Shown here: positions 1-46,925 of the stretch, in pieces
How positions within the stretch are numbered: position 1 is the first letter of the stretch
Layout of the letters: the number at the start of each line of letters is the position of its first letter
DNA from: a virus
Length of the DNA: 46,925 nt
Direction: 5' to 3' (one strand)
IMG/VR virus record: IMGVR_UViG_3300020222_000041
Location: 1-46,925 of that record
Notes under the pieces: model-generated
Told to the model about the DNA's origin: nothing
Databases searched by the model: none
Seen by the model: only the letters and a program-made list of their open reading frames with translations
Position numbers and translations under genes: made by a program

Positions 1-711
1 ACACCTACTATTACCCCAACACCATCACCATTACCCCAACTACCAATATTAGTCGATAACTGGGATACTTTATTGAACTACTCTATAACGGGAGTGACCT
101 TAAATTCCGTGACACCAACAAATACCGGTGGGTCAAACTTCCCTCTTAATGGTTATCCTAATGTGAATTATGAAGGTACGTTTGTATCTACCGAATCTAA
201 TCCATTAACAATTCAAGTAGGGTATAATAGCTCAACATTTGTTCCTGGTATGTATATACAGGTGAGTCACTCAAGTATTGGTTACCCTGTTGAAAATATT
301 TTATCCACGTCTGGAGTTGCAACGTTTGGTCCGTACAATTTATATTTTGGAAGTCAACTCTTAATTGAGTTGTTTTCCCCATCAATACTTTTTAAAATGG
401 TAAATAACTCCACAAATAGAACTGTTACAAGTGCTTCATATACTATTGGAGGACCAACAGTAAGTTTAGATGTGGGTTCATTCCCAATAAACTCAACAAA
501 TTCGGCGGGTTCTTTCACACATCCTTCTAGTACAGGTGTGGCACCTGATGCAATAAATTACACTATTGGCGGTACAGGTAATTACACATACGTTGTACTC
601 CGTAATGGAGTTGGAGTGAAAAGTCAAATAAATACAAATATTAACAATATAATTGTTACTGGTGTGACTTTCTCATCAAGTGATGAAATTATATTAGAAA
701 TGTATAACTAA
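1..711 (+). CDS. Fibre-like virion protein, C-terminal part (5' end outside window)
   Basis: The reading frame is open from base 1 and stops with TAA at 709-711, so the gene begins upstream of the window. The first internal start-like codon, TTG at 73, is probably not the real start. The visible 236 residues begin with a Thr/Pro-rich linker (TPTITPTPSPLP) and continue as a Ser/Thr/Asn/Gly-rich, beta-strand-like sequence without charged clusters or membrane segments. That composition is typical of phage fibre or baseplate decoration domains. A structural role fits the neighbouring small virion-like gene and the tail genes elsewhere in the window. I do not recognise a specific family. The protein may be the end of a fibre or of a giant baseplate component like the one at the right edge of the window. 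Confidence 0.6.
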   Translation, partial: TPTITPTPSPLPQLPILVDNWDTLLNYSITGVTLNSVTPTNTGGSNFPLNGYPNVNYEGTFVSTESNPLTIQVGYNSSTFVPGMYIQVSHSSIGYPVENILSTSGVATFGPYNLYFGSQLLIELFSPSILFKMVNNSTNRTVTSASYTIGGPTVSLDVGSFPINSTNSAGSFTHPSSTGVAPDAINYTIGGTGNYTYVVLRNGVGVKSQINTNINNIIVTGVTFSSSDEIILEMYN

Positions 712-729
712 CTATATTAACTAACAAGA

Positions 730-736
730 TATTTAT
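730..736 (+). promoter_or_regulatory. TATTTAT late-promoter-like motif
   Basis: TATTTATAAAA lies 12 bases before the ATG of the 58-aa gene. It is one of 13 same-strand copies found ahead of plus-strand genes in this window. Confidence 0.5.
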
Positions 737-748
737 AAAACAAAAAAT

Positions 749-925
749 ATGGCACTTACAGGAAAAACAATTGGTCAGTTGACCTACCTACAATTCCCCA
801 CTAATGATACTACACATGTTTATGGGGATTATAATTGCACTTTATTTAAAAACTCAATACCTTCATCAAGATTGTCTTACTATGATGGAACTGACACTTT
901 AACGATTGTTAATATTACTTCTTAA
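749..925 (+). CDS. Small hypothetical protein, 58 aa, probable virion-associated
   Basis: An ATG at 749 opens a 58-codon frame ending in TAA at 923-925. The protein starts MALTGKTIGQLTYL and is uncharged and rich in Thr, Tyr and Ser. The opening resembles the ends of small fibre or decoration proteins that begin with a GK-x-I-x-QL motif, but I cannot assign a family. Support for it being real comes from the late-promoter-like TATTTATAA 12 bases upstream and the A-rich leader directly before the ATG. It lies between a fibre-like gene and the DNA polymerase, and the structural reading rests on that position. Confidence 0.55.
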   Translation: MALTGKTIGQLTYLQFPTNDTTHVYGDYNCTLFKNSIPSSRLSYYDGTDTLTIVNITS

Positions 926-967
926 AAAATTAACTTACTTAGTTGATAAGAGTAATTTTTACTCCTA

Positions 968-974
968 TATTTAT
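968..974 (+). promoter_or_regulatory. TATTTAT late-promoter-like motif upstream of DNA polymerase
   Basis: TATTTAT lies 56 bases before the polymerase ATG, the longest spacing of the set. A short imperfect hairpin (GAGTAA/TTACTC, 951-965) precedes it and could be a weak terminator of the upstream gene. The remainder of 926-1030 shows nothing else I can name. Confidence 0.35.
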
Positions 975-1030
975 TTACGAAGGTAAATGCCGACCTTATT
1001 CGGTAGCTAATACACCAAAAGTAAATAAGT

Positions 1031-3829
1031 ATGATATCACAAGAAGAAATTAAATCTTTCCTAGAGGGAGGTGACCCAGAAGAATTTATAGTTGCGATAG
1101 AATTTGATTACGCATCGAACTGTATTTACAAAATCAAAGAAATTCCCGATAAAGGTAAAGAAATTAGAAAAGACACTTTCACACCATTCGCTTGGGTTGG
1201 GGATTTAAGAAACCTAAATTTTTATCAATCATCTAAAGGACTTCAAAAAGAGGCCATGACAAAGTATGGTATTATGATTGAAAAATTGGAAACGGGTAAA
1301 AATGAAAGATTGGAGCAAGGTCTCAATTTTATGGTTAAGTCTCTTAAAGGGTATCGAGAATTAATACAATTTTTTAGAGATGGTGGAGTTGACCCTTGGG
1401 GTGAAAGAACCAAAGATAAAATCTTAATTCTGCCACCTGTAGAACAATATCTAATACAAAAAGAAAAACGATTATTTAAAGGTTACGAAGAATACAATGA
1501 TATTACAAGATTTGGATTCGACTTGGAGACGACCGCATTAGAACCAAAAGACGGTCGTATATTCATGATTGGGATGAAAACCAATAAAGGTTTTAAAAAA
1601 GTTATCGAATGCTCAAATGAAGATGAAGAACGAAGAGGGTTGGTTGAATTTTTTAGAACGATTAACGAACTTAAACCAAGTATTATCGGTGGGTATAACT
1701 CATTTAACTTTGACTGGTATTGGATATTTGAGAGATGTAAGGCGTTAAATTTAGATGTTAAAAAAATATGTAGGACTTTAAATCCTGATATTAATATCAA
1801 ACAAAGTGAGAATCTATTAAAGTTGGCTAACGAGGTTGAGAGGTATAACCAAGTTGGTATGTGGGGTTATAATATTATCGATATCTTACATTCAGTAAGA
1901 AGAGCGCAAGCAATAAATTCAAGTATCAAATCCGCAGGTTTGAAATATATTACTCAGTATATTGATGCTGAGGCTCCTGACCGTATCTATATTGACCATG
2001 ACAAAATCGGACCTATGTACACACAAAAAAATGAGTATTGGTTAAATATTGAGAATGGTAAATATAAAAGGGTTGGGGATAGTGAAAAGGTTGATGAAAT
2101 TTGCTCACGAAGAACTGACATATACATAAAAACAACAGGGGACGACATAGTTGAGCGTTATCTTGACGATGACTTAGAAGAAACTTTATTAGTTGATGAA
2201 GAATTTAATCAAGGAACCTTTTTGTTGTCATCATTAGTACCAACAACTTATGAAAGAGTATCTACAATGGGTACCGCAACATTATGGAAGATGTTGATGT
2301 TGGCGTGGTCTTATAAGTACAAATTAGCAATTCCTAAAAAACAAGATAAAACAGAATTTGTAGGAGGATTATCAAGGTTATTAAAAGTGGGGTATTCAAG
2401 GAACGTATTAAAACTTGACTACTCTTCCCTATATCCGTCAATACAATTGGTACATGACGTTTTTCCTGAATGTGATATTTTAGGAGGTATGAAAGGAATG
2501 TTATCTTATTTCCGTAATTCTCGTATCATGTATAAAAACTTAGCTTCCGAATGGTACGATAAAGACAAAAAAAAATCAGTATCATATGACCGTAAACAGT
2601 TACCGATTAAAATCTTTATTAACTCGATGTTCGGGGCATTATCCGCTCCACAAGTATATGCTTGGGGTGACATGTATATGGGTGAACAAATTACTTGTAC
2701 GGGTAGACAGTATTTAAGACAGATGATTAGGTTCTTTATGAAAAAAGGTTATACCCCTCTTGTAATGGACACGGACGGTGTTAACTTCTCTAAACCTGAT
2801 GGATGGGAAAATCATAGATATGTTGGTAAAGGTCTTAATTGGAAAGTTAAAGAAGGTAAAGAATATGTTGGGGATGATGCTGACGTTGCAGAATTTAATG
2901 ATACTTTTATGAGGGGTGAAATGGCTTTAGATACTGATGGTACTTGGCCCTCATGTATAAATCTCGCTCGTAAAAATTATGCCGTTATGGAATCTAGCGG
3001 TAAAATTAAACTTACAGGTAATACAATTAAATCTAAAAAACTACCATTGTATATTGAGGATTTTTTAGATAAAGGTGTAAAACAATTACTTGAGGGTAAA
3101 GGTCAGGAATTTGTTGAGTGGTATTATGAATACCTATCCAAGATTTATAATAAAGAAATCCCATTAATGAAAATTGCTCAGAGAGCTAAAGTGAAATTAT
3201 CGTTAGATGATTATAAAAAACGGTCAACACAAAAAACCAAATCAGGTGGTGCTATGAGTATGATGGCTCATATGGAACTAGCGTTAAAGAATAAACTGAA
3301 CGTTAGTTTAGGTGATGTAATTTATTATGTTAATAATGGAACCAAAGCATCCCAAGGGGATGTTCAGAAAGTTGCAAAACTTAAAAGAGGGTGGAGTGAT
3401 GAACAATTACAATATTATTTTTCAGAACATGGGAAATATCCTGAAGATTCTGTAACATCGATGGTTCAGATTAATTGTTATATGTTAGACCCATCGGAGA
3501 TTGAGAGTAATCCTGATATGAGGGGTGAATATAATATCGATAGAGCGATTGCGACTTTTAACAAACGTATCGAACCTTTATTGGTTGTATTTAAAGAAGA
3601 AATTAGAGATGGGTTATTGGTGTCAAAACCTGATGATAGAAGTTTCTTTACTAAAGACCAATGTGAGTTAATAAATGGAGTACCTTTTGAGGAAAAAGAC
3701 CAAGATAGATTACATGAAGATGTATTAGATATTAGTGAACCTGAATTACGGTATTGGGAAAAACGAGGGTTAGACCCTAACTATATTTATGATTTGGCGG
3801 AAGAAGGGTGGGAAAAGAAGTTAATCTAA
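1031..3829 (+). CDS. 43: Family B DNA polymerase with 3'-5' proofreading exonuclease (T4 gp43-like)
   Basis: This is the replicative DNA polymerase of the phage, 932 aa (T4 gp43 is about 900). The exonuclease domain shows Exo I as FGFDLETT (D164, E166), Exo II as GGYNSFNFDW, and a probable Exo III as YLDDDLEET. The polymerase domain shows motif A as LDYSSLYPS (D463), motif B as KIFINSMFG (N531), and motif C as VMDTDGVNF (D580, D582). All catalytic aspartates are present. Two motif details are unusual: motif B has Phe where Tyr is usual (NSxYG), and motif C reads DTDG rather than DTDS. The gene ends in a 9-base overlap with the convergent small gene at 3821-4174. No Shine-Dalgarno sequence precedes the ATG. 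It would act with the gp32, UvsX and DnaB-like proteins encoded 30 kb away. Confidence 0.95.
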   Translation: MISQEEIKSFLEGGDPEEFIVAIEFDYASNCIYKIKEIPDKGKEIRKDTFTPFAWVGDLRNLNFYQSSKGLQKEAMTKYGIMIEKLETGKNERLEQGLNFMVKSLKGYRELIQFFRDGGVDPWGERTKDKILILPPVEQYLIQKEKRLFKGYEEYNDITRFGFDLETTALEPKDGRIFMIGMKTNKGFKKVIECSNEDEERRGLVEFFRTINELKPSIIGGYNSFNFDWYWIFERCKALNLDVKKICRTLNPDINIKQSENLLKLANEVERYNQVGMWGYNIIDILHSVRRAQAINSSIKSAGLKYITQYIDAEAPDRIYIDHDKIGPMYTQKNEYWLNIENGKYKRVGDSEKVDEICSRRTDIYIKTTGDDIVERYLDDDLEETLLVDEEFNQGTFLLSSLVPTTYERVSTMGTATLWKMLMLAWSYKYKLAIPKKQDKTEFVGGLSRLLKVGYSRNVLKLDYSSLYPSIQLVHDVFPECDILGGMKGMLSYFRNSRIMYKNLASEWYDKDKKKSVSYDRKQLPIKIFINSMFGALSAPQVYAWGDMYMGEQITCTGRQYLRQMIRFFMKKGYTPLVMDTDGVNFSKPDGWENHRYVGKGLNWKVKEGKEYVGDDADVAEFNDTFMRGEMALDTDGTWPSCINLARKNYAVMESSGKIKLTGNTIKSKKLPLYIEDFLDKGVKQLLEGKGQEFVEWYYEYLSKIYNKEIPLMKIAQRAKVKLSLDDYKKRSTQKTKSGGAMSMMAHMELALKNKLNVSLGDVIYYVNNGTKASQGDVQKVAKLKRGWSDEQLQYYFSEHGKYPEDSVTSMVQINCYMLDPSEIESNPDMRGEYNIDRAIATFNKRIEPLLVVFKEEIRDGLLVSKPDDRSFFTKDQCELINGVPFEEKDQDRLHEDVLDISEPELRYWEKRGLDPNYIYDLAEEGWEKKLI

Positions 3830-4174
3830 CTTAATTCCATCCGATGAGGTTATATACCAATAACCATTTAAAAAAATTAATTCTATACATGCTCGATTAT
3901 TAATTAGTATTTCATCATAATATTCGTCAATACTACCTTGTTTGGATTTAATAATAGTATCGGTAAGTGATTTTATTTTAATTTCACTTGTGGTTTCACC
4001 ATCTAAAATTAATACGCAAAAATCAACTCCTTTAACAACTATAAATTCTTCACCTTTGGTTGTATAGTTTGGTACCGAAATAGTTTTTTTTAATTCAGTA
4101 ATAACCATCGGTTCAAAATGTATATGTCGGTCACTAATTTTTTTTCTTACTAATGTTGATTTTTGTCCTATCAT
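3821..4174 (-). CDS. Small protein with a fibre-type beta domain, unknown role
   Basis: This 117-aa protein is the last gene of the minus-strand block. It starts 4 bases after the neck-protein gene stops and is therefore probably co-transcribed with it. The C-terminal two thirds follow a pattern common in phage fibre and decoration domains: a hydrophobic strand, an IKIKSL-type strand, a loop, then a strand ending NGYWYITSSDG, close to the NGTNWYI signature that closes many tail-fibre domains. The N-terminus is basic (KKISDRHIH). There is no signal peptide or membrane segment. A small head, neck or tail decoration protein is my inference, and the family is not certain. The 3' end overlaps the polymerase stop region convergently. 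Confidence 0.55.
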   Translation of the reverse strand: MIGQKSTLVRKKISDRHIHFEPMVITELKKTISVPNYTTKGEEFIVVKGVDFCVLILDGETTSEIKIKSLTDTIIKSKQGSIDEYYDEILINNRACIELIFLNGYWYITSSDGIKLD

Positions 4175-4178
4175 AAAA

Positions 4179-5303
4179 TTATATTACGTATATTTGTCTT
4201 GGCATCGCGGTAAATTTCTTTTGTTTGTTTAGATTTTCCGCTAATAACGCTTCTCTTTCCATAACTTTTTCAGGTCTTAATCTTGTAAGTCGACCTTCCG
4301 CACCTACTAATTCCTCAATCAATTTTGTTTTTTCATCTTTACCTTCAGTCGCTAATGATTGATAGTCCATAGTTAATTCACTATCAGGTGTTTTTATATT
4401 ACCACTAAATTTACCTCTAACTTTAGACAAGGCTTCTTTAGCCGACGCAAAGAAATATCTACGAACCCAAATTTGTGCGGGGTTATTTAAATCCACCCAA
4501 GAAATTTTATCAAACGGAACATCTGACGGTAACTTAATAATATCAGGATTATCTTTAAGACACTTATCCCTATCTGAAGTGCCAACATCATAATACCAAT
4601 ACCATACCTGACCTTTCCTTAAAGACCCGCTACCAAAATCAAATTTACCCCCAGGAACATTCATTAAATGAATCGCCTTTTTACCTTCGGGTAATGCGGT
4701 AATTCGATAAGTTAAATCACCACCAATAATTCTTCTTTGTATGTTTATTTGTTGCATTCTAAGTAACATATCAAAAGCTGGCATCATAAAGTAACTTCCT
4801 CCCATATTCCCCATTTGGGCGAATCCTCCCTGACCTCCGATACCTCCACCACCTAAAGTACCAAAAGACCATGGGTCAAATAAAAGGTTGTTCATTGGGG
4901 TCGGGGTAAACCATAATAATTCATTAATTTCTCTACCCGCTGGTATTTCATATATTTGTTTACCTCTTTCGAGATTAAAAAAATCTTTTTTAAGTACATA
5001 ATCACCACCCGCTTGCAAACCAACAATTTTAGAATATGCGTAAGTATATCTTTCTTCATAATCTAAACTTTTTGTAATAAAAGCCCTTGATAATGACTGA
5101 GTATCAAGATTAAGATTATATAACGAAGTCCATTGAGATTCGATTAACCAATCTTGAACATATTGAGAATAATCCTCAATAGATAATTCTAAAATTGAAT
5201 CTAGTTGTTCATCTTCTAACTCAACCGACCTAAGAGGTGCTCCTAATGTATGTCTCAATTTAGTATATAGTTGAGTTCTTTCTGGTTCTGCGATAATTGA
5301 CAT
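4179..5303 (-). CDS. 13: Probable neck / head-completion protein (T4 gp13-like)
   Basis: This 374-aa protein is the likely neck component that joins the filled head to the tail. The N-terminal part is helical and acidic (SIIAEPERTQLYTKLRH, then EQLDSILELSIEDY), as in the helical head-completion and connector proteins of T4-like phages. The middle has an aromatic, Gly-rich segment with a glycine run (about residues 150-170: GTLGGGGIGGQGG), which may be a flexible loop. A conserved-looking segment, NPAQIWVRRYFFASAKEALSK, follows, and then a helical C-terminus. The gp13 assignment rests on this pattern and on the gp14-like and gp15-like genes nearby. Another neck or portal-adjacent protein is possible. 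A TATTTATAA motif lies 14 bases upstream of the ATG in the minus orientation, overlapping the end of the SOD-fusion gene. Confidence 0.55.
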   Translation of the reverse strand: MSIIAEPERTQLYTKLRHTLGAPLRSVELEDEQLDSILELSIEDYSQYVQDWLIESQWTSLYNLNLDTQSLSRAFITKSLDYEERYTYAYSKIVGLQAGGDYVLKKDFFNLERGKQIYEIPAGREINELLWFTPTPMNNLLFDPWSFGTLGGGGIGGQGGFAQMGNMGGSYFMMPAFDMLLRMQQINIQRRIIGGDLTYRITALPEGKKAIHLMNVPGGKFDFGSGSLRKGQVWYWYYDVGTSDRDKCLKDNPDIIKLPSDVPFDKISWVDLNNPAQIWVRRYFFASAKEALSKVRGKFSGNIKTPDSELTMDYQSLATEGKDEKTKLIEELVGAEGRLTRLRPEKVMEREALLAENLNKQKKFTAMPRQIYVI

Positions 5304-5317
5304 GTTGACTTTTTATT

Positions 5318-5324
5318 ATAAATA
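5318..5324 (-). promoter_or_regulatory. TATTTAT late-promoter-like motif (minus strand)
   Basis: Read on the minus strand, TATTTATAATAAAA lies 14 bases before the ATG of the neck-protein gene. Its orientation matches the gene, which supports a directional signal rather than chance AT-rich sequence. Confidence 0.45.
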
Positions 5325-6863
5325 TCAACTTACTTCATAAATTAAATTCTCAATCGGGAAGGTATAGTTACCCTCAACTATTTTAGAATCTTTATTATTA
5401 AAAATTAATATACCTTTTTTAGGATTTGCGAATATAATCCAATCAGTATCATATTTCTTAACTTGTCCTGTATTAAAAACTGTTATATTCCCGTTATCGG
5501 TTTTTATATAACTAAAAGGTTTAATTTGTGAAGTTTTGGTTTCTCCATTGACGTTTACTTTACAATCAACACCCCCAATCATGTCTTCTTGACTACCTAA
5601 ACCACCAATCCTTTCGATATTTTCCTCACCAAATTTCTTTTCAAGAACTTCTACAGTATAATCTTCCCTCTTATCACCTAAGTCATGTGTCAATCCTAAA
5701 GTCGACATTAAATTTTTGAACGTTCCTGAATTTTGATTAAATATTCTTGATTTATAATCATTTAAAAATCTTACAAATTTTTTAGTTTCACTTATTTGGA
5801 CGTATGGTGGTTGACCTATAATTTTTATTTCAGGTTTATTCATTGATTTTAAAACTTTATTAACATCAGTTAATAAAATACAAAAACAATTATAATTGGT
5901 GTTAAGTTTATTAATCACTGACCTACCACTCCCTTCTAAATCATATATACCTGACATCTCACCTTCTTTGTACCCATTTTGACCATAATAATTATCGGGA
6001 AATACGTCTTTTAAAATTGAGTCAATGGCATACCGATAGGTTGTTTTAACTTTAGGATTAATGTTAAATACAAATCTGATAGCATCGTTCATCTCTTTAC
6101 TACATTTCTCAGAAACACCTTCTTTTATTATTTGTCTAAACCCTACCGATTCATTTAATTTTGATGTCGATTTAGAATTAAATAACTTATTTACAAACTC
6201 CCAATTTACAGATTTCCAAAAGTTTTTAATATATTCATCTCTTTTATTTCTATATTTTAAATAATAAGCGTGTTCCCATAAATCAAGACCTAAAATAGGA
6301 AATCCTCCGTCTTGTACGACATTCATTAATGGATTATCTTGGTTTGGTGTTGATATAATTTTTAAAGTGTTTTTATTATTTAGAACTAACCAAACCCATC
6401 CTGAACCAAATCTTTCTTTCGCTATTTCTTCAAATTTAGATTGGAATTTTTTATACGAACCAAAGTCTTTATTAATCCGATTCAAAACATCTCCAAAAGG
6501 TTTTTGAGTTTTAGGTGATAACATTTTCCAAAACAATGCGTGATTAAATGCACCACCAGCGTTATTTCTAATTGTTTTATCAAATTTACTGATAGTTTTA
6601 ATAATTTCCTCTAACTCTAAATCACCTCCTTTTTTCTTGGACAATGCTTTATTAAGTTTGTCTACATAACCCTTATAATGTTTATTATAATGGTATGACA
6701 TGGTTTCGGAATCAATAAATTGTTTTAGTGCGGAGTAAGAATAAGGTAACTTCTCAATACCTATTTTTTTCATTTCAAACAAAAAGAACTTTTCATTTTC
6801 CTTTTGTTCTTGTAAGATTAACGATTTATTTAAAATCTTAATCTTATTTTCAAATTTTTTCAT
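5325..6863 (-). CDS. Mn-type superoxide dismutase fused to a PD-(D/E)XK nuclease-like domain
   Basis: This 512-aa protein has two recognisable parts. Residues about 37-232 are a complete Fe/Mn superoxide dismutase, which converts superoxide to oxygen and peroxide. The four metal ligands are visible as H58 (YHYNKH), H108 (FNHALFW), D194 and H198 (DLWEHAYY). Gly at 104 and Gln at 175 (NQDNPL) sit where Mn-type or cambialistic enzymes carry them. Residues about 250-512 are unrelated to SOD and contain GGVD (D433) followed 13 residues later by QIK (446-448), the spacing of a PD-(D/E)XK nuclease core, with a Glu-containing helix before it. The same layout recurs in the protein at 9241-10686. The 36 residues before the SOD domain and the linker (IIKEG, 245-249) each contain (I/L)xE sites like those cut by T4 prohead protease. 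The nuclease reading is inference; the SOD is near certain. Confidence 0.85.
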   Translation of the reverse strand: MKKFENKIKILNKSLILQEQKENEKFFLFEMKKIGIEKLPYSYSALKQFIDSETMSYHYNKHYKGYVDKLNKALSKKKGGDLELEEIIKTISKFDKTIRNNAGGAFNHALFWKMLSPKTQKPFGDVLNRINKDFGSYKKFQSKFEEIAKERFGSGWVWLVLNNKNTLKIISTPNQDNPLMNVVQDGGFPILGLDLWEHAYYLKYRNKRDEYIKNFWKSVNWEFVNKLFNSKSTSKLNESVGFRQIIKEGVSEKCSKEMNDAIRFVFNINPKVKTTYRYAIDSILKDVFPDNYYGQNGYKEGEMSGIYDLEGSGRSVINKLNTNYNCFCILLTDVNKVLKSMNKPEIKIIGQPPYVQISETKKFVRFLNDYKSRIFNQNSGTFKNLMSTLGLTHDLGDKREDYTVEVLEKKFGEENIERIGGLGSQEDMIGGVDCKVNVNGETKTSQIKPFSYIKTDNGNITVFNTGQVKKYDTDWIIFANPKKGILIFNNKDSKIVEGNYTFPIENLIYEVS

Positions 6864-6884
6864 ATGGCTATTAATAATATATCT

Positions 6885-6891
6885 ATAAATA
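6885..6891 (-). promoter_or_regulatory. TATTTAT late-promoter-like motif (minus strand)
   Basis: On the minus strand TATTTATAGATATA begins about 28 bases before the ATG of the SOD-fusion gene (21-base gap after the heptamer). It suggests that the fusion gene is transcribed late with the structural genes. Confidence 0.45.
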
Positions 6892-6906
6892 AGCCAATAT
6901 TTTGAT

Positions 6907-8688
6907 TTATCTCAAACTGTTAATTCTATTCATCATTTCCTCAACAACATCGGCCTTATCCAAATTGTCCCCCATGACGGTTTCAAAAATATTTTTCTTA
7001 TTTGCTAAGATATCATAAATAATCCCCTCAATAGTATTCTCAAATATTGGATAATAAACGGATACATTTGATTTTTGACCGTATCTATAAGCCCTATCTT
7101 CGGCTTGTGAGTGGTCAGATGGAACAAATGATAAGTCGTTCATAATAACCGCCTCACCCGCAGTTAAGGTTAACCCAACTCCTGCGGCTTTTAAGTTCCC
7201 AACAAAAACTTTTATTTTTTCGTTCTCTTGGAATTGGTCGACCGCATATTGTCTTTGTGGTTTACTTGTACTACCGTCTAATCTAACCGCTTGTTTTCCA
7301 AAATGGTCGGCAATTTTATTTAATGTGTCGGTGAAATTTGTAAAAATTATTACCTTTTTATCTTGGTCTAAAATATTTTGAGCTAATTCTATAGTATTTT
7401 TTATTTTCTCTTCAGCAATTACTTGTCTGACTTTCATAAGTTTAGAAAATTGAACAGTTAGTGAATTAGATTCTTCTTTTTTATTATCATACCAATCATA
7501 ATATTCCCCCATTAAACCTTCGTAATGTTTTGATTTTAATCTTAAGTAAACAGGTGTAATGATTTTATCAGGTAAATCTAAGACCTCAGTCTTTAATCTC
7601 CTCAAAACTTGTCTTGAGGTTCTATCTCTTAATTCTTCTAAATTAGATGCTCCCGTAACGTTCCAAACTTTACGATTACCTGCTTTAAACTGATACCCTT
7701 GACAATATCTGATTGCGTAAGCCATCCAATTCTGAGCTACAGGACTTTCAATTAAATTTAATAAGTTAAAATAATTCATCGGTCTTGAGGTCATAGGTGT
7801 ACCAGTAAGTAACCATAATCTTTCCGCCCTTTTACTAAAACTATTCACTAATTTGGTTCGTTGTGCCTGACCATTTTGGATGTAATGGGCTTCGTCAATT
7901 ATAACCAAATCGGGATTAAATTGGTAAATCAAAGTGTTTTCTTTTTCTTTACCTGTATCATAAAAATTTCTAAGAATATCGTAATTAACAATTACAAAAT
8001 CATGTTCTAAAGAGAAATTTTTACTTTCCGCAATATAAACTGACCTATCAGTATAATTTGCAATCTCTCGTTGCCAATTTATTTTTAATGATGCGGGACA
8101 TACAATTAGTATTCGTTTAGCTTTAGTCTCTAAAGCGGCAACTATTGTTGCGGTTGTTTTACCTAAACCCATATCATCCGCTAAGATAAATCTTTTTGAA
8201 CCCGCAAGTTTTTCGACTGCAGGAATTTGGTGTGATAATAGAGGTCTATGAGAATATTTAGAATAATCAATCTCTACTTTTTCTACTTTATGAGTTTTCA
8301 TTATCGCTCCTTTTGGTAACCAAAAATCGTGCAAAGATTCCGTTTCAAATACCTTACCCCAAATATGATATGATTTTTCTTTTTCAGTTAATAATTTCTC
8401 AACCCAAACTTGTTCAGGTATTGTGGTATAAAGTTTTTCATCAGCAATTTTTTTCGCAAAATACGGGTCCAACTCAACCCATTTTTTTGCCACTTTGGGT
8501 TGTGTCTCATGAAAATTTATAATGTAATCCGATTGGGAACGGGTGGGGTAAAACTTTTTATTATTTTCTTTTTTATGTTTTAAATTTAATATAAAATTAT
8601 TACTCCCTAAGTAGTTACCAAGAATTTCTAAAGCCCTCATCTCAATTAATGATGAGGTGTTACCTGTTATTACTTTATCTATTGACAT
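6907..8688 (-). CDS. SNF2-family DNA helicase / translocase
   Basis: This 593-aa superfamily 2 ATPase of the SWI2/SNF2 type moves along duplex DNA and probably remodels replication or recombination intermediates. Motif I is DDMGLGKTT (171-179), motif II is DEAH (265-268), motif III is LLTGTP (293-298), and motif VI is QAEDRAYRYGQ near the C-terminus. The lobe-2 segment VIIFTNFTDTL and the LDGST motif are also typical. The ILADDMGLGKT form and the R-x-x-R-x-GQ motif VI point to SNF2 proteins such as SMARCAL1-like helicases rather than to T4 UvsW or Dda. Residues 1-145 form an extra N-terminal region of unknown role. It is the first gene of the minus-strand block and diverges from the gp14-like gene across a 40-base AT-only spacer. 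A degenerate TATTTTTATAGATATA lies upstream. Confidence 0.9.
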   Translation of the reverse strand: MSIDKVITGNTSSLIEMRALEILGNYLGSNNFILNLKHKKENNKKFYPTRSQSDYIINFHETQPKVAKKWVELDPYFAKKIADEKLYTTIPEQVWVEKLLTEKEKSYHIWGKVFETESLHDFWLPKGAIMKTHKVEKVEIDYSKYSHRPLLSHQIPAVEKLAGSKRFILADDMGLGKTTATIVAALETKAKRILIVCPASLKINWQREIANYTDRSVYIAESKNFSLEHDFVIVNYDILRNFYDTGKEKENTLIYQFNPDLVIIDEAHYIQNGQAQRTKLVNSFSKRAERLWLLTGTPMTSRPMNYFNLLNLIESPVAQNWMAYAIRYCQGYQFKAGNRKVWNVTGASNLEELRDRTSRQVLRRLKTEVLDLPDKIITPVYLRLKSKHYEGLMGEYYDWYDNKKEESNSLTVQFSKLMKVRQVIAEEKIKNTIELAQNILDQDKKVIIFTNFTDTLNKIADHFGKQAVRLDGSTSKPQRQYAVDQFQENEKIKVFVGNLKAAGVGLTLTAGEAVIMNDLSFVPSDHSQAEDRAYRYGQKSNVSVYYPIFENTIEGIIYDILANKKNIFETVMGDNLDKADVVEEMMNRINSLR

Positions 8689-8719
8689 TATATATCTATA
8701 AAAATAATAATTATTTAGA

Positions 8720-8726
8720 TATTTAT
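8720..8726 (+). promoter_or_regulatory. TATTTAT motif directly before a start codon
   Basis: TATTTATCA runs almost into the ATG at 8729 (2-base gap). A near copy, TATTTAG, begins 8 bases earlier at 8712. If the nearer copy is the promoter, the transcript would be leaderless or start inside the gene, so the farther copy may be the functional one. Confidence 0.35.
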
Positions 8727-8728
8727 CA

Positions 8729-9244
8729 ATGATGAATAATAAAGTCCCAATAACAAGAGTAGGAAAATTTTTTGGTTCCGATGATTATAACTTAGATTTA
8801 TCTATAGGTGAAGAATGGTTATATGGTGACATGAATTTTACTTTAGTATTATACAGAATTGATAGAATCAAAACTAAAACTGATGATGTATACGGAGAAT
8901 CTTTAAAAGACGGGATTAAATTTTTACCTCCTGTCGAATTTAAAGGTTATGTTCAAATAATGGCCCCTGAAAATAAAAATATTGGAACTTCTAAAGTTAA
9001 CCAATTTGAGCCAGGTAATATAAAGGTTTCAGTTTATACTAAACACTTGGAGGAACTTGGTGTAGACATAAGTCATGGTGATTACCTTGGTTATTATGAA
9101 ACTGAAGATAGAGTTAGATACTATGTTGTTAACAATGATGGTAGGGTAATTTCAGATAATAAACATAATTACGCGGGATACAAACCGTACTATAGAACTA
9201 TTATGGGTTCTGCAGTAACCGATAATGAATTTAGAGGATTATGA
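8729..9244 (+). CDS. 14: Probable neck protein (T4 gp14-like)
   Basis: This 171-aa protein has no signal peptide or membrane segment. The sequence alternates beta strands with charged loops. It ends in a pattern I associate with gp14-type head-closure proteins of T4-like phages: HGDYLGYYE, then RYYVVNNDGRV, then an aromatic stretch and a TIMGSAV-like close. It starts with two adjacent ATGs (8729, 8732), and its stop overlaps the next start as ATGA. It diverges from the SNF2 helicase gene and leads an operon with the nuclease-like and gp15-like genes, which fits a head-tail joining role. The gp14 identification is by pattern and position only; T4 gp14 is longer (256 aa). Confidence 0.45.
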   Translation: MMNNKVPITRVGKFFGSDDYNLDLSIGEEWLYGDMNFTLVLYRIDRIKTKTDDVYGESLKDGIKFLPPVEFKGYVQIMAPENKNIGTSKVNQFEPGNIKVSVYTKHLEELGVDISHGDYLGYYETEDRVRYYVVNNDGRVISDNKHNYAGYKPYYRTIMGSAVTDNEFRGL

Positions 9245-10686
9245 AAATAGTACTAACAGAAACTCAAATATTAAAATTACTTGAAAGAGTTAATTCAGGT
9301 AAGGTTACTTGTGATAAATGTGGTCATAACAATTCTGAAGAAGATTATATCGGTAAAAACGTAATGGTTTATTATAATTTACACAAACATACATTTTCTG
9401 TTACATATAAATCTAAAGTTATTTTACACGCCGATTACGTTAAACTTAAAGATGTTGAGTTTAGAGTTCGAGGAGGTGGTAAAGAAAAAGTTAGAAATGA
9501 AAAAAGAAAAAATGTTCATGCTTTTGTAATTGGTAAATTAGAAGATTATTGTGAGTTTCCTTGTAATAAAATACCCGATGAAAAATCGGATAAAGTAATT
9601 ACATACGACCCATACAAATACGATTCGTTTGTTTATAAAAATAGTAAAGAACCTGTATATAAAGCGAAAGAGGTCGATATGATTAATCATAAAAATAAAA
9701 TTTTTGTAATTAATGAAATCAAATCGAAAATAATTAAAGAATCTGAAGAAGAACAACCAACAAAATACACATATTTGACAATGGGTCTTTTTGAAAAGTT
9801 CAACACCAAAAGGTATTATTTTAATAAGATAGTTCCCGTTGTTGATGGCTCACCAATACCTAACAAAATTAAGATGTATGGTAGCGATGGTGATTTTGAA
9901 TTTAATAAAGAAGATATTACTATAAATCAAGATGAGGGGGTTGCCTTTATTAGTAAATCAACTATGGATAGTTTAAATCCTAATTTTAGTATGACTAATC
10001 ATTCTAAATTATCCTCTTCAATTGGGATTACTCCGTCAAACGTAAGACAGTCTTTAGAAATGGCCTTTCCTGATAATTGGAATAAAGGAGATAGTTTATA
10101 TACTCCAGGTTTAAGAGGTGTGTACACTATAGGTGAAAAAATGGGGAACTCTGAAGAGGATTGGTCAATTATGAATTATTTTGATACTAAAGATGAAATA
10201 CATAGTTTAATTTACTTAAAATATTTTGACGATATAAAATCAGGAAAAAATATTAACGATATCATCGAATGGATGTCCGATTTATTTAAAAATGAAGAAT
10301 ACACACAAATGTTAGTTGATAGACAATGGAGCTCCATAAAAAATGGTTTAGAATTGGAAAAAATGTCTGTTAATAACTTTTTAGACAAGGTTGGGTCTTC
10401 TAATATCATTTATTATCCTCATGGTTCTAAGATGGATAGGTGGTTAGGTGTTGACGTTACAATTGATGGTGTTAATTACCAAATTAAACCATTAAAGGGG
10501 TTTATTGTTAACGATGGTCTTTACAGTGTTAGTACTTATGGTATGAGAGATTACACAACAAAAAAATCTGTAGATAAAATTGCGTTCTCAAGTAAATCAA
10601 AAACATTAATATTTGATAACAAAGATTATACAGTGATTAGTAAAACAAGAGTTGTTTTTAAAGAAGAACCGTTAATAATAGAATAA
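9241..10686 (+). CDS. PD-(D/E)XK nuclease-like protein in the neck operon
   Basis: This 481-aa protein overlaps the preceding stop by 4 bases (ATGA) and is followed one base later by the gp15-like gene. The C-terminal region carries GVD (D405) followed by QIK (414-416), the D-x(n)-QxK arrangement of restriction-endonuclease-fold nucleases. It shares features with the C-terminal half of the SOD fusion: an FPDN segment followed by a Gly-rich YT/GVY stretch, then the nuclease-like core, then a hydrophobic LIF(N/D)NKD strand near the end. The N-terminus MKIVLTETQILKLLER is a short amphipathic helix ending in an LLE site, possibly a capsid-targeting peptide. A lone CDKCGH motif follows at residues 24-29. 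A head-completion nuclease comparable in role to T4 gp4 is one possibility. The function is inference. Confidence 0.6.
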   Translation: MKIVLTETQILKLLERVNSGKVTCDKCGHNNSEEDYIGKNVMVYYNLHKHTFSVTYKSKVILHADYVKLKDVEFRVRGGGKEKVRNEKRKNVHAFVIGKLEDYCEFPCNKIPDEKSDKVITYDPYKYDSFVYKNSKEPVYKAKEVDMINHKNKIFVINEIKSKIIKESEEEQPTKYTYLTMGLFEKFNTKRYYFNKIVPVVDGSPIPNKIKMYGSDGDFEFNKEDITINQDEGVAFISKSTMDSLNPNFSMTNHSKLSSSIGITPSNVRQSLEMAFPDNWNKGDSLYTPGLRGVYTIGEKMGNSEEDWSIMNYFDTKDEIHSLIYLKYFDDIKSGKNINDIIEWMSDLFKNEEYTQMLVDRQWSSIKNGLELEKMSVNNFLDKVGSSNIIYYPHGSKMDRWLGVDVTIDGVNYQIKPLKGFIVNDGLYSVSTYGMRDYTTKKSVDKIAFSSKSKTLIFDNKDYTVISKTRVVFKEEPLIIE

Positions 10687-10687
10687 G

Positions 10688-11725
10688 ATGCCGTTACCAA
10701 AGAAAATAAAAAAATATATTCCATTAACAGAGTCTAAAACTTTGTTACCTAGAAGACAAGAATTATTAGATAAAATTAATAAGGACGGTACCTATTTACC
10801 TAAATCAATTTTACATGCCGATTTAGATAAAGGATTTTTAGAATTTGTTAAAGAAGAATTAAAGTGTGTTGTTGAGGGAACTACCATACCAATGGTCGAT
10901 ATAATAATCACAACACAAAATTGGTCTCAGTTTGTTGAAACTTGGGATTTTCAAAATATAGATAAAAATGCCGAACCTCCATTTCTGACAGTAATAAGAG
11001 TTCCTGAAGTTAAATTTGGGACCAATCCTGCGGTTCTATACAACATTCCTAATAGAAGACAATATTTTTATGCTCAAGTACCAACTTGGGACGGTCAAAG
11101 AGCAGGTATGGACATTTATAAGATACCCCAACCTGTTCCTGTGGATATAACTTATCAAGTTAAGATAGTTTGTAATAGAATGAGGGAACTTAATAGATTC
11201 AATCAGATTGTGATAGAAAAATTTGCATCAAAACAAGCGTACCAAGTTATTAAAGGTCACTACATTCCTATTGTCATGGGTAATATTTCTGACGAATCTG
11301 TTATGGACATTGAGAAAAGAAAATATTATATACAAACTTACGAATTTACAATGTTAGGTTTTTTAATTGATGAGGATGAATTTGAAATTTCTCCAGCAGT
11401 AACTAGATTACTACAGGTTGTTGAGGTTGATACTAAAACATCAAGAAGGCAAGTGAAGATGAATTCTAATATTGAAAAGGAACCTAATGAAGTTTTATTT
11501 GTTATCGGTAATGATACTATATCACAAGTTTTTGATTATGTTGCCGATATTAAAATAGTTGGTTCTGAAAATATCAGTGAATATGATGTGTTTATAAACA
11601 ACAATTATTATGGTACTGATATTACGGATATACAAATCAATACCAATGATATTCTTAAATTTGTTATTAATAAAACCAATGTTAATTCAGAATCTAAAAT
11701 ATTCATATACGGAATCTTAATTTAA
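10688..11725 (+). CDS. 15: Tail completion / sheath stabiliser protein (T4 gp15-like)
   Basis: This 345-aa protein probably caps the tail at the neck end. The central part (residues about 65-235) has the features of gp15-type terminator proteins: a PMVDIIITTQNW-like strand, then RRQYFYAQVPTWDGQ, then a helix (VKIVCNRMRELNRFNQIV) and KGHYIPIVMG. The last 90 or so residues form an extra beta-rich domain; T4 gp15 is 272 aa. It lies directly upstream of the sheath gene, separated only by the tiny minus-strand gene with which its end overlaps by 4 bases. It is the third gene of the neck operon. Confidence 0.65.
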   Translation: MPLPKKIKKYIPLTESKTLLPRRQELLDKINKDGTYLPKSILHADLDKGFLEFVKEELKCVVEGTTIPMVDIIITTQNWSQFVETWDFQNIDKNAEPPFLTVIRVPEVKFGTNPAVLYNIPNRRQYFYAQVPTWDGQRAGMDIYKIPQPVPVDITYQVKIVCNRMRELNRFNQIVIEKFASKQAYQVIKGHYIPIVMGNISDESVMDIEKRKYYIQTYEFTMLGFLIDEDEFEISPAVTRLLQVVEVDTKTSRRQVKMNSNIEKEPNEVLFVIGNDTISQVFDYVADIKIVGSENISEYDVFINNNYYGTDITDIQINTNDILKFVINKTNVNSESKIFIYGILI

Positions 11726-11886
11726 TTCTCTCCGTAAATATCTTTCTTTTCTTTACATTTTTCAGTAATCATCTTTTCTAAGAAACGATACATTTTAATA
11801 CCGTGTTTTTCACAATACTTTTTTAATAGGTCGTGAACCTCGGTTGATATCTTTAAATTCTTTATCTTTTTAACCTCTTTAGACAT
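11722..11886 (-). CDS. Small ribbon-helix-helix DNA-binding protein, 54 aa
   Basis: A minus-strand ATG at 11884-11886 opens 54 codons ending in TAA at 11722-11724. The protein is lysine-rich. It has the ribbon-helix-helix layout: a short strand (IKNLKIS), helix A (TEVHDLLKKYCEKHG), the turn, and helix B (KMYRFLEKMITEKC). Arc/MetJ/CopG-type proteins of this size bind DNA as dimers and usually act as repressors. It lies convergent to the gp15-like gene and divergent from the sheath gene, so it could control either. A minus-strand TATTTAT motif lies 35 bases upstream of the ATG. Target and timing are not visible. The start is clear because a stop and AT-rich spacer lie just upstream. Confidence 0.7.
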   Translation of the reverse strand: MSKEVKKIKNLKISTEVHDLLKKYCEKHGIKMYRFLEKMITEKCKEKKDIYGEN

Positions 11887-11921
11887 AGTAGAAAAAAGGC
11901 AGAATTTATTCTACCCAATTT

Positions 11922-11928
11922 ATAAATA
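11922..11928 (-). promoter_or_regulatory. TATTTAT late-promoter-like motif (minus strand)
   Basis: On the minus strand TATTTATAAATTGG lies 35 bases before the ATG of the ribbon-helix-helix gene. The 122-base spacer 11887-12008 thus carries one motif copy in each direction. Confidence 0.4.
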
Positions 11929-11965
11929 GTTGCAAGAAAGTAAAGTATTTTGGTTTTTTAGTGAA

Positions 11966-11972
11966 TATTTAT
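11966..11972 (+). promoter_or_regulatory. TATTTAT late-promoter-like motif upstream of tail sheath
   Basis: TATTTATCAA lies 36 bases before the sheath ATG, followed by an A/T-only leader ending AAAAAATAATG without a Shine-Dalgarno sequence. Confidence 0.55.
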
Positions 11973-12008
11973 CAATAAAATAAATTAACAAGCTAAATTA
12001 AAAAAATA

Positions 12009-15000
12009 ATGGCATCTAACAACAAAGTATTCGTATCTCCTGGAGTGTATACATCTGAGGTTGATTTAAGTTTCGTAGCCCAAAGTGTTGGGGTTACAAC
12101 GTTAGGTATCGTTGGTGAGACTTTAAAAGGTCCAGCATTCGAACCAATCTTTATTAGAAACTTTGATGAATTCACTACATTTTTTGGAGGAGTATCCCCT
12201 GAAAAATTCATTAATACACAAATACCTAAATATGAGGGGGCTTATATTGCAAAATCATATTTACAACAATCTAACCAATTGTTTGTAACGAGAGTTTTAG
12301 GTTTATCAGGTTATGATGCGGGTCCTTCATGGACTATATCAACAAAGGCAAATGTTGACCCATCAACTGTAGGGTTTTATTGTGAAGACCCTGTTATTGA
12401 GAATTGTGAACCTAAATGTAATGATTACTTAACAATTGACTACTCAATTGATTTCACAGGTTGTACTAATAGTGTGGACAGTATTAAATTTATCAACCCA
12501 TCACAAATACCTGATGAAATTGCTGAAAAGATGAATTTACCCTATGAAAAATTTGATGGTAGTACGTCAACAATATATGGTGATATGACAAGTCAAATTA
12601 TTGATATCTTAACTGATAATACATTAGAAACATCTTCAATATATTATTACGGAGCGATTTCAGGTGAAACTTATGATACATTATCACCAGTGTTTACCGC
12701 AGAAACTAATGTTTTTGGTGTTGACAATGTTAGTTCTTCATTAATAAATTTTTCAGCGTCAGTTAACGACCCTTGGTATTATGCAACTTTTGATAATATA
12801 GGTAATGCACTTTATAGTGGTTATTCGTTTTGGAGTATTGTTACTGATTTGGCATTAATTCCTGTAACGACCACTACAACATTAACACCTTCAACAACTA
12901 CTACAACTACTAACCCTTGTGTTACACCAATCCCAACATCAACTACTACAACAACAACTGCTAAACCTGTTAATTGTTATACAGGTAAGTTAATTGGTAG
13001 ATTGTATATCTATTCAGGTACTGCATACACTGACTATGATGATTTAGTAATTGCAACATTACGTTCTAGAGGTTTAGCAACTTATGGCACTGATGACGGC
13101 GCGGTATATGAAGTTTCAGGGTTAACAGATGTTGAAATGGTTTGTGGTAATGAATATTCAGGAGTTACTAAAAACCCTTACTCAACTTTCGGTTTAAATG
13201 TTACAAATAAAAATGGTGAGAAATTCTTCTTTGAAACATCGTTTTCTAATTCAGATACTAAATACTTAACTAAAGTATTTGGTTCGTCTAACTTCGCAAA
13301 ACCTAAAGATGTAGTACCGTTATTTGTTGAGGAAAGATTCCAAGCATTATTAAACTACGCGTGGAGAAAAGGTTATATTAGAGGATTAAATTGTGAATTA
13401 ACTGCATTACCAAATGCTAGACAAGGAAATGACCCAACATCAATCGCATGGTATTTAGAAAAATACCAATCACCGATGTCCCCTTGGGTTGTGTCTGAAT
13501 TAAGAGGTAACAAAGTTTATAAATTATTTAAATTCACAACAATTGCTGATGGTAACGAGGCTAACATAGAAGTTAAAATATCAATCGCAAATATTTCATT
13601 CAGTAATGGAACATTTGATGTGATTGTTAGAGATTTCTTTGACTCAGATGCTGCCCCTTCAGTTATCGAAAAGTTTACTAACTGTTCAATGGACCCAGGC
13701 CAAAATAACTTTATTGCTAAAAAAATAGGAACTGTTGACGGTGAGTACGCGTTAAATTCTAAATATATTATGGTTGAGATAAACGAGGACGCTCCTGTAG
13801 ACGCTTTACCTTGTGGATTTGAGGGATACCAATTTAGAGAATACGCGGGTGTAAGACCTCCATTCCCTATCTATAAAACTAAATATGACTTCCCTGGTGA
13901 AGTTGTATATAACCCACCTTTTGGTTTGTCTTCAGGAGCTGATGATATCGTAAGAAGTGCGGGTGATAACATTAGAAGAACATACTTAGGTATCTCAGAT
14001 ACAGTAGGATTTGACGTTGATTTTTATTCATATAAAGGTAAACAACTACCATTAGATATTTGTACTGATGTAACAGGTGATGATTGGTTCTATAAATCGA
14101 GAGGTTTCCACATGGACATAAATGCTTCAGGTATAACAATTGGTAATGGTTTCATTACAAGTGGTACACCAGCATTCTTTGTAGGTTCTGCACCATTTAC
14201 AACAGACCCTGAAGATTCTTCTAACCCATATTTTAGATTGTTTGCACGTAAATTTAGTTTACTATGTTCAGGTGGTTTTGACGGATGGGACATTTATAGA
14301 GAGAGTAGAACTAATGGAGATAAATTTGCATTAGGACAACCAGGTTATAGAAAAGGGTCATGTCCATCATTTAAATACCCAAGTGCTACAGGTTGGGGTG
14401 CGTTTAAACAAATTACTGTTGGTGACAACACACAAGATTGGGCGAACACCGACTATTACGCATACTTATTAGGTCAAAGGTCTTTTGCAAATCCTGAAGC
14501 GGTTAATATTAACGTATTTGTTACACCTGGTATTGATTACGTCAATCACTCAAACTTAGTTGAAGACGCTATAGATATGGTCGAGAACGATAGAGCGGAT
14601 TCAGTCTATATTTGTACAACCCCTGACTACAATATGTTTGTACCATCTACGGGTGACCAATTAGACTTTATTTACCCACAAGAAGCGGTAGATAATCTTG
14701 AGGAGGCAGGTTTAGACTCTAACTATACCGCAACATATTACCCTTGGGTACTTACAAGAGATACCGTTAATAACACACAAATTTACATCCCACCAACTGC
14801 GGAAGTAACGAGGAACTTAGCGTTAACGGATAACATCGCATTCCCTTGGTTCGCCGCGGCGGGTTACACAAGAGGTATTGTAAACGCTATCAAAGCGAGA
14901 AAGAAACTTACTCAAGAAGATAGAGATGTATTATATAAAGGAAGAATCAACCCAATTGCAACTTTCTCTGACGTAGGTACTGTAATTTGGGGTAATAAAA

Positions 15001-15338
15001 CTTTACAAATTAGAGAATCTGCACTTGACAGAATCAATGTTAGAAGATTATTATTACAAGCTCGTAAATTAATATCTGCGGTTTCTGTAAGATTATTGTT
15101 TGAACAAAACGATGAGAAAGTAAGACAAGATTTCTTAGATGCGGTTAACCCTATATTAGATGCAATCAGAAGAGACCGAGGTTTATACGATTTCCGTGTA
15201 AATGTTTCTTCAGACCCTGCAGATTTAGATAGAAACCAATTAACAGGTAAGATTTATATCAAACCTACTAAATCGTTAGAATTCATAGACATTACATTCT
15301 ACATTACTCCAACAGGGGCATCGTTTGATAATATCTAA
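12009..15338 (+). CDS. 18: Contractile tail sheath protein (T4 gp18-like), enlarged
   Basis: The sheath forms the contractile outer tube. The N-terminus is diagnostic: VFVSPGVYTSEVDLS, then a TLGIVGETLKGPAFEP segment and a DEFTTFFGG segment. The C-terminal third carries the conserved sheath core, including PWFAAAGYTRG, the tube-interacting IRESALDRINVRRLL and a final beta domain. At 1109 aa it is far longer than T4 gp18 (659 aa). The extra length lies mainly between residues about 115 and 640 and includes a Cys-containing stretch and two threonine runs (residues 287-318) flanking a short Pro/Cys segment. These look like flexible linkers bounding an inserted, outward-facing domain. The gene is preceded by a late-promoter motif and followed by an imperfect hairpin before the HAD gene. 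Confidence 0.95.
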   Translation: MASNNKVFVSPGVYTSEVDLSFVAQSVGVTTLGIVGETLKGPAFEPIFIRNFDEFTTFFGGVSPEKFINTQIPKYEGAYIAKSYLQQSNQLFVTRVLGLSGYDAGPSWTISTKANVDPSTVGFYCEDPVIENCEPKCNDYLTIDYSIDFTGCTNSVDSIKFINPSQIPDEIAEKMNLPYEKFDGSTSTIYGDMTSQIIDILTDNTLETSSIYYYGAISGETYDTLSPVFTAETNVFGVDNVSSSLINFSASVNDPWYYATFDNIGNALYSGYSFWSIVTDLALIPVTTTTTLTPSTTTTTTNPCVTPIPTSTTTTTTAKPVNCYTGKLIGRLYIYSGTAYTDYDDLVIATLRSRGLATYGTDDGAVYEVSGLTDVEMVCGNEYSGVTKNPYSTFGLNVTNKNGEKFFFETSFSNSDTKYLTKVFGSSNFAKPKDVVPLFVEERFQALLNYAWRKGYIRGLNCELTALPNARQGNDPTSIAWYLEKYQSPMSPWVVSELRGNKVYKLFKFTTIADGNEANIEVKISIANISFSNGTFDVIVRDFFDSDAAPSVIEKFTNCSMDPGQNNFIAKKIGTVDGEYALNSKYIMVEINEDAPVDALPCGFEGYQFREYAGVRPPFPIYKTKYDFPGEVVYNPPFGLSSGADDIVRSAGDNIRRTYLGISDTVGFDVDFYSYKGKQLPLDICTDVTGDDWFYKSRGFHMDINASGITIGNGFITSGTPAFFVGSAPFTTDPEDSSNPYFRLFARKFSLLCSGGFDGWDIYRESRTNGDKFALGQPGYRKGSCPSFKYPSATGWGAFKQITVGDNTQDWANTDYYAYLLGQRSFANPEAVNINVFVTPGIDYVNHSNLVEDAIDMVENDRADSVYICTTPDYNMFVPSTGDQLDFIYPQEAVDNLEEAGLDSNYTATYYPWVLTRDTVNNTQIYIPPTAEVTRNLALTDNIAFPWFAAAGYTRGIVNAIKARKKLTQEDRDVLYKGRINPIATFSDVGTVIWGNKTLQIRESALDRINVRRLLLQARKLISAVSVRLLFEQNDEKVRQDFLDAVNPILDAIRRDRGLYDFRVNVSSDPADLDRNQLTGKIYIKPTKSLEFIDITFYITPTGASFDNI

Positions 15339-15349
15339 TAAAAAATGTG

Positions 15350-15375
15350 GTGAGTCGGTTAAAAAATCGGCTCAT
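15350..15375 (+). terminator. Weak terminator-like hairpin after tail sheath gene
   Basis: GTGAGTCG and CGGCTCAT pair imperfectly (with G-T pairs) around an A-rich loop, followed by ATTATTTATT. It lies between the sheath stop and the next promoter motif. The poor U-tract keeps confidence low. Confidence 0.35.
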
Positions 15376-15378
15376 CAT

Positions 15379-15385
15379 TATTTAT
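15379..15385 (+). promoter_or_regulatory. TATTTAT late-promoter-like motif
   Basis: TATTTATTAA lies 9 bases before the ATG of the HAD-like gene and just after the hairpin that follows the sheath gene. Confidence 0.45.
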
Positions 15386-15394
15386 TAATATAAT

Positions 15395-16213
15395 ATGATA
15401 GATAGAAAATATATTGTTGAGGGTATTAATGAATCAGGAACACCTGATATGAAATATTATGCGTTTGATTGGGATGATAATATTATGACAATGCCAACAC
15501 AAATAATATTAAAAGATGATAACGATAAAGAGGTTGGGATGTCAACCGAGGATTTTGCCGAATATAGAACTCAAATTGGTAAAGACCCTTTCGAATATGA
15601 AGGTCACACAATTGTAGGATTCGCAGAAGACCCGTTTAGATACTTTGGTGTGAAAGGGGACAAACAATTTGTTGTTGATTCAATGATTGCTAAAACAGGA
15701 CCCGCTTGGGGAGACTTTGTAGAGGCAATTAATAACGGTTCAATCTTTTCAATAATAACTGCCAGAGGACATACCCCAAGTATTCTAAAAGAAGCGGTTT
15801 ATAACCTAATTGCTTCAAACAGAGGAGGGATAAATTCAAAAGAGTTAATTAAAAACCTTAAAAAATATAGGGATTTAACCGATGAAGAAAAATTATCCAC
15901 TAAAGAATTAATCAATGAGTATTTAGATTTATGTAGATTTCACCCTGTAAGTTATGGTGAGGGTTCCGCAACTAATCCTGAAGAAGGTAAGGTTAAAGCT
16001 ATGAAAGATTTTATTCAGTATATTAAAAATGTTTCAGAATATATTAGTAAAAAAGCATATTTAAAGAACAAAATATCAAATAATTTTGAATTACCTAGTA
16101 TTGGTTTTTCTGATGACGATATAAGAAACGTAGAAACAATTAAAAGTCGTTTTGAAGATGAACCTATGTTAAAGACCTACTCAACTACAGGAGGAGTTAA
16201 AAAACTATATTAA
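15395..16213 (+). CDS. HAD-superfamily phosphatase-like protein between sheath and tube genes
   Basis: This 272-aa protein carries haloacid-dehalogenase signatures. Motif I is AFDWDDNIM (the DxD nucleophile and acid/base pair, near residues 24-26). Motif II is the Thr in SIITARGHT. Motif IV is GFSDDDIRN near residue 238. A Lys for motif III is probably the one in EEGKVKAM. Such enzymes hydrolyse phosphate esters with Mg2+; the substrate cannot be read from the sequence. The N-terminus MIDRKYIVEGINESG resembles a T4 capsid-targeting peptide with an IVE|G cleavage site. The gene lies between sheath and tube, preceded by a late-promoter motif, so it is expressed with virion proteins. It may be a virion-associated or packaged enzyme, but that is inference. 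Confidence 0.75.
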   Translation: MIDRKYIVEGINESGTPDMKYYAFDWDDNIMTMPTQIILKDDNDKEVGMSTEDFAEYRTQIGKDPFEYEGHTIVGFAEDPFRYFGVKGDKQFVVDSMIAKTGPAWGDFVEAINNGSIFSIITARGHTPSILKEAVYNLIASNRGGINSKELIKNLKKYRDLTDEEKLSTKELINEYLDLCRFHPVSYGEGSATNPEEGKVKAMKDFIQYIKNVSEYISKKAYLKNKISNNFELPSIGFSDDDIRNVETIKSRFEDEPMLKTYSTTGGVKKLY

Positions 16214-16280
16214 TTAAAAGCTCTAGTAGAAATTTAAATAAAAAAAAAAGAAAAGTAAAGAGAAAAAATTTAACTGAATA

Positions 16281-16287
16281 TATTTAT
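16281..16287 (+). promoter_or_regulatory. TATTTAT late-promoter-like motif upstream of tail tube
   Basis: TATTTATAAATAAA lies 42 bases before the tube ATG. The intervening leader is almost all A, as expected for strong translation without a Shine-Dalgarno sequence. The spacer 16214-16329 holds nothing else I can identify. Confidence 0.5.
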
Positions 16288-16329
16288 AAATAAAAAAACA
16301 AATAAACAAAAAATTAAAAAGAAAACACA

Positions 16330-16818
16330 ATGGCTGATTTATTAATGAAAATGCCGATACCTTATGAACCGAAAAGACAAAACAGGTTCATTCTTCGTTT
16401 CCCATCTACATTGGGTATTAACGAATGGTTCGTAGAAACTACATCAAGACCACATATAACAATTAACCCAGTTGAGATTCAATTCCTTAATACATCAACC
16501 TATGTGGCAGGACGTTTCACTTGGAGCACGATTAATGTTAAATTCCGTGACCCTATTGGACCTTCAGCGTCTCAGGCGTTAATGGAATGGGTACGTTTAT
16601 GTGCTGAGTCTGTAACAGGTCGTATGGGTTATGCGGCGGGTTACAAAAAGAACGTTGACTTAGAAATGTTAGACCCAACAGGAGTTGTTGTTGAGAAATG
16701 GATTATGGAAGGTACTTTTTTATCTGATGTAAACTTTGATTCATTGGCTTATAACTCTGACGCAATTGCTTCTATTACGGCGACTTTAAGACCTGATAGA
16801 TGTGTGTTAGTATACTAA
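16330..16818 (+). CDS. 19: Tail tube protein (T4 gp19-like)
   Basis: This 162-aa protein (T4 gp19: 163 aa) polymerises into the inner tube inside the sheath. The family pattern is clear: the RQNRFILRFPS strand, ETTSRPHI, the FTWSTINVKFRDPIGPSASQALMEWV segment and the closing SDAIASITATLRPDRC strand. It has its own late-promoter motif with a long A-rich leader and a strong terminator directly downstream, consistent with very high late expression. Position and length match the T4 gene order sheath-tube, here interrupted by the HAD-like gene. Confidence 0.92.
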   Translation: MADLLMKMPIPYEPKRQNRFILRFPSTLGINEWFVETTSRPHITINPVEIQFLNTSTYVAGRFTWSTINVKFRDPIGPSASQALMEWVRLCAESVTGRMGYAAGYKKNVDLEMLDPTGVVVEKWIMEGTFLSDVNFDSLAYNSDAIASITATLRPDRCVLVY

Positions 16819-16843
16819 TTTAATAAAATATATAATATTTTTG

Positions 16844-16872
16844 TCCCACATATTGATTATGTGGGATTTTTT
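16844..16872 (+). terminator. Rho-independent terminator after tail tube gene
   Basis: A 9-base perfect stem (TCCCACATA/TATGTGGGA) with a 5-base loop is followed by TTTTTTATTT. It ends the gp19 transcript and lies 25 bases after the stop codon. Confidence 0.85.
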
Positions 16873-16921
16873 ATTTAAAAAAAACTAATATACCGTATAT
16901 TTTATAGTAAAAGATAATACT

Positions 16922-17680
16922 ATGGAACAAAATGCTTATACAGTAGGTCAAGAAAATTTTAATTTACCACACGATGTTGTCGAGTTACCCTCTAAAGGAC
17001 TCTTCTATAAATCAAAAAAGAAATCAGTTAAAGTTGGTTATTTAACCGCAAATGATGAAAATTTTATTGTGAACGCTTTTAAAGGTGGTTCAGGTAATAT
17101 TGTTTTATCATTAATAAGAAATAAAGTGTACGAACACGATTTAAGGCCCGAAGAGTTACTTGAAGGTGATGTTGAAGCAATTCTTATCTTTTTAAGAAAT
17201 ACATCATTTGGTCCCGAGTATAGTGTTACTTTAACCGACCCTATGACAAGTAAACAATTTACGGCAACAATTATATTAGATGAATTAAATATAAAAAAAC
17301 CAACACATTTACCAGATGAGAATGGTTTTTTTACTACTAAATTACCTAAGAGTGAGGCGGTTGTTAAATTAAAGGTTTTAACTTATTCAGAATTAATAGA
17401 ATTAGAGAAACAAGCTGAACAATATCCCCAAAATTTAACCCCACCAAAAATAACATGGAAATTAAACAAACAAATTGTTGAACTTAATGGGTCTCAAGAC
17501 AGAGAACAAATTTCAAAGTTTATCGAATCCATGCCAATAATGGACTCAAAATATATTAGAAATTTTTTAAGAGAAAATCAACCGTCATTAGACCTTAAAC
17601 AAAATGTTGTAGCCCCGTCAGGAGAATTGGTATCTTTCGAGATTGCCTTTGGGGTTGAATTTTTTCGGCCTTTCTTTTAA
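16922..17680 (+). CDS. 26: Baseplate hub / tail assembly protein (T4 gp26-gp51 family)
   Basis: This 252-aa protein resembles the T4 baseplate family that includes gp26 and gp51. It opens with a VELPSKGLFY motif, followed by KVGYLTANDENFI, a helical middle (LSLIRNKVY) and a Cys-free beta region with PMTSKQFTATI. It ends FGVEFFRPFF before a TAA stop. These proteins help nucleate the hub and are coupled to tape-measure assembly. The zero-frame ends at UUU-UAA, and a +1 slip there would continue into 48 more codons in the overlapping frame (see next entry). The gene lies between the tube and tape-measure genes, where tail assembly chaperones usually lie. A degenerate TATTTTATAG lies upstream of the ATG. 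Confidence 0.7.
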   Translation: MEQNAYTVGQENFNLPHDVVELPSKGLFYKSKKKSVKVGYLTANDENFIVNAFKGGSGNIVLSLIRNKVYEHDLRPEELLEGDVEAILIFLRNTSFGPEYSVTLTDPMTSKQFTATIILDELNIKKPTHLPDENGFFTTKLPKSEAVVKLKVLTYSELIELEKQAEQYPQNLTPPKITWKLNKQIVELNGSQDREQISKFIESMPIMDSKYIRNFLRENQPSLDLKQNVVAPSGELVSFEIAFGVEFFRPFF

Positions 17681-17825
17681 TTACAGACAATATCTTATTG
17701 ACGAATATTATATAATGGCTCGGTTTTTAAGAACTTCTTATTCCGACTTTAATCTTATGCCAACATATATGAGAAAATATTTAATCGATAAAATTATTGA
17801 GTCAAATCAACCTAAAAATAATTAG
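17679..17825 (+). CDS. +1-frame extension of the gp26-like gene: tail assembly chaperone-like tail
   Basis: The +1 frame is open from before the gp26-like stop to TAG at 17823-17825. Slippage of the Phe tRNA on TTT (17675-17677) by one base, at the codon next to TAA, would make the ribosome read AAT at 17679 and add 48 residues beginning NYRQYLIDEYYI and including SYSDFNLMPTYMRKYLIDKII, giving a 300-aa product. This Y-x-E-Y / SY-x-D / MP-x-x-x-R pattern is characteristic of the small proteins encoded just before tape measures. The alternative is independent translation from ATG 17715 (36 aa) or TTG 17643 (60 aa). The slip site resembles that of the prfB frameshift (slippery codon followed by a stop). 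Confidence 0.6.
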   Translation, partial: NYRQYLIDEYYIMARFLRTSYSDFNLMPTYMRKYLIDKIIESNQPKNN

Positions 17826-17834
17826 ACTCATAAG

Positions 17835-17841
17835 TATTTAT
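17835..17841 (+). promoter_or_regulatory. TATTTAT late-promoter-like motif upstream of tape measure
   Basis: TATTTATAATTAAAAC lies 15 bases before the tape-measure ATG, in the 31-base gap after the frameshift ORF. Confidence 0.5.
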
Positions 17842-17856
17842 AATTAAAACAATACT

Positions 17857-19794
17857 ATGGGAGATGGAGATGGTAAAAGTAGTGGTATAGTAGGGGACTT
17901 TAAAAAAGTTATGTCCGAAATGACCACAATCAAAGGTCTCAAAGACACTATCCTTGAGGTAGAAAACGCCGCTTACAAATTAGCTCAAGATTTCGCGTTA
18001 GGAGCCCAAAACATTGATTTAATGAGGGCGGGATTAGCTGACGCCGCTTCAGATATAAAACGTTTAGGAGGGAGCTTTAATGATGTTATTGCTATGCAAA
18101 CATCCGCGTACACTAATTTAGGTAGAAATGTAACATTGACCGCCGATGGGATGAAAGATTTATATGCGACTACTAAAGCGACGGGTCAAGATGCTAATAC
18201 ATTAGTATCTAAATTTAAAGATATTGGTACGGGTACTTACGACATAGGTAAAAATATGGAGGTTGTTTTACAATCCGCTAGAGATATTGGTGTTAATGGT
18301 AAAGCGGTAAGTGACCAAGCGTTGTCAAACATGGAATTGATGAATAAGTACAACTTTGAAGGAGGTGTGCAGGGTCTTGCAAAAATGGCCGCTCAAGCGG
18401 TTAATTTAAGGGTTAACGTTGGTGATATGAAAGTTCTTATGGATAAGGCGTTCGAACCTGACCAAGCAATACAATTAGCCGCGTCCATGCAAAGATTGGG
18501 AGCAACGCAAGCCGACCTACTTGACCCATTAAGGTTAATGGATTTAGCTCAAAACGACCCAGGTGAATTAATGAATCAAGTTGCTGAGTTAGGTAAACAG
18601 TTCACCCAATTTAATGAAGAAACAGGTAAATTTGAAATTGCTCCTGGAGGTAAAAGACAATTAATGGAATTGGCTAAAGAATTGGGAATAAATTATGAAC
18701 AACTAACTAAAATGTCATTAGCGGGAGCTGAATTAGATGATAAATTAAGTAAGATTTCTTTCCCAACCGATATTGCCGATGAAGATACTCAAAAAATGAT
18801 TGCTAATATGGCCGAAATGAAGGACGGTCAATATATGATTAAGTTCAAAGACGAACAAGGTATCACTCAAGAAAAAAATGTTATGGAATTAAAAGACTCC
18901 GATATAGAAGCGATTGCCAAGGCACAATCCGAAGCACCGAAAACTATGGAAGAAATTGCCGAGTCACAATTAAGTACTTCAGAATCAATGTTGGCCGAAT
19001 TACAAAGTATGAACAGAGCGGGATACGGTTTAGCAGGTAGTAAAGGTGCGGGGGATGTATTAGGAGCTGCTAGAACAGGGGCTAAATTAGTTGCGGGAGG
19101 TATTAGAGATATACAAGGAGAATCACAAGACTTTAGAAAAGGTACTGATAAATTATTAATTAATAATCTTGATGCTATAAACAAAGCCATGTCAGGAGAA
19201 GGGTCATTAAATGAAGTTTTAAAAACCGCAACAACATCTATTGGAGGTGTCACAAGTGCAATAAAAGACAATCTTAATGTGGCCTTAACCAATGCCACTA
19301 CCGAAATGGATAAGTTCTCTAAAAGTGGAAACTTATTTGCCGAAACACTTAAAGGAACTTATGATTCAGCGGCAAAATATATTCAGGAACATGAAAAATT
19401 ATCAAAATTGGGAATTAATTTAGCGACTGAGAACAAAAAAACCGAGAGTGTTACAACTGAAACATCCACAATAAAGGTTAGTGATTTTTACATTAAAACA
19501 TTACCTGAAGACAAGTTAATTATGGCTGGTGGTACTAATTTAGACGGTGGTAATAATACCACTCAAGATATGGGACCTAAAGAAATGAACGTTAATGTTG
19601 TTTTAGACGTGAAAGCTCCATCAAACATTAATACAACTCAAATTTTGGCCATGCTTGAAGACCAACAAATTAAAAATGCTATAGTTAAAGCCTCTCAAGA
19701 CGCAAATACTTCAGGAGGAATGACAGGTCCTAATAACCAAACAGTAAGAAATAAATCAATTGTTGATAGTGCTTTAAGTATGTCGAATCTTTAA
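17857..19794 (+). CDS. 29: Tail tape measure protein (T4 gp29-like position)
   Basis: This 645-aa protein is predominantly helical, with long stretches of Ala, Leu, Lys and Glu heptad-like sequence and a Gly/Ala-rich segment around residues 385-415. It directly follows the gp26-like gene and its chaperone-like extension and precedes the large baseplate protein gene, the normal place for the tape measure. The family's role is to set tail length and then to leave the tube at infection. T4 gp29 is 590 aa for a tail of roughly 100 nm, so a similar tail length is expected. The last 60 or so residues after a Gly/Asn-rich linker (about 565-580) may form a separate attachment domain. I see no clear membrane segment or hydrolase motif. 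Confidence 0.75.
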   Translation: MGDGDGKSSGIVGDFKKVMSEMTTIKGLKDTILEVENAAYKLAQDFALGAQNIDLMRAGLADAASDIKRLGGSFNDVIAMQTSAYTNLGRNVTLTADGMKDLYATTKATGQDANTLVSKFKDIGTGTYDIGKNMEVVLQSARDIGVNGKAVSDQALSNMELMNKYNFEGGVQGLAKMAAQAVNLRVNVGDMKVLMDKAFEPDQAIQLAASMQRLGATQADLLDPLRLMDLAQNDPGELMNQVAELGKQFTQFNEETGKFEIAPGGKRQLMELAKELGINYEQLTKMSLAGAELDDKLSKISFPTDIADEDTQKMIANMAEMKDGQYMIKFKDEQGITQEKNVMELKDSDIEAIAKAQSEAPKTMEEIAESQLSTSESMLAELQSMNRAGYGLAGSKGAGDVLGAARTGAKLVAGGIRDIQGESQDFRKGTDKLLINNLDAINKAMSGEGSLNEVLKTATTSIGGVTSAIKDNLNVALTNATTEMDKFSKSGNLFAETLKGTYDSAAKYIQEHEKLSKLGINLATENKKTESVTTETSTIKVSDFYIKTLPEDKLIMAGGTNLDGGNNTTQDMGPKEMNVNVVLDVKAPSNINTTQILAMLEDQQIKNAIVKASQDANTSGGMTGPNNQTVRNKSIVDSALSMSNL

Positions 19795-19813
19795 TAAAAA
19801 ATAAGGTAATACC

Positions 19814-19820
19814 TATTTAT
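19814..19820 (+). promoter_or_regulatory. TATTTAT late-promoter-like motif
   Basis: TATTTATATAAAAA lies 16 bases before the ATG of the 1701-aa baseplate gene. Confidence 0.5.
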
Positions 19821-19836
19821 ATAAAAATAAAAATAA

Positions 19837-22800
19837 ATGTCTGACAGTACTTTATCATTCTCATCATCATCTTCTTTTAGGGATGTATTAATGGCAAGAA
19901 ATCTTCCACCTTACGATGTCCCAGGTGTTTACACACCACCATCGGGGCCTCTTAATTACGAAGTTGTTCAGACTGTTTCTAATGTCATCGATTCTCCTGA
20001 TGAATTAATTGCTAACGACCCATTTGCTCAACAATTATACCCATTAAATGAATATGGTCCTGAAGGAGGTTATAATTTAAATATAACATATAATGGTCCA
20101 CCATTACCTGTAGATTCTAATAAAGGAGAATACGACCCAACAGACACTGTATTAGATTTGGTTAATGAATTTTATATTGACGCGGCATACATTGAAAATA
20201 AGTTTGGACCTGAAGGAGGGTTTAAAGACATGGTTGTTATTGACAATATTCAAAACAATAACAAAATATATCTACCTTATTGGAACCCACCAATCTTCAC
20301 ACCATCTGTATATACACCATACGAGATTTTAATTAATAATAATCCCGCAGGATTGTCTCAAGACTCGTTTATCGCTAAGTTAGGAGCTCAACAATTAAGA
20401 GCTTTATTCCAAGAAAGAGTTGCCGCTGAATTATTTCAGAATACAGTTGGTTTAGTTAATTTAGAATCATTATCAGACCCATTTGAAGCGAGTCTTATTA
20501 TTACAGGTCAAGAACCTTTGATTTATAGAAATTGGAGAATTACGGTTGCGGAAAACCCAATAGTTGCGGCCGTAGATTTTGCCACAAGATTAACAGGTGC
20601 TTATTGGCCTGTATCACCAATACCTGGTGATTACTTTGAAGAGAACGAACCTAATGCGGGCGCATCATCCCAAATATCAGGTGCTTTAAATGTTGTTAAC
20701 CAATTAACAGGGGGTTTTTTAGGACCTATCTTAAACAAGACAAGAAACCCTTCCGAAATATTCTTAGCTAATACAGGTAACGGTCAAAGGTCAGCGTTAT
20801 TTGCCAACATAAATTATAATAGATATAAACCCGACTATAAGAAAAATTTTGGAGGACTTCTTGGTGTTGCACAAGCTTTAGTTAATTTAGCGGTTAATTT
20901 AATTGACCCTAATAACGGAACTTTAGTTGGAGGATATTATGTTGGTAGTAGAAATGCCGAACCATCAACGATTACGTCACCACCAAATCAGGTACCTGTT
21001 AACCCGTTTGGTAAACAAGAACAAGCTCCTGTATATGGACCTTCAGAACTTGGTATCTTATATGAAGGTAATGAAAATAAAATAAATTTTGGTTTAGCTG
21101 GTAAATCATCATCTGATGGTGGTGGTATTGACGGACAATTTGTTTGGACCTCACCTAAATATAAAGGTGACGCGGGATATAAAGCAACTGTTGGTGGAGG
21201 CACAGGAAGTTTAGATGAGGAATTTAATCAAATTGCGTCTCAATATAGTAGAGGAGAATCTACAAATATAACATTTAAACAAAGTTCAATTCTAGACCAA
21301 ACCCAAAGACTTGTTGATTCGGCAGATAATGTTTCGGGGATTAACCGATTAAAACATGTCGGTAACGCAATTAACCAAGTTAGTAAAGTTTTCAATGACG
21401 GATATAAGGAAATGACCAAAGGTTCTCAAGTTGTAAGTTATAAAGACAATACAACGGGAGAACAAGTTGGTACTGAATATTGTAGAGTATTTACAAAAGA
21501 TACACCATACTACACTTACGCCGATTTACAAAAAACTGATGGTATTACAACTTCAGGTAGAAGATTTACTAATTCTGTTTTTGATAATACGTACAATTTA
21601 AATATTGCACCACTTAAAAACCCTGGCTCTACGAATATACAACCAAACGCTAAGGGGGATTTGGTAGCTAAAAAATATATGTTCTCAATTGAAAACTTGG
21701 CATGGAGAACATCAAGTAGACCTGGTTTTACTTATGATGAACTTCCTGTTTGTGAAAAAGGACCTAATGGTGGTAGAGTTATGTGGTTTCCACCTTATAA
21801 TTTAAGTTTTAGTGACTCAAGTTCACCAAACTTTACACCTACAAATATTATGGGTAGACCTGAACCAATTTATACATATAATAACACTAGCCGAAGCGGT
21901 ACGTTAAGTTGGAAGATAATTGTAGACCACCCATCAATAATGAACGTTTTAGTTGATAAACAATTAAAAGGACAAAACTCCGAAAGAGTAAATTCGATAA
22001 TAGATTCGTTCTTTGCGGGTTGTGTTAAATATGACATTTATGAATTAGCTAAGAAGTTTAACACTATCCCAACAAAGGATTTATTTACGTACCAAGAAAT
22101 TTTAAATAACCCAAGATTAACCCCTGAAGAATTGGCGGGTATTAATAAAGAAATACCTAAAGAAAATACCGCAGATGGAGGAGCGAATTCTACACCTACA
22201 GGTAACCAAAATACTAATACTGATGTATCATCTACCCCTGACACTTCAGGAAAAGATTTTGAAGGTAAGTACCAAGATTTAGCGTTTTATTTCCATAATG
22301 ATAGACCCGACCCCAACTCTAGTAATACCGTCGCTAGTAAACCATTTAATGTTTGGTACGAATCTTACACTACCACAGACTTTATTCAAAAGTATGTTAA
22401 CAATGCCGATGCAATATTTAAATCCGATTCAAAAAGTAGAAACGTTAAACAATTTTTTGATACGGTAATCATCCCAAATTTTAACGCAATTGCAAAAAAT
22501 GAAAAAAACTTTATTGTTGAAGCTTATAATTTAATTAAAGAAAAGAAAGCAAAAATTACTGTTGAAATGGTTGGCTCCGCTTCAGCACCTGCAACTAAAG
22601 ATTATAATGTGAATTTGTCTAAACGAAGAAACGATTCCGTTATTAAATTTTTAAAGGCAACAACTATTGGAGAAGCAAATTTATCTAAATATATTGATGA
22701 TGGTAGTTTAAAATTCACATTATTGAGTGAAGGTGAAACAATTGTTATACCTAAAGCACCTGATGACTCACCTGCTAAAGGACCTGGATTTGATGTAAAT

Positions 22801-24942
22801 TGTACTACAGATATAAAGGATAAAAACGGGGCGGTAACAACACTTTCTCAAATATTCTCTGTTGACGCCATGGCTTGTAGACGAGTTAAAATTGGTAAAA
22901 TAAAAGTAGATATTACCCCTGTGCCCGCAACAACAACTACCTCAACCGCCGCACCACCACCACCTGTAGTTGAACAACCAAAAACTGAAAACATACCTGT
23001 TGTAAAACCAAAACCTACAGTTGAGATAGTTAAAAAACTTAAAGAGGGAATCGCCAAAAAAATATTAAGAAACTTATTAACTGAATGTGATTACTTTGAA
23101 TTAATTAAAGAAGAAAACCCGATGGTTTATAACACATTCAAAGAAAAGATTAAATACTTTAATCCTACTTTCCACTCAATAACACCTGAAGGATTGAACG
23201 CTCGTTTAACATTCTTAAATCAATGTGTTAGACCTGGAGAAACAATCCCAACGATTGGTGCTGATGGTAAACCAAAATATAATGACGCAGTTAATACGTC
23301 ATTCGGAGCTCCACCTGTATTAGTATTAAGAATAGGTGATTTCTACCACACTAAAATAATACCTACAGGATTACAGTTCCAATATGAACCAATTACCTTT
23401 GACATGAATCCTGAAGGTATCGGTATCCAACCAATGATGGCCAACGTAACATTGAGTTTTAATATCATCGGAGGAATGGGTCTTGCAAAACCTGTAGAAC
23501 AATTACAAAACGCACTTTCATTTAACTATTATGCGAATACTGAAATATACGATGAAAGAGCAGTTGCAACTGAAGATACATCAGCATTAGATAAAGAAGT
23601 TGTCGATGCGATATTGGCTTCAGAAGTCCCTGCAACAGTTAATAATGTTGACACACAACAAACAAATAATGGAGGTTCAACAATCGGCACAATTATAACC
23701 AACATCCCCGTCCAAGGTGGCCAGGAAGGTGAAATTAGTTATGCTGATATTATGGATAAATTATTAACCGAAACAAAAAATTATTTTGAAACTGTGGTTA
23801 ATAAATTAGAAAGTACTAATCTACAATACTCATATCCTGTAGTTAGTATGTTAAGTAAAGACCCTTTATATTATGATGGTTATATATTTTTAGGTGACCC
23901 AACAGTTAATGACCCAGGACCTAACGGTAATAAAAAAACTGTCGAAATTTTTGGTAAATCTAACAATGTTGAGGACTTAATTAATAAAGAATTTAAACTT
24001 TGTATTGAGGATATTGATAACGACTTTAACCCTATTATTGATAAACTTCTAAAAAAATATGGTTTTGCTCAGTCACCTGAAAAACTAAACGGAGTTAAGA
24101 ATAATATGAAAGAATATATTTCTAACTTAGAAAAGACATTCACAAATGGAGTATCAACTATCATACAAGATTTAACATTATTCCAACAGAACTATGTACA
24201 GTTAATTAGAAAAGTAAATTTAGTTACAAGTAAAACTGATGGTAAAATTTTAGATACTAATTTACCTAGAGTTTATAGTTTATATAATGCTCCTGACCAA
24301 ACTGGTAAAATAGATGAAAAAACCGTAACTGTACTTGAAGAATTATCTTACGATTATGGTAGATTGGAAACCGCTATGGGTTTATTCATACCATTATTAA
24401 AAGATAAAGATAAAGGTTTTAGAATAGCGTTTGATGATAAAGAATATGTTGAGACTGGTAATTTTAGATTATTAAATCAAGGGGATTTTGAGGGAGGTAA
24501 TACCCAATCTACATTTGCGAATCAAAATTTCTTCTTAATTATGTGTAGAATATTAACTGATAAAAATAAAAAAGATGAATTTATTAATTACGTTATTAAA
24601 GGTGATATATTGAATATTAAAGACCCTGTAAATTTAAAAAATAAATTTGAAAATATTGTAGATGACTTAGAAAAAATATATAAAAAAGAGTTAAAAGAAG
24701 AAGAAAAAATATATGATAAGTTAAAGAAAAATTCTACTTACAAAGATTTAACAGAAGGTATAAATGAAGTTATGTACACACCTAAAAAAACAAGAAAATG
24801 TAGTTATACTACAGTACCCAACCAAAATACCGAAACTGTTAAGTTCCAAACTACAGAAATTAGTAATTTATATAAATCGGTAAATACCCCACCAGATGAT
24901 AATAAAACTTACATAGGAAAAGTTAAATTTAGTAAAACATAA
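19837..24942 (+). CDS. Giant baseplate / tube-initiator protein with an embedded OmpA-like domain
   Basis: This 1701-aa structural protein follows the tape measure. Residues 1-600 are Pro/Asn/Gly-rich and include two YGPEGG/FGPEGG repeats. Around 615-715 a beta-rich segment (KYMFSIENLAW, GGRVMWFPPYNLSFSD, SRSGTLSWKIIVDHPS) resembles tube-like or initiator domains such as T4 gp48/gp54. Residues about 814-1025 read as an OmpA/MotB-type domain: LAFYFHNDRPDP, VEMVGSASAP, NVNLSKRRNDSVIKFL and a closing RRVKI. The Arg of the diaminopimelate-binding pair is present, but the usual Asp position appears to be Ser. A Thr/Pro-rich linker follows, then a second beta region with DMNPEGIGIQPM (about 1190). 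The C-terminus is helical and charged. It overlaps the gp53-like start by one base (TAATG). The baseplate role is inferred from position and domains. Confidence 0.7.
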   Translation: MSDSTLSFSSSSSFRDVLMARNLPPYDVPGVYTPPSGPLNYEVVQTVSNVIDSPDELIANDPFAQQLYPLNEYGPEGGYNLNITYNGPPLPVDSNKGEYDPTDTVLDLVNEFYIDAAYIENKFGPEGGFKDMVVIDNIQNNNKIYLPYWNPPIFTPSVYTPYEILINNNPAGLSQDSFIAKLGAQQLRALFQERVAAELFQNTVGLVNLESLSDPFEASLIITGQEPLIYRNWRITVAENPIVAAVDFATRLTGAYWPVSPIPGDYFEENEPNAGASSQISGALNVVNQLTGGFLGPILNKTRNPSEIFLANTGNGQRSALFANINYNRYKPDYKKNFGGLLGVAQALVNLAVNLIDPNNGTLVGGYYVGSRNAEPSTITSPPNQVPVNPFGKQEQAPVYGPSELGILYEGNENKINFGLAGKSSSDGGGIDGQFVWTSPKYKGDAGYKATVGGGTGSLDEEFNQIASQYSRGESTNITFKQSSILDQTQRLVDSADNVSGINRLKHVGNAINQVSKVFNDGYKEMTKGSQVVSYKDNTTGEQVGTEYCRVFTKDTPYYTYADLQKTDGITTSGRRFTNSVFDNTYNLNIAPLKNPGSTNIQPNAKGDLVAKKYMFSIENLAWRTSSRPGFTYDELPVCEKGPNGGRVMWFPPYNLSFSDSSSPNFTPTNIMGRPEPIYTYNNTSRSGTLSWKIIVDHPSIMNVLVDKQLKGQNSERVNSIIDSFFAGCVKYDIYELAKKFNTIPTKDLFTYQEILNNPRLTPEELAGINKEIPKENTADGGANSTPTGNQNTNTDVSSTPDTSGKDFEGKYQDLAFYFHNDRPDPNSSNTVASKPFNVWYESYTTTDFIQKYVNNADAIFKSDSKSRNVKQFFDTVIIPNFNAIAKNEKNFIVEAYNLIKEKKAKITVEMVGSASAPATKDYNVNLSKRRNDSVIKFLKATTIGEANLSKYIDDGSLKFTLLSEGETIVIPKAPDDSPAKGPGFDVNCTTDIKDKNGAVTTLSQIFSVDAMACRRVKIGKIKVDITPVPATTTTSTAAPPPPVVEQPKTENIPVVKPKPTVEIVKKLKEGIAKKILRNLLTECDYFELIKEENPMVYNTFKEKIKYFNPTFHSITPEGLNARLTFLNQCVRPGETIPTIGADGKPKYNDAVNTSFGAPPVLVLRIGDFYHTKIIPTGLQFQYEPITFDMNPEGIGIQPMMANVTLSFNIIGGMGLAKPVEQLQNALSFNYYANTEIYDERAVATEDTSALDKEVVDAILASEVPATVNNVDTQQTNNGGSTIGTIITNIPVQGGQEGEISYADIMDKLLTETKNYFETVVNKLESTNLQYSYPVVSMLSKDPLYYDGYIFLGDPTVNDPGPNGNKKTVEIFGKSNNVEDLINKEFKLCIEDIDNDFNPIIDKLLKKYGFAQSPEKLNGVKNNMKEYISNLEKTFTNGVSTIIQDLTLFQQNYVQLIRKVNLVTSKTDGKILDTNLPRVYSLYNAPDQTGKIDEKTVTVLEELSYDYGRLETAMGLFIPLLKDKDKGFRIAFDDKEYVETGNFRLLNQGDFEGGNTQSTFANQNFFLIMCRILTDKNKKDEFINYVIKGDILNIKDPVNLKNKFENIVDDLEKIYKKELKEEEKIYDKLKKNSTYKDLTEGINEVMYTPKKTRKCSYTTVPNQNTETVKFQTTEISNLYKSVNTPPDDNKTYIGKVKFSKT

Positions 24943-25265
24943 TGGCAAGACAAAGTTATAATAGATATTCGGATTTTTTAGTTGACGGACAACAAACGGT
25001 TGTTCCGTATATCACCCTACCCTCAAAATCTACGGATAAAAGGTTTATATATAAAGTTGGTCAATCTAGAATGGATAAGATTTCACAACAATATTACGGG
25101 TCCCCAACTTTTGGATGGTTAATAATGATGGGTAATCCTATATATGGAGGACAAGAATGGAATATTCCTGACGGAACTATATTGACAATTCCATTTCCTT
25201 TAGTAGCTTCTTTACAGGACTATAAAAATCAATTAGACAACCACTTCTTCTATTATGGTAGATAA
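24942..25265 (+). CDS. 53: Baseplate wedge protein with LysM-like fold (T4 gp53-like)
   Basis: This 107-aa protein has the gp53 pattern: YKVGQSRMDKISQQYYGSP, then FGWLIMMGNP, then WNIPDGTILTIP, the last resembling the close of a LysM motif. In T4, gp53 clamps neighbouring baseplate wedges together. It is shorter than T4 gp53 (196 aa), covering mainly the LysM-like core. Its ATG overlaps the previous stop (TAATG), and its end overlaps the next gene by 11 bases, so the three are tightly coupled in translation. Confidence 0.75.
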   Translation: MARQSYNRYSDFLVDGQQTVVPYITLPSKSTDKRFIYKVGQSRMDKISQQYYGSPTFGWLIMMGNPIYGGQEWNIPDGTILTIPFPLVASLQDYKNQLDNHFFYYGR

Positions 25266-28200
25266 CAATGAAAATATTTTAGTTGAATTTGATTACAACA
25301 ATATAACAGTCATAGACCCTAACAAAGTTATTGACGAAAATGGTAATGCCAAAGAACGATTAGTTAAACATGAAAATTTGGTAATGTATGCCAATTTAGA
25401 GTGTAAAGTAATCCCAAGAACTAAATTGGCGGTTGGTGTTGCAAGTAATGATGCGATACAAACAATTTCATTAGCGTCGATTAATTTTTTAAAACCTGGT
25501 GGTAAGACTTTTTTAGATAATGCTTATACTGATGAAATAACGGGTAAAGATACTGTAAAGGGTGAGGGAATTAATCAACCTGTAACTAAAGCGGTAAAAA
25601 ATCCGCAAAATAGTGATGACACTTATTTAAGACAGAGTATTAACTCTTATGGTAAGGCAGGTTCTGTTGATAATGGATTGTTAGGTATAACATCTATTAG
25701 TATTAGTTATGATTTGTCATTTATGGCAACCATAACTATAAAATTGGTTGACATTAAAGGGAGAGCTTTATTTGAAGCGGGTGATAACTCACCATATGCC
25801 GCATTCTTCAATTTGCCATACCCAATGTTTTATTTAACGTTAAAAGGATATTATGGTAAAGCGGTTAGATTACCATTAATGTTAAACACCTTTAACGCGT
25901 CATTTAACTCATTTTCAGGTAATTTCGATATTGATTTGAAATTTTACACTTATAAATTCACTATATTAAGTGAATTGTCTATGGGTTATTTATTAGCCGC
26001 CCCCCACATGTATCAATCAAGAATTAAAATTGAGACTAAACAAGGTACTGCCAGTCAATTTACACCTGTTGAAGATAGTGTTGTTGAGAGAGGGTTTCAA
26101 AAAGTTAAAGAAATGTATAGTGAATATAAATCAAAAGGATTAATTCCTGATGATTTTCCTGAGATTACTTTGATGCAAATGCAAGACAAGATTGAAGTAT
26201 TCATTAAAAATGTTATGGATTCATTTACAAAACAAAATTTAGATTCTATAACCGATATTGAGACTTATGATAAAATATTAAAAGAATATAAGAAAAAAGT
26301 TTATTTAGGTAAGGGTAATTCTTGGTTTGATACATATATGGATTCTAAAAATTATTATGTATTAAACGATACTGATAAAACTAGAGTATATACTTTTAAA
26401 TCAGAATATAATGATGAAACTAAAAGAGAAGAAGGAATAACAAAATTAAAAGGTATTCTCGCCGAAAACAATGACTTACTTAATAAAAATGCAACAGTAG
26501 GAACTAATGGTAAATACACTATAAATAATAAAAGTAAAAACGTTTCAGTACCTAATAAAATCACTTATGAGATTTTTCCAAAAACAATAACTAGTAGTAA
26601 TGATATTGATATTAATGAAACTTACAGACAAAGAAAAAAGAGTAAAAAAGAGCCACCCGACTCTGAGAAAAAAGAATTATTAGCTGAATTAGACAGAACT
26701 AACCAATTTAATTCTGGTTCAATAAAGAATAAAGACGGTAGTACCAATCCTGTTTATACTTATTTTGTTTTTGAAGGTACTAATACATTCTTAGACTTAG
26801 CGGACAAGATGAGTAAAGACTTGTTAGCGATTAGAGAAGAAGTGGAAGTTGAGTTGACCAAAGCTTTATCTGAATTGTTACAAGATAAAAACTCAGGTAT
26901 TGGGTTTGTACCAAACATCAGAAATGTTTTAGCGGTTATTTTTGCAAATGGTGAAGCGTTTTTAAGAATGATGGATGATGTACATACCGCAGCTTGGGAA
27001 CAAAGAGATAACAAGTATAGAAAGGCAGTAATTTTTGATAAACAAGTGGCAGGAGCGTCCGCAGATGCGGTTTTATCGGGTGATGATAGTAACACCCCTG
27101 TATACCCTTGGCCACAATTAATTGTTGAGACAACAGGTGAGAACGGTCAGGAAAAATATGAAATTAAATACCCTGGAGACCCTTCTATTGTAAATAGAAC
27201 CAAAGGGTATCTTTTTGATGTTTGGCCTGAAATAGAATTTGTTGAAGAATTTATAAAAGGGTTAGCGGAAAGAAAAAGTCCAGCACCAAACCCGTCAGAA
27301 AATAATAATGAAGTTACGGACCCAAAAAGAACATCTTTTAATGCGATTGAATTCCCTGTAACTAATGAAGTATATGGAAACAAAGAAGAAGTTAAATTTT
27401 TCTATGAGATTTACGAAAGAATTATTATGGTATCGAATTATTCTAAATTATCGAGAAGTAATAATAAAACATCTGAAGGTGATGTAATAACAAATATTAT
27501 TGCCGAATCAGAAAGCCAAAATATTGTTAAGAGTTTATCTAATGATAATCCATTCTTAATACAAAAATTAAAAAATTACGGTATTAACGCATCCAACTTT
27601 ACAACAATATTAAGACAATTTTCAAACGAAGGAATTGGAGAAAGTTGGCAAAATTTTATTAGGGGTGAGTTTAATACTAAGTACCTTAAAAACGATATTA
27701 AAAATTCTAGTTTTGAATTTATCGATGTGGACATTATTAACAAATCAATTTCACAACCTTTAGTTTCATTAGAAAATGAAGACGCTGCAATTGAGATTAT
27801 TACTAATTCTACCAACACTAATAAATTTGATACTACAGACACATTCCCATTCACTAATAAACAATGGGATAAAACTTATTTGGCTAATGGTACTACTATT
27901 GTCGACGCAAATGGAACTTTAGATACTAGAAAAGTATTAAATTACAATAAAAATAAAAAATTAATTACAAATTTCTTAGACACAACATCAACAGATAAAG
28001 TTAGACCAATTACAAACTTTAATTTCATAAGTGTTGAGGTACCAAATATAATTAATTTTAAAGACGATTTAAAATCATTCTATAGTAGTAGAACTTTTGA
28101 CAAACAATTACCTACTGAAGGTAATTTAAGATATTCTAACTATAACGGTAATGTGGTTAATGACCAAACAACGTCAATGTTTAACACACCTTATTTTATT

Positions 28201-31200
28201 AATTCAATTCAAGAAGGTGTTAAAAATTTTAGAAATAATAACCAATACCCATTTGTCTCTTCCGCATATTATTTTATTAATAGCTTACCTTTAGCGACAT
28301 TAAGGGAGAAATTTAAAACATATGAAAACAATGTTGCTAGTGATTTAGATTATATTTTTGCATCCTTTAAAAAATACGGGGCGATTCATAAATTACCTTA
28401 CGCTTGGATTTTAAAAATTGGTTCTGTTTGGCATCGATATAAAAAATTTATTGAGGATGGTGTAGATATTTTAGACGGGTCTTGGAAATCTTTTGATTAT
28501 GCGTTTAATTTTGACCCTGTAACAACCGCCACTACAAGAAATTATGCTTTAATAATTGATGAGGCACCCATAGATATTGTTCTACAAAAAGACACAACAA
28601 TAGGAACCGAATTATCTTCATTAATAAATGTTGGGTTTTATCCGCAATTAATTAATGATTTTAATGTATTTTATCAAGGATACCAAATATTCGAGGGGTA
28701 CACCGATTCTCAGATACAGTCAGGTATTACATCAGGAACTTCAGTATATTATGTCGATAGCGCTATTATTAACGAAGCGGAAGGATTCGACCCTAATAAC
28801 GATATGAGGGATTTAAGAATTATACCTTGGTCTGTAACCGTAGATGAGGTAAATAAAAAATTCACATATATAATGCCATCACATGGTTCTGATATTAATC
28901 AAACAAAAAATGAGTGTTTTAAAGACGGTAAGTTAAATATTGAAGTTAATTCTAACCAATCAATTTATAATGGTTCTGTTAGATTATTTTGGGCAGCACC
29001 CCAATATGGGTATTTTGACCATTCTAAAATAGTTAAACCAACACCGTTTGATTATATGAAACAAGTTTTTTCGGGACAATCGTTACAAGAGAACTTCTCA
29101 ATTAACGGAACACCCGACAAGTATTCTAAATTTAGCGAAATGTTGTCAGTCTTCCAAAAAGAAATATTAGATGGTTTCGAAGATGAGTTTTTAAAGTTTT
29201 CTAGGTCAATATATGATTATAGCGATTTCCCAGCAAATGCTGATGAAACAACAAAATCGTTTAAAAACTTCCAAATGTTATTCAGGTCCTTAATGAAGGT
29301 ACCTATTTTGACAGGGGCAACAGGAAGTGAAATCGTTGATAAAATACAGGATAAACAAACATCAACTATTGCGGAAACCGTTAAGGCGTTTTTGAATTAT
29401 GACGTTATTTTTAAATATGGTAACCCATCATCATACGATAGAAAATTATTTTTAACCTTCTCAACACTACCATTAACTGACCCATACACTTGGGAAAGTT
29501 ATAAAAGTGTAACACCTAATTCATTACCTACTAATGGTGGTGGTGTTACTTTATCGTCATCGCAATCAACTTTTAATTTGGCGTGGGATGCTCTATATTT
29601 AAATGTTGGGTTTTCGGAAATACCACAGTTGGCATACACCAATAATGGTTCATATATAACAGATTTCTTTATTGATTTAGATGTTGCGTTCACACCCGAC
29701 AATGTTAAATTATTTGCACCAATCATTAAAATATATGCAACACAGAAATTAAACAAATTCCAACCTGACCCAATACCACCTGTAGACCCACCACCAACAA
29801 CTCCTAGTAGTATTGTTGGAATTGCGAATTTAGCGAGTGGTGATACTATAACAGTTAGAACTGAGATGGGTAAAAAAGTCGCTTATGTTGCAAATAACAC
29901 AGGACTTATTTTATTTGAAAGTTTACCTAAAATATCTCCACCAACAACAGGATTTACACAATCATTAATTGATGAAACAATTATTCTTTTTTACGGTTCC
30001 TTGGCGACAAACCCAACGGATAAACAATATATTGTTAATATAGAATTTTTCTCACCACCTACATATCCACAAATACCAAACGCACAATCAAAAGAAGGTC
30101 AGACTGCTTTTTATGAGGTAATGACAAATTATCTATTAGGGATAGAAAATTTCCAAGGTAAAGTAGTAAATAACTTAATGATTAAGTTACAAAAATCATT
30201 ACCTGATGTTAACAACACTCCCGAAAGTCAGGTAGAATCAAAATTAGATGGTGACCAAAGTAAAGTTGAATATTGGGAAACCTTTAAATCATTAAATGAT
30301 AAATGGGTTTCAGGAAATGATTTTAAGAATAAAACATTATTTGAAGATGTTTTATTATTGGATAGAGCAAGTAGAAATATTGGAGATAAAGTTTTAGTTG
30401 ATATTTTTAAACTTAAAAATAGATTGTTAAATATTAATACCAAAGCTTCTATTTTAACTTTTGTACAAAGTATTTTAGTGGAAAATCATTTTGTGGTTAT
30501 GAACATACCATCATATGTTAATTTCTATAATGTACAAGATGCTATTAAGAATCCTAAACCAAAACCTGAAGGGACTTTAGAATTTGCCAATACTTTATTT
30601 GGTACATTTTTAAATGTAGATTATAGAGATTCATCAGCAAAAATGGTTTGTTTCTATGCAGGTAAACCAAGTGAACAATTGGATTTAAAAAACAATGTTG
30701 ATTTTAGATATAGAAATGATGCTTTTGATTTAAGAAGGTCAAGCGATAATCCTTTAGTTGAGAATCAAATTAATAAAAACGACTGGGATAAATCTAATAA
30801 AGTGGTTGGGTTTAATATTGACATAGGACCTCAAAATCAAGGGATTTTTAAATCCTTTTCAGTTAGCCAAAGTGCGGGAAAGGCAACCGCAGAATCGTTA
30901 CAAGTGACTAATGAGATGGCTAACCAAGGAGGTAACCGAGGTGCAACAACTCAAAACGTTTCTTTATATAATTTATATAAAAATAGAAGTTATGAATGTA
31001 GTGTTTCTATGTTAGGGAACGCATTGATACAACCAACGATGTATTTTAACTTAAGATATGTCCCTATGTTTAGTGGACCATATATGATTCAATCTGTGAC
31101 ACATACAATAACAACCTCTGATTTTGAAACTACTTTTACAGGGATTAGACAACCTACGGCATCATTACCAAAAATAGATAAATTCTTACAATCTTTACGT

Positions 31201-31896
31201 AATAATTTATTACAAGGTGTGTTGGAAAAAAATAAACAAGCTAAGAAGGGTGAAACTAAAGATTCTAAAGGTAATGTAATATCGCAAAAAGATAAAGTAA
31301 CATCAAATGCTAGTGGTAATGAAGAAGTTGTCCAATCTCCAGCATGTACCACCGCAAGTAATTACAGTACTTATACAACATTGAGTTCACCTGCGGAAAA
31401 ACAAATTTCGTTTAGAGATGCTTATGGGACTATTATGTCATTAATGACAAGTAATAATATTGTTGATGATGGTAAATTAAAATTCGTTGTTTTCTCAGCG
31501 TTATATCTTAAATCAGGAACATCGACAGGATTTAAAACATACGAAAGTAATTATTCGGGTGTCGATTTAACCAAATATTGGGGAGGGTCAAGTAGTTATT
31601 TCGAAACAAGTAAAAATTATTTCTGTGTTAAAAATAATGACAGTGGTTTAACATTACCATATGCGGTATTTGAAAGTAGTTCTAAAAATATTGAAATGTT
31701 ATTGATTAGATGGAAGGATAGAATGGTTAATGTTCCTAATAGTGAACCTAAATCAATTACTAAATTTTTAATATTAAATAATAGTGCTGAAGTTTTAAAT
31801 GAGAACGTCTACACAACAATGGACCCAACACAACTCTCAAACTTAGAATCTAAAGTTCTAACCGCGGTTACTAAATTTTTAGAAATGAGTGTATAA
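25255..31896 (+). CDS. Giant baseplate hub-type protein, 2213 aa
   Basis: This is the largest complete gene in the window, starting inside gp53. The N-terminal 230 residues hold a beta-rich region (GLLGITSISISYD, then FYLTLKGYYGKAVRLPLML and LDIDLKFYTYKF-like strands) like tail-tube-derived hub domains. The middle is a mosaic of charged helices and Asn-rich loops. Residues about 1905-1960 (SVSMLGNALIQPTMYFNL, then FSGPYMIQSVTHTI and FETTFTGIRQP) match the pattern of hub or spike-attachment domains of the gp27/VgrG kind. After a Lys-rich linker the last 165 residues form a separate domain with GFKTYESNYSGVDL and LPYAVFESS, which faintly resembles glucosaminidase-type cell-wall hydrolase domains. 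That reading is weak, and no catalytic residue can be assigned. The overall structural role is secure by context; the domain calls are inference. Confidence 0.65.
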   Translation: MVDNNENILVEFDYNNITVIDPNKVIDENGNAKERLVKHENLVMYANLECKVIPRTKLAVGVASNDAIQTISLASINFLKPGGKTFLDNAYTDEITGKDTVKGEGINQPVTKAVKNPQNSDDTYLRQSINSYGKAGSVDNGLLGITSISISYDLSFMATITIKLVDIKGRALFEAGDNSPYAAFFNLPYPMFYLTLKGYYGKAVRLPLMLNTFNASFNSFSGNFDIDLKFYTYKFTILSELSMGYLLAAPHMYQSRIKIETKQGTASQFTPVEDSVVERGFQKVKEMYSEYKSKGLIPDDFPEITLMQMQDKIEVFIKNVMDSFTKQNLDSITDIETYDKILKEYKKKVYLGKGNSWFDTYMDSKNYYVLNDTDKTRVYTFKSEYNDETKREEGITKLKGILAENNDLLNKNATVGTNGKYTINNKSKNVSVPNKITYEIFPKTITSSNDIDINETYRQRKKSKKEPPDSEKKELLAELDRTNQFNSGSIKNKDGSTNPVYTYFVFEGTNTFLDLADKMSKDLLAIREEVEVELTKALSELLQDKNSGIGFVPNIRNVLAVIFANGEAFLRMMDDVHTAAWEQRDNKYRKAVIFDKQVAGASADAVLSGDDSNTPVYPWPQLIVETTGENGQEKYEIKYPGDPSIVNRTKGYLFDVWPEIEFVEEFIKGLAERKSPAPNPSENNNEVTDPKRTSFNAIEFPVTNEVYGNKEEVKFFYEIYERIIMVSNYSKLSRSNNKTSEGDVITNIIAESESQNIVKSLSNDNPFLIQKLKNYGINASNFTTILRQFSNEGIGESWQNFIRGEFNTKYLKNDIKNSSFEFIDVDIINKSISQPLVSLENEDAAIEIITNSTNTNKFDTTDTFPFTNKQWDKTYLANGTTIVDANGTLDTRKVLNYNKNKKLITNFLDTTSTDKVRPITNFNFISVEVPNIINFKDDLKSFYSSRTFDKQLPTEGNLRYSNYNGNVVNDQTTSMFNTPYFINSIQEGVKNFRNNNQYPFVSSAYYFINSLPLATLREKFKTYENNVASDLDYIFASFKKYGAIHKLPYAWILKIGSVWHRYKKFIEDGVDILDGSWKSFDYAFNFDPVTTATTRNYALIIDEAPIDIVLQKDTTIGTELSSLINVGFYPQLINDFNVFYQGYQIFEGYTDSQIQSGITSGTSVYYVDSAIINEAEGFDPNNDMRDLRIIPWSVTVDEVNKKFTYIMPSHGSDINQTKNECFKDGKLNIEVNSNQSIYNGSVRLFWAAPQYGYFDHSKIVKPTPFDYMKQVFSGQSLQENFSINGTPDKYSKFSEMLSVFQKEILDGFEDEFLKFSRSIYDYSDFPANADETTKSFKNFQMLFRSLMKVPILTGATGSEIVDKIQDKQTSTIAETVKAFLNYDVIFKYGNPSSYDRKLFLTFSTLPLTDPYTWESYKSVTPNSLPTNGGGVTLSSSQSTFNLAWDALYLNVGFSEIPQLAYTNNGSYITDFFIDLDVAFTPDNVKLFAPIIKIYATQKLNKFQPDPIPPVDPPPTTPSSIVGIANLASGDTITVRTEMGKKVAYVANNTGLILFESLPKISPPTTGFTQSLIDETIILFYGSLATNPTDKQYIVNIEFFSPPTYPQIPNAQSKEGQTAFYEVMTNYLLGIENFQGKVVNNLMIKLQKSLPDVNNTPESQVESKLDGDQSKVEYWETFKSLNDKWVSGNDFKNKTLFEDVLLLDRASRNIGDKVLVDIFKLKNRLLNINTKASILTFVQSILVENHFVVMNIPSYVNFYNVQDAIKNPKPKPEGTLEFANTLFGTFLNVDYRDSSAKMVCFYAGKPSEQLDLKNNVDFRYRNDAFDLRRSSDNPLVENQINKNDWDKSNKVVGFNIDIGPQNQGIFKSFSVSQSAGKATAESLQVTNEMANQGGNRGATTQNVSLYNLYKNRSYECSVSMLGNALIQPTMYFNLRYVPMFSGPYMIQSVTHTITTSDFETTFTGIRQPTASLPKIDKFLQSLRNNLLQGVLEKNKQAKKGETKDSKGNVISQKDKVTSNASGNEEVVQSPACTTASNYSTYTTLSSPAEKQISFRDAYGTIMSLMTSNNIVDDGKLKFVVFSALYLKSGTSTGFKTYESNYSGVDLTKYWGGSSSYFETSKNYFCVKNNDSGLTLPYAVFESSSKNIEMLLIRWKDRMVNVPNSEPKSITKFLILNNSAEVLNENVYTTMDPTQLSNLESKVLTAVTKFLEMSV

Positions 31897-31930
31897 ACTT
31901 AATTACAATAATTTTTATTGAAGATTGTAA

Positions 31931-31937
31931 TATTTAT
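31931..31937 (+). promoter_or_regulatory. TATTTAT late-promoter-like motif
   Basis: TATTTATAAATAAAAC lies 13 bases before the ATG at 31951. A small AT hairpin (CAATAA/TTATTG, near 31908-31922) precedes it and may be a weak terminator for the 2213-aa gene. Confidence 0.5.
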
Positions 31938-31950
31938 AAATAAAACTATT

Positions 31951-32175
31951 ATGAACACAAAAATGATATTAGATAGTTATTTAGGTAAAAATACTAAAAC
32001 TACTGAAAAGGATATGGGTGACGGAACAAAACAAGTTTGCGACCTAGAAACAGGTGATTGTTATACTGTTAGAATGAAAGACGGTCTTATTGAAAGATTT
32101 GACAATACAGTTAAAACTAATAAAAAAATCCAAGTTGAAACTACAACAGGTGTTAAACAATTATTAAACGGATAA
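31951..32175 (+). CDS. Small hypothetical protein, 74 aa
   Basis: The frame is open from an upstream TTG at 31918, but the ATG at 31951 is the better start: the promoter motif TATTTATAA lies between the two and would fall inside the gene otherwise. The protein is charged (MNTKMILDSYLGKNTKTTEKD) with a Cys pair eight residues apart (VCDLETGDCYTV) and a basic C-terminal half ending TGVKQLLNG. I do not recognise a family. It is followed 4 bases later by the proline-rich gene, so the two are probably co-expressed late. Confidence 0.65.
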   Translation: MNTKMILDSYLGKNTKTTEKDMGDGTKQVCDLETGDCYTVRMKDGLIERFDNTVKTNKKIQVETTTGVKQLLNG

Positions 32176-32179
32176 TAAA

Positions 32180-32884
32180 ATGGGTAAGATAGACAGTAGA
32201 ATTATTAACGAAATAAAAAGATATAGAGAAATAAACGGATATATCTTTGAACAAGACGCGGCATTACCACCGCCTCCGCCACCACCCGCAGACCCTGCGG
32301 CAGGAGGAATACCACCACCCCCACCACCCACAGACCCTATGGCGGGAGGAGCACCACCACCTCCAGGAGGTGGCATGGCTGCGGGAGCACCACCACCACC
32401 TGCAGCACCTGTAGATGTTGCAAATGACCCTGATGTTGAAAAACTTGGAGACAAGGGTGAAGAAGGTAAAAAAGGTAAAGAGATTGAAATTACGGATTTA
32501 GTTAAAACACAAAAAAATGTTGAGACTAAACAAGAAGAATATTTTAATAATTTATTTAAACATTTAACAGATTTAGAATCCAAACTTTCAGATATGGATA
32601 ACATCATGAATAAGTTAAATGATTTAGAAACAAAAATTGAAAAAATAAGACCTAAAACACCTGAAGAAAAACTTGAATTAAGAAGTTTAGATTCAGGACC
32701 ATACAATCAAAAACTTAGCGACTTTTTTGAAGATAAGATGGATGATATGGAAAAATCAGGTAAAAATGAATATGTTTTAACTCAAGACGATGTTGAAAAT
32801 TATTCATCAGGAGATATTAAAAAAAGTTTTAGAGACTTTGGTTCTGATACACCTGAACCAGACGCTTTTATACAAGTGAGATAA
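32180..32884 (+). CDS. Proline-rich, coiled-coil protein of unknown function
   Basis: This 234-aa protein has three zones. Residues 1-30 are an amphipathic, basic helix (IINEIKRYREINGYIFE) that contains an IFE site and could be a capsid-targeting peptide. Residues about 29-85 are low complexity: runs of 4-7 prolines alternating with Ala/Gly-rich spacers, three to four units long. Residues about 105-165 are a charged coiled coil (LFKHLTDLESKLSDMDNIM). The C-terminus is acidic. I see no enzyme motif. The gene closes the long late operon and is followed by a strong terminator. A scaffold, internal head or virion linker protein is possible, but the sequence does not decide. Confidence 0.7.
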   Translation: MGKIDSRIINEIKRYREINGYIFEQDAALPPPPPPPADPAAGGIPPPPPPTDPMAGGAPPPPGGGMAAGAPPPPAAPVDVANDPDVEKLGDKGEEGKKGKEIEITDLVKTQKNVETKQEEYFNNLFKHLTDLESKLSDMDNIMNKLNDLETKIEKIRPKTPEEKLELRSLDSGPYNQKLSDFFEDKMDDMEKSGKNEYVLTQDDVENYSSGDIKKSFRDFGSDTPEPDAFIQVR

Positions 32885-32920
32885 ATTTAAGGTCGATTAT
32901 TTCGACCTTAAATTTTATTT
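32883..32920 (+). terminator. Strong rho-independent terminator
   Basis: A 14-base perfect stem (AAATTTAAGGTCGA pairing with TCGACCTTAAATTT) with a 5-base loop is followed by TATTT. It begins at the end of the proline-rich gene and isolates the late operon from gp32. The A-rich 5' arm makes it potentially bidirectional. Confidence 0.88.
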
Positions 32921-32947
32921 GACAAAACCACGGCTGACACTTATACT
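32919..32947 (+). promoter_or_regulatory. Host-type promoter upstream of gp32
   Basis: TTGACA (32919-32924), a 17-base spacer and TATACT (32942-32947) match the sigma70 consensus closely. The same bases fit the Bacteroidota pattern of TTG followed about 20 bases later by TAnnTTTG (TATACTTG, one mismatch). It starts inside the tail of the preceding terminator and is the only such promoter I noticed. It is probably an early or middle promoter read by host RNA polymerase. Confidence 0.65.
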
Positions 32948-32978
32948 TGTAATAAATAATAAATAAATATAATCAATT

Positions 32979-33836
32979 ATGGCGACAAACAGTTTAGACG
33001 CAGTACTTGCACAGTACGAAAAATCACAACAAGGTAATCAATCCTCTACCTTAAAAATGTCTCAAGACGAAAGGATGAAAAAATACTTTGCGGCAATCCT
33101 CAAAGACAACGAAAAACAAGGTCAGAAAAGACTAAGAATCCTCCCAACCAATGATGGTTCATCACCCTTTAAAGAAGTTTGGTTCCACGAAATCCAAGTG
33201 GATGGTAAATGGCAAAAATTCTATGACCCAGGAAAGAATGATAATGAACGTTCACCACTTACTGAAGTGTACGAAGAGTTAATTTCTACAGGGAAAGAGA
33301 GTGATAAGAAATTGGCAACAACTTACAAACCTCGTAAGTTTTATATTGTTAAAGTTGTCGACCGAGATAACGAACAAGACGGTGTTAAATTTTGGAGATT
33401 TAAACACAACTACAAGAATGAAGGTATTCTTGACAAAATCATACCTATTTGGAGAGCAAAAGGAGATATCACAGATGCTGAAAAAGGTCGAGACATTATC
33501 CTTGAGTTAACTAAAGCTAAGACTCCAACAGGAGCGGTATATACCGTAATCCAAACAGTGATGTATGATGACCCAACACCAATCCATGAGGATAAAGAAA
33601 CTGCAGATTCTTGGGTTAATGATGAGTTGACTTGGGAGGATGTTTATTCTAAAAAACCTGTAGAATATCTTGAAGCTATTGCTCGTGGTGAAACTCCTAA
33701 ATGGGATAGTGAAAAAGGTGGATATGTTTACGGGGATTCATCAGAAGCGGAAATGAGTATTGGGGGTAGTTCAGAAACTCCTAAGTATGAAGACCCACAA
33801 GCAGATGATGAAGTGGATGAAGAGTTACCATTTTAA
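32979..33836 (+). CDS. 32: Single-stranded DNA-binding protein (T4 gp32-like)
   Basis: This 285-aa protein coats single-stranded DNA during replication and recombination and recruits partners through its acidic tail. The gp32-type core is visible: KRLRILPTNDGSSPFKEV, then WFHEIQVDGKW, ERSPLTEV, and a FYIVKVVDRDNEQDG-KFWRFKH segment. The C-terminus is acidic and ends in a Phe tip (DDEVDEELPF), as in many SSB proteins. An N-terminal basic/polar segment precedes the core, comparable to the cooperativity domain. There is no cysteine in the whole protein, so the zinc site of T4 gp32 is absent. The gene has its own host-type promoter and a strong terminator on each side, making it a separate transcription unit. 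Confidence 0.9.
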   Translation: MATNSLDAVLAQYEKSQQGNQSSTLKMSQDERMKKYFAAILKDNEKQGQKRLRILPTNDGSSPFKEVWFHEIQVDGKWQKFYDPGKNDNERSPLTEVYEELISTGKESDKKLATTYKPRKFYIVKVVDRDNEQDGVKFWRFKHNYKNEGILDKIIPIWRAKGDITDAEKGRDIILELTKAKTPTGAVYTVIQTVMYDDPTPIHEDKETADSWVNDELTWEDVYSKKPVEYLEAIARGETPKWDSEKGGYVYGDSSEAEMSIGGSSETPKYEDPQADDEVDEELPF

Positions 33837-33851
33837 TTAAAATAAAATATA

Positions 33852-33885
33852 AAAGCATGGACATTACGTCCATGCTTTCTTATTT
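33852..33885 (+). terminator. Rho-independent terminator after gp32
   Basis: An 11-base perfect stem (AAAGCATGGAC/GTCCATGCTTT) with a 5-base loop is followed by CTTATTTTT. It lies 15 bases after the gp32 stop. Confidence 0.87.
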
Positions 33886-33902
33886 TTAAAGTAAAAATTA
33901 TA

Positions 33903-34127
33903 ATGGAAAAAGAAAACAAAATCACACAAAAAATGTATGAAGCTTTATGTAAAAAATATGAAGCCGAAGTAGCGGATTCCGAAACTTCATTACTTATCTA
34001 TTTCACAAATTCAGTAGGGATTGGAGAACACCCACAACATATTGAGGAAATGGATAAATTAGTTGAGAAAATTGCAAACGCTAAAGACAAATTAGAAACA
34101 ATTAAAGAATTTTATAAATACAATTAA
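33903..34127 (+). CDS. Conserved-looking small protein upstream of uvsX, 74 aa
   Basis: This 74-aa acidic, helical protein starts at ATG 33903, shortly after the gp32 terminator, and ends two bases before uvsX. A central motif NSVGIGEHPQHIEEMDKL is followed by a helix (IANAKDKLETIKEFYK). I have a loose recollection of similar VGIGEHP motifs in small phage proteins but know no function for them. It does not resemble T4 UvsY. Tight linkage to uvsX suggests a role in recombination or replication, by position only. Confidence 0.7.
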   Translation: MEKENKITQKMYEALCKKYEAEVADSETSLLIYFTNSVGIGEHPQHIEEMDKLVEKIANAKDKLETIKEFYKYN

Positions 34128-34129
34128 TT

Positions 34130-35137
34130 ATGGCAATTAAGAAAAATGACTTTAGCTCTATAAAGAAAAAGTTTTCGTCTGATGCAAAATATAAACCACA
34201 GAGGTTTTTTGATTTAGGACCTGATTTTTTAGATGCCGTTGGATTACCAGGACCTGCGATAGGTCATTTGAACATGTTCTTAGGACACTCTGACACAGGT
34301 AAAACTACTGCACTTATTAAAACTGCCCTAGATGCTCAAAAGAAAGGAATCTTACCTGTATTCATTATTACAGAACAGAAATGGTCTTTTGAACACTCAA
34401 AATTAATGGGGTTTGAATGTGAAGAAGTTGTTGATGAAGAAACAGGTGAATTAACTTGGGACGGATTTTTCCTATTCAATAATAACTTTGACTATATTGA
34501 GCAAATTACTGATTACATAAATAGTTTATTAGATGCACAAGAAAAAGGGGAGTTAGATTACTCACTTTGTATTATGTGGGACTCTGTAGGTTCAGTACCA
34601 TGTAAAATGACTTATGAAGGTAAAGGTGGTAAACAACATAATGCGAGTACTTTGGCGGATAAAATTGGAATGGGGATTAATCAACGTATTTCAGGTTCTC
34701 GTAAGGCGGATTCTAAATATGAAAACACTTTGATTATCGTTAACCAACCTTGGGTAGAATTACCCGATAATCCTTTTGGGCAACCAAAAATTAAAGCTAA
34801 AGGTGGCGAAGCGATTTGGTTAAACTCTTCTTTGGTATTTTTATTCGGTAATCAAAAAGGTGCGGGAACGACAAAAATTACCGCAACTAAAGATAAAAGA
34901 ACTGTTAAATTTGCATCGAGAACTAAAGTGTCTGTATTGAAAAACCACATCAACGGACTTGGATTTGAAGACGGTAAAATTATAGTAACACCTCATGGAT
35001 TTTTACCTGGTAAAGATTCTACAGAAGAAAAAAGTTCTATTGAACAGTATAAAAAAGAATATGCTGATTATTGGAAAGAAATTATCGGAGTCGAAGGAGA
35101 TTTTGATTTGAAAACAGAAAAAGAAGAAGTTGAGTAA
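34130..35137 (+). CDS. uvsX: RecA-like recombinase (T4 UvsX)
   Basis: This 335-aa protein (T4 UvsX is slightly longer) catalyses strand exchange in recombination-dependent replication and repair. Walker A is GHSDTGKT (52-59), and Walker B is LCIMWDSVGS (D151). The KADSKYENTLIIVNQPW segment and the KAKGGEAIW segment fit the L1/L2 DNA-binding region of RecA proteins. It works with gp32 and the DnaB-like helicase encoded around it. It is translated from an ATG two bases after the preceding small gene and followed 18 bases later by the exonuclease gene. No Shine-Dalgarno sequence is present. Confidence 0.93.
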   Translation: MAIKKNDFSSIKKKFSSDAKYKPQRFFDLGPDFLDAVGLPGPAIGHLNMFLGHSDTGKTTALIKTALDAQKKGILPVFIITEQKWSFEHSKLMGFECEEVVDEETGELTWDGFFLFNNNFDYIEQITDYINSLLDAQEKGELDYSLCIMWDSVGSVPCKMTYEGKGGKQHNASTLADKIGMGINQRISGSRKADSKYENTLIIVNQPWVELPDNPFGQPKIKAKGGEAIWLNSSLVFLFGNQKGAGTTKITATKDKRTVKFASRTKVSVLKNHINGLGFEDGKIIVTPHGFLPGKDSTEEKSSIEQYKKEYADYWKEIIGVEGDFDLKTEKEEVE

Positions 35138-35155
35138 CAATTTAATTTAAAATTA

Positions 35156-36163
35156 ATGACTAAGACTTTATTGGTCGATGGTAATAACCTAATCAAAATA
35201 GGATTTCACGGTGTCAAAGACTATTATCATGAAGGTAAACATATTGGAGGAATTTGGCATTTCTTAAATACATTACGCAAATTTATTGAAGAGTTTAACT
35301 ACGATAAAGTAGTTGTTTTTTGGGACGGAGACGATAGCTCCGTCCATAGAAAACTCTTATATCCAAGATATAAAGAAAATAGAAATCAAGAATCTAATGA
35401 ACATAAGGTAACATCTTTTAATTACCAAAAAGATAGGGTAAAACAGTACCTTGAAGAACTATTCATTAGACAAATCAACATTGAAAATAACGAGGCGGAT
35501 GATTTAATTGCGTATTACTGTAAAATTGCTCTTAATGAGAATATTACAATTTTTTCGGCTGATAGAGATTTAACACAATTAATTTGTGAAAATGTATCAT
35601 TGTATTCACCTAATACAAAACAGACGTATAAACAAGGTGATAACATAAAATTACATGATATCGAAGTTCCCCACTCAAACGTAAAAACATGTAAAATATT
35701 AATGGGTGACAAATCAGATAATATTGATGGGATTTATTATTTGGGTGAAAAAACTTTAATTAAGTTATTCCCTGAGCTACTTGACAAACCACTATCAGTA
35801 ACCGATATTTTAATAAAGGCTGAAGAGTTATTAAAAGGAGATAAAGATAACACGGTACTTAAGAATCTTTTAACAGGTAAAACAAAAACAGGAATTTACG
35901 GTAACGAATTTTTTGAAATTAATGAGAAAATTGTCGACTTATCAACCCCACTTATTACCGATGAAGGTAAAGAAATCGTTGAATTATATTACTCAGAAAC
36001 ATTAGACCCTAATGGTAGAGGTCATAGGAATGTTATACGAATGATGATGGAGGATGGATTCTTTAAGTTCTTACCAAAAGGAGATAATAATTGGGTAAAC
36101 TTCCTAACCCCATTTTTAAAATTAACAAGAAAAGAAAAAAAAAAATTTAAAACAAATAAATAA
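35156..36163 (+). CDS. rnh: 5'-3' exonuclease / flap nuclease (T4 RNase H-like FEN)
   Basis: This 335-aa FEN-family nuclease probably removes RNA primers and 5' flaps from lagging-strand fragments. The acidic metal-binding residues are in place: D8 (LLVDGNN), D57 (VFWDGDD), E113/D115/D116 (NEADDLI), D136/D138 (SADRDL) and D185/D188 (GDKSDN). The GDKSDNI motif opens the helix-hairpin-helix region. T4 RNase H is 305 aa. Its C-terminus is very lysine-rich (RKEKKKFKTNK). It lies in the replication operon directly after uvsX. Confidence 0.9.
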   Translation: MTKTLLVDGNNLIKIGFHGVKDYYHEGKHIGGIWHFLNTLRKFIEEFNYDKVVVFWDGDDSSVHRKLLYPRYKENRNQESNEHKVTSFNYQKDRVKQYLEELFIRQINIENNEADDLIAYYCKIALNENITIFSADRDLTQLICENVSLYSPNTKQTYKQGDNIKLHDIEVPHSNVKTCKILMGDKSDNIDGIYYLGEKTLIKLFPELLDKPLSVTDILIKAEELLKGDKDNTVLKNLLTGKTKTGIYGNEFFEINEKIVDLSTPLITDEGKEIVELYYSETLDPNGRGHRNVIRMMMEDGFFKFLPKGDNNWVNFLTPFLKLTRKEKKKFKTNK

Positions 36164-36170
36164 AGTGAAT

Positions 36171-36623
36171 ATGAAAGACCAAGAAACAACAAAGCTAGAA
36201 TTTTTGATGATGGTAAATGGTAACATCATTGTCCAAAGATTTTTTAATGTTAGGAACTTTAATCCCCTTGCTAAAAATTCGTTAAATCTTTACGAATATC
36301 TTTCCGATTTTAAAGACGTATTGGAGAGAGAATTAAAGATTAAAACTGTCACATATATGTTGGATAATACGTATGAAATTATAAACAATCCAAACGTACT
36401 TGAAACATCAAATACTGAAGGTCCTGAAAATTTTAACATTTTTATTAAGTCGGGTGACACGACAATTTGTCATAGACAATTTGATGCTAAAGTGTTCCCA
36501 CCAAAAATAAGATACACCGTAGATATACGTCCGCACATAAAAAGTGTACTTTCGGCTTTAACTGACATTTTTTCATCTAAAAAATTAACTTATGACTATA
36601 TTGGAATTAGTCTAAAGGGGTAA
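36171..36623 (+). CDS. Hypothetical protein in the replication operon, about 150 aa
   Basis: The frame could start at GTG 36165 or ATG 36171, six bases apart; ATG is chosen because all other recognised genes here use it. The protein has hydrophobic strands alternating with charged helices: LEFLMMVNGNIIVQRFF, then YEYLSDFKDVLERELK, then FNIFIKSGDTTICHRQF and a C-terminal helix (IKSVLSALTDIF). There are no catalytic motifs, signal peptide or membrane segments. It lies between the exonuclease and helicase genes, so a replication accessory role is possible, but the function is unknown. Confidence 0.75.
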   Translation: MKDQETTKLEFLMMVNGNIIVQRFFNVRNFNPLAKNSLNLYEYLSDFKDVLERELKIKTVTYMLDNTYEIINNPNVLETSNTEGPENFNIFIKSGDTTICHRQFDAKVFPPKIRYTVDIRPHIKSVLSALTDIFSSKKLTYDYIGISLKG

Positions 36624-36630
36624 TATTTAT
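36624..36630 (+). promoter_or_regulatory. TATTTAT motif upstream of replicative helicase
   Basis: TATTTATCTAAAAC lies 21 bases before the helicase ATG. It is the only exact copy of the motif found ahead of a gene in the replication cluster. Confidence 0.35.
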
Positions 36631-36651
36631 CTAAAACAAAAGAGAAAAAAT

Positions 36652-38031
36652 ATGGCGTCGAACAAAAATTTTGATTATTTAGGAAGTACATTTCAGATTC
36701 AATTATTAAACCAAATCATTATTGATAAAGAGTTTGCAAGGTCAATAATTGATGTAATTGAAACAAACTATTTTGAAAACAAATATTTTAAATTAATTAT
36801 CCAAATGATTAAGGAGTTTTATTTAAAATATGAGTATGTCCCTACTTTTGACACCTTAGAACAAATTACAAAATCTGAATTCCAACAAGAGATGGCGTCT
36901 AAAGTTATTTTAGACACTCTTACTAAAATTAAAGACGCTCCACTCGAAGGAGGTGATTTTGTACAGGAAAAGGCTTTAAAATTCTGTAAACAACAAGAAT
37001 TACAAAAAGCAATTTCAAGAGCACAAAAAGTAATTGATGGAGGTGAATTTGAAAACTACGATAAGTTAGAAACTTTAGTTAGAGAAGCTTTACAGGTAGG
37101 TGAAAGAGAAGATGGTATGTCAGATATCTTTTCTAATTTAGATGACGTTTTAAATGAAGATTATAGACACCCAATCCCAATGGGAATACCAGGAATTGAT
37201 AGACTACTTAAAGGAGGTTTAGCTAAAGGAGAAATAGGTGTAGTTTTAGCACCAACAGGAGTTGGTAAATCAACATTACTTACAAAAATCTCAAACCACG
37301 CATTTAATTTGGGGTACAATGTTTTACAGATATTTTTTGAGGATAACCCAAAAATTATACAAAGAAAACATTTTACACTCTGGACTAAAATCCACCCCGA
37401 TGAATTATCGGTTAAGAAAGATGAGGTTATGTCAAAGGTTAAAGAAATTAAAGAAACCATGACTAACAGATTAATTCTTAAAAAATTACCATCAGATACT
37501 GTAACCATGTTACAAATTAAAAATCAAATCAGAAAAATGGTTGCTGATGGTGTTAAAATAGATATGGTTTTATTAGATTACATTGATTGTGTTGTTCCTG
37601 ATAAAAACTTAGGTGACGAATGGAAGTCTGAAGGTTCAGTGATGAGAGCTTTTGAAGCGATGTGTCACGAAATGGATATAGTAGGATGGACTGCAACTCA
37701 AGGAAATAGAAGTTCAATATCTTCTGAAGTTGTTACAACAGACCAAATGGGTGGGTCTATAAAGAAAGCTCAAGTAGGTCACGTTATCATTTCTGTGGCT
37801 AAAACACTACAACAAAAAGAAATGAAATTGGCCACTATGGCTATCACTAAGTCAAGAATTGGTGACGATGGTATCGTATTTGAAAATTGTAAATTTGATA
37901 ATAGTATGTTAGAAATCGACACCGAATCTTCAGTTACTTTCTTAGGGATTGAAGAACAGAAAGAAGAAAACAACCGACAAAGAATTAAAGATTTGTTGGA
38001 CAAAAGAAAACAAAGAGAAGACAAAAACTAA
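36652..38031 (+). CDS. 41: DnaB-like replicative helicase (T4 gp41-like)
   Basis: This 459-aa hexameric helicase unwinds DNA ahead of the polymerase. An N-terminal helical domain (about 1-150) is joined by a linker to a RecA-type ATPase. The ATPase begins IPMGIPGIDRLLKGGL and has Walker A as APTGVGKS (200-207), the DnaB-style Walker B MVLLDYIDCV, and GWTATQGNRSS before the arginine-finger region. The C-terminus is highly charged (RIKDLLDKRKQREDKN). Length and order agree with T4 gp41 (475 aa). The nrdB gene starts 6 bases later. No primase is encoded in this window. Confidence 0.9.
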   Translation: MASNKNFDYLGSTFQIQLLNQIIIDKEFARSIIDVIETNYFENKYFKLIIQMIKEFYLKYEYVPTFDTLEQITKSEFQQEMASKVILDTLTKIKDAPLEGGDFVQEKALKFCKQQELQKAISRAQKVIDGGEFENYDKLETLVREALQVGEREDGMSDIFSNLDDVLNEDYRHPIPMGIPGIDRLLKGGLAKGEIGVVLAPTGVGKSTLLTKISNHAFNLGYNVLQIFFEDNPKIIQRKHFTLWTKIHPDELSVKKDEVMSKVKEIKETMTNRLILKKLPSDTVTMLQIKNQIRKMVADGVKIDMVLLDYIDCVVPDKNLGDEWKSEGSVMRAFEAMCHEMDIVGWTATQGNRSSISSEVVTTDQMGGSIKKAQVGHVIISVAKTLQQKEMKLATMAITKSRIGDDGIVFENCKFDNSMLEIDTESSVTFLGIEEQKEENNRQRIKDLLDKRKQREDKN

Positions 38032-38037
38032 AAAATT

Positions 38038-38988
38038 ATGAATGAAAATATATTAAGGGAAAATCCTAATAGGTTTGTTATCTTCCCAATTCAGTATAAT
38101 GATATTTGGGAATATTATAAAATGCACCAAGCGGCGTTTTGGACGGCTGAAGAAGTAGATTTAAGTGGAGACATTAGAGATTGGGAAAATTTATCTGAAA
38201 ATGAACAATATTTTATTAAAAATATTTTATCATTTTTCGCGGCTTCCGATGGTATTGTTAATGAAAACTTAGCGGAAAATTTCTATAGGGAAGTACAATA
38301 TCCTGAAGCAAAATTTTTCTATGGTATACAACTTGCAATGGAAAACATCCATTCATTAATGTATTCATTGTTAATTGATACCTACATATCAAATGAGGAA
38401 GAAAAAAACAAATGTTTTACTGCGTTAGATAACTTACCCGCAGTTCAGAAAAAGGCGAAATGGGCTCTTAATTGGATAGAGAACGCATCTTTCCAAGAAA
38501 GACTTGTAGCATTTGCCGCAGTTGAGGGTATTTTCTTTTCAGGTTCATTCTGTTCTATATTTTGGTTGAAATCGAGAGGTATTATGCAAGGATTGTGTAA
38601 TGCAAATTCTTTAATATTTAAAGATGAAAATTTACATTGTGATTTTGCAATTCATTTGTTGAATAATCATTGTGAAAACAAACCATCAGAAAAAAGAATT
38701 AAAGAAATTCTACTTTCGGCTTTAGAAATTGAAAAAGAATTTATCACTGAGTCATTACCTGTATCATTAATTGGTATGAACTCAAACCTAATGAAACAAT
38801 ATCTTGAGTTTGTTGTTGATGGATTATTGATTAAACTTGGTTGTAAAAAACATTTTAATGTTGAACAACCATTTAAATTCATGGAACAAATTGCCGTAGA
38901 AACTAAAGGTAATTTCTTTGAATCGAGAACCGTTGAATATCAGAAAGCGAAATTGAATGAGACAATTTCATTTACTGATGATTTTTAA
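38038..38988 (+). CDS. nrdB: Ribonucleotide reductase class I small subunit
   Basis: This 316-aa subunit houses the diiron-tyrosyl radical that starts ribonucleotide reduction, supplying dNTPs for phage DNA. Metal ligands are D41 (EEVDLSGD), E102 and H105 (MENIHS), E163 (VEGIFFSG), and E197 and H200 (DENLHCDF). The radical tyrosine is Y109. The C-terminal FTDDF tail would dock onto NrdA. The sequence around [25 protein letters not shown] and [16 protein letters not shown] is of the eukaryote-type NrdB subgroup rather than the E. coli or T4 type. It is followed 19 bases later by nrdA. Confidence 0.95.
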
Positions 38989-39007
38989 TTAATTATTTTT
39001 TTAGATT

Positions 39008-41434
39008 ATGATGTCACTTAGAATTAAAAAAAGAAGTGGGGATGATGCGTCATTTAACCCACAAAAAATCTATAACAGAATTAAACGAGCTTCAAAAGGG
39101 TTGAACGTTAATTCGGATGAGATTTTTATTAAAGTAATTACTTCAGTACCAACTGAAGGTTTAATTACCACTAAAGAATTAGATAAACTTATTTATGAGA
39201 TTGCAGCGGCTTTTACAGGAAGTCACCATGATTATTCAAGATTAGCATCTTCAGTTGCGATTTCCTCATACCATAAAGAGACTAACCCAAGTTTTTATGA
39301 AACAATGACACTATTACATTCAGAAGGAATTATAAATGGTGATTTTATGGATACAATGGTTCTTTATGGTAAAGAATCTATTGATGAGGTTATAAATCAT
39401 GATAATGATTATAACTTTGATTACTTTGCTTGGAGGTCTTTACAAGAAATGTATTTACTTAAATTGTCAAATGGTAAAGTAGTTGAAAGACCACAACACA
39501 TGTATATGAGAGTTGCTATTTGGGTTACAAAATCGTTTGAACAAGCTCTTGAATATTATAAATCATTATCAAACCAATTGATTTCACCTGCAACACCTAT
39601 CATGATTAATGCTGGAACAAAAGTACCTCAGTTAGCGTCTTGTGTTTTACATTATAATAATTCTGATTCTCGTAATGGTTTATTACATACATTAAACGAC
39701 ATCTCAACATATTCATCAAACGCTGCAGGAATCGGATTATCAATGTCAAATATTAGAAGTAAAGAAAGTAGAATTTCTTCTTCAGGTGGATTTGCGGGAG
39801 GGTTATTAAAGTATTTAAAAATTGTAAATGAATCTCTTAGATTCTTTAATCAACAAGGACGTAGACCTGGTAGTGCCGCCATCTATTTAGAACCTTGGCA
39901 CAAAGACATTTTTGACTTGTTAGATATGAAGAAAAACACAGGTGCGGAGGAATTAAGGGCTCGTGATTTATTCACTGCATTATGGATTCCTGATAATTTC
40001 ATGAGAGCGGTTAAATCAAATGGTGATTGGTATTTGTTCTGTCCTAATGATATTAAAAGAGCTGGTTTGAAACCATTACAAGAATGTTATGGTGAAGAAT
40101 ACGAGGAAGTGTATTTACAAGCGGTTAAATTAGAATTAGGTAAAAAAGTAAAAGCACAAGATATATGGACTAAAATAATTGAATCACAAGTTGAGACAGG
40201 TGTTCCATATCTTTGTTCTAAAGACAATGCAAATAGAAAAACTAACCATCAAAATATTGGTGTTATTAAACAATCAAATCTTTGTAATGAAATATATCAA
40301 TATACCGATGAGGGTACTACTGCGATTTGTACTCTTTCATCTATGGTATTGAAGAACTTTATTATAGATGGTAAATTTGATTTTAATTTACTTTATAGTG
40401 AAGTTAGAAAAGTGGTAAGAGCGTTAAATAAGGTTGTCGACATCAACAATTATTCAACAGAAAAAGGACGTAAAGGAGGGTTGAAACAGAGAGCAATTGC
40501 AATTGGAACTCAAGGACTTGCTGACGTATTTTATTTAATGGATTACATTTTTACTTCGGAAGAGGCTCGTAAACATAACAAAAATATATTTGAAACAATT
40601 TACTTCGCGTCTATAACAGAAAGTATGGAATTGTGTAAATCGGGAGAATATAAACCATACGCACATTTTGAAGGTTCACCTATGTCCAACGGAATCTTTC
40701 AATTCGACATGTGGGGATTAAATGATAGTAATTTATTTTGGGATTGGGAAAAATTAAAAGAGGATGTTAAAGAATATGGTGTTTGTAATTCATTATTTAC
40801 CGCTCAAATGCCTGTTGCGTCTTCGGCTAAAATAACAGGTTCTTTTGAAATGACGGAACCCGCTCACTCGGCTTTATTTAATAGGAGAGTTGTTGGAGGT
40901 GAGATTATGATTGTGAACAAATATTTAATTAGTGATTTTGAAAAAATTGGCATTTGGTGTGAGGATTTGAAAAACGAAATCATTCTTAATGAAGGGTCAA
41001 TCCAAAACGTTAATTTCAATAATTATATTGATTTGGAAGACAAACGATACAACTTTAAAGTTAAACGTGTGGAACACCTCATTCAAAAATATAAAACAAT
41101 TTGGGAAATATCACAAAGAGAGTTAATTGATATGGCGGCTGATAGAGCACCATTTATAGACCAATCACAATCTATGAACATCTATATGGCGAACCCAACA
41201 TTGTCTAAAATAACATCATCGCATTTCCATTCTTGGGAGAAAGGGTTAAAGACACTTTGTTATTATGTAAGAACAAAAGCAATATCAACAGGAGCAAAAC
41301 ACTTGGCTATTGATACCTCAAAAGTTGAAAAACCTAAAACAATTACTGAAAAACCTAAAGTTGATTTCAACTCGGTAAACTTACCACCAAAACCCGAGAA
41401 TTCAGATTTTGAATGTTTTGGATGTTCATCATAA
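39008..41434 (+). CDS. nrdA: Ribonucleotide reductase class I large subunit
   Basis: This 808-aa catalytic subunit reduces ribonucleoside diphosphates. Active-site residues are C212 (QLASCVLHY), N424, C426 and E428 (SNLCNEI) and C441 (TAICTLSS). The Tyr pair that relays the radical lies in LKTLCYYVRT. The C-terminal CFGC pair regenerates the active-site disulfide. The first 90 or so residues form an ATP-cone-like regulatory domain (MSLRIKKRSGDDASFNPQKI). Two ATGs are adjacent (39008, 39011), so the start may be 3 bases later. A strong terminator follows. Pairing with nrdB is typical of phages that enlarge the dNTP pool. Confidence 0.95.
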   Translation: MMSLRIKKRSGDDASFNPQKIYNRIKRASKGLNVNSDEIFIKVITSVPTEGLITTKELDKLIYEIAAAFTGSHHDYSRLASSVAISSYHKETNPSFYETMTLLHSEGIINGDFMDTMVLYGKESIDEVINHDNDYNFDYFAWRSLQEMYLLKLSNGKVVERPQHMYMRVAIWVTKSFEQALEYYKSLSNQLISPATPIMINAGTKVPQLASCVLHYNNSDSRNGLLHTLNDISTYSSNAAGIGLSMSNIRSKESRISSSGGFAGGLLKYLKIVNESLRFFNQQGRRPGSAAIYLEPWHKDIFDLLDMKKNTGAEELRARDLFTALWIPDNFMRAVKSNGDWYLFCPNDIKRAGLKPLQECYGEEYEEVYLQAVKLELGKKVKAQDIWTKIIESQVETGVPYLCSKDNANRKTNHQNIGVIKQSNLCNEIYQYTDEGTTAICTLSSMVLKNFIIDGKFDFNLLYSEVRKVVRALNKVVDINNYSTEKGRKGGLKQRAIAIGTQGLADVFYLMDYIFTSEEARKHNKNIFETIYFASITESMELCKSGEYKPYAHFEGSPMSNGIFQFDMWGLNDSNLFWDWEKLKEDVKEYGVCNSLFTAQMPVASSAKITGSFEMTEPAHSALFNRRVVGGEIMIVNKYLISDFEKIGIWCEDLKNEIILNEGSIQNVNFNNYIDLEDKRYNFKVKRVEHLIQKYKTIWEISQRELIDMAADRAPFIDQSQSMNIYMANPTLSKITSSHFHSWEKGLKTLCYYVRTKAISTGAKHLAIDTSKVEKPKTITEKPKVDFNSVNLPPKPENSDFECFGCSS

Positions 41435-41443
41435 AATTAAGAT

Positions 41444-41470
41444 AAATCACGACTAATGTCGTGATTTTTT
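41444..41470 (+). terminator. Rho-independent terminator after nrdA
   Basis: A 10-base stem (AAATCACGAC/GTCGTGATTT) with the loop TAAT runs into TTTTTATTTT. It lies 9 bases after the nrdA stop and separates the nucleotide-metabolism unit from the baseplate wedge genes. Confidence 0.87.
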
Positions 41471-41480
41471 ATTTTAACTC

Positions 41481-41487
41481 TATTTAT
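41481..41487 (+). promoter_or_regulatory. TATTTAT late-promoter-like motif (distal copy) upstream of gp25
   Basis: TATTTATTAGAAAA lies 31 bases before the gp25 ATG, directly after the nrdA terminator. It is the better placed of the two copies here. Confidence 0.5.
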
Positions 41488-41506
41488 TAGAAAAATCAGA
41501 AGACTA

Positions 41507-41513
41507 TATTTAT
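41507..41513 (+). promoter_or_regulatory. TATTTAT motif (proximal copy) adjacent to gp25 start
   Basis: A second copy, TATTTATTAGAT, ends 5 bases before the ATG. Initiation from it would leave essentially no leader, so it may be a remnant or an alternative site. Confidence 0.3.
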
Positions 41514-41518
41514 TAGAT

Positions 41519-41977
41519 ATGGCAGAAGGTAGAACATATGGTATTAATTTTCCTTTTAGAGATTCGGCTAAAGGTACTTATTTAGCTTTATCAGAAGAAA
41601 GTGATGAAGAGATTAGAAGTAGTTTAATTCATTTACTTTTAACAAGAAAAGGTACGAGATATTATTTACCTGATTTTGGAACTCGTTTATATGAATTCAT
41701 ATTTGAACCCATGGATGGGCCAACTTTTTCAGATATTGAGGCAGAAATAAGAGAATCTGTTACGGAATATATACCAAATATTACAATAACCAATATAAGT
41801 ATTACTGACGCTTCCTTAGAGGAAGAAAATAAAGGAACTTTCATTAATGCAAACGGAGATAGAGAATTTGTGGTCCCTGGCATTGGTGAGAAAGAACATA
41901 CCGCTAAAATTAAAATTGATTATACCATCACGGCATCGGCATTTAATCCGAGTGATTTTGTAATTATTAATATATAA
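41519..41977 (+). CDS. 25: Baseplate wedge protein (T4 gp25-like)
   Basis: This 152-aa protein belongs to the gp25/GPW family, which anchors the first sheath ring to the baseplate. The family pattern is visible: an N-terminal INFPF segment, EEIRSSLIHLLLTRKGTR, the DFGTRLYEFIFEPMD motif, then DIEAEIRESVTEYIPNITI. T4 gp25 is 132 aa; the extra residues lie in a loop around ENKGTFINANGD. It is followed after 6 bases by the gp6-like gene, the same order as in many contractile tails (gp25 then a J-like protein). Confidence 0.9.
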   Translation: MAEGRTYGINFPFRDSAKGTYLALSEESDEEIRSSLIHLLLTRKGTRYYLPDFGTRLYEFIFEPMDGPTFSDIEAEIRESVTEYIPNITITNISITDASLEEENKGTFINANGDREFVVPGIGEKEHTAKIKIDYTITASAFNPSDFVIINI

Positions 41978-41983
41978 TATATC

Positions 41984-43822
41984 ATGGCAAATAAAAAGAT
42001 TTCTTATACAACTAGAGATTTCCAACAGATAAGAACTGAGTTAATAAATTTTACAAGATTATATTATCCTGAACTTATTGATAATTTTAACGACGCTTCG
42101 GTTTTCTCCGCTTTATTGGATTTAAATGCTGCGGTAACGGATAACTTACAATTCAATATTGATAGAAGTATACAAGAAACCGTATTACAATATGCACAAC
42201 AAAGGTCATCAGTATTTAATATTGCAAGAACATACGGACTTAAAGTTCCTGGCCAAAGACCTTCAGTTGCTCTTGTTGATTTTTCGATAACAGTACCCGC
42301 ATTTGGTGATAAAGAAGATTTAAGATATTGTGGTATATTAAGAAGAGGGGCTCAAGTTAACGGTGCAGGTCAAGTATTTGAAACAGTTTATGATATTGAT
42401 TTTTCATCACCAATCAATGCCGAAGGATACCCAAATAGACTTAAAATACCTAATTTCGATTCAAATAATAAGTTATTAAATTATACAATTGTTAAAAGAG
42501 AAACAGTTGTAAATGGGGTTACCAAAGTATTCAAAAGAACCATAACCGCAAACGATGTTAAACCATTCTTTGAATTATTTTTACCTGAAAAGAATGTTTT
42601 AGGTGTTACAAGTGTTTTATTAAAAGATGGTACTCAATATGCAAATATACCATCACCACAAGAATTTTTAGGTAATGATAATAGATGGTATGAAGTAAAG
42701 GCTCTTGTTGAAGATAGAGTCTTTGTTGAAGACCCAACTAAAGTTTCTGACCAACCTGGTATTAAAGTTGGTAAATACTTAACAACAAGTGATAAATTTA
42801 TAACTGAATACACACCTGAAGGATTTTTAAGAATGACTTTTGGTGGTGGTAGTCAATCCGCAGATGAACAATTAAGGGAATTTGCAAGGAACGGGTTAAA
42901 ACTTGATTTGTATAAATATTCCAACAACTTTGCATTAGGTAGTGTATTAAAACCAAACTCAACGTTATTTGTCCAATATAGAATTGGTGGAGGTTCAGGA
43001 AGTAATTTAGGTATCAATGTAATTACTCAAGTAGGTACGGTTTCATTTTTTGTTAACGGTCCTTCAGCTTCTGTTAACACAAATGTGGTTAATTCATTAT
43101 CGTGTAATAATGTTACTGCAGCAATTGGTGGAGCACCCGCACCGACTACTGAAGAAGTAAGAAATTTAGTGACATTTAACTTTTCAGCACAAAACAGGGC
43201 GGTAACTGTTAATGACTATGATTCGATTATAAGAACAATGCCGTCCCAATTTGGAGCACCCGCTAAAGTTGCGATTACCGAAGAAAATAATAAGATAAAA
43301 ATAAAAATGTTGTCTTTTGACGAGTCAGGTAATTTAACTGAGATAGTATCTAACACACTTAAAAATAATATCGCTAATTACCTTTCAAATTACAGAATGT
43401 TAAATGATTACATTTCAGTTGAAAGTGCAAATGTTATTGATTTATCAATGAACATTGATGTGGTATTAGATAATAGTCAAACACAAGGGGCTTTAATTGC
43501 TCAAATTGTAAATTTAGTTACTGAATATTTTTCACCTTCAAATAGACAGATGGGTAGTAATGTTTATATATCGGAAATTAGAAGACAAATACAATCACAA
43601 AATGGTGTGATATCAGTATCTGATATCCAAGTATTTAATAAGGTTGGAGGACAATATTCTTCATCTCAAACATCTCAAGGATATATTGATGACGAAACAA
43701 AACAAATTGGTTTAGTCGATGATACAATTTTTGCAGAACCTAGTCAAACATATCAAGTTAGATACTCTGGTAAAGATATTAATGTGAGAATTAAAAACCT
43801 TTCTACAGTTAATTTTTCTTGA
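41984..43822 (+). CDS. 6: Baseplate wedge protein (T4 gp6 / baseplate J-like)
   Basis: This 612-aa protein (T4 gp6: 660 aa) forms the wedge backbone of the baseplate. The N-terminus has the gp6 pattern: DFQQIRTELINFTRLYYPEL, DASVFSALLDLNAAVTDNL, and RSSVFNIARTYGLKVPGQRPS. Around residues 275-340 are a FGGGSQ and a GGGSGSNLGIN segment. In the final third, RAVTVNDYDSIIRTMP matches the J-family region. It is expressed with gp25 and upstream of the giant structural gene at the window's right edge. Confidence 0.88.
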   Translation: MANKKISYTTRDFQQIRTELINFTRLYYPELIDNFNDASVFSALLDLNAAVTDNLQFNIDRSIQETVLQYAQQRSSVFNIARTYGLKVPGQRPSVALVDFSITVPAFGDKEDLRYCGILRRGAQVNGAGQVFETVYDIDFSSPINAEGYPNRLKIPNFDSNNKLLNYTIVKRETVVNGVTKVFKRTITANDVKPFFELFLPEKNVLGVTSVLLKDGTQYANIPSPQEFLGNDNRWYEVKALVEDRVFVEDPTKVSDQPGIKVGKYLTTSDKFITEYTPEGFLRMTFGGGSQSADEQLREFARNGLKLDLYKYSNNFALGSVLKPNSTLFVQYRIGGGSGSNLGINVITQVGTVSFFVNGPSASVNTNVVNSLSCNNVTAAIGGAPAPTTEEVRNLVTFNFSAQNRAVTVNDYDSIIRTMPSQFGAPAKVAITEENNKIKIKMLSFDESGNLTEIVSNTLKNNIANYLSNYRMLNDYISVESANVIDLSMNIDVVLDNSQTQGALIAQIVNLVTEYFSPSNRQMGSNVYISEIRRQIQSQNGVISVSDIQVFNKVGGQYSSSQTSQGYIDDETKQIGLVDDTIFAEPSQTYQVRYSGKDINVRIKNLSTVNFS

Positions 43823-43873
43823 TAATTTATTTTATTAATTTCTAAATTATCATTTTGAAAATGGTATATAAAC

Positions 43874-43880
43874 TATTTAT
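43874..43880 (+). promoter_or_regulatory. TATTTAT late-promoter-like motif
   Basis: TATTTATCAAAAAAG lies 15 bases before the ATG of the giant right-edge gene. AT-rich inverted repeats in 43823-43870 are too weak to call a terminator. Confidence 0.5.
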
Positions 43881-43895
43881 CAAAAAAGATTAGGA

Positions 43896-46800
43896 ATGTC
43901 AAATTCATATAGAATAAGAACCGAAGTAGGTGTAGATAAATCATTAAAGGTATTACTTGAACAAGAATATGAATATCTTGAGATATTATCCCTAAAGGTT
44001 TTACAAAGTCAAATTTATACAAGACAATGCTCAGATTATGGTGTAATCATAGGTAGGGTAACCGCTAATAATGGGTTTGGAATACCAAATGCTAAAGTTT
44101 CAGTATTCATACCTTTATCCCCTGAAGATGAAAACAATCCTATAATAAGTGAATTATACCCTTATAAATCTTTAAGTGACACAAATGAAGATGGGTATCG
44201 ATATAATCTCCTACCTTATAAACAACAACATAGTGGTCATAGCCCGACAGGTACTTTCTTTGATAGAGAAGATGTCCTAACAAACCCTACATTCATTGAG
44301 GTTTACGATAAGTATTATAAATATACCGCTAAAACAAATGATAGTGGTGACTACATGATATTTGGAGTTCCATTAGGAGAACAAACAATACATGTTGATG
44401 TTGATTTATCCGATATAGGAGAATTCTCATTATCACCCCAAGATTTAGTCAGAACAGGAGCGGCAACTGAAGCTCAAGTTGCGGGGACACAGTTCAAAAC
44501 GTCATCAAACCTAAATTCATTACCACAAATTATTTCAATTAATAGAGTTGTTGAAGTAGAACCTCTTTGGGGACAACCTGAAGTATGTAGTTTAGGTATT
44601 ATCAGAAGCGATTTCGATTTAACAAGTGAAGCAAATATTGATATAACACCCACCGCAATTTTTATGGGGTCAATAGTATCAACAGTTGATAATCATACAC
44701 AAAAAAGAAATTGTAAACCTAAAAATAGACATGGTAATTTATGTAGTTTAGTTGCGGGTCCTGGTGAAATATTAGTAATTAGACAAACTATACAACAAGA
44801 TGTTAATGGTAGACCTGTTTTAGAGACATTTGATTTAGAACAGGGGGGGCAAGTGATTGATGAAAACGGTACATGGTTAATTGATGTACCTATGAATTTG
44901 GATTATTATATAACCAATGAATTTGGTGAAAAAGTATTATCAAATGACCCTGAGAAAGGAGTACCAACAAGAGGTAAATACAGATTTAAAGTTAAATGGG
45001 CACAATCACCTACATTATCGGAACCTGTTAAAAGAGGTTATTTTTTAGTACCTAACATAAAAGAGCATGGATGGGTTATTAATGGTGGGAATAGAATCGA
45101 CCCTTTAACTAATGGGTCCGCATCACCGTCAGATACTTTAGAGGCTATTAAATCGTATTCGTTTAGTTTAGATTGGAATGACTACCCTGATATACAAGGT
45201 GCTATTAATTGTGAAGACACCTTTTATGATATGCAATATAATAAGGTATATACGGTATCACAATTAATAGACCAATATAGAAAAGGATATATACCTAGTA
45301 AAGTGATTGGGGTCAAACACATTCTTGATGATGTATGCGAGAGCGAAAACGTTAAATTTCCAACAAACGACGCTTTCTTAAGATTTGATTTAATATACTT
45401 ATTATTTACAATAATGATGTATATATTTAAACCAACTTTATACCAATTATTAGTAATTGTACACGTTTTAGCATTTTTAATAAAATTCATTTTAGGTCCT
45501 ATATTAGCAATTGTTGTTGCAGTTGTTTTTTTGATAGTCATATTAGTATGTAATTTCATTAATGGTATTATTTGGGTTATAAATTTATTTGCGAATGTTA
45601 ATAAATTGGATTGCCCCACTATTCAAGACCTGCAAGAACTAATTGTTAAATTACTTAATTTATGGAAGTTATTTACAAAAATAAATTTACCTAACTTATC
45701 TTATAGTGATTGTGAATTATGTAACTGTAAAGAACCTGATAGTGTTGAAAATAACGCTACAAGCCCATCACCAACTAATATAGATTCCGAATCCATTATT
45801 AATAATTCAGGAATAAATTCCTATTTAACGAATTATTTAGATAGTAGTAAATATACCGCAAACCAAGGATTTTCTTACCCAAGTGCTTTTGAAAGTATTA
45901 TGGCAGGTGCTAGTTTTGATGGTTCAGGGCCTAAAACTTATACACCCCAAATGACTAAATATGGTAATGATAATGGTGATGACAGACATTTGTTTACGAG
46001 TAGTTTAACTTTAGCTGAGAGAATTAATCTATTCAATAACAAAGCTAAATATTTTAATGATGGTGGGGGGACTAATCCTGGAGGAGGGTTTAATAGAATT
46101 AAAGTAACTTTCCAAACACAACTTAATAATCCTATAGTAAAGTATCATTATGACAACGTTATTGTGGTCTCAATTAAAGATACTAAACTATCAGAAATGC
46201 AGGCAGGTCAGATAGTCACATTCCAAAATCCAGAACTTTCTGCAGACGTTAATTTAACAGGGTATACTCAATTAAATCAATTTGCAACCAAAAGTATTAC
46301 AGGAACTTCAATTAACGACAATGGTCAAATTACAGTATATTATTCGGACCCATCTGATTTAAATGGTTCGTCATCACCATTGTCAGTGTTATATGATATT
46401 GAACAAGACCCTGATGATGCTACATATGCAAAATTTGGAATGGATATCGAATATTTCCAAGTCATAACCGCTATGACTTATAGTAATTTTAGCTCATTAT
46501 GTACCCCAAACCCATTATCTTTAAGAGATAGATATTTGTTTAATAATATGAGATTTGAATATCTTAAATCGGTAACTAATTGTTGGTATGATGATTATTA
46601 TCAAAACCCATTACAATCTTACGATAATTATGAAAATCAAGTTATAACATTTTTGGTTAGAGGTGTTGACCCTTATAGTACAAGAAAACAAAATTCATAT
46701 GATTTAAGTAGATTATTTGGATACACATCATGGGGAATACCTGGGTTAACTGTAACAGGTGATTATAAATTAAATCACCCTATAAGAGGAGGTGTTAAAT

Positions 46801-46925
46801 CAGTTAAACATAGTATGATAAGTGATGTAACATTAACCGACAGTAATAATTATAATTTATATTATGATTCATTTCACTTCCTACCTGAATCTAACCCATC
46901 AAACGCAGGGTTTAGTGGGTTTACC
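43896..46925 (+). CDS. Giant virion structural protein with long hydrophobic segment (3' end outside window)
   Basis: The frame from ATG 43896 stays open to the window end: 1010 codons, continuing beyond. I translated it codon by codon and found no stop. Residues 1-45 are helical. Residues about 45-180 read as a beta-sandwich of the carboxypeptidase-regulatory type (NAKVSVFIPLSPEDE, then NDSGDYMIFGVPLGEQTIHV). Residues about 497-574 are a run of hydrophobic residues with few charges (LIYLLFTIMMYIF, then LGPILAIVVAVVFLIVILV), enough for two to four membrane-crossing helices. A Cys cluster (CELCNC) follows near 605. The rest is Asn/Tyr/Asp-rich and beta-like. It follows gp25 and gp6 behind its own late-promoter motif, so a baseplate or tail-tip role is likely. 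I do not recognise the whole protein. Confidence 0.8.
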   Translation, partial: MSNSYRIRTEVGVDKSLKVLLEQEYEYLEILSLKVLQSQIYTRQCSDYGVIIGRVTANNGFGIPNAKVSVFIPLSPEDENNPIISELYPYKSLSDTNEDGYRYNLLPYKQQHSGHSPTGTFFDREDVLTNPTFIEVYDKYYKYTAKTNDSGDYMIFGVPLGEQTIHVDVDLSDIGEFSLSPQDLVRTGAATEAQVAGTQFKTSSNLNSLPQIISINRVVEVEPLWGQPEVCSLGIIRSDFDLTSEANIDITPTAIFMGSIVSTVDNHTQKRNCKPKNRHGNLCSLVAGPGEILVIRQTIQQDVNGRPVLETFDLEQGGQVIDENGTWLIDVPMNLDYYITNEFGEKVLSNDPEKGVPTRGKYRFKVKWAQSPTLSEPVKRGYFLVPNIKEHGWVINGGNRIDPLTNGSASPSDTLEAIKSYSFSLDWNDYPDIQGAINCEDTFYDMQYNKVYTVSQLIDQYRKGYIPSKVIGVKHILDDVCESENVKFPTNDAFLRFDLIYLLFTIMMYIFKPTLYQLLVIVHVLAFLIKFILGPILAIVVAVVFLIVILVCNFINGIIWVINLFANVNKLDCPTIQDLQELIVKLLNLWKLFTKINLPNLSYSDCELCNCKEPDSVENNATSPSPTNIDSESIINNSGINSYLTNYLDSSKYTANQGFSYPSAFESIMAGASFDGSGPKTYTPQMTKYGNDNGDDRHLFTSSLTLAERINLFNNKAKYFNDGGGTNPGGGFNRIKVTFQTQLNNPIVKYHYDNVIVVSIKDTKLSEMQAGQIVTFQNPELSADVNLTGYTQLNQFATKSITGTSINDNGQITVYYSDPSDLNGSSSPLSVLYDIEQDPDDATYAKFGMDIEYFQVITAMTYSNFSSLCTPNPLSLRDRYLFNNMRFEYLKSVTNCWYDDYYQNPLQSYDNYENQVITFLVRGVDPYSTRKQNSYDLSRLFGYTSWGIPGLTVTGDYKLNHPIRGGVKSVKHSMISDVTLTDSNNYNLYYDSFHFLPESNPSNAGFSGFT

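Follow-up and report, generated by a model that had tools for sequence, protein, structure and literature searches.

A single gene of an uncultured phage (positions 5325..6863, minus strand, of the 46,925-nt genome fragment analyzed here, hereafter the window) encodes a 512-aa protein in which a complete Mn-type superoxide dismutase (SOD) is joined to a domain that is probably PD-(D/E)XK nuclease-like. The reading we favor, and hold to be probable, is that of a late-expressed head polyprotein similar to the internal proteins of phage T4, which would be targeted to the capsid, cut by the prohead protease into an SOD and a nuclease-like protein, and probably ejected. The family is known here from sequences of large, T4-like, uncultured environmental phages.

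A fused SOD widespread in phage contigs

The 512-aa open reading frame (ORF) was confirmed, and full-length relatives with 52-100% identity are encoded in about 80 IMG/VR contigs, including two 322-kb records (labeled G001 and G002). Because so many contigs encode the full-length protein, there is no assembly junction or stop between the SOD and C-terminal halves, a concern raised in an earlier note on this DNA, and an assembly chimera is ruled out. A scan of 84,980 species genomes did not find the full-length fusion in cellular genomes, where matches are essentially confined to the SOD part, mostly at 35-49% identity; transfer of the whole fusion from a cellular genome was rejected on these grounds. 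Two kinds of phage-labeled SOD were set aside as well, namely that of MW462191 ('Bacteriophage sp.'), whose gene neighborhood looks bacterial, and those in 'Staphylococcus/Listeria phage' records, which by appearance are host DNA. The fusion is already present in UniProt/BFVD as A0A6J5L953 (uncultured Caudovirales phage, 501 aa), whose model fits the C-terminal domain at TM 0.93 but whose annotation is superoxide dismutase only. In the literature searched, no paper describing an SOD polyprotein of this kind was found.

The SOD domain spans residues 36-226 (6186..6758, minus strand), which match Sod_Fe_N (3.9e-23) and Sod_Fe_C (2.4e-40) in Pfam (PF00081/PF02777) and 160 SOD sequences in the PDB (best 6.6e-59), together with PDB fold matches. 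Its metal ligands H58, H108, D194 and H198 do not vary among 68 relatives, nor do G104 and Q175, in agreement with the four ligands and the Mn-type Gly/Gln arrangement described in the earlier note. The N-terminal half is thus, by its sequence, a complete Mn-type SOD and is expected to have dismutase activity.

The C-terminal half, residues 249-512 (5328..6119, minus strand), is predicted by AlphaFold as one domain (pLDDT 90.7, pTM 0.84). Sequence searches of the PDB and Pfam gave no convincing match for these residues. The fold search suggested in the earlier note was run with Foldseek, and its top PDB matches are the homing nuclease I-Ssp6803I (2ost; probability 1.00 and the best E-value, 3.2e-3) and archaeal Hjc resolvases; the best four PDB matches have probabilities of 0.95-1.00, but modest E-values and a target TM of only 0.35-0.47. 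The candidate active site comprises E400, D427, D433 and Q446-x-K448, of which E400, D433, Q446 and K448 are invariant in relatives; relative to the E...D...(D/E)xK signature, E400, D433 and K448 are kept, but Q446 takes the usual D/E position in all. Hence the domain, as the earlier note had proposed from a similar core, is probably PD-(D/E)XK nuclease-like rather than of an unrelated fold, with the low TM-scores making this a modest match. In profile alignment (hhalign, 98.3%, E 2.6e-14), its family aligns with a group formed by loci L294 and L300, a paralog in the head gene cluster and a second member in the window (9241..10686, plus strand), which has the tag MKIVLTE/T (here and below, a slash after Glu marks the putative cut), an L5_gp82 domain (PF25735) and an IIKE/S linker.

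Conserved protease-type sites around the SOD

In T4, the prohead protease gp21 cuts C-terminal to L/I-X-E, and N-terminal CTS peptides of 10 residues bring cargo into the head (PMC9026906). The window protein begins with a capsid-targeting-like peptide, residues 1-30 (6774..6863, minus strand), which has a predicted helix at 2-27 and ends in LFE/M, while the linker between its two domains holds a first site, LNE/S, at residues 236-238 (6150..6158, minus strand), and a second, IKE/G, at residues 246-248 (6120..6128, minus strand). In the 34 sequences left after dropping those more than 90% identical, E30 and E238 are conserved at 100% and E248 at 97%, and L/I/V/M occupies position -2 of these residues at 100%, 100% and 97%, respectively. 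Glu is kept at 90% or more in nine alignment columns of this set, and in four of these position -2 is hydrophobic. Of the four, E197 belongs to the fixed SOD motif LWE, whereas at E30, E238 and E248 the middle residue of the triplet varies and the positions lie outside the folded domains. Indeed, the N-terminus and the inter-domain linker are the least conserved stretches of the protein, with a mean major-residue frequency of 0.61 and 0.57 versus 0.83 in the SOD, and AlphaFold confidence is low at 19-43 and 234-248 (pLDDT below 50 in the latter), plus a short stretch at 80-82. Most relatives have another, earlier site at residue 13, which the window copy has lost (ILNK).

The same sites recur across a modular family. 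Of the complete SOD ORFs, 107 are distinct; 85 of them share the C-terminal family with the window protein, and the remainder have a short tail, an N-terminal HEWVH metallopeptidase-like domain or different downstream domains; in one locus (L294), the nuclease-like family is present in two copies with LxE between them. [LIVM]xE lies exactly 6 residues ahead of the SOD profile start in 105 of the 107, and the two exceptions are ORFs called from a Met at residue 31. A downstream site is found within 40 residues after the SOD in all 103 of the 103 ORFs whose tail is at least 25 aa. Thus, the sites beside the SOD are retained although the fused cargo varies. The HEWVH domain, which gives a weak SprT-like match (E 0.034), precedes the SOD in L322, L325, L328, L339, L343 and L369, and the junction, [LIMV][FY]E, is conserved. 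L339 and L363 have a differing C-terminal cargo of 300 aa (FEALISGLLNG...ISCK in L339), common to several SOD polyproteins.

A gp21-family protease (PF03420) is encoded in both 322-kb relatives (1.5e-25 and 7.9e-25) and in a further related record, G008; a protease gene was not recognized in the 46,925-nt window, itself a genome fragment. In addition, the capsid protein of related genomes has ...LINE/ATSDG ahead of a T4-like mature-like start. Taken together, conservation and position indicate that E30, E238 and E248 are probable prohead-protease sites at which the two halves would be separated. Because such invariant (L/I)xE sites surround the SOD, the halves are likely cut apart by the prohead protease, and the fusion enzyme with two activities envisaged in the earlier note gives way to two putative products.

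Gene neighborhood and late-promoter motif

The gene lies between two syntenic neighbors on the same strand: downstream, a neck or head-tail adaptor (Ad2)-like gene (4179..5303; PHROG 211) and, upstream, an SNF2/UvsW-type helicase identified by domain matches (6907..8688). The earlier placement among neck genes therefore holds for one immediate neighbor and not for the other. The late-type promoter reported previously also needs revision, since the T4 late promoter TATAAATA is about as frequent in the window as expected by chance (14 versus 13.0) and was dropped in favor of TATTTATA/ATTTATA; it is the coding-strand form TATTTATA (6884..6891, minus strand), late-promoter-like and about 21 nt before the ATG, that is conserved, with copies in 49 of the 82 distinct upstream regions taken from relatives. 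In G001, ATTTATA lies ahead of 56 of the 321 ORFs versus 8.7 expected, and in G002 ahead of 60 versus 7.3 expected, and the G001 genes with this motif include those for the scaffold, prohead protease, neck and SOD. Elsewhere in the window, the tail sheath (12009..15338, plus strand; 1109 aa) contains Thr/Pro-rich inserts (TTTTTLTPSTTTTTTNP).

Short N-terminal tags are found well beyond the SOD genes. Of 634 ORF starts, 38 have an MKIIITE-like tag, versus 4 of 3104 decoys at internal Met residues; the tag is attached to 25 unrelated protein bodies, and a paralog of the C-terminal family, tagged MKITISE/G, sits between the protease and scaffold genes. Dozens of unrelated proteins in G001 and G002 (loci L085-L118) begin with MK(I/L)(I/L)ITE(S/N) or longer LTESDL...INE tags. 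These tags are probably a capsid-targeting signal; a literature search on the tag letters found nothing relevant. Tag and late motif are significantly associated in G001 (p=1.7e-5) and not in G002 (p=0.23). One may speculate, quite tentatively, that a general packaging code exists, in which a late promoter combined with an N-terminal tag, either of MKIIITE type or a longer helix, directs dozens of enzymes to the head, several enzymes enter on a single tag as a polyprotein and are then freed by the prohead protease, and SOD is one ejected effector, perhaps directed against host superoxide at the start of infection.

Comparison with known systems

A close parallel is offered by the T4 internal head proteins (IPI, IPII, IPIII and Alt), which, like the window protein, begin with a short peptide whose last residues are (L/I)xE and belong to a phage type with a gp21-type protease and varied cargo. 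The window protein itself has the N-terminal propeptide of T4-type CTS cargo, and the protease is present in its related records G001, G002 and G008. It differs in that SOD and nuclease-like cargo share a single chain and the sites separate functional domains, whereas the T4 and SPN3US cuts in the cited literature remove terminal propeptides. The virion carriage suggested in the earlier note appears likely.

The SOD polyproteins also resemble phage polyvalent proteins, in which unrelated enzymatic domains share one chain near late genes (PMC5512222), and some SOD relatives add a metallopeptidase-like domain, as polyvalent-type proteins do. In domain content and context, the window protein combines several unrelated predicted activities in one chain with a late/virion gene setting. 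However, its domains are separated by prohead-protease-type sites, unlike those of polyvalent proteins. Pfam, PHROG and NCBIfam searches recognized no described polyvalent domain in it, and SOD is not mentioned in the main text of the polyvalent-protein paper (PMC5512222). Among eukaryotic viruses, the Cu,Zn-SOD of Megavirus chilensis appears in a list of enzymes from the particles of large viruses (PMC9405923). That enzyme belongs to an SOD family unrelated to the phage SOD. To our knowledge, it has no fusion comparable to the SOD-nuclease-like chain.

Among isolates, Pseudomonas phage PA5oct encodes a protein of the same Fe/Mn SOD family (EST35_0261) that starts MNDSIKKYISIAE/A and thus has an (L/I)xE-type site near its N-terminus, with IAE/A at residue 13, and its genome carries a gp21-type protease. 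Unlike the window protein, this SOD stands alone (182 aa, 28.5% identical) without a nuclease-like domain. In GenBank it is flagged ESI-MS/MS though named hypothetical (L377:22979-23527, corresponding to 172979..173527 of the PA5oct record). The MS list gives weak support because it includes likely non-structural enzymes (ribonucleotide reductase, ligase) and motif enrichment is mild: among the MS-detected proteins, plain [LI]xE close to the N-terminus shows no enrichment (19/93 versus 59/300), and only [LIVA]xE[ASG], one of several patterns tried, is enriched (9/93 versus 7/300, p=0.004). PA5oct is therefore a lead for a packaged SOD, not proof.

A proposed pathway and its alternatives

In the pathway that we favor, residues 1-30 would act as a capsid-targeting peptide bringing the polyprotein into the prohead core, where a gp21-type (S77) prohead protease would cut after E30 and after E238 and/or E248. 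Two products would result inside the head, namely a mature SOD (about residues 31-238) and, detached from it, a PD-(D/E)XK-like protein (about 249-512), both probably ejected with the DNA by analogy with the T4 internal proteins and Alt. The ejected SOD may then remove superoxide, either near the entering genome or within the cell just infected, while the nuclease-like protein would have DNA as its target.

One may argue that nothing is packaged, and that SOD made late protects the dying host cell as an intracellular auxiliary enzyme, with the C-terminal domain as a permanently fused DNA-processing or localization domain. A phage-encoded Fe/Mn SOD has indeed been interpreted as an auxiliary metabolic gene (PMC12542629), and the intact active-site residues and the synteny with a helicase fit such a role, but the (L/I)xE triplets that stay invariant while the linkers around them vary, their fixed spacing in nearly all SOD ORFs, the interchangeable cargo and the tagged paralog in the head-gene cluster would all be left unexplained, making this explanation unlikely. 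Alternatively, the protein might be packaged and stay intact, its conserved Glu residues being structural or partner-binding, so that one enzyme guards and processes packaged or injected DNA, as in the model of the earlier note. Both domains are kept together in about 80 contigs, and SOD packaging in virions is reported for giant viruses (PMC9405923); this is nevertheless quite improbable in view of a linker that is predicted to be disordered and holds two protease-consensus sites, and of SODs that also occur alone or with other partners. Least probable, in our judgment, is processing of a polyvalent-type protein by a zincin-like metallopeptidase, its own or one fused to it, instead of the prohead protease. 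Zincin-like peptidases are thought to process polyvalent proteins (PMC5512222), and several relatives have the HEWVH domain N-terminal to the SOD, with its weak SprT-like match, but the window protein and most relatives lack this domain and still keep the sites, which moreover fit the gp21 motif.

Implications

If the head-polyprotein reading is true, an antioxidant enzyme would be delivered from a phage head, and a head protease would cut a cargo polyprotein between two functional domains, each being the first phage case known to us. Moreover, the N-terminal tag would be a readable sequence signal from which one could predict the unknown proteins that large environmental phages carry in the particle.
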